Source: Stigmatella aurantiaca DW4/3-1 (GTDB taxonomy: Bacteria; Myxococcota; Myxococcia; Myxococcales; Myxococcaceae). Taken from it: a DNA stretch of 64,000 nucleotides. The position numbers were made by a program, and so were the translations under genes. Location: the NCBI RefSeq assembly GCF_000165485.1, contig NC_014623.1, positions 4,669,501-4,733,500 of the forward strand, read 5' to 3'. Shown one piece after another: positions 1-64,000 of the stretch (position 1 is the stretch's first letter; the number at the start of each line of letters is the position of its first letter). Below the pieces are notes generated by a model. That model saw only the letters and a list, made by a program, of their open reading frames with translations. It was not told the origin of the DNA and searched no databases.

Positions 1-1
1 G

Positions 2-583
2 GTGATGGCTGGCTCCACCGTGACCAGTACCGGTCAGACCTCGGTCACGGGAGACCTCGGGGTGAGTTCAGGCACTGCCATCACCGGGTTCCCGCCTGGA
101 AAACTCATCGGGGCGAAGCATGCGGGAGATCCGACGGCGGCCCAGGGTATTGCCGACTTGACGGCGGCCTACAACAATGCTGCGGGGCGATCGCTGTGCC
201 CAGTCACCGTGGCCGGAAACCTCGGCGGACAGACGCTGACACCTGGCCTCTACAAGTCGACGTCCTCCCTCGCGATCTCCGAGGGGGATCTCACGCTCGA
301 CGCCAAGGGTGATGGGGACGCAGTCTTCATCTTCCAGATGGCGTCCACGTTGACCACCACCGCCGGGCGCCAGGTCGTCCTGACCGGGGGCGCCAGATCG
401 ACCAACATCTTCTGGCAGGTCGGCACCTCGGCGACCTTCGGAACAACGTCCTCCTTTCAAGGAACGGTCATGGCGGATCAAGCAATCACGTTGAATACAG
501 GTGCCACGCTGAACGGAAGAGCGTTGGCCCGGATTGGCGCGGTCGCCTTGGATGACAACACGATCGTGAAGCCCGCGCCGTAG
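2..583 (+). CDS. Ice-binding-like (DUF3494) protein, 5' end at window edge
   Basis: The 193 visible residues match the DUF3494 ice-binding-like fold: an N-terminal GDLGVSSGTAITGFPPG segment, a central VAGNLGGQTLTPGLYKS block, the DAVFIFQ strand, and a C-terminal stretch rich in Ser, Thr and Gly (FQGTVMADQAITLNTGATL, then NGRALARIGAVALD). Family members are usually secreted and bind ice or act as adhesins. No signal peptide is visible, and the frame is open to the window edge, so the true start probably lies outside. Domain assignment is confident; function in this organism is not known. Confidence 0.8.
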   Translation: MMAGSTVTSTGQTSVTGDLGVSSGTAITGFPPGKLIGAKHAGDPTAAQGIADLTAAYNNAAGRSLCPVTVAGNLGGQTLTPGLYKSTSSLAISEGDLTLDAKGDGDAVFIFQMASTLTTTAGRQVVLTGGARSTNIFWQVGTSATFGTTSSFQGTVMADQAITLNTGATLNGRALARIGAVALDDNTIVKPAP

Positions 584-602
584 GCCGCCCATGCGTTCCG
601 TT

Positions 603-1511
603 CTACTTCACCAGGAGTTCACTCGGAAGGGTGGCGTGCAATTCCAGGCGCTCGCCCGTGAGGGGATGTACGAAGCAAAGCCTCTCCGCGTGTAGCAGAT
701 AACCCGTGTCCCCGAGCAGTCCCGGCTGCTCGGCGCGCGGGACACCTCCCACGGTGTAGACGGGATCTCCCTCGAGCGGGTGCCCGATGAAGGCCAGGTG
801 GATGCGGATCTGCTGCGAGCGGCCTGTCTGGATATCCACCTCGAAGAGGGTACTCGCCGCGCGCCGCTGGAGCACGCGCGCCAGACTCCGGGACGCCTTG
901 CCGCTGGGGAGCGCCATGGAGAGCAGGCCCCGCCCCGGATGCACCGCCTCGCCGATGGGCGCGGTGATGTCGTAGGCATCCTGGGAGGCCACGTGGCTCG
1001 ACAGGGCCCGGTAGCGCTTCTCCACCTCGTGTTCTCTCCAGGCCCTGGACAGCTTCGCCGCCGCGTCGTGCGTGCGCGCGAAGAGCACGAGGCCCGAGGT
1101 GCCGCGCCCCAGCCGGTGCAGGGGGCTCACCTCCGGGAAGCGCTCCCGCACGACGTGGAGCAGGGTGTTCACGAGGAAGCCACCCCCCGGCATCGTGGGC
1201 AGTCCGCCCGGCTTGTCGACCGCGAGGATTGCCTCGTCCGCATACACGAGCGTGTAGTCGCGCGGCGTCTCCTTCTCCTCCCAGGGGGGCCGGTTCCAGA
1301 CGAGCCTCTGGCCGGGTTTCAGAAGCTCCTCGCCCGTCGCGGGCAGGTCATCCAACAGGACTTCGCCTCGCGCGAGCCGCTCCCGCCACACCGGCTCCGG
1401 AGAGTGCCGGTAGGAGGCGACCAGATAGGAGAGCGTGCTCTGTCCTCGGGCCCGGACACCGAGTTGTTCGCGGTAGGCATAGCCCGTGTTGAACGCCATG
1501 TCGCTAGCCAC
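603..1511 (-). CDS. RluA-family pseudouridine synthase with Asp-to-Gly change in catalytic motif
   Basis: This 302-residue protein has an N-terminal S4-like region (residues ~25-75) and a synthase domain with DKPGGLPTMPGG, FEVDIQTGRSQQIRIHLAFIGHPLEGDPVY and LHAERLCFVHPLTGE, all typical of the RluA/RluD family that isomerises uridine in rRNA or tRNA. The motif that normally reads HRLDxxTSG is HRLGRGTSG here, so the catalytic Asp is Gly; the codons CTG GGG CGC GGC confirm it. Either this is a variant subfamily or the enzyme lacks activity. It converges with the ice-binding gene, 19 nt away. Confidence 0.85.
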   Translation of the reverse strand: MASDMAFNTGYAYREQLGVRARGQSTLSYLVASYRHSPEPVWRERLARGEVLLDDLPATGEELLKPGQRLVWNRPPWEEKETPRDYTLVYADEAILAVDKPGGLPTMPGGGFLVNTLLHVVRERFPEVSPLHRLGRGTSGLVLFARTHDAAAKLSRAWREHEVEKRYRALSSHVASQDAYDITAPIGEAVHPGRGLLSMALPSGKASRSLARVLQRRAASTLFEVDIQTGRSQQIRIHLAFIGHPLEGDPVYTVGGVPRAEQPGLLGDTGYLLHAERLCFVHPLTGERLELHATLPSELLVK

Positions 1512-1614
1512 CCTCGTGATGCTCTTCGCGCTGGACGTCTTCGCGTGCTCCCAGTGTGGAGACGGTGTGCTGATGCGCTCCTCATACCATGGAGGGCCCT
1601 TTTTGCGCTTCTAT

Positions 1615-1721
1615 GAGCCAGGAAGATCGGGAGCGGATGTATCAGCGGACGGGTGCCGCGCTTCCCCGTGAGCCGCGTGGGCGAGGCGGATGACGTGGCC
1701 CAGACTTACATGGATTCGTAG
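1615..1721 (+). pseudogene. Short-chain dehydrogenase C-terminal remnant, frameshifted
   Basis: Two plus-strand frames together encode a typical SDR C-terminal segment: ERMYQRTGAALP in one frame and then PVSRVGEADDVAQTYM in the next, ending at a TAG. The pattern P-x-x-R-x-G-x-x-x-D-V-A marks the substrate-loop and C-terminal helix region of classical SDRs. The frameshift and the absence of upstream SDR sequence show that it is a remnant. Confidence 0.5.
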
Positions 1722-1789
1722 CCAATGCCACTGGATGCGCCGGTGACGACAGCGAGCAGCCGGATCTTTCCTTGTTCCAATGAAGTCAT
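1706..1789 (-). pseudogene. Short-chain dehydrogenase N-terminal remnant
   Basis: This is a 27-codon frame starting with ATG 8 nt after the stop of the dioxygenase gene. It contains VVTGASSGIGYES, the TGxxxGIG NAD(P)-binding start of an SDR, then hits TAA exactly where it runs into the oppositely oriented SDR C-terminal remnant. It looks like the former last gene of the minus-strand operon, lost at a rearrangement junction. Confidence 0.55.
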
Positions 1790-1797
1790 CTGCAGCG

Positions 1798-2637
1798 TCA
1801 GCGTTCAACCCAGTGCGCGAAGAACGGTTTGGCGCTCTCCGGCATGGAATCGAAGGCCGCCTGCGGGATCAGGGGGACTGAATTGTCTTTCCCCTTGGAA
1901 TCACGCAGAAGCCGCTCGTATTCAGGTGAGCCTTTCCTGCGGAACTCAAGGTTGAGCCACCACGCTGAGTAGCGCACATTCAAGGCCATTCTGGGCCCAG
2001 CGCTCAAGTTCGGAGCGACACAGTGCCACAGGCGGCTGTCGTAGAACAGGACATCCCCTGGTTTGCCGGAGGCAGTCACTTCCGCGGAGTGGGGTTCGAA
2101 CTGCTCGGTATGACTTCCTCCGCTGGGATTGTGGGAGCGCCGGTGGCTGCCAGGCAGCAGGATCGTTCCTCCGGTCTGTTTGTTGAACGGCGACAGCATG
2201 AAGATCGCCGAAAGGTTCATCACGGCGTCGGGATAGGGGCTTGGGAGCGTCGTGGCCAGTTTCTGGTTGAAGGGCCAGTCGGCGTGCCAGTAGCCCCTCT
2301 CGTTGCCGGGATAGGTCACGATGGCCCCGACCGAAGACACCTTGAAATACCGGCCCAGCAGCGCTTCTCCTGCCTCTATCAGGAGTGGATTCGCGACGTG
2401 GCGTGCCAGCCAAGGCAGGCGGTTGATCACTGCCTGGGCGTGGACGATTCCCTTGGGGGGCATCTGGAAGCCGGCATTCGAGATCCGGGAGACCTCTGCG
2501 GACCAGCCGGCGCTCTGCCGGTCGAGTTCCTCACGGACCTCCGCCTGGACCTCAGGCAAATCCAAGGCCGGGATGATGCCCTCCACAATGCACCAGCCCT
2601 CTGCCCGTACCCGCTCAACAATCTCATCGGCTCTCAT
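1798..2637 (-). CDS. Phytanoyl-CoA dioxygenase (PhyH) family Fe(II)/2-oxoglutarate enzyme
   Basis: This 279-residue protein has the PhyH hallmarks: YWHADWPFNQ supplies the HxD iron ligands, LWHCVAPNLS the distal His, and GPRMALNVRYSAWW the Arg that contacts 2-oxoglutarate. Such enzymes hydroxylate or halogenate small molecules and are common tailoring enzymes in natural-product clusters. It follows the asparagine-synthetase-like gene by 57 nt on the same strand, which suggests one operon. The substrate cannot be read from sequence. Confidence 0.85.
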   Translation of the reverse strand: MRADEIVERVRAEGWCIVEGIIPALDLPEVQAEVREELDRQSAGWSAEVSRISNAGFQMPPKGIVHAQAVINRLPWLARHVANPLLIEAGEALLGRYFKVSSVGAIVTYPGNERGYWHADWPFNQKLATTLPSPYPDAVMNLSAIFMLSPFNKQTGGTILLPGSHRRSHNPSGGSHTEQFEPHSAEVTASGKPGDVLFYDSRLWHCVAPNLSAGPRMALNVRYSAWWLNLEFRRKGSPEYERLLRDSKGKDNSVPLIPQAAFDSMPESAKPFFAHWVER

Positions 2638-2694
2638 GACATCGTCCTCTCTGGAGATTCGACGCTTCGTGGCCCCGCGCTCTCAGCAATGGCC

Positions 2695-4497
2695 TCAGGT
2701 GCTCACCTTGAACTTCCGCATCCAGAGCCCGAAGCAGAGAACACGCCAGAGCAACATCAAGGTTTCCTTGTCCGCCTGTCCCGGTTCCCGGGCCATGGCC
2801 TCCACGGCCCGCGCGTCGAACAGCTCAGGCCGCTCACGGACCACCCGGGACACACCGTCTTTCAGCGCCTTGCCCGCCTCCCCTCGGAACCACCCCTCTT
2901 CCAAGGAGGAATAGCTCCCCTTGCCATAGGGCTTGATGATGACGGGTGGGAGCAAGTGCTGCATCGCGCGGCGCAGCAGATACTTTGTCTCGTCACCGAC
3001 GATCTTGTACGCACTGCCCAGCCCGATGCAGAAATCCACCACGTGGTGGTCCATGAAGGGCACGTGGGTTTCCACCCCATGGGCCATGCCGATCCGATCG
3101 TTGTGCCTCATCATCATGGGCAGATCGCCGTGGAACACCCGGTAGCGGCAGAGCTCTCCCAAGCTGAAGCTCCGAGGGTTGGCCTCGAAGGAAGGGAGGT
3201 GAGCCGCCTGCTCGCGCATGTCCGCGGCCAGCCAGGAAAACCGTTCCTGTCCTCCGAGCCGTTCCACCAGCGGCAGCGAGGATCTCGAAGAGAGGGCCGC
3301 ACCGGCGCCGGCTTCCTGCTGCTGGCGGGGATCTCCCCGGTGCGCCCGCACCATGCTCATGTAGCCAGCCAGCAGCTCATCGGAGCCCTGGCCATCCAAA
3401 GTGGAACGGATGCCCATCTCTTCCGCCTGCTCGAAGAGCCTCCATTGGGCAGCCAGACTCGCGCGGCCAAAGGGCTCGTCCATGTGCCACACGAGGGCGT
3501 CGATGACTTCGATGGCGTCTTCGCCATGACAGTGGCTCTGATGGTGCGTGGCGCCTGTGCTCTCGAGCACCGCCTTCAGCAAGTGTGGCTCATCATATTG
3601 GGGGTCATCGAAGTAGGCCTTGAAGGTCACCAGCCTGTCCGTGGCGGACCCGGACCGCTCTAGATCGGCGGCCAGCAGGGCGGCGATGGCGGAACTGTCC
3701 AGTCCGCCAGACAGACAGAGGCCCCTGGGCCCTGGTTGCTTCCAGCGGACCCAAACCGCTTCGAGAAGCAGGTGCCGGAACCGCTCCACCGCCTCTGACT
3801 CTTCCATGCGAAGGCTGCCCGGCTCGGGAAGTTCGTACCACTTCCGGAACGCTGGCAGGGACTCCGTGCAGCGCCACTGCCTCAAGTCGATCTGCAGGTA
3901 GGTGCTCCCAGGCACACGCAGCACATCCTGGAAGAGCGTTTCCTCGGAGTGGTCCGTCAATCCCGCGACGAGGAACTCGAGACCCGCCCGGGCATTCAAC
4001 CGGATGGCCATCTCCCGCATCGGAAGGAACTGTTTGATCTCCGAGGCAAACGCGAGCGTCTTCGGGCCTTTGTAGATGTAGAGGGGTTTGAGGCCATAGC
4101 GATCGCGGGCGGCAAAAAGCCGTTTTTCCACATCGTCCCAAACCACCAAGGCGAACGCTCCATTGACACGGGTGAGGCACTCGGGCCCCCATCTGGAGAA
4201 GAGGGCGGTGATGAGTTCGGAGTCTTCAAGCGCCGCCCCACGAGGCGCCTCGACCAGCCGGGCAAGCTCCTCGCGATTGTAGAGACAACCGTCGAAGACA
4301 GCATGAAAGCGGCCGCGCCACGGCCTCCCGCTGTCGGCCGTTTCAGGGGGAGCCGCTTGGGCACACTGCCACAGGTGCACGGACCCCGCTGGAGACTCGA
4401 AGACGCGCGGGTCCGAGGAAACCGCTCCCCGGTGTTCAACGGCACGCGGCATCCCCTCGGGGGGCTCGGCCGCGACGGACACCCAGATGCCTCTCAT
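2695..4497 (-). CDS. Asparagine-synthetase-like enzyme lacking the glutaminase Cys2
   Basis: This is a two-domain AsnB-type protein of about 600 residues. The N-terminal Ntn-amidotransferase domain has FDGCLYNREEL, NGAFALVVWD and RDRYGLKPLYIY; the C-terminal synthetase domain has the PP-loop LCLSGGLDSSAI, LDGQGSDELLAGY and HVPFMDHHVVDF. Canonical enzymes begin MCGI with Cys2 as glutaminase nucleophile. Starting at the ATG at 4497 gives MRGI, exactly aligned with Arg in place of Cys; a GTG two codons upstream is the other possible start. ATP-dependent adenylation is expected, but glutamine hydrolysis is not. Lasso-peptide cyclases and beta-lactam synthetase are known precedents for loss of this Cys. 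It forms an operon with the PhyH gene. Confidence 0.88.
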   Translation of the reverse strand: MRGIWVSVAAEPPEGMPRAVEHRGAVSSDPRVFESPAGSVHLWQCAQAAPPETADSGRPWRGRFHAVFDGCLYNREELARLVEAPRGAALEDSELITALFSRWGPECLTRVNGAFALVVWDDVEKRLFAARDRYGLKPLYIYKGPKTLAFASEIKQFLPMREMAIRLNARAGLEFLVAGLTDHSEETLFQDVLRVPGSTYLQIDLRQWRCTESLPAFRKWYELPEPGSLRMEESEAVERFRHLLLEAVWVRWKQPGPRGLCLSGGLDSSAIAALLAADLERSGSATDRLVTFKAYFDDPQYDEPHLLKAVLESTGATHHQSHCHGEDAIEVIDALVWHMDEPFGRASLAAQWRLFEQAEEMGIRSTLDGQGSDELLAGYMSMVRAHRGDPRQQQEAGAGAALSSRSSLPLVERLGGQERFSWLAADMREQAAHLPSFEANPRSFSLGELCRYRVFHGDLPMMMRHNDRIGMAHGVETHVPFMDHHVVDFCIGLGSAYKIVGDETKYLLRRAMQHLLPPVIIKPYGKGSYSSLEEGWFRGEAGKALKDGVSRVVRERPELFDARAVEAMAREPGQADKETLMLLWRVLCFGLWMRKFKVST

Positions 4498-4703
4498 CGG
4501 CACTACCCGCTTTCAGACACCTGTACGCGTCTTGCCGCATGTGCCGTCCAATCAGGCGTCGAACGCTCGGACGTGCGGTGTGCCTCCAGCCCTGCCAGCT
4601 CATGGGAGCGCGGGGCCGTGATGACGGACTTGTGCCAGCGGCGGAGGGCACCCCTCTCAGGTGCTGGGCGCCCCCTGCGCCGGTCAATGCTTGACTCGAC
4701 GGC

Positions 4704-5012
4704 CTAACGGAGCGCCGTCGTGATCCGGTGGGTCGTCCTCACGAAGTCTTGCCAGTGGGTCACTGGCAGGAGTTCCGTCGTGCAATCGCCGTGCTCGCTG
4801 ATGATTTCCGCGGCGCGCTGGGCCTCCCTCTCATCCTCCGTCTCGACGACATCGAGGGCATCGTACGGGCCCCCATGGAATGCGAGCTTGAGGGTGCACT
4901 TGAGATGGGGAAGCTCCCGGAGGGTCTTCTCCTTCACTGCCTGTGCGCGCTGAGGCAGCGAGCGAATGTCCGTGGAACTCTTGTATTTCGACAGGATGGC
5001 ATATTGAGGCAT
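4704..5012 (-). CDS. GYD-domain protein
   Basis: This 102-residue protein begins MPQYAILSKY and has the compact alpha/beta barrel pattern of GYD-domain proteins, including KLAFHGGPYDALDVVE, where the family usually has a Gly-x-Tyr-Asp motif. The start at 5012 is preferred over an ATG 21 nt upstream because AAGGAAG lies 8-9 nt before it. No enzymatic role is established for the family. It sits between the membrane-protein and asparagine-synthetase-like genes. Confidence 0.75.
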   Translation of the reverse strand: MPQYAILSKYKSSTDIRSLPQRAQAVKEKTLRELPHLKCTLKLAFHGGPYDALDVVETEDEREAQRAAEIISEHGDCTTELLPVTHWQDFVRTTHRITTALR

Positions 5013-5101
5013 GGATCGTCTTCCTTTCTTCAAGAAAAGCCGCTGTTTCTGTCAAACTTCCCGTGAAAGCATGGCTGAGATACATTTCTCACTGCTTCGA
5101 G

Positions 5102-6562
5102 TCAGAACAGTTGCCGCTCCTTTCCGTTGAGGACTGTTCCTTGTTCAGAATGAGGCGCCTCGGGATCATTGGGTAAAATAAAGGGGAAGAGGTTCACGGA
5201 GAGGGCACCCCTGTGGCCTGGAAGCTTCGCGGGCACGATTCCCTCCGCCACGTGGGTTTCTCCGCGGTCCACGTAACGGATTCGAAGGGGATGTCCCGGA
5301 CTCATGACACGGGAGAGGCGCAAAAGGGCTTCCCGGAAGAAATAGCGGGAATAGCGGAACGCCTCGGGCTGGGAGAGGACCCGGTGTGCCAGCAGCGCTC
5401 CCGGATCTCCCTGGAGCGCAGAGGGAGGCGGCAACCCTTCGATGTGATCAATCCGCACATAGTCCGGCCCCCGGAAGAGCCTCCAACTGCTGGGGATGAG
5501 GAGGTGACGCCACGGCTCGGAGCGGAGATTGCTGAACATGGCAAAGCTGAACTCCGTCTTGAATCCCAGATACGGCCCGAGACCGTTCACCAGAAACGCA
5601 GTCCACAGGGTGAACAACAGCCCCTGTTCGAGCGCCCCGAGGCGCTTCCATCCCTCCACCTCCAGTGAGCGCCAGGAGAGCGTTCCGATTCCCAGCAACA
5701 GCAAGGCTGTTCCAGCGCCGAAGGCCAACTGGATGATCCAAGCGGGAGCTCTCATCACGTAAGGACAGTGGCGGTTGGCATGGCGGGGAGTCAGCGCCCA
5801 CACGACAAGAAGACTGAAACCGCAACATGTCCCGATGAGGAGGGGCGGTAAGGCGCTGACCTGGGCAATGGCCCCGGAAAGGGCCTGCTCTGGCACGAAC
5901 GCCATCAACCCCGCGTACATCATCGACGAGAAGTTCACGATTCCCAGCAAGGCCATGCTGAAGTGGAACAGGATCCCCACCCCCAACGCGAAGGGTCTCG
6001 TGGGCGGAAACAACAGCAGCAGCGGCAGGGCGGCTTCTACGAGGACCGTTCCGTAGATGCTCACCAGGCGCAAGAGCTTCTGCCCGCGCAAGCCGCGATC
6101 CCAGCAGAGAAAATCGACGAGCTGGGACGCACAGCTCAGCTTGGGCGAGAAATAATCTGCGTTCAGCTTGTGAAGGAATGCCAGGAAATACGTCAGGACG
6201 ATGAGTCCCTGAATTCCCAAGGCCACGAAGGATTCCATGGGCTCGACGCCCTGCGCGAGGCAGAGCGTCAACACCATGAACCAGGCCAAGATCAAGTGGT
6301 TCGAGAGCCGCAGCGAGTAGCTGGAGATGACCAGGGTGAGGAACCCAAGGCACGTGAGCAGGAGCCATCCCGACTGTGGCATGAAGAGCAATGCGCCACA
6401 GATGGCCATGAGCCCTCCATGCACCCATGCATGGGCTCGTGGGTTGAGCTTCAGGCCAAACGTGGGAAGAAAGCAATTCGTCAGGTAGCTGGGGCCATCC
6501 CTGAAAATATACAACGCCTCGTGAATGAGGATGGCGGCCGCAAGCATTCGGGTGAGGAGCAC
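5102..6562 (-). CDS. HTTM / vitamin-K-dependent gamma-carboxylase-like membrane protein
   Basis: This 486-residue protein has about eight to nine hydrophobic segments in the first ~330 residues and a soluble C-terminal third. The segment LAFLHKLNADYF resembles the conserved K-L-N-x-D-F/W motif of HTTM-domain proteins, which are homologues of vitamin-K-dependent gamma-glutamyl carboxylase. The start is GTG with CCGGAGAAT about 8 nt upstream. Its place directly after the diiron gene (65 nt) fits membrane-bound tailoring or export, but the activity is unknown. Confidence 0.6.
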   Translation of the reverse strand: MLLTRMLAAAILIHEALYIFRDGPSYLTNCFLPTFGLKLNPRAHAWVHGGLMAICGALLFMPQSGWLLLTCLGFLTLVISSYSLRLSNHLILAWFMVLTLCLAQGVEPMESFVALGIQGLIVLTYFLAFLHKLNADYFSPKLSCASQLVDFLCWDRGLRGQKLLRLVSIYGTVLVEAALPLLLLFPPTRPFALGVGILFHFSMALLGIVNFSSMMYAGLMAFVPEQALSGAIAQVSALPPLLIGTCCGFSLLVVWALTPRHANRHCPYVMRAPAWIIQLAFGAGTALLLLGIGTLSWRSLEVEGWKRLGALEQGLLFTLWTAFLVNGLGPYLGFKTEFSFAMFSNLRSEPWRHLLIPSSWRLFRGPDYVRIDHIEGLPPPSALQGDPGALLAHRVLSQPEAFRYSRYFFREALLRLSRVMSPGHPLRIRYVDRGETHVAEGIVPAKLPGHRGALSVNLFPFILPNDPEAPHSEQGTVLNGKERQLF

Positions 6563-6627
6563 CGATGGATTCTCCGGGGCGAGAGACCCTTGGCATGACT
6601 GCGGGAAGGGAAAAACCTCGGTGACAC

Positions 6628-7386
6628 TTATGCTCCGTCGAAGGTGTGCGTCTCGAGTTCCTTCAAGGTGAGGGCACAGAACTGCTCAAGTCTGCTGAAG
6701 AGCATGTCGCGGACAAGCGCCTCGGAGCCGCCTCGGGCCGCGGCCTCCATTGCCTGCGCGGTGTAAGCGATGTGCCGTGTTTCATCCGCAGTAATGGTTT
6801 CGAGCACTCCCTTGAGCCGGGCATGCTGCTCTGGAGGGCTGTGGCGCATGATTATCGGGTAGAGCAGAAGCTGATGGACCCTGGTTCGGATCTCTCCGAT
6901 GTTCATCTGCACCAGCGCATCCAAGGTGAGCACGGGCTCCTCGATGGCGTCACCTCGCTCCGGACGCTCGCGTACCGAGTAGCGCGGCGAAATGGCATCC
7001 AGTTGCGTCTGAACCCCCTCGTCCGCGCAGCCCGGAAACGCCAGATTGAGCATCGCAATGTAATAGCGGGCATGGTTGGATTCGTCGATCGCATGGCGGC
7101 GCACCTGTTCGGCGATCTCTGGCGATTCGATGAGCCCCGCCATCCGCCACAGCATGCGTGCCCCCTCGGCCTCCTTTTCCGCATTGGTTACCAAGGACCT
7201 CGCGAGCCAGGCGGGATCGGCCGCCTGCTCCCGGTAGGCCTCGCCATACCAACGCTTGCTGAAAGGGGGAACACAAGCCTCGAAGGAGGAGCACAGGAGC
7301 TGCTCATAGAAGGGTAAACCCTTGCCTTCGCTTGCTCTCAAGGCCTCGATGGTCAACTCTGCAATCACGTTGGAGCTTGAATCCAT
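6628..7386 (-). CDS. Ferritin-like diiron protein, probable oxygenase
   Basis: This 252-residue, mostly helical protein has a complete four-helix diiron ligand set: a Glu-rich helix around E70-E74, DE102SNH105, E165 in NIGEIRTRVHQ, and DE202TRH205. The two D-E-x-x-H motifs and ~100-residue spacing fit AurF/CmlI-type N-oxygenases or related ferritin-like oxidases rather than storage ferritins. GGAGAG lies ~8 nt before the ATG. It is the first enzyme after the small peptide gene and its hairpin, so it is the likely first tailoring enzyme of the operon. Confidence 0.75.
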   Translation of the reverse strand: MDSSSNVIAELTIEALRASEGKGLPFYEQLLCSSFEACVPPFSKRWYGEAYREQAADPAWLARSLVTNAEKEAEGARMLWRMAGLIESPEIAEQVRRHAIDESNHARYYIAMLNLAFPGCADEGVQTQLDAISPRYSVRERPERGDAIEEPVLTLDALVQMNIGEIRTRVHQLLLYPIIMRHSPPEQHARLKGVLETITADETRHIAYTAQAMEAAARGGSEALVRDMLFSRLEQFCALTLKELETHTFDGA

Positions 7387-7408
7387 GCGATGCGCTCTCC
7401 AAGGGACA

Positions 7409-7437
7409 AGGGCGGATGGCGGAGGGCCATCCGCCCT
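7409..7437 (-). terminator. 12-bp perfect hairpin between peptide gene and diiron gene
   Basis: AGGGCGGATGGC (7409-7420) and GCCATCCGCCCT (7426-7437) are perfect inverted repeats around a 5-nt loop. No T-run follows on the minus strand, so it may be an attenuator or an mRNA-stabilising element rather than a full terminator. It lies 63 nt after the peptide stop and 23 nt before the next ATG, the position where precursor-peptide operons often carry a partial terminator. Confidence 0.65.
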
Positions 7438-7499
7438 CGTTGATGGGTGACCCTGGAATGCCGGATCCGGCCGTCGAGGGCACTCTTACATCAGCTCAC

Positions 7500-7679
7500 T
7501 TAACGCTTGGGTGTCCTGCATTCATCGAAGGGGCAGTTCCAGGCCACGAAGTTGTCCTGCCGCTTCGCGCCGATGTCTCCCTGCGTCAGCTTGACCTTCA
7601 CGGCCAAGGTGGAGTTGACCTTCACTCCCTCGCTCCCGCCAACGGGCTCGAAGGTGATTGCGTCCTTGTCGACGGCCAT
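7500..7679 (-). CDS. 59-residue peptide, candidate RiPP precursor or small cluster protein
   Basis: A short minus-strand frame runs ATG 7679 to TAA 7500, with GGGGG as a possible ribosome site about 7 nt upstream. It begins MAVDKDAITFEPVGG and ends NCPFDECRTPKR with two Cys. A segment KLTQ/GDIGAKRQD meets the simple lasso-peptide rules (Thr at -2, Gly1, Asp9), and the operon holds an asparagine-synthetase homologue without Cys2, as lasso cyclases lack it. However, no RRE or transglutaminase-like protease gene is present. It is the first gene of the minus-strand operon and is followed by a strong hairpin. I do not recognise a family; precursor status is inference. Confidence 0.6.
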   Translation of the reverse strand: MAVDKDAITFEPVGGSEGVKVNSTLAVKVKLTQGDIGAKRQDNFVAWNCPFDECRTPKR

Positions 7680-7680
7680 G

Positions 7681-7770
7681 CTTGACCCCCACGTTGTTAG
7701 ATGAATTGCTATCCACTCCTGGTGAAGTGGGTAGTGCTGGCAGTATACTCATTCAAACATCTGGGTCAAG
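7681..7770. promoter_or_regulatory. Divergent promoter region with palindromic operator candidate
   Basis: This is the only region between the two divergent operons. CTATCCACTCC (7709-7719) and GAAGTGGGTAG (7724-7734) form an inverted repeat with 9 of 11 matches around a 4-nt spacer. A second pair, CTTGACCC (7681-7688) and GGGTCAAG (7763-7770), is a perfect inverted repeat at the region's two ends. TATACT (7744-7749) could be a -10 element for the plus-strand operon. No regulator gene is adjacent. Confidence 0.4.
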
Positions 7771-7798
7771 ACACGCAAGCTGCTCTCGAGGGCATCCG

Positions 7799-9178
7799 AT
7801 GGAACGCGCGCTCGCAGAACATATCGCCCATGCTCGATACGAAGCGCTTGATGCGTCTGTCATTGAGTCAACAAAGAGCTTCATCCTCGATACGCTGGGC
7901 GTGTCCCTTGCAGGATTGTGCATGCCGGGCATCCAGCCCCTGTTGGCCTATGTGCTGCAACAGGGCGGCCGTGGGGAAAGCACGATCCTCGGCCATCGTG
8001 CCCGGGGAACCGCGGAGCAGGCTGCGCTCATCAATGGAGCGCTGGCTCATGTCTTGGATTATGACGAGACCCATGTGGCGGCGAATGTCCACGCCAACGC
8101 AGCCGTATTTCCTGCGGCTCTCGCGGTGGCCGAGCAGCAGGGGCAGGTATCGGGCCGTGAGTTCCTGGTGGCCATTGCGTTGGGGGTGGATCTTACCTGC
8201 CGTTTGGGAATTGCCTGCCGACAGGGAATGAGCGAGGGGTGGTGGCCTACCTCTCTGTTCGGAGCATTCGGGGCGGCAGCCGCCACAGCCAGGCTGCTCG
8301 GGCTCGATGTGGACCGAATCCGGCAGACGCTAGGAATTGCCTACGCGCAAGCCACGGGCAACCGGCAGGCAATGCTCGACGGTGGTGACGCCAAATATTT
8401 ACAGTGCGGCCTGGCCGCGCGATCGGCGGTCACTGCCGGACACTTCGCCCGGATGGGCTTCACTGGCGCGACCCACTTCCTTTCGGGGCCGTTTGGATTG
8501 TCCGCGCTGTACGCGGGTGGAGCTCTCCGCGAGGCCGCGCTCTTCGAGGGGTTGGGCCGACGATTCCTTGGGGCCGAGTTGACCTGTAAGCTCTATCCAT
8601 GCTGCAGCGCAGCCCAAGCTCCCCTCCACGCTGCTCTTGAGCTGATGCGTGACCATCCGATCGACGCCCGGTCGCTGGCTGAGATTCGCGTTCAGGCTCC
8701 CCGTGAGGTGGCTGAGCAGCTTGGCCGTCCTGATCAGGAAGGAAGCACCCGGATCCAGCTCCAGGTCAACCTGCCCTATCTCGTCGCGGCCGCCGTGGTA
8801 CGGGGGCGTTTGAGCCTCCAGGATCTCGAAGAGGATGCCCTTCACGGCAGCCCGGAGGTGCTCTGGCTTGCCAAACGAGTGACGGTCGAGGCGGCAAGTA
8901 CCTCCAGCTTGCGCGGTGCGGAATTGCCGGTCACGGTCGAGTTTATCGCCAGGGACGGAACACGCTGGCAGCGGACGGTGGACGCTCCGGCGGGGGCTCC
9001 TTCCTATATGGGCCGCCGCGAACAGATCCTGGACAAGTTTCGCTCCTGTCTGGGTCATGGTGGAGATGAGACACTGCGAGCGAGGAGCGGCCTGATCATC
9101 GAAAGGCTCTTCCATTTGGAATCGCTGGACTCGATGGACCGCCTCACGGAAGCGTTCAGGACAAGGAGCGAAGAATGA
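7799..9178 (+). CDS. MmgE/PrpD family protein
   Basis: This 459-residue protein matches the MmgE/PrpD fold shared by 2-methylcitrate dehydratase, cis-aconitate decarboxylase and iminodisuccinate epimerase. Family features include FILDTLGVSLAGL near the N-terminus, the DYDETH segment, VHANAAVFPAALA, and KLYPCCSAAQAPLHA. The ATG at 7799 is chosen because GAGGG lies ~8 nt upstream; the frame is open further but has no RBS there. Its stop overlaps the next gene's ATG (ATGA), so the two are translationally coupled. It presumably acts on a polycarboxylate intermediate of the locus. Confidence 0.85.
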   Translation: MERALAEHIAHARYEALDASVIESTKSFILDTLGVSLAGLCMPGIQPLLAYVLQQGGRGESTILGHRARGTAEQAALINGALAHVLDYDETHVAANVHANAAVFPAALAVAEQQGQVSGREFLVAIALGVDLTCRLGIACRQGMSEGWWPTSLFGAFGAAAATARLLGLDVDRIRQTLGIAYAQATGNRQAMLDGGDAKYLQCGLAARSAVTAGHFARMGFTGATHFLSGPFGLSALYAGGALREAALFEGLGRRFLGAELTCKLYPCCSAAQAPLHAALELMRDHPIDARSLAEIRVQAPREVAEQLGRPDQEGSTRIQLQVNLPYLVAAAVVRGRLSLQDLEEDALHGSPEVLWLAKRVTVEAASTSSLRGAELPVTVEFIARDGTRWQRTVDAPAGAPSYMGRREQILDKFRSCLGHGGDETLRARSGLIIERLFHLESLDSMDRLTEAFRTRSEE

Positions 9179-10809
9179 ATGCCGCTGACGCGATCGCACG
9201 GATCCTCAAGGCGGAAGGGGTCGAATATCTCTTCGCCTATCCCATGAACCCCATCATCGAGGCCGCCGCGAATGTGGACATCCGGCCGATTGTCGTGCGG
9301 CAGGAGCGCACCGGCCTGCACATGGCCGACGCATTGAGCCGTATGTCCTCTGGCCGGCGCGTGGGCGTCTTTTGCATGCAGAATGGTCCTGGCGCGGAGA
9401 ACGCCTTCGGCGGCGTGGCGCAGGCCTATGGGGAGTCGGTGCCTCTTGTCGTCCTGCCCATGGGCTTTCCTCGCTCGCAGTCCGGTGTGAATCCCAATTT
9501 CAGTTCGGCACTCAATTTCCGCCACATCACCAAGTCTGCCGAGCAGGTTCTGGTGCCTCAGGCCATTCCCGATGCCCTGCGCCGCGCTTTCTTTCAGGCT
9601 CGCAACGGTCGGCCCCGTCCAGCCCTGGTCGAGATCCCAAGCGATCTGTTCAACGAGGAAGTGCCAGAGCCCTGGCACTACCGCCCGGCGCCAGAGGTCC
9701 GCTCGGCGCCCGATCCTGAAGTCGTCGAGCGGGTGGCCAGTGTCCTGGCCGGTGCCGCACGGCCCGTCATCTACGCTGGTCAAGGCGTTCATTATGCGCG
9801 GGCATGGGCCGCGTTGAAGGAAATGGCCGAACTGCTCGAAGCTCCGGTGGTGACCAGTCTCGGTGGCAAGAGCGCTTTCCCCGAGAATCATCCGCTCGCG
9901 CTCGGGTCTGGTGGCCGCGCCATTCCGCGCACGGTGCACACGTTTCTCCAGAGCGCTGATGTCATCCTGGGAATTGGGTGCAGCTTCACGTCGACCAAGT
10001 TCGGGGTGAAGATCCCGAAGGGCAAGACGCTCATCCACGCCACGCTCGATCCCTCGGACATCTACAAGGACATCGAAGCAGAGTATGCGCTCGTGGGGGA
10101 TGCCCGCTTGACACTGGAGGCCCTCGTGCAGGCGGTACGGCCAAGACTGGGGGGAAAGCCGCGCGGCAGGTCCGGCGACGTTGCACGGAGGATCGCCGAC
10201 GTCAAGGCCGAATGGCTGGCGGTCTGGAGGCCCAAACTCACCAGCAACGCGGCGCCCCTGTCTCCTTACCGGGTCATCTGGGATCTGATGCACACGGTTG
10301 ATGTCGCGAATACCATCATCACTCACGATGCCGGCAGTCCGCGCGATCAACTCTCGCCATTTTGGGAGAGCGTGACACCCCTCTCTTACATCGGTTGGGG
10401 AAAGACAACACAGTTGGGGTATGGCTTGGGGTTGGCGATGGGCGCCAAACTGGCGAGACCTGGACAGCTCTGCATCAACGTTTGGGGGGATGCAGCCATC
10501 GGTTTTACGGGCATGGACTTCGAGACGGCAGTCCGCGAGAGAATTCCGATCCTCTCGATCCTCTTCAACAACTCATCCATGGCGCTCGAGGTGCCTGTCA
10601 TGCCGGTCTCCACACAAAAGTACCGGAGCACGGACATCTCTGGGGACTACGCCGGCATGGTGAGGGCTCTTGGCGGATATGGTGAGCGTGTGATGACTCC
10701 GGAGCAGATCATTCCTGCTATCCGGCGCGGCATTGCCAAGACAGAAGAAGGCGTGCCTGCACTGCTGGAATTCATTACTGCTCAGGAGACGGAGTTTTCG
10801 TCGTTCTAG
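9175..10809 (+). CDS. Thiamine-diphosphate-dependent enzyme, acetolactate-synthase-like
   Basis: This is a 544-residue three-domain ThDP enzyme. The Pyr domain has RQERTGLHMADALSR with the catalytic Glu; a central Rossmann-like domain follows (RPVIYAGQGVHYA); the PP domain carries the ThDP/Mg motif WGDAAIGFTGMDFE ending in LFNNSSM. Such enzymes decarboxylate 2-oxo acids or ligate the resulting acyl anion. It is coupled to the MmgE/PrpD gene, so both probably act on one carboxylic-acid building block. It differs from housekeeping IlvB by context and could be a sulfopyruvate- or phosphonopyruvate-decarboxylase-like enzyme. Confidence 0.85.
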   Translation: MNAADAIARILKAEGVEYLFAYPMNPIIEAAANVDIRPIVVRQERTGLHMADALSRMSSGRRVGVFCMQNGPGAENAFGGVAQAYGESVPLVVLPMGFPRSQSGVNPNFSSALNFRHITKSAEQVLVPQAIPDALRRAFFQARNGRPRPALVEIPSDLFNEEVPEPWHYRPAPEVRSAPDPEVVERVASVLAGAARPVIYAGQGVHYARAWAALKEMAELLEAPVVTSLGGKSAFPENHPLALGSGGRAIPRTVHTFLQSADVILGIGCSFTSTKFGVKIPKGKTLIHATLDPSDIYKDIEAEYALVGDARLTLEALVQAVRPRLGGKPRGRSGDVARRIADVKAEWLAVWRPKLTSNAAPLSPYRVIWDLMHTVDVANTIITHDAGSPRDQLSPFWESVTPLSYIGWGKTTQLGYGLGLAMGAKLARPGQLCINVWGDAAIGFTGMDFETAVRERIPILSILFNNSSMALEVPVMPVSTQKYRSTDISGDYAGMVRALGGYGERVMTPEQIIPAIRRGIAKTEEGVPALLEFITAQETEFSSF

Positions 10810-11000
10810 ACAAAGCAGTGAGCGCCATTGAGGAGCACCAGCAGGGCCCCAGTTCGTAGGGTGTTGAGCCTTGAGAAGTCACGGAGCCCCAGTCGCCCAA
10901 ACCCCTGCGGCCTCCCGTTGGGGGGGGCAGCAGGGGCGGCGTGCCCAATGAGGTTGCAGCGCGTCTCCACCGGCCTGGCGCCCAGCCCTCGTGGCACCCG

Positions 11001-11138
11001 TCAACTGCCCTCCTCGACTTTTCGGCTCCTACTTGAGTGCGTGGATGAGGACTTGCCGCAGCCGGACGGGCCGATGAGCGCCGTCACCTTATGCTCGGGG
11101 GTGGCCAGGCTCACCTGCTTGATGGCCACCTTGCTGCC
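11001..11138 (-). pseudogene. pstB: pstB N-terminal remnant
   Basis: The minus-strand frame reads VAIKQVSLATPEHKVTALIG then PSGCGKSS, the start and Walker A loop of the phosphate ABC transporter ATPase PstB. The sequence then becomes non-homologous (STHSSRSRKVEEGS) and stops at 11001. It is joined directly to a pstC remnant, which indicates a deletion that removed most of pstC, all of pstA and most of pstB. The ~190 nt to the preceding gene hold nothing I can identify. Confidence 0.65.
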
Positions 11139-11319
11139 GCCTTCGCCGCGAGGACCAGGATGAGCACCCGCGCGGCGATGCCCGTGAAGGCCACCGCCGT
11201 GATGAGCCGGCGATGGCCTTCTCCTTCAACTGCCGACGCCGGGCCTGCGGCGACAGCGTCGGCAGCGCCACCGGGGGCGCGAGCTCCTGCGTGTGCAGGA
11301 CCGCCCCTCTATCCAACAT
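11111..11319 (-). pseudogene. pstC: pstC N-terminal remnant with frameshift
   Basis: From ATG 11319 the frame reads ARRRQLKEKAIAG, then a one-base shift is needed to continue into LITAVAFTGIAARVLILVLA, a first transmembrane helix like that of the PstC/PstA permease. It runs straight into the pstB remnant. It lies 38 nt after pstS, where an intact pst operon would carry pstC. Confidence 0.55.
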
Positions 11320-11357
11320 GGAGCCCTCGCGCCGGGTGACCGTCGTGTGACGGACGG

Positions 11358-12182
11358 CTACTTCACCGGGAAGTAACCGACCTGGGAGACGATGGCCTGG
11401 CCTTCCGGGGACAGCGCGAAGTCGATGAAGGCCTTGGTCTCGCCGGAGGGCTTGTTGCGCAGGTAGAAGAACAGGTCGCGCGACAGCGGGTACTTGCCGC
11501 TCTTGACGTTCTCCGCCGTGGGGGCGAAGGCGTCGTTGTCCTTCTTCACCTTCAGCTCCTTGATGCCCTTGGCGTAGGCAGCGCCGCCGTAGCCGATGCC
11601 GTTCTTCTCCTTGGCCACCGCGTTGGCCACCGCGGCGGTGCCCGGGAGCGTCTGGGCGTTGGAGGCGTAGTCGTCCCCGTCCAGCACCTTCTCCTTCACG
11701 AAGGCGTAGGTGCCCGACGAGTTCTCCCGCGAGTACAGGACGATGGGGGCGTCCGGCCCGCCCACGGCCTTCCAGGACGTGGTGTCGCCCAGGTAGATGT
11801 CCTTGAGCTGCTCCAAGGTGAGCGCCTGCACCGGGTTGGACTCGTTGACGTAGAAGGTGACGCCGTCCTTGGCCACGCTCACGGAGGTGGGCGGGGTGTT
11901 GTAGCGCTGGCGCAGCTTCTCCTCCTCCGCCTCCTTCATCTCGCGGCTGGACATGGCGATGTCGGTGGTGCCGTTCTGCAGGGCCGCCAGGCCCGTGCCG
12001 GAGCCGCCGCCCGTCACTTGAAGCTTGGTGGCGGGGTTCTTCTTCATGAACGCCTCGGCCCAGCGCTGGGCGAGGATGACCATGGTGTCGGAGCCCTTCA
12101 CCGTCACGGTGCCCGCCTGGGCAGTGAGCGGGAGGACGGTGAGGCCGAAGGCGACGAGGCTTCCAAGCAGGGTCTTCTTCAT
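11358..12182 (-). CDS. pstS: Phosphate ABC transporter substrate-binding protein PstS
   Basis: This 274-residue protein has an N-terminal signal peptide ending near LTAQA and the PstS/PBP-like pattern TVKGSDTMVILAQRW, VTGGGSGTGLAALQNG, DIAMSSREM and YSRENSSGTYAFVKEKVL. It binds phosphate in the periplasm for an ABC importer. It is 41 nt downstream of a phosphate-type porin gene on the same strand. The permease and ATPase genes that normally follow are reduced to remnants, so it must work with a transporter encoded elsewhere or is an orphan. Confidence 0.92.
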   Translation of the reverse strand: MKKTLLGSLVAFGLTVLPLTAQAGTVTVKGSDTMVILAQRWAEAFMKKNPATKLQVTGGGSGTGLAALQNGTTDIAMSSREMKEAEEEKLRQRYNTPPTSVSVAKDGVTFYVNESNPVQALTLEQLKDIYLGDTTSWKAVGGPDAPIVLYSRENSSGTYAFVKEKVLDGDDYASNAQTLPGTAAVANAVAKEKNGIGYGGAAYAKGIKELKVKKDNDAFAPTAENVKSGKYPLSRDLFFYLRNKPSGETKAFIDFALSPEGQAIVSQVGYFPVK

Positions 12183-12222
12183 TGAGGTGTCTCCTCTACT
12201 TGAGGGACTGCGGGTGGGGCGC

Positions 12223-13497
12223 CTAGAAGCGCGCCTGCATCTGGAGGGTGAACAGGTTGTCGTGGGGGTCTTGTGCCTGGGCGATGACGTGGGTGATGGG
12301 CAGCTCGTAGCTGGCGGTCATCTTCAGGTTCTCCCCGAAGTGGTGCTGCACCACGAAGCCCACGGTATCAACGGTGTTGTCCGCGCCGGGGAGCTCCAAG
12401 GTGCCATCGTCGGGCTGGCCGTTGTGCGGGTCGAAGCTGTCGTAGCGGAAGCCCACCGCGTCGTTGAGGCCGATGTTCTGGACGAGCAGCAGGTACCAGC
12501 CGTGCGCGGGCACATCCAGGTGGGTGGCGTTGTTGGCGGCGCCATAGGTGCGCCCCGCGAGGAACTCGCCCTTGAGGGACGTGCCGCCCACGGGCAGGAG
12601 GTCGAAGTACGTCTGGAGGTCCACGCCCACGCGGCTGCGGTCATAGGCCCGGCGGAAGGTGTCGGTCGGCAGCTTGCCCAGCGCGTGGCCGTACCAGCCG
12701 GACACGCCACCAGCGATCCACTTGAGATCGAAGCCCACGTGGCCGATGAGGTCCTTCTCCTTGTCGTTGTCCTGGGTGGTGCCGCTGTCGATGCCGGCGC
12801 CGTCGAACATGCCCACCGCCAGGCGCAGGAACTTGTAGCGGCCGTTCACCTTGGCGCCGCGGTCGCGCTCGCTGGGCAGGAGGTTGCGGGTGACGCGGGT
12901 GCGCTCGGGGAACTCGCGGTCGCTGGAGGACTGGGGGCCCTCATACCCGAAGGGCCACTTCATTTGGCCCACGGTGAGCGACAGTTGCTGCTTGGTGCCG
13001 GGGATGAAGAGGGTGGCCTCCGCGTCGCGCAGCGCCACGCCGGTGGGCGACGCGTCGATCTGGATCATCGCCTGGGCCAGATCCGTGGTGTAGGTGGCCT
13101 TCAAGCGGCTCCGGCGGATGGTGAAGCGGCTGAAGCCGCCGGCGCCGGTGATTTCATCCAGCGGCTCCTGGTACTGGTAGCGCGCCTGGATGTAGCCGGA
13201 GATGCGCAGCTTCTTGAGGGCGGACAGGTCGTTCTTCGTCTCCGTGTTTTGCTCCTCCAGGGCCTCCACGCGGTGCTCGTCCGCTGTCAGCCGCTCGTCG
13301 ATGGAGGGCGATGCCTCCGGGACGGAGGGGGCGTTGGCGCGCGGGGGCGGGCGCTCCTGGGGCGTCGTCGCGGAGGGCTCCACCGCCTCGCGCGGCTCGG
13401 AGGCCGCGGGGGAGGGCAGGGGAGGCTGGGGGGTGGCGTCCTGGGCCAGGGCGGCGCCGGAGATCAAAAGGGAGAGGGCTGCGAGCAGTGAGCGCAT
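12223..13497 (-). CDS. OprP/OprO-type phosphate-selective porin
   Basis: This 424-residue protein has a signal peptide (MRSLLAALSLLISGAALAQ), a Pro-rich linker, a short coiled coil (residues ~65-95) and then a beta-barrel domain beginning LRISGYIQARYQYQ, with repeated aromatic strands and a C-terminal Phe typical of outer-membrane barrels. Family members trimerise and pass phosphate or polyphosphate. It lies directly upstream of pstS, consistent with a phosphate-uptake operon. The start at 13497 is chosen because the signal peptide begins there. Confidence 0.85.
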   Translation of the reverse strand: MRSLLAALSLLISGAALAQDATPQPPLPSPAASEPREAVEPSATTPQERPPPRANAPSVPEASPSIDERLTADEHRVEALEEQNTETKNDLSALKKLRISGYIQARYQYQEPLDEITGAGGFSRFTIRRSRLKATYTTDLAQAMIQIDASPTGVALRDAEATLFIPGTKQQLSLTVGQMKWPFGYEGPQSSSDREFPERTRVTRNLLPSERDRGAKVNGRYKFLRLAVGMFDGAGIDSGTTQDNDKEKDLIGHVGFDLKWIAGGVSGWYGHALGKLPTDTFRRAYDRSRVGVDLQTYFDLLPVGGTSLKGEFLAGRTYGAANNATHLDVPAHGWYLLLVQNIGLNDAVGFRYDSFDPHNGQPDDGTLELPGADNTVDTVGFVVQHHFGENLKMTASYELPITHVIAQAQDPHDNLFTLQMQARF

Positions 13498-13682
13498 AGG
13501 GGGGTATCGTCGTGTCCCGGTATCGAGAACGCGTGACCATCTACGGTGCGCATGTGGCTGTTCGAGGGCCCTTGTGTGACAAATGCGCAACGGCGGGCGG
13601 GCGGGCGGGATCCACGATGGGGAGGGAGGGGAGCAGTGGCCCGCGCACGGCCCACCGTCGGCGCGGATGGGCCGGTGAGGCG

Positions 13683-14048
13683 CTACTTTGTGAGCGCGTC
13701 CACCCGGAGGCTGAGGGAGGAGACGTTGCTGACGGCCTCGACCATCACGTAGGCCTTGTCCGCCACGGGGTCGACGATGGAGCAGACCGCGGGCAGCGTG
13801 GTGCTGTCCGCGGTGCAGTCCACCGCGCTGGGCACCGCGGGCGCGCTTCCCTGGCGCACGTAGAGCTTGAACTGGCCGCTCTGCCCGGCCGCCCGCGTGG
13901 CCGTGACTTGGAGCCGCTTCTTGCCCGCCGGCACGTCCACTTCGTACACGGTGCGCGACAGCTGGTTGAGGCCCGTCGTCACCGTCGTCGCGAGCGCGAG
14001 GGGGTTGCTCGGGAGAGGTGCATGGACGCTCCATGTTGTGTGGAGCAC
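13683..14048 (-). CDS. PPC-type C-terminal domain fragment
   Basis: The 121 residues are mostly a beta-sandwich like the bacterial pre-peptidase C-terminal (PPC) domain: YEVDVPAGKKRLQVTATR, GQFKLYVRQGSAP and AYVMVEAVSNVSSLSLRVDAL. Such domains follow the catalytic domain of secreted proteases. Here there is no signal peptide and no protease domain, so it is probably the 3' remnant of a longer gene rather than a working protein. Confidence 0.5.
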   Translation of the reverse strand: MLHTTWSVHAPLPSNPLALATTVTTGLNQLSRTVYEVDVPAGKKRLQVTATRAAGQSGQFKLYVRQGSAPAVPSAVDCTADSTTLPAVCSIVDPVADKAYVMVEAVSNVSSLSLRVDALTK

Positions 14049-14170
14049 GCAGGGTAGGGGGCGCCAGACACCCCGGGTGTCACAGTCTCGTCAAGCATTT
14101 CCCCCTTGGAGGCGTGGACCAAGGAAGGACATGCAGTTTGATCGGTTTGTTCTTTGATGCCAGACGAGGC

Positions 14171-15556
14171 CTACAGCCCCGTGCCCTTCAGCAGCAGGCG
14201 TGCGTTCTCGTTGGGGAAGAATCCAGACGAGTAGATGTTCGCGTCCGTGACGAAGGCCCGGTCACCGAGGATGGCCAGCTTCGGTCCGGTGGTGGAGCGG
14301 ATGAACAGCGGCACCGCCAGCTGCGTCTCCGGCCAGCGCACCATGCCGTCCGTGCCGAAGGACGTGTCCAGGTCGCCGTTGGTTTGGAGGCGGAAGAGCA
14401 CGGGCTTCGCGTACACGTCCGCGAAGACGAGGATCTTCCCATCCGCCTGGATGCGCAGGCCGCTGACGTCCACCACGTCGAGCACGCCCGCCGGTGCGGT
14501 GAGCTCTCGCACGCCCGCGGGGCCGAAGGTGACGTCCGGCTTGCCGTCCGCCGTGTACGCCACGAGCTTGAGCACGCCGCGCAGTTCGCCGCCGACCTTC
14601 ACGTCCTGCCGTGAGCCCGCGAGCAGCAGGCCGCCGTTGGGCCGCGCCACCAAGGCGTGGGCCTGTCCGCCTTCGCTCTTCGCGATACCGGAGGTGCCGA
14701 ACGTCATGTCCTGGCTGCCGCTGGAGGTGATGCGCACGGCCGCGAAGTGGTCACCCCCGCCCAGCACGACGCTGGAGCCCTGGAGCACCATGCCCTGCAC
14801 GGACTCCGCGTCCGTGTACGCGCCGCCCATCCAGCTGCCCGTCGGGCTGCCCGCGGACTTGAACGTCGTGTCGAGCGAGCCGTCCGCATTGTAGCGGATC
14901 AGCGCGAAGTCCTCGTCGAGCCCGTCGGACTTGGTCAGGAAGCCGCCGACGTAGAAGCGGCCGTCGGCCAGGGGCAGGATGCTGTGGACGGTGCCCACGA
15001 AGTTGACGCCGTTCTCCTCGCCGAAGTGCAGGCGCGAGCGGCCCGTCTTGTTGAAGCTGGTGTCCAACTGGCCGTCGGGCCTGAGCTTCACCACCGCGAA
15101 ATCTCGCGAATCCGAAGCGCTGCCGCCCCGGGCGAAGCCCGCGACCAGGATGCTGCCATCCGCGAGCACCGCCACCGTGTCCGCGCGATCGTCCTGCTCA
15201 CGCTGGCCGGAGAGGGGGCCCTTGGCGGGACCTTCGAAGTCGAGCACCACGGAGCCCTGCGTGCCGAACGACGTGTCCACCTCACCGGACGGAGTGTAGC
15301 GCCTTACGAGCAGGTCGACGCCCGTGGTGGCCAGGTTCGCCTCGGTGGAGCCCACCACGACGAGGCCGCCATTGGACACCGCGAGCGCCCGGCCCTCCTC
15401 GGCGGGGAGCTTCGTGCCGGCGTCGGGTGTTGTCCCCGCGTCTGGGGACGGATGGCCATCCGAAGGGCCGTCGTCCCCCCCGCAGGCCCCGCCGCCTATG
15501 AGCAGGGCTCCCGCCATCAGTACCGCCCACAAACCCTTGCGCACGCTGTGATTCAT
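14171..15556 (-). CDS. Delta-60 repeat lipoprotein
   Basis: This 461-residue protein has a lipoprotein signal with Cys after GGGA, an Asp/Thr-rich linker (PDAGTTPDAGT), and several repeats with the delta-60 signature of DGS/DGK, an I/ILVAG-type strand and LDTSFG. Delta-60 proteins form beta-propeller-like folds at the surface of myxobacteria; their function is unknown. A 7-bp hairpin (15580-15600) lies 24 nt upstream of the ATG. A copy of one repeat of this gene is found at 43934-44022. Confidence 0.85.
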   Translation of the reverse strand: MNHSVRKGLWAVLMAGALLIGGGACGGDDGPSDGHPSPDAGTTPDAGTKLPAEEGRALAVSNGGLVVVGSTEANLATTGVDLLVRRYTPSGEVDTSFGTQGSVVLDFEGPAKGPLSGQREQDDRADTVAVLADGSILVAGFARGGSASDSRDFAVVKLRPDGQLDTSFNKTGRSRLHFGEENGVNFVGTVHSILPLADGRFYVGGFLTKSDGLDEDFALIRYNADGSLDTTFKSAGSPTGSWMGGAYTDAESVQGMVLQGSSVVLGGGDHFAAVRITSSGSQDMTFGTSGIAKSEGGQAHALVARPNGGLLLAGSRQDVKVGGELRGVLKLVAYTADGKPDVTFGPAGVRELTAPAGVLDVVDVSGLRIQADGKILVFADVYAKPVLFRLQTNGDLDTSFGTDGMVRWPETQLAVPLFIRSTTGPKLAILGDRAFVTDANIYSSGFFPNENARLLLKGTGL

Positions 15557-15784
15557 TCAAGAAGTCCCTTCCGGCCTGTCCGGTGCTGCCGCCGCACCGG
15601 GGTTACGCCGTCAGGGACATTTATTTCCGGCCGGGCAGGGGAGGGGGCCTCCGCTCCGGACCGCCTTCACGCCCTGCTGGGACAGGGAATCTGTAAGGCT
15701 CCTCAATCAAATATCCTTGCGATAAATCCACCAGCCCGGGAATGCGTATCAAAGCCCACTTCTAGGTGAATCCCGACACATGTG

Positions 15785-16924
15785 TCATTCGTGCTCCCCC
15801 TCAAGGGCGCCGGTGAAGAAGTCGATGAGTCCGAACGGTGCGCGGTCGCCGAGGCAGAGCCCTAGGAGCAGGTGCGCCTCCGCGGCGGCAGAAGCGCTGC
15901 GCGGGAACAGCGCCTCTTCGTAGGCGGTGAGTGCTGCTTCGATGTCGTCGGGGTGCGCGGCGATCGCCTTCCCGAGCTCGGCGCCGTCGAACATCGCCAA
16001 GTTCGCGCCCTCGCCGGACGGCGGCATCAGGTGCGCGGCATCACCGAGGAGCGTCACCCCGGGCACGCGGTCCCATCGGTGTCCATTCGGGAGTGCGTAG
16101 AGCATGCGCGGGATCGGTGCGGTTTCGCCGTCGGTGATCAGCGCGGTGAGTTCCGGAGCCCACCCGTCGAACTCGGCCGCGACCCGAGCAGTCGCGGCGG
16201 TGGCGTCGGTGAAGTCGATGCCGGCGACCCACTCGGCGGGTCGGTTCAGCTCGACGTACGTGTGAAGGACGCTCCCCGCCTCGCGGTGCGCGACGATCCC
16301 CTTTCCCGGGGCGAGCGCGAGCATCATGCCGCCGCCGACCGCTTCGGCCGCTGCGGAGTGCCGCTCGTCGGCGTCGTACAGATACGTCTCGATGAACGAG
16401 GTACCAACGTACTGGGGCTTCGCATCGGACAGCAGCGGCCTGATCTTCGACCAGGCGCCGTCGGCACCGACGAGGAGGCCAGTGGTCACGGTCGACCCAT
16501 CGGCGAAGGTCAGCTCGTGTCGGCCGTCGCCGAGGGGCTGGACACCGGTGACCTTGCGCCCCCACTCGATCATCTCGCCGGGCAGGGAGTCGAGCAGGAT
16601 CCGACGCAGGTCTCCGCGGAGCACCTCGGGGCGCCCACCCGTACCGTCATCGGGCTTTTCGAGCAGCACCGTGCCATGCTGGTCGAGCACGCGCGAAGCC
16701 TCGCCGCCCTCGCGGATGATCGCGTGGAACTCGTCGGTGAGGCCGGCTGCTTCGAGTGCGAACTGCCCGGTGTGCTCGTGGATGTCGAGCTGGCCGCCCT
16801 GCGTGCGGGCCTCCGCCGAGGGCTCCGCCTCGTAGATCGTTGCGGGGATGCCGTGGACGTGAAGGACGCGTGCGAGGGTGAGGCCGCCGAGGCCCGCACC
16901 GACGATCGTAACGGGTGTCGTCAT
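15785..16924 (-). CDS. TetX-like FAD-dependent monooxygenase
   Basis: This 379-residue flavoprotein of the PHBH fold has IVGAGLGGLTLARVL (FAD dinucleotide motif), the TetX-type GGQLDIHEHTGQFALEAAGL segment, LRGDLRRILLDSLPG, and LLGDAAHLMPPSGEGANLA. This order and wording closely follow tetracycline-inactivating TetX enzymes, though other substrates are possible. The divergent TetR-family gene and paired palindromes in the 74-nt gap support substrate-induced expression. Confidence 0.82.
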   Translation of the reverse strand: MTTPVTIVGAGLGGLTLARVLHVHGIPATIYEAEPSAEARTQGGQLDIHEHTGQFALEAAGLTDEFHAIIREGGEASRVLDQHGTVLLEKPDDGTGGRPEVLRGDLRRILLDSLPGEMIEWGRKVTGVQPLGDGRHELTFADGSTVTTGLLVGADGAWSKIRPLLSDAKPQYVGTSFIETYLYDADERHSAAAEAVGGGMMLALAPGKGIVAHREAGSVLHTYVELNRPAEWVAGIDFTDATAATARVAAEFDGWAPELTALITDGETAPIPRMLYALPNGHRWDRVPGVTLLGDAAHLMPPSGEGANLAMFDGAELGKAIAAHPDDIEAALTAYEEALFPRSASAAAEAHLLLGLCLGDRAPFGLIDFFTGALEGEHE

Positions 16925-16946
16925 CGTGTTCCTTTCAGAAGCTGGC

Positions 16947-16989
16947 TGGAACGGTGTTCCATGGGCCCAGATTGGAACAGTGTTCCAAT
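16947..16989. promoter_or_regulatory. Twin palindromic operators for the TetR-family regulator
   Basis: ATTGGAACA-G-TGTTCCAAT (16971-16989) is a perfect palindrome with 9-nt arms. TGGAAC-GGT-GTTCCA (16947-16961) is a second site sharing TGGAACxGTGTTCCA, with centres 26 nt apart. Both lie between the divergent TetX-like and TetR-family genes, the classic place for TetR operators. Confidence 0.85.
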
Positions 16990-16998
16990 TCTGTCAAG

Positions 16999-17691
16999 AT
17001 GGTGCTCATGGCGACCAAGACGCAGCGGACCGAACGGCGCACGGACGCGCTCTCCAAGGAGCGAATCGTCGAGGCCGCGATCGAGATCCTCGACGCCGAC
17101 GGTGAGAGCGCTCTGACCTTCCGCGCGCTCACGACGCGCCTGGCAACAGGGAGCGGGGCGATCTACTGGCACGTTGCCAACAAGAATGATCTGCTTGCGG
17201 CGACCACCAACGACGTCATCGCCCGTGTGATGACCGACGTGGCCAGTGGTGCGGAGCCACGGGAAGCGATCCGAGCCATTGCCCTCGGGGTGTTCGACGC
17301 GATCGACGCACACCCCTGGGTGGGCGCCCAGCTCTCCCGTGAGCCGTGGCAGTCCGCGATGCTGCAGATCTTCGAAAGCGTCGGCGGCCAGCTCCAAGCG
17401 CTCGGCGTCCCCGAACGAGCGCAATTCGCCTCTGCGTCCGCGCTCGTGAACTACATCCTCGGCGTCGCCGGACAGAACGCCGCGAACGCCCGCCTCCTCC
17501 CACGCGAGACGGATCGGACGGCTTTCCTCGCCACCGTTGCAGCACGATGGGCGCAGCACGACCCCGCGGAGTACCCGTTCGTGCATCAGGTGGCGACACA
17601 ACTGAGCGAGCACGACGACCGCGAGCAATTCCTCGCCGGCATCGACCTCATCCTGGCCGGCATCGGAACCATCGATCCTGGTAGTTCTTGA
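16999..17691 (+). CDS. TetR-family transcriptional regulator
   Basis: This protein of about 230 residues has a TetR N-terminal helix-turn-helix (KERIVEAAIEILDADGESAL, then FRALTTRLATGSGAIYWHV) and a C-terminal ligand-binding domain of the TetR_C type. It starts at ATG 16999 or 17008. It is divergent from the TetX-like gene and presumably represses both genes through the twin palindromes. Its 3' end overlaps the convergent second monooxygenase gene by 44 nt. Confidence 0.88.
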   Translation: MVLMATKTQRTERRTDALSKERIVEAAIEILDADGESALTFRALTTRLATGSGAIYWHVANKNDLLAATTNDVIARVMTDVASGAEPREAIRAIALGVFDAIDAHPWVGAQLSREPWQSAMLQIFESVGGQLQALGVPERAQFASASALVNYILGVAGQNAANARLLPRETDRTAFLATVAARWAQHDPAEYPFVHQVATQLSEHDDREQFLAGIDLILAGIGTIDPGSS

Positions 17692-18862
17692 GCGCGAATG
17701 GCAGCGTCAGCGCTCCGAAATCCGGAATGCCGCCTGTGGGGGCGGTCTCACCCTCGTCCGTCGGTTCGTCAGGCTGAGCGTTCTGTTCCAGCGCAATGTC
17801 CTGATTGCGAATCACGTAGGCGCGCAGGCCGTCCTCGTACGCGGCTATCCCACCAACCAGATCATCCTTGTGCGTGGCGAGCTCACCGGCCAGAACGTAG
17901 GCGCCGACCATCGCGACCGTGGTGCCCTGACCCGTCCCCAGAGAGACGGCGTAGCCAGCATCGCCGACCAACACGATCCGCCCGCGTGACCAACTGTTCA
18001 TGCGGACCTGACTCAGCGAGTAGAAGTGGAAGTCAGTCGCGCGCAGCATGTGTTCCACGATCTGCGGAATCACCCAGCCCGCGCCGGCGACGCGATCGGC
18101 CAGCAACCGTTTCTGCGCGTCGATGTCGCGGAAGCCGTAGTCGATCCCTTTCGGAGCGCTGAAGCCGAGATACGTCCTCGCGCTGACATCCTTTCGCAGG
18201 CCCATGACCAGCGCGCCGACAGAGTCAGGCTGCTGGTACATGACTTGCCAGCGCTCGAGACCGAGGAAGTTCGGCATGCCGAACGTCGCGACGTACAGGT
18301 CACCGAAAGCGCGCAGGAACTGCTCATCGGGGCCGAAGGCAATCCGCCGCACCCGCGAATACAATCCGTCGGCGCCAATCACGAGTTCGAACCGGCGAGG
18401 CGCGGCTGTGACGAACGTGACGTCGACGCCCGACTCGTCCTGGGTCAGCGACGCAATGGAATCGCCGAAGATGTACTCGACCTGGTCGCCCACGGCTTCG
18501 TGAAGCACGTGACAGAGGTCGTCGCGCATGATCTCGACATCGGCACTGTCGAGCCGGCCGCCCGTCAAGGTGCTCTCCGTGCTCCGGAAGATTTCCTGAC
18601 CGTCCGAGTCGACCACGGCCATTCCCGTCAGCTTCGTGCTTCGATCACGCATCGTGCCGAGGATGGCCATCCGCTCCGCGACCTCGAGGGCCGGACCGCG
18701 CACATCGAGCGCATGACCGCCTGGACGCAGATGCGGCGCACGCTCGACCATCGTGACCGCGAAGCCGTAGCGAACAAGCCAATAGGCGATAGTGAGACCG
18801 GAAATGCTGGCGCCGGAGACCAGCACCCGGGTGTCGGTACGCTTCGGGGCCGTGGAGTTCAT
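17648..18862 (-). CDS. FAD-dependent monooxygenase
   Basis: This 404-residue flavin monooxygenase has VLVSGASISGLTIAYWL (FAD-binding; Gly pattern GxSxxG), LVIGADGLYSRVR (DG motif) and IVLVGDAGYAVSLGTGQGTTVA. Members hydroxylate aromatic or polyketide substrates. It is a different subfamily from the TetX-like gene nearby. It is divergent from a LysR-type gene with 87 nt between, so LysR control is likely. It overlaps the end of the TetR gene. Confidence 0.85.
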   Translation of the reverse strand: MNSTAPKRTDTRVLVSGASISGLTIAYWLVRYGFAVTMVERAPHLRPGGHALDVRGPALEVAERMAILGTMRDRSTKLTGMAVVDSDGQEIFRSTESTLTGGRLDSADVEIMRDDLCHVLHEAVGDQVEYIFGDSIASLTQDESGVDVTFVTAAPRRFELVIGADGLYSRVRRIAFGPDEQFLRAFGDLYVATFGMPNFLGLERWQVMYQQPDSVGALVMGLRKDVSARTYLGFSAPKGIDYGFRDIDAQKRLLADRVAGAGWVIPQIVEHMLRATDFHFYSLSQVRMNSWSRGRIVLVGDAGYAVSLGTGQGTTVAMVGAYVLAGELATHKDDLVGGIAAYEDGLRAYVIRNQDIALEQNAQPDEPTDEGETAPTGGIPDFGALTLPFALKNYQDRWFRCRPG

Positions 18863-18949
18863 GGGAGGCCACGGTACGTTTCTCGAACCAAGCCGTCCAA
18901 GACATTGATTGTACTGCTATGATGCCTCTAGGGTCACGGTCCTGAGCCC

Positions 18950-19909
18950 ATGGAACTCCGGCACCTGCGCTACTTCGTGACGATCGCCGAGGAGCAGAAC
19001 TTCCGTCGAGCCGCCACCAGGCTCCACGTTTCGCAGTCTCCGCTGAGCCGGCAGATGAAGGACCTCGAGGAGGAGATGGGTGTTGAACTCTTCGCGCCCG
19101 AGGGGCGCGGAATCAAGCTCACGGCCGCTGGGAAGGTCTTCGCGGAGAGAGCCAGGAGCATCCTCGCGAGCGTCGACACGGCCGTCGACGAAGCCAAGGG
19201 AATCGCCGAAGGCAGGCTCGGTACCGTGGTCATCGGCTTTGAAACGGGAACGACCTTCATGGGTGCGTTGTTGTCCCTCGTCGCGGCGTTTCGCCGGCGA
19301 ACGCCTCGTGTCGGCCTGCAGCTCGTCCCCATGAGCAGCCTCGAGCAGTGGATGGCGCTGCGGCAGGGGACGATTACCGTCGGCTACGGTGCCTACGCGC
19401 CCAGTGACGACGCCCTGGGCCACCTGGAGATGAGCCGTGACCGACTCGGGCTGCTTCTCTCCCCTGAGCATCGACTCGCACGGCTCGAGAAGATCCGGCT
19501 TCGAGACCTCGAGAGCGAGCGCGTGCTCCTCCAGCCACGTCAGCTCTATCCACGGCTCCACGCGGACATCATCACGGCGGCGTGCACACAGGGCGTGACG
19601 CTGCACGTGACGGCGGAGGTGCTCGACTTGGAGGCGCTCCTGGCGCTGGTCGTGATCGGCGACGCGATCACCTTCCTCACGGAGAAGTTCTGGGAACCAG
19701 CTTCGCAGGCCTCGTTGCTGTGGCGGCCCGTCGAAGACCTCCACATCAATCTGAGCGAGTTCGTCACATGGCGCGCGGAGGATGCCGACGCGCCCGTAGT
19801 GCGCGCGCTGATCGAGAGCGCACGAGAAGTGAGCCCGATCCTGCAAGGCGCTGCAGACCGCACGTGCTCCTCCAAGGCCGCCAAGCGAAAACGTCGCAGC
19901 AAGCGCTGA
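18950..19909 (+). CDS. LysR-family transcriptional regulator
   Basis: This 319-residue protein begins MELRHLRYFVTIAEEQNFRR with the LysR winged-helix domain (ATRLHVSQSPLSRQMKDLEE) and an effector-binding domain. The C-terminus is a basic tail (KAAKRKRRSKR). It is probably the regulator of the divergent monooxygenase gene. Confidence 0.9.
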   Translation: MELRHLRYFVTIAEEQNFRRAATRLHVSQSPLSRQMKDLEEEMGVELFAPEGRGIKLTAAGKVFAERARSILASVDTAVDEAKGIAEGRLGTVVIGFETGTTFMGALLSLVAAFRRRTPRVGLQLVPMSSLEQWMALRQGTITVGYGAYAPSDDALGHLEMSRDRLGLLLSPEHRLARLEKIRLRDLESERVLLQPRQLYPRLHADIITAACTQGVTLHVTAEVLDLEALLALVVIGDAITFLTEKFWEPASQASLLWRPVEDLHINLSEFVTWRAEDADAPVVRALIESAREVSPILQGAADRTCSSKAAKRKRRSKR

Positions 19910-20377
19910 GCGTCTCAACGGGCGAGCACGAGAACACCGTGTGTTCCCTTCGCGTGCGGTTGGCCGCGCGACCTGAACCAGTGCCTCAGGCGCGTGGCTC
20001 GCCTCTTGCGGCTTCGGCTCTCGTCCGGCACCCCACCGACCTGCCATGCGCGGGGCGCCCAGTTCAGCCTGAGCTGTGGGTGTGCCGCCTTTACTGCCCT
20101 TCACCGAGGACCGTGGGTGAGCCTCTTCCCGCTGGCGGGCCTGCTCACCGTGGGGGAGTGATCGATCCGCTTCCCGGCCAGGCATCACATCATCCGGTCG
20201 AACGCCGTTTCCGTAAGACTGCCCGGCATGGCACTCCCAGAGCGGCCTTGGCGGCGCTTCGGGGGGACCCCACGCTCCTACGCCTGCGAGCAGCAGTCCC
20301 CAGTGGACACCGGACGCGCCGAGCGCTGTCGCGTCCGGCGCGTCCGGGAACTGGATGCGGTGGTGTGGAGGGCCTTC
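19910..20377. other. Intergenic region without recognisable gene
   Basis: About 470 nt between the LysR gene and the end of the large secreted-protein gene. Neither strand shows a frame with family resemblance, and I see no RNA gene or clear terminator. Confidence 0.5.
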
Positions 20378-22906
20378 TTAGAAAGAGGATCCGTTCGCGC
20401 GCTTGCCAGCCGAGGCCGAGAGAGGCGAGAGCGTGTTGTGCAGCACGAAGCTGCCCACCGGCTGGGCATCTGGGCTGTGGTTCATCGACACTCCATCGGC
20501 CGCGGCCAATGCGCTGGAATAGGTGAAGGTGTCGATGACGGTGCCAGCGGCGTTCTTCACGGTGACCGTATCGCCGGTGTTGCCCAGGCTGAGGCTGCCG
20601 GTGGTGGCGGCCACGGCATTGGACGTGCAGGAGCACAACGGTATGCCAGAGGCCGCACCGAACACCACCAGGGCCTTGCCCGGAGCAAGCACGGTGCCGG
20701 AAGCAAACGTGTGGCGCACCGCCGTGGCGTCCCAGAGGACCCAGCCGCTGAGATCCATGGCCGTGCTGCCCACGTTGACCAACTCGACGAACTCGCCCGC
20801 GGTGGCCGAGCCGGGCTCGTTGGCGAGGATCTCATTGAGGATGACACGCCCGGAGGTCACGGTGAACTTGGCGTTGCTGGTATCCATGAGGTTGCTGTTC
20901 TGGGCGTCCGCGATGCGCACGAGGGCGTTCGAAGAAGTCGAGGCAGGCAGCGTCCAGGCATAAGAACCCAGGCCGGCCGGCACGTTGGCGGCGATGAGCG
21001 TCCAGGTGGCGCCGTTGTCGAACGAATACCGGAGATTCACCTGACTCACCCTGGAGGACGTCCAGGTGATGTTCCGGACGGAGCCCGTGGACCATTGCTC
21101 GCCGCCGTTGGGGGAGGTGACGGTCAGCGCCGCGGGATTCTCCTCCACGCAGCTGATGCCATCCCCCGTGTAGCCGGAGTTGCAGGCGCACGTGCGCGAG
21201 CCGGGGAGGTTCGTGCAGGTCGCGTTCACATTGCACCCGCCGTTGTTCACCATACACTCGTTGGTGTCGCTGATGACAAACTCCTGGCTGAGGGAAGCGG
21301 AGAACGTCTGGGCCGGCAGCGGCGCCATCAGGTACGCGGGGGTGTACGGCTCGAGCTGCATCGAGGAGTAGGTGCCTGGAAACATGCGTACCTGGAAGCG
21401 GCCGTCGGCCCCAGACAGGGGAGACAGCGCATTCCAGCCATTGTCGCGATACATCGAACCCCACAGGCGCACGTTGGCCACCGGCTGGCCGCTGCTGTTG
21501 ACGACCCGGCCGTTGAGCTGGATGTCCTGGGCCGTTAGGTTGAGGGTGGACGGGGTGCTGAAGGGCTGGGAGAACAGCAGGGTCTTCGAGCCAGTGAAGC
21601 TGGGTGAGGCGAACTCGATGCCGACGCTGTAGGTGCCAGGGATCAACTGCAGCGAGTACATCCCGGCTGCATCCGTGGTGGCCTGATACGTGGCGGTGGG
21701 GCTCGAGGGCTCCTTGGCATAGACGCTCACTCCCGCCGCGATGCTGCCATCGGAGAACTTCACTTGCCCAGAGAGGCTGATGACACTGCCCAGGACGAAG
21801 TCCTGCGTGGTGTTGCCCGAGAACGTCTGATTGGGCAGAGGCGTGACAGCGTAGGGGCTCCCCGGGGGAGGCTCCAGTTTCATCGAGAGGTAGGTGGCTG
21901 GAAGCATGCGTACCTGGAAGCGGCCGTCGGCTCCAGACACGGGAGACAGCCCATTCCAGCCGTTGTTGCGATGCACCCCGCCCCGCAGGTACACGTTGGC
22001 CACCGGCTGGCCGCTGTTGTTGACGACCCGGCCGTTGAGCTGGATGTCCTGGGTCGTCAGATCGAGTGTGCTGCTGGTGCTGAAGGCCCGGGAGGAAACC
22101 ACGAGCGCCGTGCCGGTGAAGCCGGGTGAGGTGAACTCGACGCCGACGCTGTAGGTACCAGGGATGAACTGCAGCGAGTACATCCCGGCTGCATCCGTGG
22201 TCGCCCGGTACGTGGCGCTGCCCGAGGATGTTCTGGCATAAACGGCCGCTCCCGCCGCGATGCTACCATCGGAGAACTTCACCTGCCCGGAGAGGTTAAT
22301 GACACTGCCCAGGACGAAGTCCTGCGTGGTGTTGCTCGAGAACGCCTGATTCGGAAGAGGCGTAATGACATAGGGGCCACCCGTGGGAGGCTCCAACTGC
22401 ATCGAGGAGTAGTCGCCAGGAAGCATGCGCACCTGGAAGCGGCCGTCGGCTCCAGACACGGGAGACACCTCACGATCCGAGTCGTAGCCGCCACTCACTG
22501 CCTCGCCCCACAGGCGCACGTTGGCCACCGGCTGGCCGCTGCTGTTGACGACCCGGCCATTGAGCTGGATGTCATGGGCCGTCAGATTGAGCGTGGTGGG
22601 AGTGCTGATGGACTGGGCGGAGACCAGGGTCTCCATGCCACTGAAGTTGTGGAAGGCGAAGTCGACGCCGACGTTGTAGGTGCCTGGAATCAGCTGCAGC
22701 GAGTACATCCCGGCTGCGTCCGCAGTGGTCCGATACGCGAGGGTGCTCGATGGCACCCTGGCATAAACGGTCACTCCCGACGCGATGCTGCCATCGGAGA
22801 ACTTCACCTGCCCGCTCAGGGCAGCTTGCGCCCAGGCGGCGCCAGGGAGTGACACCAACACCATGGCCACGAGGGCCGTCTGACAAAGGAGAGCGTGTAC
22901 AGGCAT
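20378..22906 (-). CDS. Secreted multidomain protein: CarboxypepD-like repeats, EGF-like, lamin-tail domain
   Basis: This 842-residue protein starts at ATG 22906 with a signal peptide ending AWAQ and AAGG ~9 nt upstream. Domains in order: three ~173-residue repeats, each pairing LSGQVKFSDGSIA... with IQLNGRVVNSSGQPVANV (carboxypeptidase-regulatory-like); a calcium-EGF-like module (TNECMVNNGGCNVNATC); an Ig-like region (SPNGGEQWSTG); and a C-terminal lamin-tail domain (GRVILNEILANEPGS, LSGWVLWDATA). It is likely a cell-surface or extracellular adhesion protein; no catalytic motif is seen. Confidence 0.85.
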   Translation of the reverse strand: MPVHALLCQTALVAMVLVSLPGAAWAQAALSGQVKFSDGSIASGVTVYARVPSSTLAYRTTADAAGMYSLQLIPGTYNVGVDFAFHNFSGMETLVSAQSISTPTTLNLTAHDIQLNGRVVNSSGQPVANVRLWGEAVSGGYDSDREVSPVSGADGRFQVRMLPGDYSSMQLEPPTGGPYVITPLPNQAFSSNTTQDFVLGSVINLSGQVKFSDGSIAAGAAVYARTSSGSATYRATTDAAGMYSLQFIPGTYSVGVEFTSPGFTGTALVVSSRAFSTSSTLDLTTQDIQLNGRVVNNSGQPVANVYLRGGVHRNNGWNGLSPVSGADGRFQVRMLPATYLSMKLEPPPGSPYAVTPLPNQTFSGNTTQDFVLGSVISLSGQVKFSDGSIAAGVSVYAKEPSSPTATYQATTDAAGMYSLQLIPGTYSVGIEFASPSFTGSKTLLFSQPFSTPSTLNLTAQDIQLNGRVVNSSGQPVANVRLWGSMYRDNGWNALSPLSGADGRFQVRMFPGTYSSMQLEPYTPAYLMAPLPAQTFSASLSQEFVISDTNECMVNNGGCNVNATCTNLPGSRTCACNSGYTGDGISCVEENPAALTVTSPNGGEQWSTGSVRNITWTSSRVSQVNLRYSFDNGATWTLIAANVPAGLGSYAWTLPASTSSNALVRIADAQNSNLMDTSNAKFTVTSGRVILNEILANEPGSATAGEFVELVNVGSTAMDLSGWVLWDATAVRHTFASGTVLAPGKALVVFGAASGIPLCSCTSNAVAATTGSLSLGNTGDTVTVKNAAGTVIDTFTYSSALAAADGVSMNHSPDAQPVGSFVLHNTLSPLSASAGKRANGSSF
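21250..22830 (-). repeat. Three ~520-nt in-frame tandem repeats
   Basis: The coding sequence of the secreted protein contains three long direct repeats, recognised by recurring segments such as GGAGAACTTCAC (near 21753, 22271 and 22796) and GGATGTCCTGGGCCGT or close variants. Each encodes a pair of CarboxypepD-like beta-sandwiches. Their high similarity could allow copy-number change by recombination. Confidence 0.7.
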
Positions 22907-23375
22907 GGGGACCTTGTCGTTGAAGGGCTGCAGGGAAGGGCTTGCTTCGGCACTCCGGCTTCTCGTTGAAACCGTGAGTTGCATGTTATTAGACCAGGTA
23001 GGTCTGACATTTCACTGGGGTAGCCGAAGGGCGGGGTAAGCCCTGCCCTTGTTCTGTAGGTGCAGAAGGGGCCGAGGAGGGCTGTTGACAGGTGCCGCCG
23101 AGCGGTGCGCCAGGCCGGTGCTCAGGCCGTGCAGCCCTCTTTGGGCACGCGCCCGCTCAGGCCGGGCACCCCTCAGGGGTGAGGCAGGGGGCTTGGGCAT
23201 GTGGGCCACTGCGGCCAGGCGCTCAACACCCAGCCATCTGCGCAGGCCCCTGCGCCGGGGCGAGCTGAGCAAGCCGCGTGGGCTGTCCTTCCGGACCGCG
23301 AAGACATGGCTCTCGGGAGGGGAGCGGTTCCACGTGCTTTGACCAGAGGCTCCATGACAGCTGACTTCGGGCCCG
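22907..23375. other. Intergenic region without recognisable gene
   Basis: About 470 nt, GC-rich, with no frame resembling a known family. It holds the promoter for the secreted-protein gene; I cannot point to a specific element. Confidence 0.45.
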
Positions 23376-24197
23376 TCACCCGGCGTGGTGAGGCTTTCGT
23401 CCCCACACTTGGAAGAACATGTGTGAAATGACGAGTACGTCTTCGCGCGCCAGATGTGCCACGAGTTCGGTCATCAGGCCGTCCAACTCCTTGGCCTCGA
23501 TCCTTCCGGCTTCGAGCAGCTCCGTGCGAACGTTCTGGATGAAGTGGACGAAGATCTCGCGGCGTGGATGGCCCTTCGGATAGACGTAAACGATGGGCCG
23601 GACCTGGATATCCGTCAGTCCGGCCTCGCGAAGCAAGCGGTGGGAGCGGCTGCCCACGAACAAGTCGACGCCGTGATCACGCGAGTGTGCTTGAAAGAGT
23701 TCGAAGAGGCGATCCCACGCCGGGCAGGGCGGATCGCAGCGATGCGGCCAGTAGTCGGCTTCGTGGCTGGCGACCGCGCCGCCGGGCCGCGCCAGCGCCA
23801 CCATCTCACGAGCGATTTCCTCGGGTCGCGGGACGTTGACGAGCACGAGACGCGCGTGGACGAGATCGAATGAGCCGGGCGGCTGCCCTGTTGCGCGCGC
23901 GTCTCCTTGAATCAACTCGACGTTGTGCAGGCCATGTTCGGCCACGAACACGCGTGCGCGAGCGAGCGTGTCTTCACCGCGCTCGAGTCCCACCACCGTG
24001 CCGGAGGGGCCCACGCGCGCGGAGAGTTGATCGAGCACGCCGCGCGGACCACAGCCCAGGTCGATCGCACGGGCGCCCACGGGGATGTCGAGTTGGTCGA
24101 AGAGCCAGCTCGTCTCCCCCGCCAGATCTTGCGCCTGGCGAATCAAACGTTGATCCTCCGCAGATTCGTGGCCGAGCAAATAAAAATCCGTGCCCAT
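23376..24197 (-). CDS. SAM-dependent methyltransferase
   Basis: This 273-residue class I methyltransferase has motif I ARAIDLGCGPRGVLDQL, an acidic residue ending motif II (VVGLERGEDTL), VELIQGDARATGQ and SFDLVHARLVLVNVP. The substrate is not evident. It stands alone between decayed regions. Confidence 0.8.
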   Translation of the reverse strand: MGTDFYLLGHESAEDQRLIRQAQDLAGETSWLFDQLDIPVGARAIDLGCGPRGVLDQLSARVGPSGTVVGLERGEDTLARARVFVAEHGLHNVELIQGDARATGQPPGSFDLVHARLVLVNVPRPEEIAREMVALARPGGAVASHEADYWPHRCDPPCPAWDRLFELFQAHSRDHGVDLFVGSRSHRLLREAGLTDIQVRPIVYVYPKGHPRREIFVHFIQNVRTELLEAGRIEAKELDGLMTELVAHLAREDVLVISHMFFQVWGRKPHHAG

Positions 24198-24225
24198 GAC
24201 CTCTCCTTGAGTCAGTTGCGAATCT

Positions 24226-24306
24226 TCAAGGGATGGTGAAGACGGTGTTGTCCGCGAGGCGGTACGTCACGGGATAGGTCCCCGGCACCTGTGGGTGGTC
24301 GGCGAA
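24226..24306 (-). pseudogene. Short C-terminal coding remnant
   Basis: A minus-strand frame encodes EFADHPQVPGTYPVTYRLA then DNTVFTIP and a stop at 24226. It looks like the C-terminal beta-strands of a secreted protein, but the upstream part is gone. Confidence 0.35.
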
Positions 24307-24941
24307 TTCTCATGCCGCCGGGCCGTTGCCAACAAACGGGCCTGGGTCCCCGAGGAAGCTGCTGGAAGTGCTTGTCTTCGCGCAAGGTCCTCGCAAGGCT
24401 TTTGCCCCCAGCTTGGGGACGGGGAGCAGTCTCGAAAAAGTCTCGCCGGTCGTAACCGGCGGGCTGGGAAGACGCTGCCTGGGGTTTAGGCGTCTGGGGT
24501 TTGGGCGCCTGGCTCTTGTCATGATTGTCTCGCGTGAGCGCCCCCAGGGCTGGCATCGGGCCGTTAGTGGCCGGAGCGCAGAACCCGTCCAGACTCTAGC
24601 GAGGAAGGAGAAGAAGATGAAGTCTTGAGGTCATACAGGGGGGAGGTGGGAGATTTCATCACGCGCCCAACCGTGCCCAGGCCTTACGGGGATGGCAAGC
24701 CAGGCGTCCCGGCCATGAAGAACCACCCGTTCGATTCCCAACCCGCCTGGGCGCGGGCCCAGCGGAGCAGGCGCGGCAGCAGAAGCGGAAAAACTCGCGG
24801 CACTGATGCCTCACCCGGCAGGAGAGACGGGCAGACACGCTGCACCCGGTCTCCAGACACGCCGCCCCCACCAGGGCGCTGAGCCCTCCAGAAGGCAAGT
24901 GATGAAATGCGAAGGACGCGCAGGCGAGCCTCCCGGATTTA
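24307..24941. other. Non-coding region with a small hairpin
   Basis: About 630 nt without a credible gene. GCCGGT-CGTA-ACCGGC (24445-24460) is a perfect 6-bp hairpin. Short GC-rich near-repeats occur around it (for example GGGGTTTAGGCG and GGGGTTTGGGCG), but no known element is recognised. Confidence 0.4.
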
Positions 24942-25359
24942 TTGCCGCCTCTATCCCGAGTATGTGACGCCTACGTCCTCCAGTCGTACTACTCGGAGCA
25001 GGGCTTCGACGATTGCGTCGTCGCGTGGATGGGCGACACGGGCAACAGCCTGGAGGTGAACGCGAGCTACACGGAGGATGTCTACCTCAGTGAAGCGCTC
25101 GGGGTCGGCCGTCCAGGACACGGTGTTTCGCATGCTCGGTGACGGCGTGGGCCCCGTGGACCTGCACCTGGGCCGTCCGCTCAAGAACGCCGTCGATACC
25201 TTCTCGCTCGCGCTCACCGCGCAGGGCTTCCCCATCGTGTGGTTTGGCGCCATCAGAAGCCGGTCCATTACCCCAATGTCGTCATCCTGGCTGCCCCAAG
25301 AGGGCTGCACGGTTTCTCCACCGGCCTGGCGCACAGCACGGGCGGCCCCCGTCTGCTGA
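24942..25359 (+). pseudogene. Degenerate coding remnant of unknown family
   Basis: Two plus-strand frames look partly coding: one contains VLQSYYSEQGFDDCVVAWMG and breaks near 25140; a second, from 25078, contains GPVDLHLGRPLKNAVDTFSL. No frame spans the region and I recognise no family. It lies just outside the proposed left end of the island. Confidence 0.25.
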
Positions 25360-25380
25360 GTCCGTTCCAGGAGATACAGA

Positions 25381-25404
25381 GTGGAGGCGGCGGGAATCGA
25401 AGCC
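25381..25404 (-). other. Candidate attL: tmRNA-3'-end-like sequence
   Basis: On the minus strand the sequence contains TTCGATTCCCGCCGCCTCCAC, matching the T-loop and acceptor end typical of bacterial tmRNA genes. No tmRNA body adjoins it. A 24-nt counterpart with 22 matches lies at 40597-40620. Copies of an RNA-gene 3' end at both edges of an accessory region are typical of integrase-mediated insertion. Confidence 0.45.
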
Positions 25405-25508
25405 GTGTAGGGGGTAAACCGGCCCGCTCTGAAAAACGGCGCTTCCCTCGGTTTCCCTCTGAGAAATGGCCCGTCTTAGCGTCCGCACGAGTCCGCACGA
25501 GTCCGCCT

Positions 25509-25540
25509 GATTTAATCCTTTTTTGGTCCCCTTGGTCCCC
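25509..25540. promoter_or_regulatory. Candidate integrase arm-type repeats, left
   Basis: GATTTAATCCTTTTTTGGTCC at 25509-25529 is followed by another TTGGTCCCC. It matches 19 of 21 positions of a sequence at the opposite end of the island. Its position 100-130 nt inside the proposed att core on both sides fits arm-type binding sites. Confidence 0.35.
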
Positions 25541-25607
25541 CCCGTTTCCGTCCTCCCGGTGTGCTCGCGGTGAGGGGCGACGGCGGCAGGCCCGCAGCTT
25601 CCGGGCT

Positions 25608-26081
25608 TCACCGTGGCGCTAGAAGCCCTTGTGCCACCTTCACGAGAAGTTGGATCCGCTTGCGGTTGAGGCGCGCCAGAAGGCGTAACAGGCGCCGCGT
25701 GTCCTCGTCGTCGTGCAGTCCGGGGGGCACCGGGCTTGCCTCGTGGGCTTGCCGTGGTGCAGGCAGAGGGGCGAACCCCATCAGCACATCCGGCGTGCTC
25801 TGGAGCGTCAGACACAAGCGCAGCAGGGTGGGAACGCTCGGGAGCATCAAACCCCGCTCCATGCGCCCATAGACTTCCGTCGCTACCCCTGCCCCGTCGG
25901 CTACTTCCTCCTGTGTCAGTCCTGCGCGGTTCCTCGCCTGCTTTGCCGCGTTGCCAAGCGTGGGCGGCAGTTGCTTCTCTCGCTTCTGGACGTGGCGCGG
26001 AAGTGCGGGCCGCATCTGGCGGCGCCGTCCCACGCGGCGCCCGGAACGCGCGGCGGAAGTCTCTTCAAGGGCTTCGAGCAT
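25608..26081 (-). CDS. XRE-family helix-turn-helix regulator
   Basis: A protein of about 157 residues with a basic N-terminus and a Cro/CI-type HTH: AAKQARNRAGLTQEEVADGA then GVATEVYGRMERG and PSVPTLLRLCLTL. ATG 26081 has AGG ~8 nt upstream; an internal ATG at 26015 is possible. As the first gene inside the proposed island, it may regulate island genes. Confidence 0.75.
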   Translation of the reverse strand: MLEALEETSAARSGRRVGRRRQMRPALPRHVQKREKQLPPTLGNAAKQARNRAGLTQEEVADGAGVATEVYGRMERGLMLPSVPTLLRLCLTLQSTPDVLMGFAPLPAPRQAHEASPVPPGLHDDEDTRRLLRLLARLNRKRIQLLVKVAQGLLAPR

Positions 26082-26291
26082 GAGCAACCTGCGGGCGTCA
26101 TCCTTTCGGACTCCACCGTCAGAGGGGAAGGCATGAAGGGAACGAAGGCGCGCCAGCAGTAGCCGCGCACAGCAGCAGCGCGCGGGAATGTGGCGCGTCC
26201 CGGTCTACCTCGGAGACAAAGCGATCTCGTTCTCGGCCTTACGCCCGAGCGGGCCCTGCGGGAGTGTGGCGAAACGTGGCGTAGCGGGTGG

Positions 26292-26821
26292 CTAGTCGGT
26301 CCCGCCCGGTGCCGTGGTGATGTCGTCGTCGGTCACGAAGACGGGCGGCAACGCACCCTCATTGGTGGGCCCGACAACGCGCCGACTTCTGCGGGCCCCA
26401 TCCAGCGAGCAATAAATCTCCTCTAGCGCCTGCTTGGGCCCGTAGGAGTCCCCCAAGCCCGCTCGCAGATCCGCCGCGAGTTCCGCCGCCGTCTGATAGC
26501 GCTCTTGCGGCTTGCGCTGGATCAGCTTGCGGACGATGGAGCGCAGCGGAGGGGCGAACCGCTGTGTCAGTTCTTCCACGTCCTGCGGGGTGAACGTGGC
26601 AGCCCGCAGGATGCAATCCTCCGCATACTCGGGAAGGTTCTCGTACCCATCCAGGGCGTTGATCGTCGCTTCAAGAACCTGCGTCTTAGCTTCTGGCGTT
26701 AGTGCCCTCTCCAAGTCCTCGGGCCGTGCGTTGGAGATGCTGTAGAGGTGTCGCCACGTGGCCAACTCCAGCAGCACCAGCCCCAGCGCGAACAGATCCG
26801 AGCGCGGATCCATCGGCTCGC
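26292..26821 (-). pseudogene. Protein-kinase-like gene, 3' part (split by IS1182-family element)
   Basis: This is the C-terminal part of a eukaryotic-type kinase domain: GEPMDPRSDLFALGLVLLEL is subdomain IX, and RKLIQRKPQERYQTAAELAA is subdomain XI, followed by a short acidic tail. It begins exactly at the CTAG that borders the inserted element. When the element and one CTAG are removed, the frame joins the 5' part without change. Confidence 0.85.
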
Positions 26822-28578
26822 CTAGGACACGGATCGGTTTCCAGTCCCAGTAAATTCGAGCATTTAGCGAGGGGATCGACAAGAGCCCCCAGATTTGATC
26901 AGGTGGCCACCCTACTTGGCAAGTAACATCCGAGAGAGGTGACCATGGGGATCATGCGGTGGAGGCCGCCGGAGCCATTGAGCGAGCAAGAAGAGCAGTT
27001 CGTGAAGAGGATGGGGAGGAAGGGAAAGCTGTTTGCGTTCCTGCGCCAACATCGCCACGAGCTGTTGGATGAAGCCTTTCAGGAAGAACTGGAAGGGATG
27101 TACCGAGACACGGGAGCGGGAAAGACGCCAGTGCCGCCGGGACTGATGGCGATGGCGACACTGTTGCAAGGCTACCTGGGAGCCTCGGACGCAACGATGG
27201 TGGAACTGACAGTGTTCGACCTGCGAGTGCAGATGGTGCTGGATTGCCTGGGACAAACAGAGCCGGCCTTCAGCCAGGGAGCCTTCTACGACTTTCGGCA
27301 TCGTCTGATTCGAGAGCAGATGGACCAGAGGCTGTTGGAAAAGACGGTGGAGGTGGCGCGCCAGCGGATGAGGTGGGAGGCGCGCCAGACCAAGAGCCTG
27401 CTGAAAGTGGCCATCGACTCGAAGCCGTTGGAGGGAGCGGGGCGAGTGGAGGACACGCTCAACCTGTTGGGTCATGCGGCGCGCAAGGTGGTGATGTGTG
27501 TGGCCAAGCACTTGGAAATTCCAATGAGTTTAGTGTGCCAAGAGGCAGGCATCCCCGTGTTGCTGGAATCGAGCGTGAAGAAGGGGCTGGATGTGGACTG
27601 GAACGAGCGTGAGCAAAAAGCCCGAGCGCTCCAGAAGTTGTACAAGCAGGTAGAGTCCTTGAAGAAGTGGCTGAAAAAGAACCTACCTGAGCACGTGACG
27701 CAGGCCCCGTTATCCGAGCACCTGAAGACGCTGGAGCAGGTGAGCCGCCAGAATCTGGAGCCCGACCCCAACGGAGGAGGAGTGCGAATCCGCTGGGGAG
27801 TGGCCGAAGACAGGCGAGTGTCCATTGAAGATGGGCAAATGCGCCACGGCCGCAAGAGTCAGAGCAAGCGTTTCAACGGCTACAAGCAGCACATCGCCAC
27901 GGAGTTGGAGGGGGACCTCATCCTTGCGTGTGAAGTGACGCCCGCGAATCGTCCCGAGCAGGAGGCAGCGCAAGCGCTCCAGAAGGACATCGAGCGGCAG
28001 GGCTTACAGATTGCAGAATTGTATATAGATAGAGGGTATATCAACAGCCCAGTAGTGGAGGAGGTACAGAAGAAGGGCGGCGAGGTGGTCTGCAAGGCTT
28101 GGGGCAGCCAGAACGGAGAGTTGTTCGCCAAGTCCGCTTTCCATCTGAACATGAGCCGACGGACGGTGACGTGTCCTGCTGGGCAGAGCCAGTCCTTTAC
28201 GCTGGGCCATGTGGTGGAATTTGAGGCACAGAAGTGCGCGAGCTGTCCGCTTCGAGAGAAGTGCACGAGCGCTGCCTCCGGCAGAGGCAGGACGGTGTCC
28301 ATCGCTGAGAACGAGCCTCTTCAACACCGATTGCGCAAGCTGACGAAGAGCCCTGCTGGGCGAGCGCGCTTGCGCCAGCGCGTCAGCGTCGAACACCGGT
28401 TGGCTCATCTGTCGCGAAGGCAGGGGCATCGCGCTCGGTATCGAGGTATTCGCAAGAACGTCTTTGATTTGCGTCGCGCTGCCGCCCTTCAGAACATCGA
28501 GTCATGGCAACGCCACTCAGCACCTGCTCAGCAGCATGGGGAACCGATGACGGGCTCATAAACCGGTCGGTGTTCTAG
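26822..28578 (+). mobile_element. IS1182-family insertion sequence, copy A, with CTAG target duplication
   Basis: CTAG occurs at 26822-26825 and 28575-28578. Next to them are imperfect inverted repeats, GACACGGATCGGTTT (left) and AACACCGACCGGTTT (right, reverse complement), with 12 of 15 matching. The single transposase gene fills the element. It splits a kinase-like gene on the opposite strand. Confidence 0.88.
26945..28561 (+). CDS. IS1182-family transposase (copy A)
   Basis: A transposase of about 538 residues with an N-terminal DUF772-like domain (QGAFYDFRHRLIREQMDQRL), a DDE core (KVAIDSKPLEGAGRVEDT; SKRFNGYKQHIATELEGD; LYIDRGYINSPVVEE), a Cys cluster (CASCPLREKCTSA) and a C-terminal basic region (VEHRLAHLSRRQGHRARYRG). 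ATG 26945 follows GAGAGAGG; a GTG lies two codons upstream. It is related to, but clearly diverged from, the copy at 37128. Confidence 0.92.
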   Translation: MGIMRWRPPEPLSEQEEQFVKRMGRKGKLFAFLRQHRHELLDEAFQEELEGMYRDTGAGKTPVPPGLMAMATLLQGYLGASDATMVELTVFDLRVQMVLDCLGQTEPAFSQGAFYDFRHRLIREQMDQRLLEKTVEVARQRMRWEARQTKSLLKVAIDSKPLEGAGRVEDTLNLLGHAARKVVMCVAKHLEIPMSLVCQEAGIPVLLESSVKKGLDVDWNEREQKARALQKLYKQVESLKKWLKKNLPEHVTQAPLSEHLKTLEQVSRQNLEPDPNGGGVRIRWGVAEDRRVSIEDGQMRHGRKSQSKRFNGYKQHIATELEGDLILACEVTPANRPEQEAAQALQKDIERQGLQIAELYIDRGYINSPVVEEVQKKGGEVVCKAWGSQNGELFAKSAFHLNMSRRTVTCPAGQSQSFTLGHVVEFEAQKCASCPLREKCTSAASGRGRTVSIAENEPLQHRLRKLTKSPAGRARLRQRVSVEHRLAHLSRRQGHRARYRGIRKNVFDLRRAAALQNIESWQRHSAPAQQHGEPMTGS

Positions 28579-29201
28579 CAGCCCTTCCGGTGAGCAATAG
28601 AACGCCTCGCCATGAGGGCGCGGGATAGAGGTTTCCACCCTTCCAGGCAGCAGGGAGCGCGCGCGGGCAAAGTCCGTAAGCACTACCTCGCCCAAGGTGC
28701 CCAAGTAGATGCGGGTAGGGTTCACGTCTCGGTGGACGATGCCCAGCGGGGCGCCGCTCTCGTCCGTGCGCGTGTGCGCGTGGTGCAGGGCGCTCGCCAC
28801 CTCGGCGCCTACGTACAGGCAGAACTCCGGGGAGAGGAACACATTGCGCTGTAGGGAGTAGCTGATCAGCGTGTTGATCGAGGTGCCCTCTACACGCTCG
28901 GACACGACGTAGAGAACGCCCTCGACTTCGTAGCACCCAAGGACACGGGCGATCCGTGGGTCTTCCAGGTACGCGGCTAACCGCGCCTCTTCGCTGAGCC
29001 GCGCGCGCATCCTGGCGAGTGCTTCGGGATCCAATGCAGAGGAAGGCGGCAAGCTGCGGACGATGACGGGGCGCGTGCGCTTCTGTCCCTTGCGTTCCCA
29101 GGCCAGCACGGTCCTTTCCCCAAGCCGGGATTGCGCCAAGTCGGCAACCACCTCACGCGATAGATCCAGCTCATACGAGAGATCGCCCTGAGAGAAGAGA
29201 A
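28579..29201 (-). pseudogene. Protein-kinase-like gene, 5' part (bounded by two IS elements)
   Basis: This is the N-terminal part of a kinase-like domain, with a GTG at 29151 as an internal start candidate and open frame up to the IS66 end. Catalytic residues are degenerate: VIVRSLPP where VAIK is expected, HRDVNPTRIYL for the catalytic loop, and DFA instead of DFG. The frame runs to the CTAG of the IS1182-family element. It was a pseudokinase even before disruption. Its original start may lie beyond the IS66 element (ATG at 31859 on the same strand, MPGSVSL). Confidence 0.75.
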
Positions 29202-29261
29202 GGTATCCGCTGCATGAGCCCCGTCTGGAGTAGCTGAGCCAGAGCGCGCAAGGTGGGGCGC

Positions 29262-29609
29262 ATGGTAGACATCGAGATGTGGAAGAAGCGAGTGGAGGAC
29301 TGGCGCGCCAGCGGGCAGAGCGCCGGGGAGTACTGCAAGAGCCAGGAGTTTACGGCAGGCACGCTCTACCGGTGGTCCAGTCGACTGGCCGAGGCAGCAC
29401 GGGAGGAAGTGGAAGGTGCAATCCCCCTGGTGAGGTTGGTGCGCGGCACCCAGCCCAAGCCTCCGCAGCCCGTAGAGGCCGCGGCGCAGTCGGTGGCGGT
29501 CATCATCGAAGTGAAGGGCGCACGAGTGCTGGTGCCGCCTGGAGCACAGGTAGCGACAGTCGGGGTGGCGCTGGAGGCGCTCGGAGCCGACGGACGGAGC
29601 GGGGCGTAA
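29262..29609 (+). CDS. tnpA: IS66 TnpA accessory protein
   Basis: A protein of about 115 residues with the IS66 TnpA pattern WKKRVEDWRASGQSAGEYCK followed by FTAGTLYRWSSRL, an HTH-like DNA-binding domain. ATG 29262 has AAGGTGG close upstream. Its TAA overlaps the tnpB ATG (TAATG). Confidence 0.85.
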   Translation: MVDIEMWKKRVEDWRASGQSAGEYCKSQEFTAGTLYRWSSRLAEAAREEVEGAIPLVRLVRGTQPKPPQPVEAAAQSVAVIIEVKGARVLVPPGAQVATVGVALEALGADGRSGA

Positions 29610-29950
29610 TGATTCCGCACGGCGTGGAGATCTTCGTCGGGCTGGAGCCCATCGATTTGCGCTGGGGATTCGAGCGGCTGAGCGGGCTGGTGGAGACGCG
29701 ACTGGAGCGCCCGGCGCGCAGTGGAGCCTTGTGCGTGTTTTTCGGCAGGAGGCGCACGGCGCTCAAGGTGCTCTTCTACGATGGGACAGGGCTGTGCCTG
29801 TTCTACAAGCGACTGGACACCGGCTGCTTCCAGGTGCCCCAAGGGCTTGAGGAGGGAGCCACCCACCTGGTGGTGGAGGAGCACGTGCTGGAGGAGTTGC
29901 TGGACGGGCTGCGCGTGGAGGCGCCGCGTCGAGGTCCTCGCCCGCATTGA
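29609..29950 (+). CDS. tnpB: IS66 TnpB (Orf2) protein
   Basis: A 113-residue protein with the IS66 Orf2 signature VEIFVGLEPIDLRWGFERLS and FFGRRRTALKVLFYDGTGLC. It is needed with TnpA and TnpC for IS66 transposition. Translation is probably coupled to tnpA. Confidence 0.92.
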   Translation: MIPHGVEIFVGLEPIDLRWGFERLSGLVETRLERPARSGALCVFFGRRRTALKVLFYDGTGLCLFYKRLDTGCFQVPQGLEEGATHLVVEEHVLEELLDGLRVEAPRRGPRPH

Positions 29951-29975
29951 GTGCAGTGCAGAGGGGCCGCACGCA

Positions 29976-31745
29976 GTGGCCCCTACCTGTCAGGTGGGTA
30001 TCGACAGCGCGGACGTGAAGGGTTACAAGGCCGAGGTGTCCCTGCACGAGCCGGCTTCCGCAGCCCTGGCGCGCATCGCCGAGCTCGAAGCGCTGTTGAG
30101 CGCCGAGAGGCAGCGCAGCGCGCAGCTGGAGAACGAGCGGGACGTGCTGCGTGCCTCGCATGAGCGGCTGCGGCTGGAGTTGGAGTTGCTCAAGCGTCGC
30201 TTGTTCGTCGCCAAGGCCGAGCGGGTGGATACCCAGCAGTTGGAGCTGGAGTTTGCCCAGAAGCTGCGTGCGCTCGAGGAGGTCGCCGGCACGCTAGGCA
30301 TGACCTCGGGCCAGCCGGCGGAAGGCGATTCGGACAAGAAGAAGAAGCGCAAGCCCTCGGGGCGGCGGGACTTGAAGGCGCTGCCGCTGGAAGAGAAGCG
30401 GGTGGAGATTACCGACCCACTCTTCGAAGAGCTGGTGGCTCAGGGCAAGGCCGAGCGTATTGGCTTCGAGGAGAGTAGCAAGCTGGCCTGGCAGCGTGGC
30501 GGCATGCGGCGCCTGGTGGTTGCGCGCGTCAAGTACCGCGCCCTGGGCCGGGACGGCGAAGCGCAGGTGGAGACTGCCCCGGTGCCGCCGGAAGTCCTGC
30601 CGCGCTCGCTGGCGGCGCCCTCGATGCTAGCCCACGTGTTGAGCGAGAAGTTCTGCGACGGGCTGCCGCTGCATCGCCTTGAGGAGCGTGCAGCCCGCGA
30701 CGGCGTCCCGTTGGACCGCGGCACGATGAGCCGGTGGGTCGAAGAGGCGGGGGCGAGCGTGGGAGCCACCGTGGTGGCCGCTGCGCGCCAGCAAGCCCTG
30801 CGCACCGCCTTCTGTATCGCGACCGACGCGACGGGCATCTGCGTGCAGCCGGATAAGCGCCCCGACGGGGCCCGCCAGCCCTGTCGGCGCGGCCACTACT
30901 TTGTGCTCTTGGCGGACAAGGACCACGTCTTCTTCGAGTACACACCTCGAGAGACCAGCGCCGTGGTCGAGGAGCTGTTCCGAGGCTACTCGGGCTACAT
31001 TCAGGCCGACGCCAAGAGTGTCTACGACGTGCTGTTCCGAAAGCCCGACACACCGCCCACCGAGCACGACAGCCCGGAGGAGGTGGGGTGCTGGTCGCAC
31101 TGTCGCAGAAAATTCTGGGAGGCCACCTGCGCCAAGAGCGAGGTGGCGCGCGAAGGACTGGCGCGGATCGGCCGCCTCTTCGCGCTTGAGGAGGCCTGGA
31201 AAGCCGATACCCCGCAGACAATCCACCGCCTGCGCAACGCGCACCTGCGCCCGCACCTGGAGGCCTTCTTCCGCTGGGCAGAAGACGAGTACTCCAAGGT
31301 GCGCGACGAGCGGGGCCTTTTGCGCTCCGCTCTCGGCTACGCGGTGCGCCAGAAGCAGGCGCTGATGCGGGTGCTCGACGATGGCCGGCTCGTACTCGAC
31401 AACAACCGCTCGGAGCGTGCGCTGCGGCGCATCGCCGTAGGCAGGAAGGCTTGGCTCTTCGTCGGCAGCGACGGCCACGCCCAGAGTGTCGGCAACATCC
31501 TCTCGCTCATCGCCTCGGCACGCCTGCACGGGCTCGACCCTGAGGCATACCTGCGAGACCTCTTCCGCGTGCTCGCCCACTGGCCCAGGGAGCGCTACCT
31601 GGAGCTCGCCCCGCTCTACTGGGCCAGCACCCGGGCTCGCCTCGACAGCCGGGAACTCGCCGCAGAGATCGGTCCTCTCACCGTCCCGCCGCCTCTCCTC
31701 CCGGCGCCGCAACAGGAGGCTGCGGCGAACGGATCGTCCCGATAG
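29976..31745 (+). CDS. tnpC: IS66 TnpC transposase
   Basis: A DDE transposase of about 590 residues: an N-terminal coiled coil (residues ~25-90), a zinc-binding region, the core LRTAFCIATDATGICVQPDK with DDE residues, YIQADAKSVYDVLF, CWSHCRRKFWEA, and the C-terminal LDNNRSERALRRIAVGRKAW motif. GTG 29976 is the likely start (GAGGGG ~11 nt upstream); a later GTG at 29994 is possible. Confidence 0.88.
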   Translation: MAPTCQVGIDSADVKGYKAEVSLHEPASAALARIAELEALLSAERQRSAQLENERDVLRASHERLRLELELLKRRLFVAKAERVDTQQLELEFAQKLRALEEVAGTLGMTSGQPAEGDSDKKKKRKPSGRRDLKALPLEEKRVEITDPLFEELVAQGKAERIGFEESSKLAWQRGGMRRLVVARVKYRALGRDGEAQVETAPVPPEVLPRSLAAPSMLAHVLSEKFCDGLPLHRLEERAARDGVPLDRGTMSRWVEEAGASVGATVVAAARQQALRTAFCIATDATGICVQPDKRPDGARQPCRRGHYFVLLADKDHVFFEYTPRETSAVVEELFRGYSGYIQADAKSVYDVLFRKPDTPPTEHDSPEEVGCWSHCRRKFWEATCAKSEVAREGLARIGRLFALEEAWKADTPQTIHRLRNAHLRPHLEAFFRWAEDEYSKVRDERGLLRSALGYAVRQKQALMRVLDDGRLVLDNNRSERALRRIAVGRKAWLFVGSDGHAQSVGNILSLIASARLHGLDPEAYLRDLFRVLAHWPRERYLELAPLYWASTRARLDSRELAAEIGPLTVPPPLLPAPQQEAAANGSSR

Positions 31746-31960
31746 CGCTGGCTGTGAGGGCCTCGCGTCCATCGCCCCACTCTGCGCGCATCTCCAGGCT
31801 CATCCCAGACGGGGTTCGTGCAGCGGATACCGCGACAGAGAGAAACGCTACCCGGCATGTGCGAGAGGAGTGAACGACGCCAAGGGTTGGGAGCGGCGCG
31901 AGCCCGAGCTACAGCGTCAGTGGAACCCCCAGGAGGCCGCTTTGACGCGGGAGCGCGTCT

Positions 31961-32295
31961 CCGGGCCGAGTTGGAGCTGTCCGACGTTCACCGCTCCACC
32001 GGGACCGAGCTGAAGCAGACCGGCGCACGCACCACCAGGACCGAGCTAGAGAGCTTCGAGGCGGCGCCCCTCGGGCCGAACTGGAGCTGTTGGACGCGCG
32101 CGCCACCGGGCCGGGCTGGAGCTGACCGGCGCGCGCGCCACCGGGCCGAACTGGAGAGCTTCGAGGCGGCGCCCTCGGGCCGAGTTGGGGCTGACCGACG
32201 CGCGCCCTGGGGCCGAGCTGGAGCTGACGGACTCGCGCACCACCGGGGCCGAACTGGAGCTGACGGACTCGCACTCCACCGGGCCGAGCGTGTAT
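31961..32295. repeat. Degenerate ~34-nt tandem repeat array A
   Basis: Nine to ten units of 33-39 nt, each beginning near CCGGGCCGAGCTGGAG. Two endings alternate: CTGACCGACGCGCGCGCCAC and AGCTTCGAGGCGGCGCCCCT. The last unit ends a few nt before the ATG of the nuclease-like gene. The same two variants form array B after that gene. One frame reads as repeats of AELELTDARATG, but stops in the array argue against a long protein. Confidence 0.8.
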
Positions 32296-33207
32296 ATGGG
32301 GACGATGCTCTGGTACGACGAATGGAGTGCGTGGTCTGCCCGCCTCTCAGCGGCTCTCGATACCCTGCAACTCTATGCTCGATCCGGGGGCATTCAAGAG
32401 ACCCTCGGGGCGTCGAACGCGCTTCTCGTTCCAGAGTTCAAGGAACTGTTCTCTCTCCTTGGTGACTTCAACACGAGGTTCGGTACCCACCTCCCCCCCG
32501 GGGCAGGCCTAGCACTTTCGCGATTCTTCTTCGCGCAAACCCAGTCCAAGAGGTTTCTCCCTGAGGGCAACGCCATCGGCCTTCAGGGCGCGTTGCTCCT
32601 AGGCGGGCTACTGAGCGGGGTGCGGTCCCAAGTCACTTACTTCCTCTCCGACAAGCAGACTCGAGCCCGCCGCATGGTTGACCGAGCGTTCACGCATTTG
32701 CAGCGCAGCCTAGCGGCTGACAAGGCGGTGTTCGGTGCGAGGTGGCTTGCTGCGTTCCAGGGGCCGCGCGCTGAGGAGGCATGTGAAAAACTCGGAGCAG
32801 TTCACCTGCTGCAGTTCGGCATCTGGGCCTTTAAGGCTGAGGCCGCTGGCGGGAAGACCGACCTCATTCTGGGCGAGCGCGTAAACGAAGAAGAGGCGAT
32901 GCGCTCAGCCGATGCCATGGTTTTGACCGAGTGGAAGATGGTCCGGGCGAAGGACGACCCCGTAACACGCGCACACGAGGCCCTTGAACAGGCCGAGAAG
33001 TACACGCTGGAAACCCTTGCTGGGTTTGAGCTCTCCTCGTACCGCTACCTCGTCTTGGTGTCGGAGGATTACCTTGCGCCGATTCCCCCGATTCCCCAAG
33101 GGGGCCGCACCTACGAGGTCTGCAACATCGCAGTGACTCCCTCGACGCCTGCCCCGGCGGCGGTTGCTGCTGTCCGTCGTTCCGGAGGCGGAAGCGCTGC
33201 GCCTTAA
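32296..33207 (+). CDS. Uncharacterised protein with PD-(D/E)XK nuclease-like motif
   Basis: A 303-residue protein I do not recognise as a named family. Near residues 195-225 it has KTDLILGER, a spacer, and VLTEWKMVR; the D...ExK spacing in a beta-alpha-beta context is the PD-(D/E)XK nuclease signature found in restriction and anti-phage effectors. The N-terminal 150 residues are helical with a LQGALLLGGLLSGV segment. It is placed inside an accessory island between two arrays of the same repeat. Defence function is an inference. Confidence 0.6.
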   Translation: MGTMLWYDEWSAWSARLSAALDTLQLYARSGGIQETLGASNALLVPEFKELFSLLGDFNTRFGTHLPPGAGLALSRFFFAQTQSKRFLPEGNAIGLQGALLLGGLLSGVRSQVTYFLSDKQTRARRMVDRAFTHLQRSLAADKAVFGARWLAAFQGPRAEEACEKLGAVHLLQFGIWAFKAEAAGGKTDLILGERVNEEEAMRSADAMVLTEWKMVRAKDDPVTRAHEALEQAEKYTLETLAGFELSSYRYLVLVSEDYLAPIPPIPQGGRTYEVCNIAVTPSTPAPAAVAAVRRSGGGSAAP

Positions 33208-33284
33208 AGGCGTGGTGCCCCGCCTCTCTTCCAGTTCTCTCCCGTCGCCGTCTTCTTCGGTGCTTAGCGAGCCTCGACACACTG

Positions 33285-33495
33285 CTTTCGAGACAGCGCC
33301 CCTCGGGCCGAGCTGGAGCTGACCGACGCGCGCCCCCGGGCCGAGTTGGAGAGCTTCGAGGCAACGCCCCTCGGGCCGCACTGGAGCTGTCCGCGCGCGC
33401 CACTGGGGCCGAGCTGGAGAGATTCGAGGCGGCTCCCTCGGGCGGAGCTGGAGCTGTTCGACATGCAGGGCTCCACCGGGCCGAGGTGGAGCTAC
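33285..33495. repeat. Degenerate ~34-nt tandem repeat array B
   Basis: About six units like those of array A, again alternating the GAGCTGACCGACGCGCGC and GAGAGCTTCGAGGC endings, in the same orientation. The array starts 78 nt after the nuclease-like gene. About 160 nt without a gene follow. Confidence 0.78.
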
Positions 33496-33671
33496 CGTAA
33501 CTGCTCGCCGTGCCCCGTCTGAGACAAGAAGAGGTGGGGACCTGCCGCGCCGGTGGAGCACGTCAGACGGACGACGGGTCTCAGACCTGCGCACGTGTCC
33601 TCGCGACGGGTGGCGCGGCGCTGCCAGGCTGAGCCTTGCCCCAGTAGGAAGTGTTACTGTAACTTCTGCTA

Positions 33672-34748
33672 ATGCACATCGTGGACACGAAAGAAGCCGG
33701 TTCGGCATCTGCTATCTACCTCATAGGGCATGGCCCACTGCGCGAGCCGCGCTTGGTGGAGATGCAGCTTTTCCGGATACAAAGATACATCCGGCTGCTT
33801 CCCATGAAAGAAAGGCGGGATATTCCGCTCCCGGCAGATGAGGTGTTTGTTGATATCAACTATCCGCGGAAGACAGTGATCGAAGCTCGCGATGGTTTTC
33901 CTGCACTGAAGCAGCTCGTGGCCGCAATCCGAAGTAAGAGAATCTCCCATGTGTTCGTGGATATAGTTCCTCCCAATGGTCCACAACTGGGAGTCGAGTG
34001 GAATCCGGATGCTCTATCGAAATCAGGAGCAATAGTTATAAATGTTGTTGATGACGAGCATCGCCTGCTTCACCCCGTCCTTGAGAGATATGGGGCATCG
34101 CCTCAAGAGTTGTTGATCTGGAGTGGTGCTGCAGATAGCGAAGATATGGTGACGTTTTTTCCAGTTCTGGCCGGTCGAATAATGCAAAGACTGGTGTTTG
34201 ACCAGGAGGAGCGAGAAATCCCATATGCGTTAAGTCGCAAAATTGAGCAGCTTTGCGATGAGAGCCCATATGGCGGTGGCAACTTCCCAACGATTTCGAG
34301 CATTACGGAGAATAGACTAGTCCGCAGAAAATGGGAGCAGAGTGAGAAGATAAAATCAAGACGCTCCCAAGAAGAGGTGTTGCTGCGCTTGAGTCCCAGG
34401 TCGGATGAAAAAGCCGTATTGCTGGACGAAGTGCTCTTCGATAAGCCCAGGACCAATGAGCAGTGGATTTGGGCTGAAGAGCGATTGAAAAATCTGGGAT
34501 TCGAGAAGAAAGTCGAAGATCGCCGCATGTCCTTTATTCGAAGGGTCGGCAACCACTTGGTGTATGCCGATCCAAGGTCAGAGGGCAGGATTCATTTCAA
34601 GATCTACGAGATGTCTAAGAATGGAAAAGCTGTGCAATCTGCGTCGACGTTCATGCTGCCTGATAAGTGGAAAAACAATCTCGAGGAGAAACTCTTGAAG
34701 CAGATCGGGGATCAAAGAGTTCGATCACCCGGTAATGATAAGGACTGA
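33672..34748 (+). CDS. AT-richer protein with degenerate serine-recombinase-like N-terminal domain
   Basis: A 358-residue protein. The N-terminal ~140 residues follow the resolvase fold: AIYLIGHG (beta1), EMQLFRIQRYIRLL helix, VFVDINYPRKTVIEARDGFP where resolvases have FxDxxSGxxxxRP, LKQLVAAIRSKRISHVFVD, and GAIVINVVDDE. The catalytic Ser of the usual RVS motif is absent. The C-terminal part is unassigned. Sampled G+C is about 47% (34321-34380), far below the chromosome, which suggests recent transfer. The perfect palindrome GTTACTGTAAC (33653-33663) sits 9 nt before the ATG, a possible autoregulatory site. Confidence 0.55.
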   Translation: MHIVDTKEAGSASAIYLIGHGPLREPRLVEMQLFRIQRYIRLLPMKERRDIPLPADEVFVDINYPRKTVIEARDGFPALKQLVAAIRSKRISHVFVDIVPPNGPQLGVEWNPDALSKSGAIVINVVDDEHRLLHPVLERYGASPQELLIWSGAADSEDMVTFFPVLAGRIMQRLVFDQEEREIPYALSRKIEQLCDESPYGGGNFPTISSITENRLVRRKWEQSEKIKSRRSQEEVLLRLSPRSDEKAVLLDEVLFDKPRTNEQWIWAEERLKNLGFEKKVEDRRMSFIRRVGNHLVYADPRSEGRIHFKIYEMSKNGKAVQSASTFMLPDKWKNNLEEKLLKQIGDQRVRSPGNDKD

Positions 34749-34796
34749 GGCAACCTTTCTCACCTTGGAGCACGGCGCGCGTCAGACTCCCGGCTT

Positions 34797-34990
34797 CGGC
34801 TCGGGCAGCTCGGCCCCGTGGAGCGCGCCAGGGCCACAGCGGTGCTCACCTAGGAGCACCCGCGCGCGATAGGCGCCCGGCCACTTGGCGAGGGCAGCCT
34901 GACCCGTGAAGCGCGCGCCAGGGGCCGCAGCGCTATCCCTCTTCGCGTCCGGGCAGCCCGGCCTGTGGAGCGTGGGTCGGGGCCGCAGCG
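34797..34990. repeat. Three imperfect ~58-nt GC-rich repeats
   Basis: Three copies begin near 34803, 34892 and 34950, sharing GGGCAGC, GTGGAGCG (or GTGAAGCG), GGGCCGCAGCG and a GCTC or CTAT ending. No gene is present in 34749-35082, and the region abuts the group II intron. Function is unknown. Confidence 0.5.
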
Positions 34991-35082
34991 GCGCTCCCGG
35001 TGGGGCGTAGCTGTTCGCCGTCCCCCGCCCTTGCGGGCACGATAGTTCCACTCGGTGCCAGACGGGGTTCGGCGAACTCATA

Positions 35083-36999
35083 GTGCGCCGGGATAAACCG
35101 GCATGGAGTGGAGGATGAAAGAGCCTCACATCGAAGGGCCAGCAACCCACGATGGCCCCGAGTCATGCGCCACCACCTGTGAGGGTGAGGGTGAAGCGTT
35201 GACAGGGGTACGAGCGGGCTGGGTATTGAGCCGCGAAATCAGCCAGTCCAGGGCGCCGACGCGGTTAAGTGACGCGGAAGGCAACACGGACAGGGACGCT
35301 ACTGCGAGTCCCTGGCTCGGCCCTGCGCGGTCGGAGACCCCATGCACGCCCGGAAGCTCCATGCGCGAGAACCGGGAGGTCCCTCGACTGCTCGCAGCGG
35401 ATGGCGCTGCGGGCCGCACCGGAAAGGCCGATGGCCGTACATCGGTGATGCACGGGCGAGGGAAGTCGGACAGGCCCGTAGTACCGACGAAGTCGCCGAA
35501 CAAGGCCGGGCAACCGGCGGCGGAGGCGGCGGAGGGAAGGGGCCTGGCCAAGGGCAACACGGACCAGCAAAACGGGCCCCGGACGCAGAGCCGGGTTCAT
35601 GGCGCGCCCAGTGCGCTGGAACGTGTACGTGAAGTAGCCAGAAGGGACAGGAAGGCGAAGTTCACCACGCTTATGCACCACGTCACCGTCGAGCGGCTGT
35701 CTGCCGCTTTCCATGCCCTGAGCCGAAGTGCGGCCCCGGGTGTCGATGGTGTGACGTGGGAGCAGTACGCGGGCAATCTCGAAGCCAACGTTCGGGATTT
35801 GCACACGCGGCTGCACAGAGGAGCGTACCGGGCAAGACCCTCACGCAGGGCGTACATCCCGAAGGCGGACGGGCGGCAGCGACCGCTCGGCATTGCTGCT
35901 CTGGAGGACAAACTCGTCCAGAGGGCCGTCGTCGAGGTGCTCAACGCTGTCTACGAGACGGACTTTCTTGGCTTCTCGTATGGGTTCCGACCGGGACGCA
36001 GTCAGCATCAGGCGCTGGATGCACTCTCGGCCGGCATCTACCTGAAGAAGGTGAACTGGGTGCTCGACGCAGACATCCGGGGATTCTTCGATGCCATCGA
36101 CCACGGATGGATGCAGAAGTTTCTCGAGCACCGAATCGAGGACACGAGGCTCTTGCGGCTGGTGCAGAAGTGGCTGGCGGCAGGAGTCATGGAGGACGGG
36201 AAGTGGACGCAGAGCAAGGAAGGGACACCACAGGGCGCGACCGTGTCGCCCCTGCTGGCGAACCTCTACCTGCACTACGTCTTCGACCTGTGGAGCCAAC
36301 GATGGAGGAAGCGTGTCGCACGCGGAGAAGTCATCATCGTGCGGTACGCCGACGACTTCGTCGTGGGATTCCAGCATCGCTCGGACGCTGAACGTTTCTG
36401 GCGCGAGCTGCGCGAAAGGCTGCGTAGCTTCGCGCTGGAGTTGCACCCTGAGAAGACGCGACTCATCGAGTTCGGGCTCTATGCGGCCGAGCGTCGTCGG
36501 GAACGCGACCAGGGACGGCCGGAGACCTTCAACTTCCTGGGCTTCACGCACATCTGCGCGAGGACCCGGACGGGGAGATTTCTGCTGAAGCGCCGAACGA
36601 TGCGTCAACGGATGCGGGACAAGCTGCGCGAGGTGAAGACCGAGCTGCAGCGACGCCGACATCAACCTCTTCCAGCCCAAGGACAGTGGCTCGGCAGCTT
36701 GGTGAGGGGCTACTTCGCCTACCATGCAGTGCCGAGCAACGTGCATACCCTCCAGGCGTTCCGGACGCAGGTGACGCGGCACTGGCTGTATGCCCTGCGC
36801 CGCCGCAGCCAGCGAGACCGGATGACCTGGGAGAGAATGCGCGAGCTGTCCGGACGCTGGCTCCCAATGCCCCGGATTCTGCATCCCTGGCCCATCGAGC
36901 GCTTCCGCGTCAGGACCCAAGGCAAGAGCCCAGTGCGTTAGCAGCGCTCGCTGGGATCTGTGCGGGGGGCGGCCCGGTAAGGGCCGTCCCTACCGCGAC
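35083..36999 (+). mobile_element. Group II intron
   Basis: The 5' end GTGCGCCGGG matches the GUGYG group II consensus. The 5' RNA region includes the widely conserved stretch that reads MKEPHIEG...THDGPESC if translated. The intron-encoded protein sits at 35448-36941. The 3' region GTGCGGGGGGCGGCCCGGTA then AGGGCCGTCCCTACCGCGAC resembles domain V/VI ends of this lineage and ends in AC. Boundaries are inferred from these motifs; no exon gene is recognised on either side. Confidence 0.8.
35448..36941 (+). CDS. ltrA: Group II intron reverse transcriptase/maturase
   Basis: A 497-residue protein. It starts at ATG 35448 (MHGRGKSDRPVVPTK), the usual start for this RT group; the open frame further upstream overlaps structured intron RNA. 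RT motifs: SAAPGVDGVTWEQY, RPLGIAALEDKLVQRAV, YGFRPGRSQHQAL, the active-site YADDF, GTPQGATVSPLLANLYLHY, and LGFTHICART. The C-terminal maturase domain ends LPMPRILHPWPIERFRV. No HNH endonuclease motif is visible. Confidence 0.93.
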   Translation: MHGRGKSDRPVVPTKSPNKAGQPAAEAAEGRGLAKGNTDQQNGPRTQSRVHGAPSALERVREVARRDRKAKFTTLMHHVTVERLSAAFHALSRSAAPGVDGVTWEQYAGNLEANVRDLHTRLHRGAYRARPSRRAYIPKADGRQRPLGIAALEDKLVQRAVVEVLNAVYETDFLGFSYGFRPGRSQHQALDALSAGIYLKKVNWVLDADIRGFFDAIDHGWMQKFLEHRIEDTRLLRLVQKWLAAGVMEDGKWTQSKEGTPQGATVSPLLANLYLHYVFDLWSQRWRKRVARGEVIIVRYADDFVVGFQHRSDAERFWRELRERLRSFALELHPEKTRLIEFGLYAAERRRERDQGRPETFNFLGFTHICARTRTGRFLLKRRTMRQRMRDKLREVKTELQRRRHQPLPAQGQWLGSLVRGYFAYHAVPSNVHTLQAFRTQVTRHWLYALRRRSQRDRMTWERMRELSGRWLPMPRILHPWPIERFRVRTQGKSPVR

Positions 37000-37017
37000 C
37001 GCGCGCGCTGCACGGGC

Positions 37018-38741
37018 CTAGAGCACCGATCAGGCTGAAACCTACGTCAATTCGAGCGCTTGGAGAGGGGGATCGACACCCGAGCGCGTCCATGCTCATG
37101 AGTGCTGCCGGTGCGAGGAGGAGCGGCATGGAGCGATGGAAGCCGGAGGTGAAGTGCAGCGAGCGGGAGGAGAGGCTGCTGAAGCTGGCGGGCAGGAGCC
37201 GAAAGCTGTTCGTGTTCCTGAGAGAGCATCGCCACGAGCTGTTCGCGGAGGCCTTCCAAGCGGAGTTGGAGGCAATGTATCGCGACTCGGGACAAGGAGA
37301 CGAGCCGCAGCCGCCCGCGCTGATGTGCATGGGAGTGCTGCTCCAGGCCTACCTCCAAGTCTCGGATGCGGAGGCGGTACGGCTGTCGGCGACGGACCGT
37401 TGCTGGAGACTGGTGCTGGGGACGCTTGCGCAAGACGATGACAAACCCGCCTTCTCGCAGGGAGGGCTGCAGCAGTTTCGCCAACGGCTCATCCGCCACG
37501 ACATGGACCGTCGGCTGCTGGAGCGGACGGTAGAGCTGGCCAAAGAGACGAGAGCCTTCGACTGGAAGAAGCTGCCCAAGCAGCTGAGAGTGGCGGTGGA
37601 CAGCCGCCCTTTAGAAGGAGCCGGGCGGGTTGAGGACACCTTCAACCTGCTCGGCCACGCGGGGCGGAAAATAGCCGAGTGCATGGCCGTGGCGCTGGAA
37701 ACAACCGTCGAGGAGGTCTGTGCTCAGGCGGGCGCGCCGCTGCTGGCGGCCTCGAGCATCAAGGCCGCCTTGGACGTCGACTGGAACGATTCGGAACAGA
37801 AGGCCGAGGCACTCAATCGCCTCTGCAAGCAGTTGGATCGGCTGTCAGCATGGGTGGAGAAGAGGCGTCCCAAGGAGAGCGAGGAGGCACCGCTGGGGCG
37901 CTACATCGAAGCGCTCGTTCAGGTGAAAGCACAGGACTTGGAGCCTGTGCCAGGCGGGGTACGGATTCGGCAAGGTGTCGCCGAGGACCGGCGCGTCTCC
38001 ATTGAAGATGCTCAGATGCGCCACGGCCGCAAGAGCAAGAGCAAGCGGTTCAATGGTTTCAAGCAGCACCTGAGCACGCATCTGGATTCGGAGCGGGTGC
38101 TGGCCTGTGCGGTGACGCCCGCCAATCGGCCTGAGGAGGAGGCGGCTCCCCAGCTTCAAGCGGACATGGCGCGGATAGGATTCGAGCCGGATGAACTGCT
38201 GATAGACCGGGCCTATCTGAACAGCACCCTGGTGGAGCACGTGGTGGGGAGGGCAGGTGCCATCGTCTGCAAACCGTGGAAAGGTGCTCACGGCAAGCCT
38301 GGGCTCTTTGGGAAAAGAGACTTCAAGATCAACGTCCGTGACGGAACCATCACCTGTCCCGGAGGACAGGTGGAGGCCTTTGAACCGGGGCAGGTAGTCC
38401 AGTTCGACCCTGAAGTCTGCGGCCCGTGCCCCCTGCGCGCGCAGTGTACGCATGCAGCGACCGGCCGGGGACGGACCGTCACGATGGGGGAGGATGAAGC
38501 CCTCCAGAAGAAGCTGCGAAGTCTTCAAGAAACCCGCACCGGACGCGCCAAACTGCGCGAGCGCGTCGGTGTCGAACATCGGCTGGCCCACCTGAGCAAT
38601 CGGCAGGGGCCTCGTGCTCGCTATCTGGGCACGCGCAAGAATACATTCGACCTGCGTCGCCTCTGTGCCGTGCAGAACCTGGAGACCCTCGCACGCCGCT
38701 CAGCGGCGAACGGAGGGGCTCTAACCTGTTCGGTGCTCTAG
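37018..38741 (+). mobile_element. IS1182-family insertion sequence, copy B, with flanking CTAG
   Basis: CTAG at 37018-37021 and 38738-38741 borders inverted repeats AGCACCGATCAGG (left) and AGCACCGAACAGG (right, reverse complement), 12 of 13 matching. Architecture and target match copy A, including a conserved leader (AATTCGAGC then GAGGGGATCGACA or a close variant). It lies 18 nt after the group II intron and abuts a helicase fragment. Confidence 0.88.
37128..38741 (+). CDS. IS1182-family transposase (copy B)
   Basis: A 537-residue transposase with the same layout as copy A: VAVDSRPLEGAGRVEDTFNL, SKRFNGFKQHLSTHLDSE, LLIDRAYLNSTLVEHVV, CGPCPLRAQCTHAATGRGRT and VEHRLAHLSNRQGPRARYLG. ATG 37128 has GAGGAGGAG upstream and aligns with the start of copy A. 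The stop codon TAG lies in the flanking CTAG, so the insertion itself supplies the terminator codon. Confidence 0.92.
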   Translation: MERWKPEVKCSEREERLLKLAGRSRKLFVFLREHRHELFAEAFQAELEAMYRDSGQGDEPQPPALMCMGVLLQAYLQVSDAEAVRLSATDRCWRLVLGTLAQDDDKPAFSQGGLQQFRQRLIRHDMDRRLLERTVELAKETRAFDWKKLPKQLRVAVDSRPLEGAGRVEDTFNLLGHAGRKIAECMAVALETTVEEVCAQAGAPLLAASSIKAALDVDWNDSEQKAEALNRLCKQLDRLSAWVEKRRPKESEEAPLGRYIEALVQVKAQDLEPVPGGVRIRQGVAEDRRVSIEDAQMRHGRKSKSKRFNGFKQHLSTHLDSERVLACAVTPANRPEEEAAPQLQADMARIGFEPDELLIDRAYLNSTLVEHVVGRAGAIVCKPWKGAHGKPGLFGKRDFKINVRDGTITCPGGQVEAFEPGQVVQFDPEVCGPCPLRAQCTHAATGRGRTVTMGEDEALQKKLRSLQETRTGRAKLRERVGVEHRLAHLSNRQGPRARYLGTRKNTFDLRRLCAVQNLETLARRSAANGGALTCSVL

Positions 38742-40276
38742 TGTCGGGAGTACCTCGCCGTCCCAGCCATGTAAGCTATGAACTCCGCCTTGGAGCAACG
38801 AGTATTGATCTCGGAGAGGCGAAGCTGGACTTCAAGTTTAATACGGGAGTTTTTGAGCGGCGCGCACGCTTTGCACTGGCGGTCACGAACCCTGATGATG
38901 CAACCATTATTTATGCAGATAATCCCAGTGATACAGAAGAGATTGCCAAGATTTTAGCTACCGAGAGCTCCTCTCCGATGCAAATCGACAGCGATGTTTC
39001 TGATTTCATTGAATTTTTGGCGGAGCACGTCCATGAAGACTACGACCTGATAAAGACGCTTAGTCGGCGTGTGGCTTTTCATTATGGGGTTATGCCACCG
39101 ATCGTACGCTCTCGGGTGGAAGATTTGTTTGAGTCAGGAAAGCTCAAGTACATTTGCTGCACAAGCACGCTACTTCATGGCGTCAACCTTCCGGCTCGAC
39201 ATGTAATCATTGAACGACCGAATAAAGGCAATGGTCAGCCAATGCCTAGAGCGGACTTTCTCAATCTTGCCGGTCGCGCCGGCAGACTGCTAAAGGAGTT
39301 TCAAGGGAATGTTTGGTGTTTGCAGCCAGAGCAATGGAAGGTTCGCTCATTCGAGGGCGATCCCTTGCAGGACATAGCGTCTGCATTCGAGCAGGCCCTT
39401 GCAGACGGGGGAACCCTGATACGTCAGGTTCTCGCACAAGAAGTGCCCTCTGAAAAGCGAGAACTGGGTGAAGCCGCGCTTGGAAAGGTCTTCTCTGAAT
39501 ACACCCAGCCACGAGTCCCGCTTGAGGAGTCGAAGTACCGAACAGACCAGAACCATGCATCACTTGTGGAGACAGCCAAACTTTGCGCTGCGCTGCCTGT
39601 CACGCTTCCTAACGAACTTGTGAGAAGGAATGCTACGATTCTGCCAGTGCGCCTACAGAATCTATACGTTCACCTTCGCGCCCGTAACGACATTGCTGAA
39701 TTCATGCCTCTAATGCCGCACGAGTTTGGCTCCAATGAGCGCATGAAGAAGATCTTTCAGATCGTTGAGGAGTTTCTGGAGGAGTCGAAGAACAATAGTT
39801 ACCAGTTTCATGCATGGCTAGCGTCTGAATGGGTTCATGATGTCCCCCTGCGCAGAATCATTGATGAGCGGATTGACTTACTCAAGAAGCGTGGCAAGTT
39901 CAAAAGCGTTGGGGACACAATTCGTGAACTCATGAGAGCAACAGAGAGTGACCTGCGCCACAAGTACGTGAAGCACACTAAGGCGTATAATGACGTGCTT
40001 GCACAAGTGCTTAGGGACACCGGCAAGGGAGATTGGGCTAGTCGGCTCAAGCCACTACACCTGTTTTTGGAGTGTGGCGCATCTCATCCGGTTGCTCTAA
40101 GCCTTATATCACTTGGGTTGTCGCGCACGACAGCTCTGCTTCTCAAGCGGAAGATCCGATTCCCAGAAGACGCCTCCCCTGAACAGTGCAAGGCGATTGT
40201 CGCGAAGAGCGAGCCGGACAAACTGGCAATCCCTGCGCTGTGCAGGGCGGAGATCAAAAGGGTGCTTTATGGGTAG
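38741..40276 (+). CDS. SF2 (Ski2-like) helicase, C-terminal part only
   Basis: 511 residues with the second RecA-like helicase domain: TIIYADNPSDTEEIAKILA (motif IV region), YICCTSTLLHGVNLPARHVI (motif V) and DFLNLAGRAGR (motif VI), then a long helical C-terminus. Motifs I-III are missing; copy B of the IS replaces them. A GTG overlaps the transposase stop and could allow readthrough expression. The lower G+C than the core genes supports acquisition. Ski2-like helicases are frequent in anti-phage systems, but this fragment cannot hydrolyse ATP on its own. Confidence 0.8.
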   Translation: MSGVPRRPSHVSYELRLGATSIDLGEAKLDFKFNTGVFERRARFALAVTNPDDATIIYADNPSDTEEIAKILATESSSPMQIDSDVSDFIEFLAEHVHEDYDLIKTLSRRVAFHYGVMPPIVRSRVEDLFESGKLKYICCTSTLLHGVNLPARHVIIERPNKGNGQPMPRADFLNLAGRAGRLLKEFQGNVWCLQPEQWKVRSFEGDPLQDIASAFEQALADGGTLIRQVLAQEVPSEKRELGEAALGKVFSEYTQPRVPLEESKYRTDQNHASLVETAKLCAALPVTLPNELVRRNATILPVRLQNLYVHLRARNDIAEFMPLMPHEFGSNERMKKIFQIVEEFLEESKNNSYQFHAWLASEWVHDVPLRRIIDERIDLLKKRGKFKSVGDTIRELMRATESDLRHKYVKHTKAYNDVLAQVLRDTGKGDWASRLKPLHLFLECGASHPVALSLISLGLSRTTALLLKRKIRFPEDASPEQCKAIVAKSEPDKLAIPALCRAEIKRVLYG

Positions 40277-40492
40277 TGTGCTTGATGGCCATGGCTAAGA
40301 GGGTTTTGCGATGGAGCAGGCGGGCGGGCGCTCTGCCCGCTTCAGCGGGCCTTGCCACTTGCTGGGCAAGCGCTAGATCCTGTAGTCGCTCGCCTCCAGT
40401 CAACACCCTCGCCCTGGCGCACCGCACAAGGCTCAAGGCACTGTCGCCCCACTGCCAATCCACACCTTTCTACCCCTGCCGTTGCCGCTTCG

Positions 40493-40542
40493 GATTTGGT
40501 CCTTTTTTGGTCCTGGAAAGCCGGATTTGGTCCCCAAACAGA
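40493..40542. promoter_or_regulatory. Candidate integrase arm-type repeats, right
   Basis: GATTTGGTCCTTTTTTGGTCC (40493-40513) and a third GGATTTGGTCCCC about 20 nt on give three TTTGGTCC motifs. They match the left-end motif 19 of 21 and lie inside the proposed right att core. The rest of 40277-40738 holds no gene I can identify. Confidence 0.35.
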
Positions 40543-40596
40543 AGTCCTGCTCCTCTTTTCAGAGGGGGCGCGCTTGGAAGCGGCGGGTTACTCTAC

Positions 40597-40620
40597 GTGG
40601 AGGCGGCGGCAATCGAACCC
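40597..40620 (-). other. Candidate attR: tmRNA-3'-end-like sequence
   Basis: On the minus strand this contains GGGTTCGATTGCCGCCGCCTCCAC, a tmRNA-type T-arm and acceptor end with one base (C to G) that would break the T-stem. It matches the left copy at 22 of 24 positions. No tmRNA body extends to the right, so the original target gene is degraded or lies elsewhere. Confidence 0.45.
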
Positions 40621-40738
40621 GCCGCTCGGAGCTTCTGTCGAGAGCGCTTCTATCCAGGTACTTGGCGTGTGAGATGTTGGCGCATGGGTTTGCGCAGGTG
40701 TGCTGTGCGAGTTGTAAGGACGATGACCAGGAAGGAGC

Positions 40739-41368
40739 CTATCCTGGAGCAGAGGAGCCTTGTCCAAGAAGGACAGCCGCAATGTCCCAGGCCTCGGGCT
40801 CGGCGGAACTTCGGGGGGGCAAGCGCTCGGACGCAGTGAGCCGGTCCGCATCCAGAGCCTTTGGATCCGCACCGGCCTGGAGCAGGAGCTTGAGCATCGC
40901 GATGTTGAGCTGACTCGCCGCGCGCCCGAGCGCCGTCATCCCGCTCGGTCCACCCGCGCCGTCGATTGTTTTAGCTGCTCCACAGCGCAGGAGCGTTGCC
41001 GCCATCTCGAGATCACCGTGCTCTACACACCACCGAAGCGGAGAATCCCCTTCGTCGCCGACGACATTGGGATCGGCACCCACGGCTAGGAGCATGCGCG
41101 CCGCCTCTGGCTGATGGCGGAAGAGGGCCATCAGTAACGGAGGGGTATCGCGAGAAGGGTCGAGTCCATTCGGGTTGGCGCCATGCCTGAGCAGTAGCAC
41201 TACCGCATCGATCGATGCTCCCTGCTCCAGTGCATCAATGGCGGCGTGGAGCGCAAGCCAGCTCGGCCATTCGCGCTTGATGGCATTCGGCTCTGCACCG
41301 CCCGACAGTAACACCCGCAGTCGGTCCAATTGGTGGCTCTCGATGGCTTCGAAGAGTTCCGCCGACAT
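40739..41368 (-). CDS. Ankyrin-repeat protein
   Basis: A 209-residue protein starting MSAELFEAIESHQLDRLRVL, with about five ankyrin repeats (LLSGGAEPNAI, LLRHGANPNGLDPSRDTPPL, LLAVGADPNVVGDEGDSPLR, LLRCGAAKTIDG, LLQAGADPKALDADRLTASE). GGAGCG lies upstream of ATG 41368. It is a stand-alone protein-interaction module of unknown partner, just outside the proposed island. Confidence 0.85.
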   Translation of the reverse strand: MSAELFEAIESHQLDRLRVLLSGGAEPNAIKREWPSWLALHAAIDALEQGASIDAVVLLLRHGANPNGLDPSRDTPPLLMALFRHQPEAARMLLAVGADPNVVGDEGDSPLRWCVEHGDLEMAATLLRCGAAKTIDGAGGPSGMTALGRAASQLNIAMLKLLLQAGADPKALDADRLTASERLPPRSSAEPEAWDIAAVLLGQGSSAPG

Positions 41369-41593
41369 ATTCAGCGCTCCGACATCGGGTGTCCAGGGGC
41401 ACAGTTTCGCGCTTCCAGTGCCAGACGGCGTTTCGACTCGCCTGGATGAGCTGTTCCCGCTGGTGCTGCGGCAGTTGCCAGAACAGCGTGTACTCTTCCC
41501 GGCTCGTCCATTATCCATACTGCTGTCACCCAGGTTACCAGGCCATAGGAGCACTGCCGCGATCGCTGCTGGAATGCTCAGTAAGTTGAGGCA

Positions 41594-41628
41594 GCTCGTG
41601 CGCGGCGGTGATACCGCCGCGCACGAGC
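41594..41628. terminator. Perfect 16-bp hairpin, probable terminator
   Basis: GCTCGTGCGCGGCGGT (41594-41609) and ACCGCCGCGCACGAGC (41613-41628) are perfect complements around a 3-nt loop. It lies 50 nt after the stop of the bestrophin-like gene and ~225 nt before the ankyrin gene start. No strong T-run follows, as is common in GC-rich myxobacteria. The rest of 41369-41678 has no gene I can support. Confidence 0.7.
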
Positions 41629-41678
41629 CGGACTCGGCGGGGATTCACGCCTCATCAGCCTCTTCGTCTGGACTTTTG

Positions 41679-42506
41679 TCAATCGGGCTTGGCGGTCTCG
41701 GAAGGCAGCAGCGCCAGGAGGTTGTTCTGGATAACGCCGCAGATGCGATCGAGCGGCAAATCGTTCTCGTCGGTGCCGAAGGGATCCTCGATCTCCACGC
41801 CGATCTCCTCGATGCCGAAGAAGACGTAGGAGAGGAGGAAGGTGGCCACCGCCGCGCCCCAGCCGAAGGTCTCCACCAGCGCGAACGGCAGCGAGCCGCA
41901 GTAGATGACGAGCGCGCGGCGCAGGTGCACCATGTACGCGAAGGGCATGGGCGTTTTGTGGATGCGCTCGCACCCACCCAGGTAGTCGATGAGCTGCTGG
42001 ACGTTCTGATCCAGCGCCATTTGCGTGTACTCGGTGTAGTGGCCCCGGCGGCGGCCCTCGGCCAGGGCCTCGCTCATCCGTTGGGACACCGCGAGCGCGG
42101 CGTGCTGGGCCGTGCCCACCTGCCGCACCTCTTCCGGTGGGAGCTGGGCGGTGATGGGACCGAGGTCCTTGTCGCCTCGCAGACCCGAGGCCGCGGCATA
42201 AGGGAACACCGCGCTCCACTGCACGAGCGTCCGGTAGAGCGCTGGATCGCGCTCGCGGAGGAAGACGCTTGAGGCGCGCGCCAGGTTGCGCGTCTCGTTG
42301 ACGATGCCGCCCCAGAGCTTCCGGTCCTCCCAGAAGCGGTCATAGGAGGAGTTGGTCCGGAACACCAGCAGCAGGCCGAGCGCCACGCCCACCAGGCCAT
42401 GCATGGTGTTGGGGATGCCGACAGGCCGGACGTAGTGGTGGAAGGTCACGACCGTTGTCGCCCACAGGGCAACGACACCGGGCCTCTGTGCAACGGATTT
42501 CAGCAA
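41679..42506 (-). CDS. Bestrophin-family protein, N-terminally truncated
   Basis: 275 residues matching the bacterial bestrophin-like family: GLVGVALGLLLVFRTNSSYD then RFWEDRKLWGGIVNETRN, a central helical region, and IEEIGVEIEDPFGTDENDLP. Full-length relatives have ~30 extra N-terminal residues including a first hydrophobic helix. Here the first usable start is TTG at 42506, and the sequence just upstream is the remnant of dbpA. The protein may therefore be unexpressed or inactive as an ion channel. Confidence 0.75.
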   Translation of the reverse strand: MLKSVAQRPGVVALWATTVVTFHHYVRPVGIPNTMHGLVGVALGLLLVFRTNSSYDRFWEDRKLWGGIVNETRNLARASSVFLRERDPALYRTLVQWSAVFPYAAASGLRGDKDLGPITAQLPPEEVRQVGTAQHAALAVSQRMSEALAEGRRRGHYTEYTQMALDQNVQQLIDYLGGCERIHKTPMPFAYMVHLRRALVIYCGSLPFALVETFGWGAAVATFLLSYVFFGIEEIGVEIEDPFGTDENDLPLDRICGVIQNNLLALLPSETAKPD

Positions 42507-42519
42507 CGGCGTTCAGCCC

Positions 42520-42639
42520 TCCGGCCTCTCCCGTCAGAGCGCCGCGGATGTCCCCCGGCCTCATCTTGTCCTTGCGCCCAGAGAAGATCAGGATCGTCTT
42601 CCAGGCTGCTTCGAGAGAGGCTCCTCGGCCCCTGCGCTC
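42520..42639 (-). pseudogene. dbpA: dbpA C-terminal (RNA-binding domain) remnant
   Basis: The minus-strand frame reads SLEAAWKTILIFSGRKDKMR then PGDIRGALTGEAGGL, the start of the DbpA RNA-binding domain that follows the DEAD-box helicase core. An upstream TAG and a junction with the bestrophin frame show that it is a fragment. Confidence 0.65.
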
Positions 42640-42646
42640 CTACCCG

Positions 42647-43270
42647 TTACTCCGTGAACGGCGCACTGTTCAGCATTGTTCGAGCATCCGGTATCGAGAT
42701 CGGCGCCCGGTTCTGCTCGATGTGGGTGCAGATGTGGAAGAAGTGGGGGTACGGCTGCTTGCTGTCGAGTTCCTTCGTCAGCACGTCATTGAAGGCGCGC
42801 TTGAAGTTCAACCTTGGATAGCGCCGGACGATCTCGGCAACGTCGGCCGGATCCAGCTTCGCATCCTGCAGGCCAACCACATCGTAAACCACGCCGAGCT
42901 CCATTAAGCGGCTGCAGTCGTCGCGATAGAGATTGATGTCCCACGTGTGCAGCGCGATGTTATCCCAGACGCTTTGTGCCCGCTCGCGCGATACTCCCTT
43001 CTCGACCAGGAATGTCCGCGCCGCGCCTGCTCCCTCGATCTCGAAGCGATGGGGTCCCTTCGCGTGCTCGGTGAGGCCAAGGTCGTGCAGCACGGAGGAG
43101 AGAAACATGAGTTCGCTGTCGACCTTGACGCCTTCCAGCTGTGCGAAAAGCTCGCTGAACCAATAGCAGCGCATGACGTGGTTGAAGAGGAAGTCGCTGG
43201 AGACCGAGCGTGCGAACTCCTCGGCCTGACGGACGATGCTGCTGCCGGGAACTTTGATATCTGCAATCAT
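42647..43270 (-). CDS. HD-domain hydrolase, cyanamide-hydratase-like
   Basis: A 207-residue HD-superfamily protein: FNHVMRCYWFSELF (first His), SSVLHDLGLTEHAKG (HD), RFEIEGAGAARTFL, and WDNIALHTWDINLY. This arrangement resembles cyanamide hydratase-type HD proteins rather than nucleotidases. Its ATG overlaps the stop of the truncated hydrolase gene (ATGA). Confidence 0.75.
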   Translation of the reverse strand: MIADIKVPGSSIVRQAEEFARSVSSDFLFNHVMRCYWFSELFAQLEGVKVDSELMFLSSVLHDLGLTEHAKGPHRFEIEGAGAARTFLVEKGVSRERAQSVWDNIALHTWDINLYRDDCSRLMELGVVYDVVGLQDAKLDPADVAEIVRRYPRLNFKRAFNDVLTKELDSKQPYPHFFHICTHIEQNRAPISIPDARTMLNSAPFTE

Positions 43271-43893
43271 GGGAAACTCCTTCGGTCGTGGATCAGGTTG
43301 TCAGCGCAGAGCGGAGCGCCACAAACGTCGAGGGCGGCCGGCGGAGCGGGCGCGATCAGGATCAGCCGCTTCAGCCCGGCAGGCTTCCATGCGGCGACGA
43401 GCTGGGCCACCTTACCGCCCATGGAGTGGCCGACAATGATGAAGTCCCGTAGGCCGAGCTGGCCGACGATGCCAACGACATCGCTGGCGAGCGTTTCCAG
43501 CCGGTAATCCTCGGCCTCCTTGCTCGACTCGCCCCAACTGGTTTCGGACGAGCGCTCGATCACAGGGCCCCAGGTACGGCTCAAGCCGCCCCAATAGTGG
43601 AGGAAGACCAGAACAGGGCTTCCTTGCTTGTTGCGCACCGCGGACGGATTGGCGGCAAAGAGGCCCCGAGCCGCCGCGCTATTTGCGCGGGCCCCGAGCA
43701 GGGCGCTCCCCAACAGCCCAGAACCGGCCTGCCGGCGGCTCCATCCGCTGTCCCCGCCTGCTACGGGCAGCGCTCCGCAACGCCGGTTGCCGGTGCGGGA
43801 AGGCGTTCGTTCGGTTTGCCTGCGGTGCATGAATCGGACTCTCCCATCCGGCGGGCTTGTCCGAAACGACATAAATCCCTCGATTTCAGTCAT
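43267..43893 (-). CDS. Alpha/beta hydrolase, truncated
   Basis: 208 residues with the alpha/beta hydrolase core up to the nucleophile elbow (VLVFLHYWGG oxyanion region; FIIVGHSMGGKVAQLVA) and then LKRLILIAPAPPAALD. The strand before WGESSKEAEDY is shortened, and the C-terminal half with catalytic Asp and His is missing. An SRRQAGSGLLGSALLGARA stretch looks like a Tat signal. It is probably inactive but is translationally coupled to the HD gene. Confidence 0.65.
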   Translation of the reverse strand: MTEIEGFMSFRTSPPDGRVRFMHRRQTERTPSRTGNRRCGALPVAGGDSGWSRRQAGSGLLGSALLGARANSAAARGLFAANPSAVRNKQGSPVLVFLHYWGGLSRTWGPVIERSSETSWGESSKEAEDYRLETLASDVVGIVGQLGLRDFIIVGHSMGGKVAQLVAAWKPAGLKRLILIAPAPPAALDVCGAPLCADNLIHDRRSFP

Positions 43894-43933
43894 TGGCCCA
43901 ACGGCCGACGCGGGTACGGAGGAGGCGAGCGTG

Positions 43934-44022
43934 GCGCCCCTGGCCCGCAGCCGCTTCTACGCCGGCGGCTTTCTGGCCAAGTCCGATGGGCTCGGCGAGG
44001 ACTTTGTGCTGATCCGCTACAC
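43934..44022 (+). pseudogene. Delta-60 repeat gene fragment
   Basis: A plus-strand frame reads RFYAGGFLAKSDGLGEDFVL then IRY, nearly identical to RFYVGGFLTKSDGLDEDFAL in the lipoprotein at 14171-15556, also about 85% at the nucleotide level. It has no start, signal or flanking repeats. Confidence 0.75.
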
Positions 44023-44172
44023 CGAGCACTCGCGGCGCCGGGCTTCCTCCGTCGATGCAAGGCTTTGAAAGGTTTCGCAGCTCTTAAGTGACTTTGCCAC
44101 GCATCGGACTTCTCAAAGGTGGATGAGTTAGACTTGGCTACCGTTTCTAGCCTGAGACAAGGAGACTTCGTA

Positions 44173-45180
44173 ATGTCACCGGCTCCCTTCCTGCTCATCG
44201 GCGGTTCTGGCGTCGTCGGCCGCTGGACCGCACGATTGCTGCGCGCCGCGCACCCCGAAGTGCCGCTCCTGATCGGCGGTCGCGACCTCGCCAAGGCCAA
44301 AGAAGCTGCGGCGGTGGCCGGGAATGCGGAGGGCGTGGTGATCAACCTGGCCGCCGATGACCTTGGCCTCGGCGAGCGCACGGTCGGTGCCGTCGCTGTT
44401 TTCTTTACGGACGAAAGGGTCGCCGGGCTCCGCTTCGCCCAGTCACGCGGCGTGCCGCACATCAGCATTTCTCCAGGCATCATCGAGCTCGGCCCCGAAG
44501 TCGCGGCCTACATACACAACCCGGATGCCTCGCCGGTCGTCCTCGGCACGGAATGGCTTGTGGGGGCCACGACGGTCCCCACGCTCAAGTTCGCCAAGGC
44601 GTTCGGCCGGGTCCATGACATCACCATCGGCGCGTTGCTCGACGAGCAGGATGCCTTCGGTCCGGCGGCAACCGTCGACCTGGAGCGCCAGACGAAAATC
44701 ATGCCCGCGGCGCTTGCTCGTCGTGACGGTGCTTACCTCTGGCGCGTCGGCGACGATGCCAAGACTCGGTTCCGCGCCGTTGACGGCACCGAGATGGAGG
44801 CCTCCGTCTTCACACCTTATGATGTCGTCGGGTTAGCGAACGCGACCCGCGCGCCAAACGTTCAATTCAGTCTCGCGATTGGGGTGAGTTCCACCCGCCG
44901 CCGCGGTGAGCAGATGTCGACGGAGATCATCATCGAACTCGCGGGGGAGGATCATGCGGGCCAGCCGCTCCGTACCCGTCATGCGGTTGTCCATCCTGAA
45001 GGGCAGATGCCGCTGACGGCGCTCGGGGTTGCCATGCTTCTCGAACGGCTCATCGGACTTGATGGCAAGCCTGCGACGCCGGCCGGACTTTACTTCCCGT
45101 ACCAGCTGCTCGAACCCACCGCCTATTTCGCCCGCCTCGAGCAGATTGGCGGAAGGGTCCTGAACCTTGAGGTGCTGTGA
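44173..45180 (+). CDS. Saccharopine-dehydrogenase-like NAD(P)-binding protein
   Basis: A 335-residue protein. ATG 44173 is chosen because AAGGAG lies ~9 nt upstream. The N-terminus FLLIGGSGVVGRWTARLLRA is a Rossmann GxGxxG motif, followed by PLLIGGRDLAKAKEAA and VINLAADD, as in the saccharopine dehydrogenase/trans-acting enoyl reductase group. The specific reaction is not evident. Confidence 0.75.
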   Translation: MSPAPFLLIGGSGVVGRWTARLLRAAHPEVPLLIGGRDLAKAKEAAAVAGNAEGVVINLAADDLGLGERTVGAVAVFFTDERVAGLRFAQSRGVPHISISPGIIELGPEVAAYIHNPDASPVVLGTEWLVGATTVPTLKFAKAFGRVHDITIGALLDEQDAFGPAATVDLERQTKIMPAALARRDGAYLWRVGDDAKTRFRAVDGTEMEASVFTPYDVVGLANATRAPNVQFSLAIGVSSTRRRGEQMSTEIIIELAGEDHAGQPLRTRHAVVHPEGQMPLTALGVAMLLERLIGLDGKPATPAGLYFPYQLLEPTAYFARLEQIGGRVLNLEVL

Positions 45181-45183
45181 CGC

Positions 45184-45321
45184 GTGACGAGCGTCTCCAT
45201 CCAGTCCGAAGCGATGGGGTGGACCAGGGGCCTCTTCTGCGCCTCGCTGCTGGCGAGCGGTCCCGTGGACCGGCGTACCCGTGAGCTCGCGCGCATGTTC
45301 CAGCGCGGGCATTTGGAATGA
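45184..45321 (+). CDS. Small frame, possible C-terminal remnant
   Basis: A 45-residue GTG-started frame just after the preceding stop: SIQSEAMGWTRGLFCASLL then ASGPVDRRTRELARMFQRGH. Base composition is coding-like, but no family is recognised and no RBS is obvious. It may be a fragment of a longer gene. The remaining ~110 nt to the next gene hold nothing evident. Confidence 0.3.
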   Translation: MTSVSIQSEAMGWTRGLFCASLLASGPVDRRTRELARMFQRGHLE

Positions 45322-45433
45322 ACTCCCAGGGGCTGAGGGTTAGGCTGGGCCCACCGCGTCAGCGCGGTGGGGTGGCCGTGCCCCCGGCGGGTTTGCTTGC
45401 ATTCCTCCCGGCATCAGCGGCATGTGAGGCGGC

Positions 45434-45934
45434 GTGAGCGTACCCGACAGCATGAATCCTCCCTCCGTGAGCGGGCAGGGGACTTCGACGGACGAGGTCC
45501 TCTTCAGTGCGTTCCGCGAGCGGCGTGCCTCGAATCGGCGCTGGCTGCTGGTGCTGGTGGTGCCGCTGCTGGCGGCCCTGGCGGCCTGGGCGTCGCTGCA
45601 CGAGGTGCCGGGCTCGATGCGCATCATCACCGCCAACGGCATCAAGATGGTGAGTCCGGGCATGCCCCAGGAAGAGGTTCTCCGGATGCTCGGCCGCCCC
45701 GTGGGCCGCCAGCGCAGCGCCGAGGGGCTGGACTGCTTCCAGCACGGCCAGTTCTCCCTTACCGAGCCCTCCACCACCTTGTATGTGCTCTGCTACGAGG
45801 GGGGAAAACTCAAGGACGTGTCAACCCGCCGCTATTCGCTCTGGGGGGTCGGTCCCGACGGTGAGTTCGTTCCCGCGGGGATCCAGATGGGGCCTCGTCC
45901 CGGGTCCGAGAAGGCCCCCCCCACCGTGCCCTGA
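45434..45934 (+). CDS. Membrane-anchored protein with BamE/SmpA-like segment
   Basis: A 166-residue protein with one transmembrane helix (RRWLLVLVVPLLAALAAWAS) near residue 45 and a periplasmic domain beginning IKMVSPGMPQEEVLRMLGRP, the pattern of SmpA/OmlA (BamE-like) modules that ties a G-M-x-x-x-E-V turn to L-G-x-P. The start is GTG 45434; ATG 45452 is possible. It lies 6 nt before an HD hydrolase gene, so probably co-transcribed. Confidence 0.6.
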   Translation: MSVPDSMNPPSVSGQGTSTDEVLFSAFRERRASNRRWLLVLVVPLLAALAAWASLHEVPGSMRIITANGIKMVSPGMPQEEVLRMLGRPVGRQRSAEGLDCFQHGQFSLTEPSTTLYVLCYEGGKLKDVSTRRYSLWGVGPDGEFVPAGIQMGPRPGSEKAPPTVP

Positions 45935-45940
45935 ACCCCT

Positions 45941-46540
45941 ATGAAGACCAAAGCCCCCCCTCCCATCGCCCACCTGGCGGGGAGGGCGACCCTTCCCCTC
46001 ATCGAGGCCTACCTCGAGTTCAACCACCTCAAGCAGCTCTACCGCCAGGGCTGGTTGCGCGTAGGGGTGCCCGCGGATCGCTGCGAGAGCGTGGGAGAGC
46101 ACTCGCTGGGGGTGGCGCTGCTGTGCCTGTTCATCGCCGAGAGCTGGTTTCCCGAGGCGGATGCCTTCAAGGTCGTGCGCATCGCGCTGCTGCACGATCT
46201 GGGGGAGGCCCGGGTGGGCGACATCACCCCGCACGATGGTGTGGACCACGCGCAGAAGCATGCCCTGGAACGCCGGGCCGTGGAGCAGATCCTCGGCAAG
46301 CTGCCCCGCGGCGCGGAGTACCTGGCGCTCTGGGATGAATACGAGCAGGGCTCCTCGTTCGAGGCCCGGCTTGTCCGACAGGTGGACCGGTTGGAGATGG
46401 GGCTCCAGGCGTGTGTCTACGAGCATCAGGGAATGGGGGACCTCTCCCAGTTTTTCGCCTCCGCCCAGAATGTGATGGAGACGCCCCAACTGCGCGCCTT
46501 GTTCGAGGAGCTCCAGACCCTGCGGCCCCCCACGCGGTGA
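45941..46540 (+). CDS. HD-domain hydrolase, HDDC2/YfbR-like
   Basis: A 199-residue protein with LKQLYRQGWLRVGV, ESVGEHSLGVALLCLF (first His), VRIALLHDLGEARVGDITPHD (HD) and VRQVDRLEMGLQA (final Asp). This is the HDDC2/YfbR-type 5'-deoxynucleotidase signature: metal-dependent hydrolysis of deoxynucleoside monophosphates. It converges with the RNase Z-like gene 7 nt away. Confidence 0.85.
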   Translation: MKTKAPPPIAHLAGRATLPLIEAYLEFNHLKQLYRQGWLRVGVPADRCESVGEHSLGVALLCLFIAESWFPEADAFKVVRIALLHDLGEARVGDITPHDGVDHAQKHALERRAVEQILGKLPRGAEYLALWDEYEQGSSFEARLVRQVDRLEMGLQACVYEHQGMGDLSQFFASAQNVMETPQLRALFEELQTLRPPTR

Positions 46541-46547
46541 CGGGGGC

Positions 46548-47399
46548 TCAGCCGAACCAGCGGCCCGAGTCCGGGGCGAAGATCCGCACCCGGTCCCTCA
46601 AGAGGGCGGGGAGCCGCTCCTGGAGGAGGGTGTGGACCTGCTCTGGGGAGTAGGCCTGGCTGAAGTGCATCAGCACCAGGGCCTCGTTCTGGAAGCGGTC
46701 TGCCCGGGCGATGATTTCGTCCAGGTGGGTGTGCAGCCGCTCCCGGGCTGCCTCCGCCGGGTGCTTCGCGTCGAGGTACGTGCACTCCAGAATCAGCACG
46801 CGGCTGTGGAGCACCTCGGGGGCCGTCTCCAGGACGTCCGACAGCGTGTCGGTGGCGTAGGCCAGCTCGAGCCGCTCCGTCGTCTCGAAGAGGTCCGCGC
46901 CTTGCTTGCGCAGGCGGGCGATCTCCTCGCCCGGCATGGCCTGGTGCTCGGGCTTCAGCTTGGTGACGCGGCGCAGAAACTGGTAGCCGAGGGACGGACC
47001 CGCATGGTGCGTGCGGAAGGCCCTCACCCAGAGGCCGTGTGAGAGGTGTCTTTCCTCCCCTGGAAGCATGGGGAAGGCCTGGATGGTGGTGGAGGAGCGG
47101 TGCAGCCGCCCCGCAGCCGCCAGGGCTTCCTGGACCGCGGCTTCGATCTCCGCGGGGAGAAACACCTGAAGGGGGGCGGCTTTGCCGACCAACCCCCGGA
47201 TTCCCAGCAAAGACCCCAACGCGCTGGAGTGGTCCGGGTGGCCATGGCTCAAGAAGAGCCTGTCCGTTCCCGCGAATGACCGGATGGGCACGCCCGCGTC
47301 GAGCACCACCCCCAACTCGGGGATTTGCAGCGAGGTGTACACGCCTCCGAGGGAAATTCCACGGACGGTGTAGGGCCCTGCCTGCACGGCGGTCAGCAT
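46548..47399 (-). CDS. Metallo-beta-lactamase-fold protein, RNase Z-like
   Basis: A 283-residue protein with FLSHGHPDHSSALGSLLG (HxHxDH), RAFRTHHAGPSLGYQF, LAYATDTLSDVLE and VLMHFSQAYSPEQV, the order of RNase Z/ElaC-type enzymes. The canonical tRNA 3'-processing exosite is not obvious, so an RNase Z-like hydrolase of other specificity is possible. Confidence 0.8.
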   Translation of the reverse strand: MLTAVQAGPYTVRGISLGGVYTSLQIPELGVVLDAGVPIRSFAGTDRLFLSHGHPDHSSALGSLLGIRGLVGKAAPLQVFLPAEIEAAVQEALAAAGRLHRSSTTIQAFPMLPGEERHLSHGLWVRAFRTHHAGPSLGYQFLRRVTKLKPEHQAMPGEEIARLRKQGADLFETTERLELAYATDTLSDVLETAPEVLHSRVLILECTYLDAKHPAEAARERLHTHLDEIIARADRFQNEALVLMHFSQAYSPEQVHTLLQERLPALLRDRVRIFAPDSGRWFG

Positions 47400-47498
47400 G
47401 TCAGTTCCGGGAAATTCCGTGATGCGCAGGGGTCACTCCATCGTGACCGAAGGGGTGGTTCCTCGCGAGCCTGTTTTCGGCTATTTCCTTGGGTCCCC

Positions 47499-49340
47499 AT
47501 GTCCCAGTCCTCTTCTGCCCCTGGTGGCGCGAAACGTTCCACGGCCCTGCTGTTCCTGGGGGTCTGTGCCATTGCCTCTCTGCTCGTGACTCATTCTGGC
47601 TGTGGCGATGATAACAATGAGCCCCAGCCCCAGGACGGTGGGCTTCAAGATGCTGGCCCTGGGGATGCTGGCCCTGGGGATGCTGGCCCTGGGGATGCTG
47701 GCCCTGGGGATGCTGGCCCTGGGGATGGCGGAGAGCCTCCCATCCCGCGCGATGTCCGGGTGCAGGTGCTCTCCATCAACGATCTCCACGGCAACCTGGA
47801 AGCCCCTACGGGCAGCAACGGCTCCGTTCGGGTTGCGTTGGACGGCGGGGTGGTGGTCGCAGGCGGCGCGGCGTATCTCGCTCACCACATCGCGGCGCTC
47901 CGCAGCGAGAACCCCAACACCATCGTCGTGTCCGCGGGTGACCTGATCGGTGCCTCGCCGCTGGTCTCGGCGATCCTCCATGACGAGCCCACCATCGAGG
48001 TGATGAACCAGATCGGCCTGGACATCAACTCCGTGGGCAACCACGAGTTCGACGAGGGCTTCACCGAGTTGAAGCGCATGCAGAACGGTGGGTGCCACCC
48101 GGTGGATGGTTGCCAGGGCAGCACGAATTTCGCGGGCGCGAATTTCAAGTTCCTCTCGGCCAACGTCTTCACGGACGCGGCGGCCCAGCAGACGCTCTTC
48201 CCGGCCTATGACATCCGCGAGTTCGAGGGCATCAAGGTGGCCTTCATCGGGATGACGCTGGAGGGCACGCCCACCATCGTCAATCCGAGCGGTATCCAGG
48301 GGCTCTCGTTCAAGGACGAGGCCGACACCGTCAACGCCCTCATCCCCACACTGAACGCGCAAGGGGTGAAGGCCGTCGTGGTCGTCCTCCATGAGGGTGG
48401 AATGCAGGCGGCGGAGGGGCTGTACGACGAGTGCAAGGGCATGTCCGGCGCCATCGTGGACATCGTCAACCGGTTCGACAAGGAAGTGGACCTGGTGGTC
48501 ACCGGACACACGCACCAAGCGTACAACTGCGTCCTCAACGGCATCCGCGTCACCAGCGGCTCCAGCTATGGACGCATCGTCACGGACGTGGACCTGGTCC
48601 TGAACACTGGCACCAATGACGTGACGTCGGTGACCGCGCGCAACGTCATCGTCACCCGTGAGACGGCGGATGTCCCCGTGGACACGATGGTGAAGGGCTA
48701 CGTCGCCAAGGCCGCGCCCCTGCGGGACAAGGTCGTCGGCAACACGCCGGTCGAGCTGCTCCGGCCCGCGCGCGTCCCCACGGCCGACAACTCGGGCGAG
48801 TCCGTGCTCGGCAACGTCATCGCGGACGCGATGCTCGCGATCACCCAGGCCCCTGAGAAGGGCGGAGCGGTCATCGCCCTGATGAACCCGGGCGGCATCC
48901 GCGCCGATATCGGCGCAGGGGAGATCACCTACGGGGAGATCTTCGCGGTGCAGCCCTTCGCCAACAACGTGGCGACCCTGACGCTCACCGGCGACCAGAT
49001 CAAGCGGGTGCTGGAGCAGCAGTTCCCGCCGATCAACGCGAACCCGTCGATCATGCAGGTCTCCCAGGGCTTCTCCTATACCTTCTCGCTGTCGGCGCCC
49101 GCGGGCAGCAAGGTGAATGCCGCCTCGCTCACCCTCAACGGGCAGCCCATCGTGATGACACAGAGCTACCGGGTCTCGATGAACAACTTCATGGCCTCGG
49201 GTGGTGACAACTACTCCGTCTTCACCGAAGGCAAGGACCTGCTCATCGGCCCCATCGACGTGGACGCGCTGGAGGTCTACACGCGCGCCAACAACCCATT
49301 GACCGTTCCCGCACTGGGCCGGATCAAGGTGGTGCCGTAG
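47499..49340 (+). CDS. 5'-nucleotidase/UshA-type lipoprotein
   Basis: A 613-residue protein. The N-terminus is a lipoprotein signal (LLVTHSGC) followed by five DAGPG repeats. The metallophosphoesterase domain has VLSINDLHGNLE, VSAGDLIGASPLVS, SVGNHEFDEG and VVTGHTHQAYNC; the C-terminal 5'-nucleotidase domain has NSGESVLGNVIADAML, LMNPGGIRADI and FAVQPFANN. It hydrolyses extracellular or periplasmic nucleotides. Confidence 0.92.
   Translation: MSQSSSAPGGAKRSTALLFLGVCAIASLLVTHSGCGDDNNEPQPQDGGLQDAGPGDAGPGDAGPGDAGPGDAGPGDGGEPPIPRDVRVQVLSINDLHGNLEAPTGSNGSVRVALDGGVVVAGGAAYLAHHIAALRSENPNTIVVSAGDLIGASPLVSAILHDEPTIEVMNQIGLDINSVGNHEFDEGFTELKRMQNGGCHPVDGCQGSTNFAGANFKFLSANVFTDAAAQQTLFPAYDIREFEGIKVAFIGMTLEGTPTIVNPSGIQGLSFKDEADTVNALIPTLNAQGVKAVVVVLHEGGMQAAEGLYDECKGMSGAIVDIVNRFDKEVDLVVTGHTHQAYNCVLNGIRVTSGSSYGRIVTDVDLVLNTGTNDVTSVTARNVIVTRETADVPVDTMVKGYVAKAAPLRDKVVGNTPVELLRPARVPTADNSGESVLGNVIADAMLAITQAPEKGGAVIALMNPGGIRADIGAGEITYGEIFAVQPFANNVATLTLTGDQIKRVLEQQFPPINANPSIMQVSQGFSYTFSLSAPAGSKVNAASLTLNGQPIVMTQSYRVSMNNFMASGGDNYSVFTEGKDLLIGPIDVDALEVYTRANNPLTVPALGRIKVVP
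47649..47723 (+). repeat. 15-bp minisatellite encoding DAGPG x5
   Basis: Five perfect tandem copies of GATGCTGGCCCTGGG lie in frame between the lipoprotein Cys and the catalytic domain, followed by GATGGC. The unit length of 15 nt keeps the frame, so slippage would change linker length only. Confidence 0.95.
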
Positions 49341-49375
49341 GGCCTGGCCCTTCCTGACGCCATGGTGTCCCCCGC

Positions 49376-50926
49376 GTGAGGCTCACCCTCCATCGTGGCG
49401 TCAGTCTGGCGGTGCTCGCCTCGGCTCGGACCGAGGCCGAGCACCATGAGGACCTGGGGTGCAGCATCCAGGGCCCCACCTCGAGGCCCGTGCGCCGGGC
49501 CCACTCCGCGCTGAAGCGGCAGCTCGCGGTGTTGGGCCCCGCGCGTGCGCTCCAGGAGGCCCGCTCCCTGGTGCGGTGGCTGGAGGAGACCCCGCGCTAC
49601 GCCGCGCTCTGTGAGGACGGGAAGCGGCGGCGGGGCCGACGCCCACTGCGGAGCGAGGTCCTGTTCCCGGATGCCCGGCGTCACCGTCCCCGCGTGCTGC
49701 ACCTGCGCCAGGAGCAGTTGGGGCTCGATGTCCCCGTGGCCCCGGGCGAGTGGCCGGTGCTCGCCGAGCTTCTGGCCGCCTTGTCACGGGGGGCCTCCCG
49801 GGCCGAGCTGCGCGCCCTCGCGGCGGCACCTGCGGCAGGGGCCCTGCTTTCGGACATGTCGGGGGCAGGGTGGCTCGTCCGCCATGAGGGCCCCGTGGAG
49901 GTTCCTTCGCCCGGGGCGCTCTTCGTGGGCCACAACACCGTGCTCATCGCGGGGCGCCAGGCGCGCGTCCTGGTGGACCCCTACTTCCGGCCCTCGAGCG
50001 GGGTGGATGTGCCCGGGTATGCCCCCATGCAGCCGGGGGACCTGGGGCCCGTGGACGCGGTGCTCATCACCCACTCGCACGGGGACCACTTCCACCTGGG
50101 CTCCCTGGTGCGGCTGCCACGGGACACCCGCATCTTCGTCCCGGCGGTGGCGCGCGAGAGCTTGTTCTCCACGGACTGCGTGCTGCGGCTGGAGCAGCTC
50201 GGCTTCACGCGGGTGGAACCCTTGCGCTGGGGCGAAGAGCGGCAGGTGGGAGACCTCACTGTGCGCGCCTTGCCGTTCCATGGGGAGCAGCCCACCGATG
50301 CCCAGGGGCTCTACCCGGGCCTCTTCAACGAGGGGAACACCTGGCTGGTGCGGGCGCCCGGCTTCTCCACGGCCTTCTTCGCGGATGCGGGGCACGACGT
50401 GCGCGGCGACATGCGGGAGGTCTGCCGCCGTGTGCGCGAGGAGGGGCCCGTGGACGTGCTGTTCTGTGGCGTGCGGGGCTTCCGGCTCAAGCCACTCTTC
50501 TTTGGTTTCTCCACGCTGGATGCTTTTCTCGTCGATGTGCCCCTGGACGCCCTCACCCGGCCGCAGCAGCTCATGGCCGGGCCGGAGGAGGCGCTGGAGT
50601 TCGGGGCGTTGCTCGGCGCCCGCTACGTCGTTCCCTGCGCGGATGGCGGGGCGCCCTGGTACTGGCGCGAGGGCATGGGGCCGCGCTACCCGGGGTATCC
50701 CGGCGAGCCCGTCACAGGGGCCAGCACCCTGGACGAAAACCCGGACGCGGATCCCTACCCGGAGCGGTTGGCGCAGGTGCGCCGGGAGCGGGCCTCGGGC
50801 CCCCGGGCGCTGTTGATGCGCCCGGGCGAGGCGCTGCGCTGGCGGGGACGAAAGGCGCCCGAGGCAGTCCAACTGCCCGGGTTCCTCTGGCCGTTTGGCG
50901 GCCCTCAGGAGTTCAAGATCGAGTAG
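49376..50926 (+). CDS. Metallo-beta-lactamase-fold hydrolase, UlaG/NAPE-PLD-like
   Basis: A 516-residue protein starting at GTG 49376. After a ~175-residue N-terminal region come NTVLIAGRQARVLVDPYF, VLITHSHGDHFHLGSLV (HxHxDH), TAFFADAGHDVRG and YVVPCADGGAPWYW. This fits the larger beta-lactamase-fold lipid or sugar-lactone hydrolases. Its last 22 nt overlap the convergent desaturase gene. Confidence 0.75.
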   Translation: MRLTLHRGVSLAVLASARTEAEHHEDLGCSIQGPTSRPVRRAHSALKRQLAVLGPARALQEARSLVRWLEETPRYAALCEDGKRRRGRRPLRSEVLFPDARRHRPRVLHLRQEQLGLDVPVAPGEWPVLAELLAALSRGASRAELRALAAAPAAGALLSDMSGAGWLVRHEGPVEVPSPGALFVGHNTVLIAGRQARVLVDPYFRPSSGVDVPGYAPMQPGDLGPVDAVLITHSHGDHFHLGSLVRLPRDTRIFVPAVARESLFSTDCVLRLEQLGFTRVEPLRWGEERQVGDLTVRALPFHGEQPTDAQGLYPGLFNEGNTWLVRAPGFSTAFFADAGHDVRGDMREVCRRVREEGPVDVLFCGVRGFRLKPLFFGFSTLDAFLVDVPLDALTRPQQLMAGPEEALEFGALLGARYVVPCADGGAPWYWREGMGPRYPGYPGEPVTGASTLDENPDADPYPERLAQVRRERASGPRALLMRPGEALRWRGRKAPEAVQLPGFLWPFGGPQEFKIE

Positions 50927-51942
50927 CGGGGGTTTCCCCACCGGTTGGCGCGCGAGATGACGGCGAAGTCGTTGATGCGCGCGCCTTGCTTCTTCAGCTC
51001 CTCGAGCGCCACGGAGGAGACCATCTGCCGCAAGTAGAACGGCTGGTTGGCCACGAAGTGGTGGATGATGTGTGTCTTGCCGAAGTTGAAGGCAAACAGG
51101 TTAAGCGGCCACACCAGCGGATGGTGGAGGATCTGGTTCTGGAAGAAGACATCACCCTGGGGGATGTCCTCGTAGTAGTGGCTGTAAGAGGAGATGAGCG
51201 CCAGGCAGCCCTGCCGCAAGGCGTTGGGCAGCACCCAGAGCGTCAAGGCCCCCCGGACCCACGGCCATCCCCAGACGGGCAGCCACCCAGAGCCCGTGTC
51301 CGGGGAGAGTCCGCTGGGCACGGTGTAGAGCAGGGCGAGCACCAGGAGCAGGTCGGCGATCAACAGAGAGGGCAAAAGCCCCACGAGGATCTTCCGGGGC
51401 TGGAAGCCGGGCACGTCCCGGCGGATGTCCAGGAGCAGCAAGGTGCTGCTCAGGGGCGAGGCCGTGAGCACCAGCCGCAGGAGCAGGCTCCGGGTGCCCA
51501 GTCCCATGATGCGCTCCTCGATGTCCTCGCGCTGGCCACTCACCTTGTGGTGGTGCAGGTGGAACTCGCGCCGCGTCCAGGGGTTCATGCCCAGCTTGCA
51601 GAGCCAGGTCACCCCCAGCAGGAGGTTCTGGAACCAGAGGTGGTTCCGGAAATAGAGGTGGTGAAGGAGATCGTGCTCGATCTCGTAGACGATGGAGAGG
51701 GGCAGCGCCATCAGCGGAACGGTCAACCACCAGGCGAGGTGTCCTCTCAAATAAAGAGAAGCGATCAATGCCATCGCCGCCAGGCTGGCCAGAAGGAAGC
51801 CCAGACCCATCTGGCTCTGGTACTGGAGCCAGGAGTGCCGCATCCGGAGGCGGTGCTCTTCCTTCCGGATGGCGTAGTTGATGCTGTGGGTGCGCGCCCG
51901 GGTGTCCTTGGGGTACCGGGACGGGTCGGCGCTGGTGTTCAT
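50905..51942 (-). CDS. Membrane fatty-acid desaturase
   Basis: A 345-residue membrane protein with the three His clusters of membrane diiron desaturases: HDLLHHLY, FHLHHHKVSG and THIIHHFVANQPFY. Four or more hydrophobic helices surround them. It introduces double bonds or hydroxyls into acyl chains or carotenoid-like lipids; the regiochemistry is unknown. Confidence 0.85.
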   Translation of the reverse strand: MNTSADPSRYPKDTRARTHSINYAIRKEEHRLRMRHSWLQYQSQMGLGFLLASLAAMALIASLYLRGHLAWWLTVPLMALPLSIVYEIEHDLLHHLYFRNHLWFQNLLLGVTWLCKLGMNPWTRREFHLHHHKVSGQREDIEERIMGLGTRSLLLRLVLTASPLSSTLLLLDIRRDVPGFQPRKILVGLLPSLLIADLLLVLALLYTVPSGLSPDTGSGWLPVWGWPWVRGALTLWVLPNALRQGCLALISSYSHYYEDIPQGDVFFQNQILHHPLVWPLNLFAFNFGKTHIIHHFVANQPFYLRQMVSSVALEELKKQGARINDFAVISRANRWGNPRYSILNS

Positions 51943-52006
51943 GGCCCCAACGTGGGGCCGGTCAGAAGCGAAGAAAACCTGTACTTCGGGGTTGGCTGAA
52001 AGAGGC

Positions 52007-53947
52007 TCACCGACCGTGGAGGGGCTTCTGACGGGTGGGGCACTTTCCGCAGTGACGAGAGATGTGCAGCGTGTACATCACGCCCTGGAACTCGTTGCGT
52101 TCGAGGAACGCCTCCGGCGTCTTCATCAAGGCCTGGGCAAAGTCTTGCAGGATTTTCCAGGCGGCCGTGCCATCCCCCGCGAAAAGCGCGCCGTGGGCCG
52201 AATCCTCCCACTGGAGCGTGCTCATCCAATACTCCCAGCGGCCCTCTCCCGAGGCGAGGGGGAGGAGGACTTCCGTCATGCGCGCCTCCCGGAAGGCGGG
52301 GGTGAACACGGGCTTGTCCTGGTAGCGGTTCACCTCCAACGGCAGCTCGAACAGGAAGAGCGTCTGGGAGGAGAGCCCCATGCCCGGCTTCACGCTCACC
52401 CGCATGCGCGAGGGCTTGGCGTAGAGGTTTTCCAGCCGCGCCGAGTCCTTCAAGTGTTGGGTGATGACCTCCTCGTGCTCGCTGAGCATGGCGTCGATGC
52501 CCGCCTTGTCGCGCAGCACGTGTTGACGCGCCTCGGCATCGTAGTCGGAGAGGTCCGACAGGCACACATCGCACGGGGACTCCAGGCCGGAGACCTGGGC
52601 ACAGACCGTGCCCTGGGGCTTGGAGAGCTCCGCCCCCAGCGCGAACTCCACCTGTTCCACGCGGGCCTCCAGGGGATGACCCGTGCACCCATAGAGGCTG
52701 GTGACCGCGTCGATCTTCCACTCCTTGCGCGCCGAGGGGCCGCCCTTCGGGCCAGGCTCCTTCAGCCGCAGGGCCGCGGCGACCGCCAGCCGGTACCGTT
52801 CTTCCTGGAAGGCTTCGTCGATGAGCGCCGGCGCCACCTGGGAGAGCTCGCCGGGCTCCGCGAGCGCCACGGCGCGTTTGAGCAGCTCGAGCCGGGCGTC
52901 TCCTGGCTCCAGCGTCAGGGCCTTGGCCTGCTGCTCGGCGGCGCTCGGGCGCTTGGCCTGGAGCGAGGAGATGGGCAGGTAGCCCCGGCCCTGGCCGCGC
53001 TGCTGGGTGAAAGCGGCGGCGCGCTTGACCTTGCCGCTGCGGACCTCGGCGAAGTCTCCCAGGTCGACCGCCATCCAGGGCGTCTGCTGCGTCACGAGCT
53101 CCACGTGTGCCCAGGGCGGCTGGATGTCCAGCACCTCCACCGCCGCGTCCGCCGACAGCACGGTGATGATGCTGTCCCGGAGGTCCGCGCCTTCCCGGAG
53201 GTGGACCCGGGAGGGGATGACCCAGCCCTGGGTGCCCGGGCGGGGCGTTTCCGTGCCGCGCGCCTTCTCGTTGAACTCCAGCTCCGCCTGGAGCGAGGCC
53301 GGCTCCGTCCCGGCGCGCTCCAGCGCATCGACGAGTGCCCCTGTGCGTCCGGCGCCCTCGGTCAGTGCTCGCGCGGACCGGGCCCGCTGCATCGCCTGCG
53401 CGAAATCCCCTTGCTTCAACAGCGCGCGGGCGCCGGCCAGGAGGTTTTCCACCGTGGGCTTCTCCGCGCCGAGCCCGGATGCGTCCGCGAAGCCCAGCAA
53501 CGCGCCCTGGCGAATCACCCCCGTGTACCCGGCGGCGCCGGGGACCTGGGCCGCCAGCAGGTGGAGTTCATCCCCCAGCTTCAGCGTCTCGACGGTGCGC
53601 GCCGAGGGCTCCGGGGTGGAGTGGATGGGAAGCTCCTCGAGCCACACGAAGCGGGCTTCACCCTGGAGCGGAAAGGGGGCGAGCCCCTCGAGTTTCGTCC
53701 AGCGCTCCCCCTGCGGGGTCTCCACGCGGCGCCACGCGGCATCCTCCCAGGGGCGGGAGGGCTGGAGCTTCACCCGGGTGCCCAGGGGCAGCTTGCCGGC
53801 CACGGGAGCCTCGTCGCGGGGCGCTTCCCGGAGCGCCAGCGCCTCTTGGATGACGACCATCTCCTGGGCGTCCCCGCAGGCGGTGACCAGCAACAGCACC
53901 AGCAGCATCCCCGCCGTGAGCCGGGCGGCACGATTCCAAGCGCGCAT
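52007..53947 (-). CDS. Lipoprotein with SH3-like repeats
   Basis: A 646-residue protein with lipobox LLLVTAC, two SH3b-like regions (ALALREAPRDEAPVAGKLPL; WVIPSRVHLREGADLRDS), a helical middle, and a C-terminal part with C-x2-C pairs (CDVCLSD; CGKCPTRQ). No enzyme motif is seen. It is a probable myxobacterial cell-envelope protein of unknown function. Confidence 0.65.
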   Translation of the reverse strand: MRAWNRAARLTAGMLLVLLLVTACGDAQEMVVIQEALALREAPRDEAPVAGKLPLGTRVKLQPSRPWEDAAWRRVETPQGERWTKLEGLAPFPLQGEARFVWLEELPIHSTPEPSARTVETLKLGDELHLLAAQVPGAAGYTGVIRQGALLGFADASGLGAEKPTVENLLAGARALLKQGDFAQAMQRARSARALTEGAGRTGALVDALERAGTEPASLQAELEFNEKARGTETPRPGTQGWVIPSRVHLREGADLRDSIITVLSADAAVEVLDIQPPWAHVELVTQQTPWMAVDLGDFAEVRSGKVKRAAAFTQQRGQGRGYLPISSLQAKRPSAAEQQAKALTLEPGDARLELLKRAVALAEPGELSQVAPALIDEAFQEERYRLAVAAALRLKEPGPKGGPSARKEWKIDAVTSLYGCTGHPLEARVEQVEFALGAELSKPQGTVCAQVSGLESPCDVCLSDLSDYDAEARQHVLRDKAGIDAMLSEHEEVITQHLKDSARLENLYAKPSRMRVSVKPGMGLSSQTLFLFELPLEVNRYQDKPVFTPAFREARMTEVLLPLASGEGRWEYWMSTLQWEDSAHGALFAGDGTAAWKILQDFAQALMKTPEAFLERNEFQGVMYTLHISRHCGKCPTRQKPLHGR

Positions 53948-53981
53948 TGCGCCCCAGGAAACCCCAAGACAGGGCCAGGCG

Positions 53982-54503
53982 CTACTTGCGGCGTGCCCCG
54001 GCCAGTTCTCCGCGCAGCCGCGCGTGCAGGGTCTCGGTCAGCAGGAACCAGAACTGCACGTGGCCGAAGCTCAGGATGTCGCCATCGCGCAGCGTCACCT
54101 CCCGGTCCATGATGAGCGTTCCGTTGAGGAAGGTGCCGTTGCGCGAGCCCATGTCCTTCACCGTGCACCGGCGCTCGGACTGGCTCCAGTGCAGCCGCGC
54201 GTGCTGCTTGGACACCGAGCCATCCTCCAACACCAGATCATTGCCGGTGATGCGGCCGATCGTCAGCGCGTCGGTGGCCTCCAGCGGGGGCAGCAGGGCG
54301 ACGATGAGCTCGTCGAACTCGAACAGGAGCGAGACGATGCCCTGTTCGATCACCTTGGGATCCGCCACCCGGGTGGTGTTCGCCCCCGCCGTGGGGTCCT
54401 CGCTGGGCGGGCGCTGAATGAGCGCGAAGGGGCCCAGCTGACGGCGGAAGCCTTCCAACGGAAGGGAGGTGCCGAGTGCTCGCAATTCCTTGACCGAGAT
54501 CAT
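53982..54503 (-). CDS. FHA-domain protein
   Basis: A 173-residue protein starting MISVKELRALG. An N-terminal ~90-residue region precedes an FHA domain with IGRITGNDLVLEDGSVSKQH (phosphothreonine-binding G-R and S-x-x-H) and VKDMGSRNGTFLNG. It is paralogous to the adjacent gene, from which it is separated by 7 nt. FHA proteins read Thr phosphorylation by Ser/Thr kinases. Confidence 0.88.
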   Translation of the reverse strand: MISVKELRALGTSLPLEGFRRQLGPFALIQRPPSEDPTAGANTTRVADPKVIEQGIVSLLFEFDELIVALLPPLEATDALTIGRITGNDLVLEDGSVSKQHARLHWSQSERRCTVKDMGSRNGTFLNGTLIMDREVTLRDGDILSFGHVQFWFLLTETLHARLRGELAGARRK

Positions 54504-54510
54504 GTTTGCC

Positions 54511-55038
54511 TCAAGCGTAGTGAGCCGTTTGCAGCATCGACAGGAGACTGAGCGTCTCCAGAAAACAGAATTCCGTATCTCCAAAGCTCAGCATGTCCCC
54601 GTCGCTCACGAGGGCATTGGCATCCCGGATGTACTCGGCGTTGATCAGCGTGCCGTTGCGAGAGCCCATGTCCGTGAGCATGCACCGGTGCGCCAGCGCA
54701 TCCCAGCGCAACACCGCGTGGCGTTTGGAGACGGAGGGGTCATCCACGACCAGGTCATTGTCCGGCAAGCGGCCGATGTGCAGCTCGTCGCTGCCCTGGA
54801 TGGGGGGAAGGGTGGCCACCCCGAGGTCATCCAGGTGCTGGAGCAGCTCCGCCATGAGCATCTTGGCGGAGGCCGGCGAGCGCGCCACCCGCGTGCGGTG
54901 GGCCCCCAGCCGCAGCGCCAGCCGCTCCATGACGGGGTCTGGCGGACGCCTCACGAGCACGAAGGGCCCCACCTGCCGCAGGAAGTCCTCCTTCTGGAGA
55001 TTGCCCGCAAGGGCGCGGACTTCGCGAACCAGAAGCAT
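54511..55038 (-). CDS. FHA-domain protein, paralogue of neighbour
   Basis: A 175-residue protein with the same layout as the next gene: LVREVRALAGNLQKEDFLRQ at the N-terminus, then IGRLPDNDLVVDDPSVSKRH and LTDMGSRNGTLINAEYI. The pair probably arose by tandem duplication and is likely one operon, divergent from greA. Confidence 0.88.
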   Translation of the reverse strand: MLLVREVRALAGNLQKEDFLRQVGPFVLVRRPPDPVMERLALRLGAHRTRVARSPASAKMLMAELLQHLDDLGVATLPPIQGSDELHIGRLPDNDLVVDDPSVSKRHAVLRWDALAHRCMLTDMGSRNGTLINAEYIRDANALVSDGDMLSFGDTEFCFLETLSLLSMLQTAHYA

Positions 55039-55237
55039 GAAGCCAGCCTAGTGGGTTGGTTGCCCGCCGAACACCCAGACGCTTCTCTGGGAGGGCCGGC
55101 AGCTTTCGTTTGCCCGATAGTCAAACCTCTCCTACATTCGGGGCAGCTTCGCGGTCGCCGCTCTCCGGCCATCCCCCTGAAGGGGGTGCGCTGGCAGGCG
55201 GCCATTTTTATTTTTTGCCCTGGAAGGAGCAGTGTCG

Positions 55238-55747
55238 ATGAGCGGCAACATCCCGATGACCCCCTCCGGTCTGCGGAAGCTCAAGGAGGAGCTCAAGCAG
55301 CTCCAGACCGTCGAGCGCGGGAAGATCTCTCGGGAGATCGAGGTCGCCCGGGCCCATGGCGATCTGCGCGAGAACGCGGAATACCACGCCGCCAAGGAGA
55401 AGCAGGGGCACATCGAAGGCCGCATCCTGGACCTCAATGACTGGATTGCCCGCGCCGAGGTCATCGACACCAGCAAGCTCAAGGGGGACAAGGTCGTCTT
55501 CGGGGCCACGGTGGTGCTGCTCGATTCCGAGACCGACAAGACGGTCACCTACCGCATCGTGGGAGAGCTGGAGGCCGACATCAAGAAGCGCTGGCTGGCC
55601 GTCACCTCTCCGGTGGCCCGGGCGCTGATTGGCAAAGGGGTGGGCGATGTCGCCCTGGTGCGCAGCCCCGGGGGCGAGCGGGAGTATGAGGTGCAGGAGA
55701 TCCGCTTCGAGGATCCGGGGGACGACGAGTCCGCGCCTTCGCCCTGA
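55238..55747 (+). CDS. greA: Transcription elongation factor GreA
   Basis: A 169-residue protein with the N-terminal coiled coil carrying the acidic tip (ARAHGDLRENAEYHAAKE) and a C-terminal FKBP-like domain (VTSPVARALIGKGVGDVALV). It stimulates cleavage of backtracked RNA in RNA polymerase. ATG 55238 lies 8 nt after AAGGAG; a GTG two codons earlier is too close to the RBS. Confidence 0.92.
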   Translation: MSGNIPMTPSGLRKLKEELKQLQTVERGKISREIEVARAHGDLRENAEYHAAKEKQGHIEGRILDLNDWIARAEVIDTSKLKGDKVVFGATVVLLDSETDKTVTYRIVGELEADIKKRWLAVTSPVARALIGKGVGDVALVRSPGGEREYEVQEIRFEDPGDDESAPSP

Positions 55748-55769
55748 CGCCGCGTGGCCGGGGCAGCAA

Positions 55770-55801
55770 CCGGGGGAGTGGGCACGTGCTCGCTCCCCCG
55801 G
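55770..55801 (+). terminator. greA terminator hairpin
   Basis: CCGGGGGAG (55770-55778) and CTCCCCCGG (55793-55801) are perfect complements around a 14-nt loop, 22 nt after the greA stop, with a short T-containing tail. Confidence 0.75.
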
Positions 55802-55810
55802 CTTCATTCT

Positions 55811-58507
55811 GTGCGGGACGTCATCCCTGCTCCTTACGATGAGCGCTCGGACTCGCGCGTGAGCCATCCTCTCTCCAGCCTCGTCGGCCCCCTGCGGTAC
55901 GCCTGTCAGCGGGACTTCGCCCAGCTCTCCACCGTGAGGGACTTGCGCGGTCTGCTGGAGCGGGCGCTCGCGGGCGCCTCGGGCGTGGATGCCCAGGCCC
56001 TGTCCGTGCTGCGCGCCGCGCTGCCCCACGTGGATGCGCCCCTGATCGAGCGCCGCAAGGCCGCGCTGCGGCGCATCGTGTCCGCGCTCCAGCTCAGTGG
56101 TCTGGTGCTTCCGCCCGAGCTGGCCCGGGTGGCCCAGGAGGGTGCGCCGTCCGCGGGTCCTCCTCCGCCTGCGCGGGAGGCACCCGCGCACGAAGGGGTG
56201 CCCCGATGGAAGGCGGCGGAGCCAGCCCCCCTGCTCTCCCGGGGGACAGCCCCTGTGCCGCCCGCGCCGCGGCCCGCCGCGAAGCCGCCGCCCGCGTCGG
56301 CCCCGAAGCCCGCGGAGCCGAAGAAGCCCGCCGCCGCGAAGAAGCGCAAGCGCGCCGCCGGGGCCGAGGAGTCGCGCGCCGAGGCGAAGCTGCTCTCCAT
56401 CGCCCCTCGCTCGGGGCCCTTGTCCACGCCGCTCAAGACGCTGGGCAAGCGGCTCGGGCCGCGCCTGCTGGGCGCGCTCGACAAGAAGGGGCTGCGGCGC
56501 GTGGGCGACATCCTCTTCCTGCTGCCGCGCTGCTACGAGGACCGGCGGAAGCTGAAGACCATTGCCGAGCTGGAGCCCGGTGGGCGGGGCGTCACCGTGG
56601 GCCTCGTGAAGACGGCGGACTACGTGTCGGGCCGCAATGGCAAGCGCTACTTCAAGGCCGTGGTCGCCGACCGGTCGGGCAGCATCGCCGCCACGTACTT
56701 CCACGCGGGGCCGTGGCTCAAGAACCGCTTCACCGTGGGCAAGCGGCTCGTGCTCTCCGGGGAGGTGCGCGCCTCTCTGTCCGGCCGGGAGATGGCCCAC
56801 CCGGAGATCGAGCCCGCGGAGGATCTGGAGTCCTCCTCTGTCCACTTCAACCGCATCGTCCCCATCTATCCCGGCTTCGAGCGGGGCGATCAGCGCTCCT
56901 TCCGCGAGGTGGCCTCCCGGGTCAGTGAGAATTACGCCCAGCACATCGAGGAGCCGCTGCCCGAGGCGCTGCGCAAGCGGCTCGGGTTGGTGGCGTTGCC
57001 CGAGGCGCTGCGCAGCATCCACTTTCCTCCGGACACCGCGCACCTGGAGGCGCTCGATGCGCACCAGAGCCCCTCGCACCGGAGGCTCGCCTTCGATGAG
57101 CTGTTCTTCCTTCAGCTCGGCATGGGCCTCAAGCGCCAGAATGTGAAGACGGAGCAGGGCATCGCCTTCAACGTCTCCCCGGAGCGGGTGGACCGGGCCC
57201 GGGGCGCGCTGCCCTTTGCCCTCACCGGGGCCCAGGCGCGCGTCGTGGAGGAGCTGGCCCAGGACATGGCCCGGCCCGAGCCCATGAACCGGCTCGTCCA
57301 GGGCGATGTCGGCTCCGGCAAGACGGCCGTGGCCGTGGTGGCGTCGCTGCTCGCGCTCCAGGATGGCTACCAGGTGGCCGTGATGGCCCCCACGGAGATC
57401 CTCGCCGAGCAGCACGAGCGCAGCTTCCGCAAGCTCCTGGAGCCGCTGGGTTTCCGCGTGGGGCTGGTCAGCGCCGCCGGGACGGCGAAGCACAAGCGCG
57501 AGGTGCGCGAGGCCCTGGCCCAGGGGGAGATTCACCTGGCCGTGGGCACCCATGCCCTCATTCAGGGGGGCGTGGCCTTCGAGCGGCTGGGGCTCGCCGT
57601 CATCGACGAGCAGCACCGCTTTGGCGTGCTCCAGCGCCATACGCTGATGAGCAAGGGCCCCACGCCGGACGTGCTGGTGATGACCGCCACGCCCATTCCG
57701 CGCACGCTGGCGATGACGCTCTACGGCGACCTGGACGTGTCCATCATCGACGAGCTGCCCCCGGGCCGCACCCCCGTGGCCACCCGCGTCTTCAACGAGC
57801 AGCAGCGCGCCCGCGTCTACGAGTCCGTGGGGGCGGAGATCGCCAAGGGACACCAGGCCTATATCGTCTACCCGCTGGTGGAGGAGTCCGAGAAGCTCGA
57901 CCTGGAGGACGCCACGCGCGGAGCGGAGAAGCTTCAGCAGGTGTTTCCGCAGGCCCGGGTCGGGCTGCTCCACGGGCGGATGAAGGCCGAGGAGAAGGAC
58001 GCCGTGATGGAGGCGTTCCGCGAGCAGCGCATCCACATCCTCGTGTGCACCACCGTGGTGGAGGTGGGCGTGGACGTGCCCAACGCCTCCGTGATGGTCG
58101 TCGAGGCCGCCGAGCGCTTCGGGCTCTCGCAACTCCACCAGCTTCGCGGCCGGGTGGGGCGCGGCGCGGCCATCAGCTTCTGCTACCTGGTGGCCAGTCT
58201 GGCCCGCTCGTGGGAGTCCTCCGAGCGCCTCGCCGTGATGGAGCAGAGCAGCGATGGTTTCATCATCGCGGAGAAGGATCTGGAGATCCGGGGGCCCGGG
58301 GAGTTCCTCGGCACGCGCCAGAGTGGCCTTCCGGAGCTGGCGGTGGCGAACCTGGCCCGGGATGGGGATCTGCTTTCCCTGGCGCAGGCCGAGGCCCGGA
58401 GGATTCTCGAGCGCGATGCCCACCTCCAGGCCCCCGAACACCAGGGGCTCGTGAAGGCTCTGGAAGAACGCTGGGAGGGCCGCCTGGCATTGGCCCGGGT
58501 AGGTTAG
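55811..58507 (+). CDS. recG: ATP-dependent DNA helicase RecG
   Basis: Just under 900 residues: an atypical N-terminal extension (~200 residues with an Ala/Pro/Lys-rich linker), an OB-fold wedge domain, then SF2 motifs RLVQGDVGSGKTAVAVV (Walker A), VIDEQHRFG (DEQH box), MTATPIPRTLAMTLYGDLD, VEVGVDVPNASVMV and QLRGRVGRG. It remodels stalled forks. The start is uncertain: GTG 55811 lies just after the greA terminator, and GTG 55859 is an alternative; neither has a clear RBS. Confidence 0.93.
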   Translation: MRDVIPAPYDERSDSRVSHPLSSLVGPLRYACQRDFAQLSTVRDLRGLLERALAGASGVDAQALSVLRAALPHVDAPLIERRKAALRRIVSALQLSGLVLPPELARVAQEGAPSAGPPPPAREAPAHEGVPRWKAAEPAPLLSRGTAPVPPAPRPAAKPPPASAPKPAEPKKPAAAKKRKRAAGAEESRAEAKLLSIAPRSGPLSTPLKTLGKRLGPRLLGALDKKGLRRVGDILFLLPRCYEDRRKLKTIAELEPGGRGVTVGLVKTADYVSGRNGKRYFKAVVADRSGSIAATYFHAGPWLKNRFTVGKRLVLSGEVRASLSGREMAHPEIEPAEDLESSSVHFNRIVPIYPGFERGDQRSFREVASRVSENYAQHIEEPLPEALRKRLGLVALPEALRSIHFPPDTAHLEALDAHQSPSHRRLAFDELFFLQLGMGLKRQNVKTEQGIAFNVSPERVDRARGALPFALTGAQARVVEELAQDMARPEPMNRLVQGDVGSGKTAVAVVASLLALQDGYQVAVMAPTEILAEQHERSFRKLLEPLGFRVGLVSAAGTAKHKREVREALAQGEIHLAVGTHALIQGGVAFERLGLAVIDEQHRFGVLQRHTLMSKGPTPDVLVMTATPIPRTLAMTLYGDLDVSIIDELPPGRTPVATRVFNEQQRARVYESVGAEIAKGHQAYIVYPLVEESEKLDLEDATRGAEKLQQVFPQARVGLLHGRMKAEEKDAVMEAFREQRIHILVCTTVVEVGVDVPNASVMVVEAAERFGLSQLHQLRGRVGRGAAISFCYLVASLARSWESSERLAVMEQSSDGFIIAEKDLEIRGPGEFLGTRQSGLPELAVANLARDGDLLSLAQAEARRILERDAHLQAPEHQGLVKALEERWEGRLALARVG

Positions 58508-58586
58508 AGGGGGAGAAAGTCATACCTCCCGCTCCGGAGGGCATGCGTATCCTTATATAGGGGGGAAAACCCGGGAGGAGGCAGCC

Positions 58587-59222
58587 ATGGCGGACCACAT
58601 GCTGGCGGAAGCTTTGGCCAAGAAAGGAATCCGGGATGCCCGTGTGCTGGCGGCCATCGCGCACCTGGATCGCTCCGCGTTCATTCCTGAGCCCAGCCGA
58701 GGGGCCGCGACCCGGGACGTCCCGCTGGAGATCGGCCATGGGCAGACGATCAGCCAGCCGTACATCGTGGCGTTGATGTCCCAGGCGCTCGGCCTGCAAG
58801 GGAGCGAGCGGGTGCTGGAGATCGGCACGGGCTCGGGCTACCAGACGGCGGTTCTCGCCCAGCTGTGCCGGGAGGTCTACTCGGTCGAGATCGTCCCCGC
58901 GCTTGCTCGCTCAGCGAGCACGCTGTTGAAGGAGCTGGGGTTCCAGAACGTCTTCTTGCGCGAGGTGGATGGGGCGCAGGGATGGCCCGAGGCGGCCCCG
59001 TTCGATGTCATCATCGGCACGGCGGCCCCGGAGGCCGTGCCGCCCCGGCTTTTGGCCCAGCTTAAACTGGGTGGTGTCATGGTCATGCCCATTGGGCCCC
59101 AGGGCGGCGCGCAGGAGTTGCTGCGCATCACGCGCTCCGCGGAAGGGGCGTTGCCTCGGGTCGAGCACCTGTTGCCCGTGCGGTTCGTGCCGATGACGGG
59201 TGAGGCCCAATCACCGGGATAG
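58587..59222 (+). CDS. pcm: Protein-L-isoaspartate O-methyltransferase
   Basis: A 211-residue protein: RSAFIPEP, LEIGHGQTISQPYIVALM, VLEIGTGSGYQTAVLAQL (SAM motif), VYSVEIVPALA and FDVIIGTAAPEAVP. It repairs isoaspartyl residues in aged proteins. GGGAGGAGG precedes the ATG. Confidence 0.95.
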   Translation: MADHMLAEALAKKGIRDARVLAAIAHLDRSAFIPEPSRGAATRDVPLEIGHGQTISQPYIVALMSQALGLQGSERVLEIGTGSGYQTAVLAQLCREVYSVEIVPALARSASTLLKELGFQNVFLREVDGAQGWPEAAPFDVIIGTAAPEAVPPRLLAQLKLGGVMVMPIGPQGGAQELLRITRSAEGALPRVEHLLPVRFVPMTGEAQSPG

Positions 59223-59271
59223 CAGGGCGCAGCGTTGCTCCCGGGGCGCGCGGCCCGCTAACCTTCCGATC

Positions 59272-59837
59272 ATGATCATCTGCCCGATGTGCGAGCACTC
59301 CCAGGCGCAGGGGAGCGAGTGCGAGAACTGTGGCAAGAAGCTCCAGCAGGCGCCGCAAGCCGCCGCCGTGGCGGTGGCAACGCTGCCCGAGCTGGAGCAG
59401 ACCCAGCACACGGGGGGCCGGGCCGCGGTGCCGTCCGAGTTGTTGCCCGAGCTGGACTTCACGCGGCAGAAGGCGGGGCCGGATCTTCCCGCGCAAGTGC
59501 TTCCGGAGATGGAGACGACCCGCGCGGCGCCGGTCGCCCCGGTCAACATCGAGGTGGTGCAGGATCTGGACACGGGCCGGGCCGCCTCGGATGGCGTGCG
59601 CACCGCGGCGCCCACCGGGGCCGTCGTCTGCCGGTACTGCCGCAACGTCCAGGCGGAGGGCCTGGTGTGTGAGCGCTGCGGCATGCGGCTGCCCCGGGCG
59701 CGCGTGGCCCCGGGCGCGGAGGCCCGGAAAGGAGGCTCCGAGGAAGAGCTGGCGTGGAAGCCCTGCCAGAAGTGCCGGACGCCCACGCGCCCTGGGAAGC
59801 TCTGCTCGGTGTGTGGCACGCGCGTGGTGGCCGACTC

Positions 59838-59841
<4 letters not shown>
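59272..59841 (+). CDS. Zinc-ribbon protein
   Basis: A 189-residue protein with three CxxC...CxxC ribbons: MIICPMCEHSQAQGSECENC, VVCRYCRNVQAEGLVCERCG and KPCQKCRTPTRPGKLCSVCG, joined by a Pro/Ala-rich linker with repeated LPELxxTR segments. Probably a regulatory or scaffolding protein. The stop overlaps the threonine synthase ATG. Confidence 0.7.
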
Positions 59842-61175
<1,334 letters not shown>

Positions 61176-61224
61176 GCGGGAGAGGCCCGGGGAAGCAAGC
61201 TCGACGCCGGGCGGGGGCTGCGCT

Positions 61225-61578
61225 ATGCCCCGCCTCGTGAACGCCGAAAACCAAGAGGAATTGCGGTCTCAGCTCGAGCGCCTCCAGGGAAGCCTGGCCG
61301 CCCGGCAGAGCATCCTCCACTTCGCCCATGCGGGCGTGGCCACCTTCGTGGCCTTCATCCTGGGGGGCGCGGCGGCCAAGCTCTTCTGGGACTCCCAGCG
61401 GTTGCCGGTGCTGGGTTTCACGGCCTCGGCAGTGGCCCTGGCGTTGCTGGGCTATGGGCTCTCGCACTACCTCAGGGGCCGCCGGGAGCTCTCCGGAGAG
61501 CTGAAGCGCTTCGGGGACATGCTGGAGCTGCGGCGCCGGCTGCGCCTGGACAATCCCACCCTGTTGCTTCCCCGGTGA
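61225..61578 (+). CDS. Small membrane protein
   Basis: A 117-residue protein with a short coiled-coil start and two hydrophobic helices (VATFVAFILGGAAAKLFW; VLGFTASAVALALLGYGL). Its stop overlaps the GTG start of tmk (GTGA), so the two are co-translated. Function unknown. Confidence 0.7.
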   Translation: MPRLVNAENQEELRSQLERLQGSLAARQSILHFAHAGVATFVAFILGGAAAKLFWDSQRLPVLGFTASAVALALLGYGLSHYLRGRRELSGELKRFGDMLELRRRLRLDNPTLLLPR

Positions 61579-62237
61579 GCGCCTTGCGCCGGAAGCCGGG
61601 CCGGGGGCGCTTCATCGTCTTGGAGGGGCTGGATGGGGCGGGCACCACCACGCAGGCCGAGCGCCTCGCCGCCGCCCTGCGGGCCGAGGGCCACGCGGTG
61701 CTCACCACCCGGGAGCCCTCGGATGGGCCCATCGGGACGATGATTCGACAGGCCCTCACGGGGCGGCTGGTGCTGCCCCAGGGGGCCGGGCCGCTGGCGC
61801 CGGAGACGCTGGCGCTGCTGTATGCCGCCGACCGGACGGACCACCTGAAGGCCAAGGTGCTCCCCGCGCTGGAGGCGGGGCACATCGTCCTGAGCGACCG
61901 GTACGTGCTGTCCTCGCTGGCCTATCAGGGGGCGGCGCTGGCCATGGCGTGGGTGGAGGCGGTGAACGGCCATGCGGTGTCGCCAGACCTGACTTTGTTC
62001 GTCCACGTGTCCCCGGCGGTGGCGGCCCGCAGGAGGGCCGCGCGGGGGGCGGCCAAGGAGCTGTTCGAGGAGGACACGCTCCAGCGGCGCATTGCCCGGC
62101 AATACGAGGAGGCCATCCGTCGGCGCGAGTCCCAGGAGACGATCGTCCGCATCGACGGGGAGCAAGCCGTGGAAGCGGTGACGGAAGCGGCGCTGGTGGA
62201 GATTCACTCCGTGCTTGGACGCAAGCGCGCGCGCTAG
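61575..62237 (+). CDS. tmk: Thymidylate kinase, P-loop Lys replaced by Thr
   Basis: A 220-residue TMK-family kinase: FIVLEGLDGAGTTTQAERLA, LTTREPSDGPIGTMIRQALT, VLSDRYVLSSLAYQGAAL and a LID-like RRRAARGAAKELFEED. The P-loop reads GLDGAGTTT where GxxxxGKT/S is usual; the codons GGC ACC ACC ACG confirm Thr at the Lys position. The start is GTG 61575. Confidence 0.88.
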   Translation: MSALRRKPGRGRFIVLEGLDGAGTTTQAERLAAALRAEGHAVLTTREPSDGPIGTMIRQALTGRLVLPQGAGPLAPETLALLYAADRTDHLKAKVLPALEAGHIVLSDRYVLSSLAYQGAALAMAWVEAVNGHAVSPDLTLFVHVSPAVAARRRAARGAAKELFEEDTLQRRIARQYEEAIRRRESQETIVRIDGEQAVEAVTEAALVEIHSVLGRKRAR

Positions 62238-62250
62238 ACTCGGCGCTCCC

Positions 62251-62982
62251 ATGGAGCGTACCGGCGCAGCGGCGGTCATCATCGGCAATGAGGTCCTCAC
62301 CGCGAAGGTGGTGGATGCCAACGGGCCTCTGCTCATCCGGCGGTTGAGGGAGCTGGGCATCCCCCTTCGTTCGGTGGAGATTGTCCCGGACGACGTGGAC
62401 ATCATCATCGAGTCCGTCGCCCGGGCGCGGGCGCGGGCCGCCTACGTCTTCACCAGCGGGGGCATCGGTCCCACGCACGACGACGTCACCGTGCGGGCCG
62501 TGGCGCTGGCGCTGGGGCGCCAGGTGGTGCGCTTGCCGGAGATGGTGGAGTTGGTGCGCAAGCGGTCCGAGAACCCCACGGCCGAGGCCATGCGGCTGGC
62601 GGATGCGCCCGAGGGGGCGGAGCTGCTGGCGCAGGAGGGAAGCTGGCTGCCGGTGCTCACCGTGGACAACATCTTCCTGCTGCCCGGGGTGCCCCAGCTC
62701 TTCAAGCTGCAACTGGAGACGGTGCTGGCCCGGCTGCGGGGCACGCCCGTCCACCTGTGCAACCTGTACCTGCGGCTGGGCGAGAGCGCCATCGCGGCCG
62801 TGCTGGACCGGGTGGCGCTCGACATGCCCCATGTGGCCATCGGCTCCTACCCGGTGTTCGATGCCTCGCTGGACTACCGGGTGAAGGTGACGATCGAGGC
62901 CCCCGAGGTATCGCCCGTGGAGCAGGCCGTGGCGCGCATCCGCGGCGGCCTGCCCGCGGATGCGATCATCCGCCAGGAGTAG
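62251..62982 (+). CDS. CinA-like molybdopterin-binding-domain protein
   Basis: A 243-residue protein matching the N-terminal MoCF/CinA domain: AAVIIGNEVLTAKVVDANGP, YVFTSGGIGPTHDDVTVRAV and FLLPGVPQLFKLQLETVL. The C-terminal amidase domain of full CinA is absent, as in stand-alone relatives. It follows tmk by 13 nt. Confidence 0.85.
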   Translation: MERTGAAAVIIGNEVLTAKVVDANGPLLIRRLRELGIPLRSVEIVPDDVDIIIESVARARARAAYVFTSGGIGPTHDDVTVRAVALALGRQVVRLPEMVELVRKRSENPTAEAMRLADAPEGAELLAQEGSWLPVLTVDNIFLLPGVPQLFKLQLETVLARLRGTPVHLCNLYLRLGESAIAAVLDRVALDMPHVAIGSYPVFDASLDYRVKVTIEAPEVSPVEQAVARIRGGLPADAIIRQE

Positions 62983-62986
62983 GCGG

Positions 62987-64000
62987 CTACAGGGACAGCC
63001 CGAGCCGCTGCCGCATCCGGAAGAAGTCGTCCGACAGCGAGAAGTTCAGCAGCTCCTTCAGGTCCGCCCGCTGCTTGAGCGCCGCGAGCACGGGATCCAT
63101 GGACTCGATCTTCGAGTTCGACATCGCCGGATCCTCGCGCAGCACCACCCCCAGGCCCACGGAGACATCGCCGCACATCAGCATGCCGGCGCGGTCCGCC
63201 GAGACCGACAGGCCGTCGGCCATCGCCTTCGCATCCACCTTGGTGGCATCGCCCAGCGCCATGGCGGGCAGCTCCAGGGCCTTGAGCGCCTTGCGCGAGT
63301 AGGCCTTGCGCAGCTGCTTCACCATCTCGTCGTTCTTCCGGCCGAGCGCGGAGAACTGGGGGGCGAAGATGCGGATGGAGTTGCCCAGGAAGTCCGCCGT
63401 CTCGCCCTGGGAGAGCTTCGAGAGCATGGCCGTCTTGTTCAACAGGCCCAGCACCGCGCGGCCAATGAGGAACTTCTGCTCGCGGGCGTTGAACTTGCGC
63501 ACCACGTCCTGGCCCACGCACACGCACAGCGGCTCGGTGGTCTCCAGCGTCATCAGCCCGCGGCGGGCCTGGTAGACCTCGAACTCCTCCACGCCGAAGA
63601 CCTTGGCCACGGCGAGGATGGCCTTGAACACGGCCGAGTCCGGCTTGAGCCGGTCCGCCTTCCGGTCCACGCCGAGCATCTCGAACTGCGGCGGGTACAG
63701 CTTGCCGGCCTGATCGCCCACGGAGCGCAGCACCTCCAGCAGGGGGCCCCGGGAGGCCGGGGGCAGCAGGGTGTTGTCGAGATCCGCCAGCGCCAGACGC
63801 TCCTGGGCCTCCTGCGGGAGGCGGTTCTTCGCCTCGCTGTAGAAGACGGACTCGGCCTCGTTGGCCGAGCGCAGGAACTGCAACACCGCCGAGGCGCAGA
63901 AGGCCTTGTCATACTGCTTGAGGCCCTCCCACAGCTTGAAGAGCGCGTGGAGGCTCTCCACCCGGGACGGATCCAGCTTGAGCAGCTGCCGGTGCTCCTC
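62987..64000 (-). CDS. TPR-like protein, 5' end beyond window
   Basis: The 338 visible C-terminal residues run off the right edge. The first part, EEHRQLLKLDPSRVESLHAL then FKLWEGLKQYDKAFCASAVL, is TPR-like; the rest is an uncharacterised helical domain (QGETADFLGNSIRIFAP, QFSALGRKNDEMVKQLRKAY). It converges with the CinA-like gene. Confidence 0.65.
   Translation of the reverse strand, partial: EEHRQLLKLDPSRVESLHALFKLWEGLKQYDKAFCASAVLQFLRSANEAESVFYSEAKNRLPQEAQERLALADLDNTLLPPASRGPLLEVLRSVGDQAGKLYPPQFEMLGVDRKADRLKPDSAVFKAILAVAKVFGVEEFEVYQARRGLMTLETTEPLCVCVGQDVVRKFNAREQKFLIGRAVLGLLNKTAMLSKLSQGETADFLGNSIRIFAPQFSALGRKNDEMVKQLRKAYSRKALKALELPAMALGDATKVDAKAMADGLSVSADRAGMLMCGDVSVGLGVVLREDPAMSNSKIESMDPVLAALKQRADLKELLNFSLSDDFFRMRQRLGLSL

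Follow-up and report, generated by a model that had tools for sequence, protein, structure and literature searches.

A short peptide gene coupled to that of a putative ferritin-like diiron oxygenase in Stigmatella aurantiaca: a probable precursor of a modified ribosomal peptide

Lasso cyclases and beta-lactam synthetase are devoid of the Cys2 residue of glutamine-dependent enzymes, and they make intramolecular amides. In pathways of the pearlin and 3-thiaglutamate type, a small molecule is built on the C-terminus of a peptide and is then released. Among iron enzymes, a 4-carboxylate/2-histidine (4C/2H) ligand pattern is that of ferritin-like oxygenases, while a 3H/3C set is that of the heme-oxygenase-like dimetal oxidases (HDO), according to PMC13108848. 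We compare here with such systems a locus of Stigmatella aurantiaca DW4/3-1, contained in a stretch of 64,000 nucleotides (the window). The coordinates of its features are collected in Table 1.

Table 1. Features of the peptide locus, in positions of the window
Feature	Position	Strand	Remarks
Candidate precursor peptide gene	7500..7679	-	59 aa + stop; putative leader ~1-34, putative core ~35-59 including FVAWNCPFDEC
Likely ribosome binding site GGGGG	7686..7690	-	7-11 bases 5' of ATG; kept in G075
Sigma-70-like promoter TTGACC-16-TATACT	7742..7769	-	consensus match only; kept in G075
12-bp perfect hairpin between peptide and FDO genes	7409..7437	-	single genome site; 11/12 pairs identical in G075
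Putative ferritin-like diiron oxygenase (FDO), 252 aa	6628..7386	-	invariant E72, E102xxH105, E165, E202xxH205
HTTM-like membrane protein, 486 aa	5102..6562	-	Pfam HTTM 24.4 bits, below cut-off 27.7
GYD-domain small protein	4704..5012	-	PF08734 E 1.4e-8; frame open from 5033, ATG at 5012 = G075 start
AsnB-like amide ligase without Cys2 nucleophile	2695..4497	-	N-terminus MRGIWVS
PhyH-type Fe/2-oxoglutarate oxygenase	1798..2637	-	PF05721 E 2.4e-16
MmgE/PrpD-family protein	7799..9178	+	divergent, within shared island
Thiamine-diphosphate (ThDP) enzyme	9175..10809	+	NF004807/PRK06154 family; last island gene

The peptide frame runs from ATG to TAA on the minus strand and its product is MAVDKDAITFEPVGGSEGVKVNSTLAVKVKLTQGDIGAKRQDNFVAWNCPFDECRTPKR, for which no family match was obtained in Pfam, NCBIfam or PHROGs. 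When 145 genomes of the order were searched, its own included, a relative was found in one further genome only, G075, which belongs to another genus of the same family. The two peptides are 83% identical, with the start, the stop and both cysteines unchanged. At the DNA level, 159 of the 180 bases of the frame are identical (88%), as compared to 72-77% in the flanking segments other than the hairpin. Twelve of the 20 substitutions within the frame are non-synonymous, giving a dN/dS of 0.39 (binomial P 0.06); the ratio is 0.13 over the last 21 codons and 0.60 over the first 38, all these codon statistics, from two genomes, being weak. A second minus-strand frame, 7522-7752, overlaps that of the peptide; it too is open in G075, but without its ATG. 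Overall, the relative in G075, the higher identity of the frame than of its flanks, and a core sequence recurring beside the same enzyme elsewhere (see below) show that the frame is beyond chance. The proposal of a real 59-residue gene, made in the preliminary description of this DNA, is thus confirmed, together with its start and stop. Two kinds of candidate relatives were discarded. A match in Pseudomonas amygdali, from a scan of a genome collection, was ascribed to chance: it lies antisense in a frame that is LysR-like by eye, and outside 18 residues around the octamer searched there is no similarity. Weak matches of the peptide profile in G152 (E 0.009) and G125 (E 0.00998) overlap larger frames and were rejected.

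The genes follow each other in the order peptide, FDO, HTTM-like, GYD, AsnB-like and PhyH-type oxygenase. This gene content bears out the idea that the peptide heads an operon of oxidative enzymes and of an AsnB-like enzyme. An ATP-grasp-like neighbour had also been proposed; this part did not hold, no ATP-grasp enzyme being found by Pfam among the eight island products. The island in question, eight genes over 9 kb (1792-10809), is common to the window's genome and G075, and it aligns between them as a single DNA block with 82.4% identity. Its edges lie at most 6 bases from the ends of the PhyH gene and of the divergent ThDP-enzyme gene. Among 195 genomes of the phylum, orthologues of the HTTM-like protein (84%) and of the PrpD-family protein (77%) occur only in G075, the next relatives being at 35% and 33% identity, respectively. 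From this distribution and from the single alignment block, we conclude that the eight genes are shared as one island. The MmgE/PrpD and ThDP pair (7799-10809) belongs to it though oppositely transcribed, and a close PrpD orthologue accompanies solely this cluster among the 195 genomes. Neither a leader peptidase nor an RRE nor an exporter was detected by Pfam among the eight island proteins.

The HTTM-like protein has an HKLN-type motif in common with its relatives, in which K132, L133 and N134 are invariant; the protein at this position in G075 has no Pfam family match. Its HTTM score being under the cut-off, membership of the HTTM/vitamin-K carboxylase-like group was not borne out. With the profile of the HTTM-like protein, no match to a solved structure was obtained up to E 1, and the predicted model (pLDDT 47) was unusable. 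Around the HTTM relatives of G075 (a second copy), G160 and G182, no homologue of FDO, AsnB or PhyH was seen in the stretches examined. Distant HTTM proteins, at L049 8680-10224, L050 9009-10388 and L051 5522-6931, have KLN and SNL motifs in common, and the stretches examined around them were without an FDO, AsnB or PhyH homologue.

Between the peptide and FDO genes, the perfect 12-bp hairpin pointed out earlier was recovered, and it is largely conserved in G075, where 26 of 29 positions are identical; there, the stem lacks its outermost A-T pair, and the loop has another sequence. A search of the 10.26-Mb genome for the stem-loop pattern gave a single site. The 121-nt intercistronic RNA has a predicted folding energy of -57.5 kcal/mol (z -4.0), and 0 of 200 shuffled sequences folded as well. 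There is no U-run 3' of the hairpin, nor any terminator-like site in 6500-8000. The hairpin might stabilise the upstream message or slow the polymerase, with the result that the peptide would be made in excess over the enzyme.

The FDO of the window has no Pfam or NCBIfam match at E 0.01, and its homologue in a related cluster, L015, reaches 22.9 bits against AurF for a cut-off of 29.6. Residues E72, E102, H105, E165, E202 and H205 are invariant in the eight FDOs aligned, which come from three phyla; the alignment represents 8 of the 12 loci described below, while L016, L018 and L019 agree with it, and the proteins of L055 and L057 are under one accession. In a predicted model (pLDDT 80.7), four long helices each carry one ligand set. 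This E/ExxH/E/ExxH pattern fits the 4C/2H type, in keeping with the putative assignment of the enzyme to the ferritin-like diiron oxygenases. In all eight sequences, H98 is conserved as well, making three invariant histidines with H105 and H205; an HDO-type 3H/3C ligand set may therefore be the alternative. Fold comparison of the model gave matches to MiaE (2itb, Z 13.3, rmsd 3.3, 173 residues aligned), ADO (13.2), UndA (12.5) and HrmI (12.2), Z-scores that are near the noise of the tool for helical bundles and that do not separate the ferritin-like from the HDO type. With Foldseek, the model gave no PDB match at E <= 0.001.

Relatives of the enzyme were found in six further genomes of the phylum (36-39% identity) and on plasmids of Dolichospermum, of two R. 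leguminosarum strains and of R. rhizoryzae (33-37%). This makes 12 loci with a close FDO: eight in the window's phylum (the window, G075, five of genus g19, and G060), one on a cyanobacterial plasmid and three on Rhizobium plasmids. In all 12, a peptide frame of 59-71 codons is present upstream of the FDO gene. In the ten loci beyond the window and G075, this frame is directly upstream, on the same strand, at a distance of 35 to 300 bases. Conservation of the peptide beside the neighbouring enzyme in relatives, on which the preliminary description had staked its proposal, was thus observed throughout. Separate searches of 195 genomes of the phylum with FDO and peptide profiles gave strong matches in the same eight; as the peptide profile was built from those genomes, what counts is the lack of any other strong peptide match without the enzyme. 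In G121, an FDO relative of weak score (E 2.4e-10) reaches the contig end; no N-x-P-F frame was seen in the 1.95 kb examined, and this locus was left out of the 12. Further weak FDO-like matches were seen in G134, G136, G020 and G012, and the Rhizobium peptide gave weak matches in plasmids of Bradyrhizobium (E 0.06) and Phaeobacter (E 0.4). Phage records contained no FDO relative at E <= 0.001.

Near the C-terminus of the peptide, the motif [FY]-x-A-x-N-[ACS]-P-F is present in 11 of the 12 loci, as FVAWNCPF in the window and G075, FVAMNSPF in the three Rhizobium peptides, YFARNAPF in the five peptides of genus g19 and FFARNAPF in G060. The family element is N-x-P-F; after it come 2 to 8 cluster-specific residues. 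The N-terminal half is variable, and almost wholly different between Rhizobium and the others. The C-terminal Cys motif noticed at the outset is indeed there, and kept in G075, but it is not a signature of the family, the other 10 peptides having no Cys pair. A matrix for a 10-residue core was trained on two Rhizobium cores and on six cores from the window's phylum, the window and G075 being excluded; with it, NFVAWNCPFD ranked first of the 108,597 ten-mers in the six frames of the window (19.8 bits, as compared to 12.0 for the next one), a rank whose significance is somewhat overstated because the motif window was picked after the sequences had been seen. The place of this core, directly before a homologous enzyme, gives independent support to the match.

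Over the whole length, the similarity of the window peptide to the distant peptides appears marginal. In local shuffling tests, the window or G075 peptide gave P values of 0.003-0.006 against Rhizobium, 0.016-0.036 against G060, 0.02-0.36 against genus g19 (0.0005-0.17 in global tests) and 0.20-0.49 against Dolichospermum. Profile-profile comparison with the window peptide gave P 0.033 and a probability of 1.6%, and with a whole-length profile of the six other peptides of the phylum, the window peptide was missed in its own genome at E up to 10. The Dolichospermum peptide is the exception as regards the core, being without N-x-P-F; its leader is shared (EQIKFEMSDEDIKSI versus EQISFELKETQLKSI, shuffle P 0.0003) and a GG site is present. 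This peptide (L054 8486-10971, on pUHCC0315a) combines a GG leader site with a core tail of repeated RSSAQL that is unlike all other cores in the set; it adjoins FDO and a JmjC oxygenase, with transposase genes nearby.

The surroundings of the pair vary. A C39-ABC transporter, an HlyD protein, a second ABC transporter and a Fes-like esterase stand beside the peptide in six of the 12 loci (the five of genus g19 and G060). The C39 peptidase was identified by Pfam in L015, the one related cluster so scanned, and has homologues in those 6/12 loci. A second oxygenase, of PhyH, JmjC_2 or TauD type, was present in 11 of the 12 loci in the stretches examined; the JmjC_2 type was seen in the g19 and Dolichospermum clusters and not in 19.5 kb of G060. 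In L015, the segment 10258-18826 encodes the Fes-like esterase, HlyD, two ABC transporters, one of them with the C39 peptidase, and JmjC_2, and it is kept in five genomes of one genus. Judged from these genes, it looks like a complete export-type peptide cluster.

In Rhizobium, the pair sits among genes for PEP mutase, phosphonopyruvate decarboxylase, a methyltransferase, a cytidylyltransferase-family protein, TauD and AsnB. The same gene set is found in R. rhizoryzae at 48-78% identity, the decarboxylase being cut there by the end of the stretch. A phosphonate cluster, marked by PEP mutase and phosphonopyruvate decarboxylase, is thus kept between two Rhizobium species, with the Cys of AsnB intact. 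It encloses the peptide-FDO pair in L055 4843-17013, which corresponds to R. leguminosarum pRLTp73_2 242089-254259, as well as in L056 and L057. A phosphonate-bearing ribosomal peptide is a possible product of this cluster.

We estimate at roughly three in four the probability that the frame encodes the precursor of a ribosomally made, post-translationally modified peptide belonging to an FDO-linked group. This reading relies on the pairing with FDO in 12/12 loci, on the core conserved in 11/12, and on the first rank of the held-out core; the invariant diiron-type ligands, the exporter and esterase genes in 6/12 loci, the second oxygenase in 11/12 and the island edges at gene ends also speak for it. 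Against it count the marginal whole-length similarity, the Dolichospermum peptide devoid of the core, the G121 locus without an N-x-P-F frame, the weak dN/dS, the overlapping frame, and the island's lack, by Pfam, of a leader peptidase, an RRE or an exporter. Residues 1 to about 34 would serve as a leader. The putative diiron enzyme would bind the peptide and, using O2, oxidise a residue in or beside N-x-P-F; the PhyH enzyme could perform a second oxidation. The AsnB-like enzyme has Arg in place of Cys2 in the window and G075, as compared to LCGIF retained in Rhizobium. By analogy with lasso cyclases and beta-lactam synthetase, we prefer for it the formation of a lactam or a conjugate over amidation; it would join a peptide carboxylate to a pre-existing amine, giving a lactam, an isopeptide or a conjugate. 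The HTTM, GYD, divergent PrpD-like and ThDP proteins might provide an additional group or attach it. As for the leader, the C39-peptidase exporter of the related clusters in the window's phylum may cut after a conserved VRAG. No such protease is among the proteins of the window's island, so leader removal would there have to come from elsewhere.

Other roles for the peptide were weighed against this one. The peptide could be a consumable scaffold, with a small molecule built at its C-terminal end and then cut off. The varying partner enzymes, which include phosphonate biosynthesis in Rhizobium, are in keeping with this, as is a conserved element that is short and near the C-terminus. However, the most conserved residues are internal, with the cluster-specific residues after them, and no LanB-type enzyme was found among the proteins scanned, which makes a scaffold unlikely. 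We also regard as improbable that the small protein assists the diiron enzyme as a subunit or an activator, or that its translation as a leader regulates the operon through the hairpin. Strict adjacency to FDO and a hairpin directly 3' of the frame would suit such a role, but the exporter and esterase in half of the loci and the GG site in Dolichospermum fit an exported peptide, and the N-terminal half is nearly all different between Rhizobium and the others.

Two further alternatives concern the AsnB-like enzyme. A lasso precursor, in which this enzyme would close a Gly34-Asp42 ring, had been suggested with reserve. The G075 peptide has the same Thr32, Gly34 and Asp42, and the enzyme resembles lasso cyclases by its missing Cys2; a macrolactam may accordingly be formed. 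Against a lasso fold, no PF13471 leader protease scored over the cut-off in the whole genome, the two sub-threshold matches being far away, and the AsnB-like enzyme stayed far under the cut-offs of the two lasso cyclase models on which the test is based (NF033535, 232.6 bits for 525; NF033561, 75.6 for 300). Moreover, an AsnB homologue is absent from 7 of the 12 FDO-peptide loci in the stretches examined, and the Gly-to-Asp spacing elsewhere differs by eye, being 7 or 8 in genus g19. By the features tested, the lasso suggestion is highly improbable. It is also very unlikely that the AsnB-like enzyme, in the manner of the nitrilobacillins, amidates the C-terminus or forms a nitrile there. AS-like enzymes do carry out such reactions in other peptide clusters, but PesC takes its nitrogen from Gln (PMC13060819), whereas the window and G075 enzymes have lost the Gln-hydrolysing Cys. 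In addition, no MNIO was seen by Pfam among the island proteins and the peptide has no R-V/T-D-N C-terminus.

A broader reading, possible though we lean somewhat against it, is that of a peptide class occurring as a peptide-FDO pair in three phyla, two of which have the A-x-N-[ACS]-P-F core. The class would be defined by a ferritin-like diiron enzyme oxidising this core, and the pair would act as a portable module joined to varied chemistry. In the window this would be a Cys-less AsnB with the HTTM membrane protein, in the related genomes C39 export together with an esterase, and in Rhizobium phosphonate biosynthesis, the Rhizobium product then being a ribosomal peptide bearing a phosphonate. 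In literature searches, mostly outside subscription journals, we came across no peptide family described as linked to a ferritin-like enzyme. If right, the interpretation as an FDO-linked precursor would offer ribosomal peptide discovery a class-defining enzyme type, the ferritin-like diiron one, and a searchable core motif. It would also flag clusters that gene calling blind to short genes, or mining based on RRE or MNIO, could miss, and provide small, testable peptide-enzyme pairs.

Compared with known systems, the locus shares with lasso peptides an AsnB-like ligase without Cys2 and the Gly/Asp spacing of the window peptide; it differs by the absence of an over-cut-off B protease from the genome and of an RRE, by Pfam, from the island. 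With peptides exported by NHLM/C39 systems (TIGR03796-type), the likeness is that HlyD, a C39-peptidase ABC transporter and a second ABC transporter adjoin the peptide in g19 and G060. However, the TIGR03796 score is 203 bits for a cut-off of 853.3, the window's island has no exporter, and the peptides belong to none of the families searched (Pfam, NCBIfam and PHROGs for the window; Pfam for L015 and L020). The nitrilobacillin pes cluster (AS-like PesC, MNIO, HExxH oxygenase) likewise combines a short precursor, iron oxygenases and an AsnB-like enzyme, whereas the window has a ferritin-like enzyme instead of an MNIO, an AsnB without the glutaminase Cys and another core. Finally, the enzyme shares with the ferritin-like diiron oxygenases AurF, MiaE and aldehyde-deformylating oxygenase the succession E, ExxH, E, ExxH on four helices, forming a four-helix bundle in the FDO model. 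It differs from them in having no Pfam or NCBIfam match over the cut-off, and in being genetically tied to a peptide.
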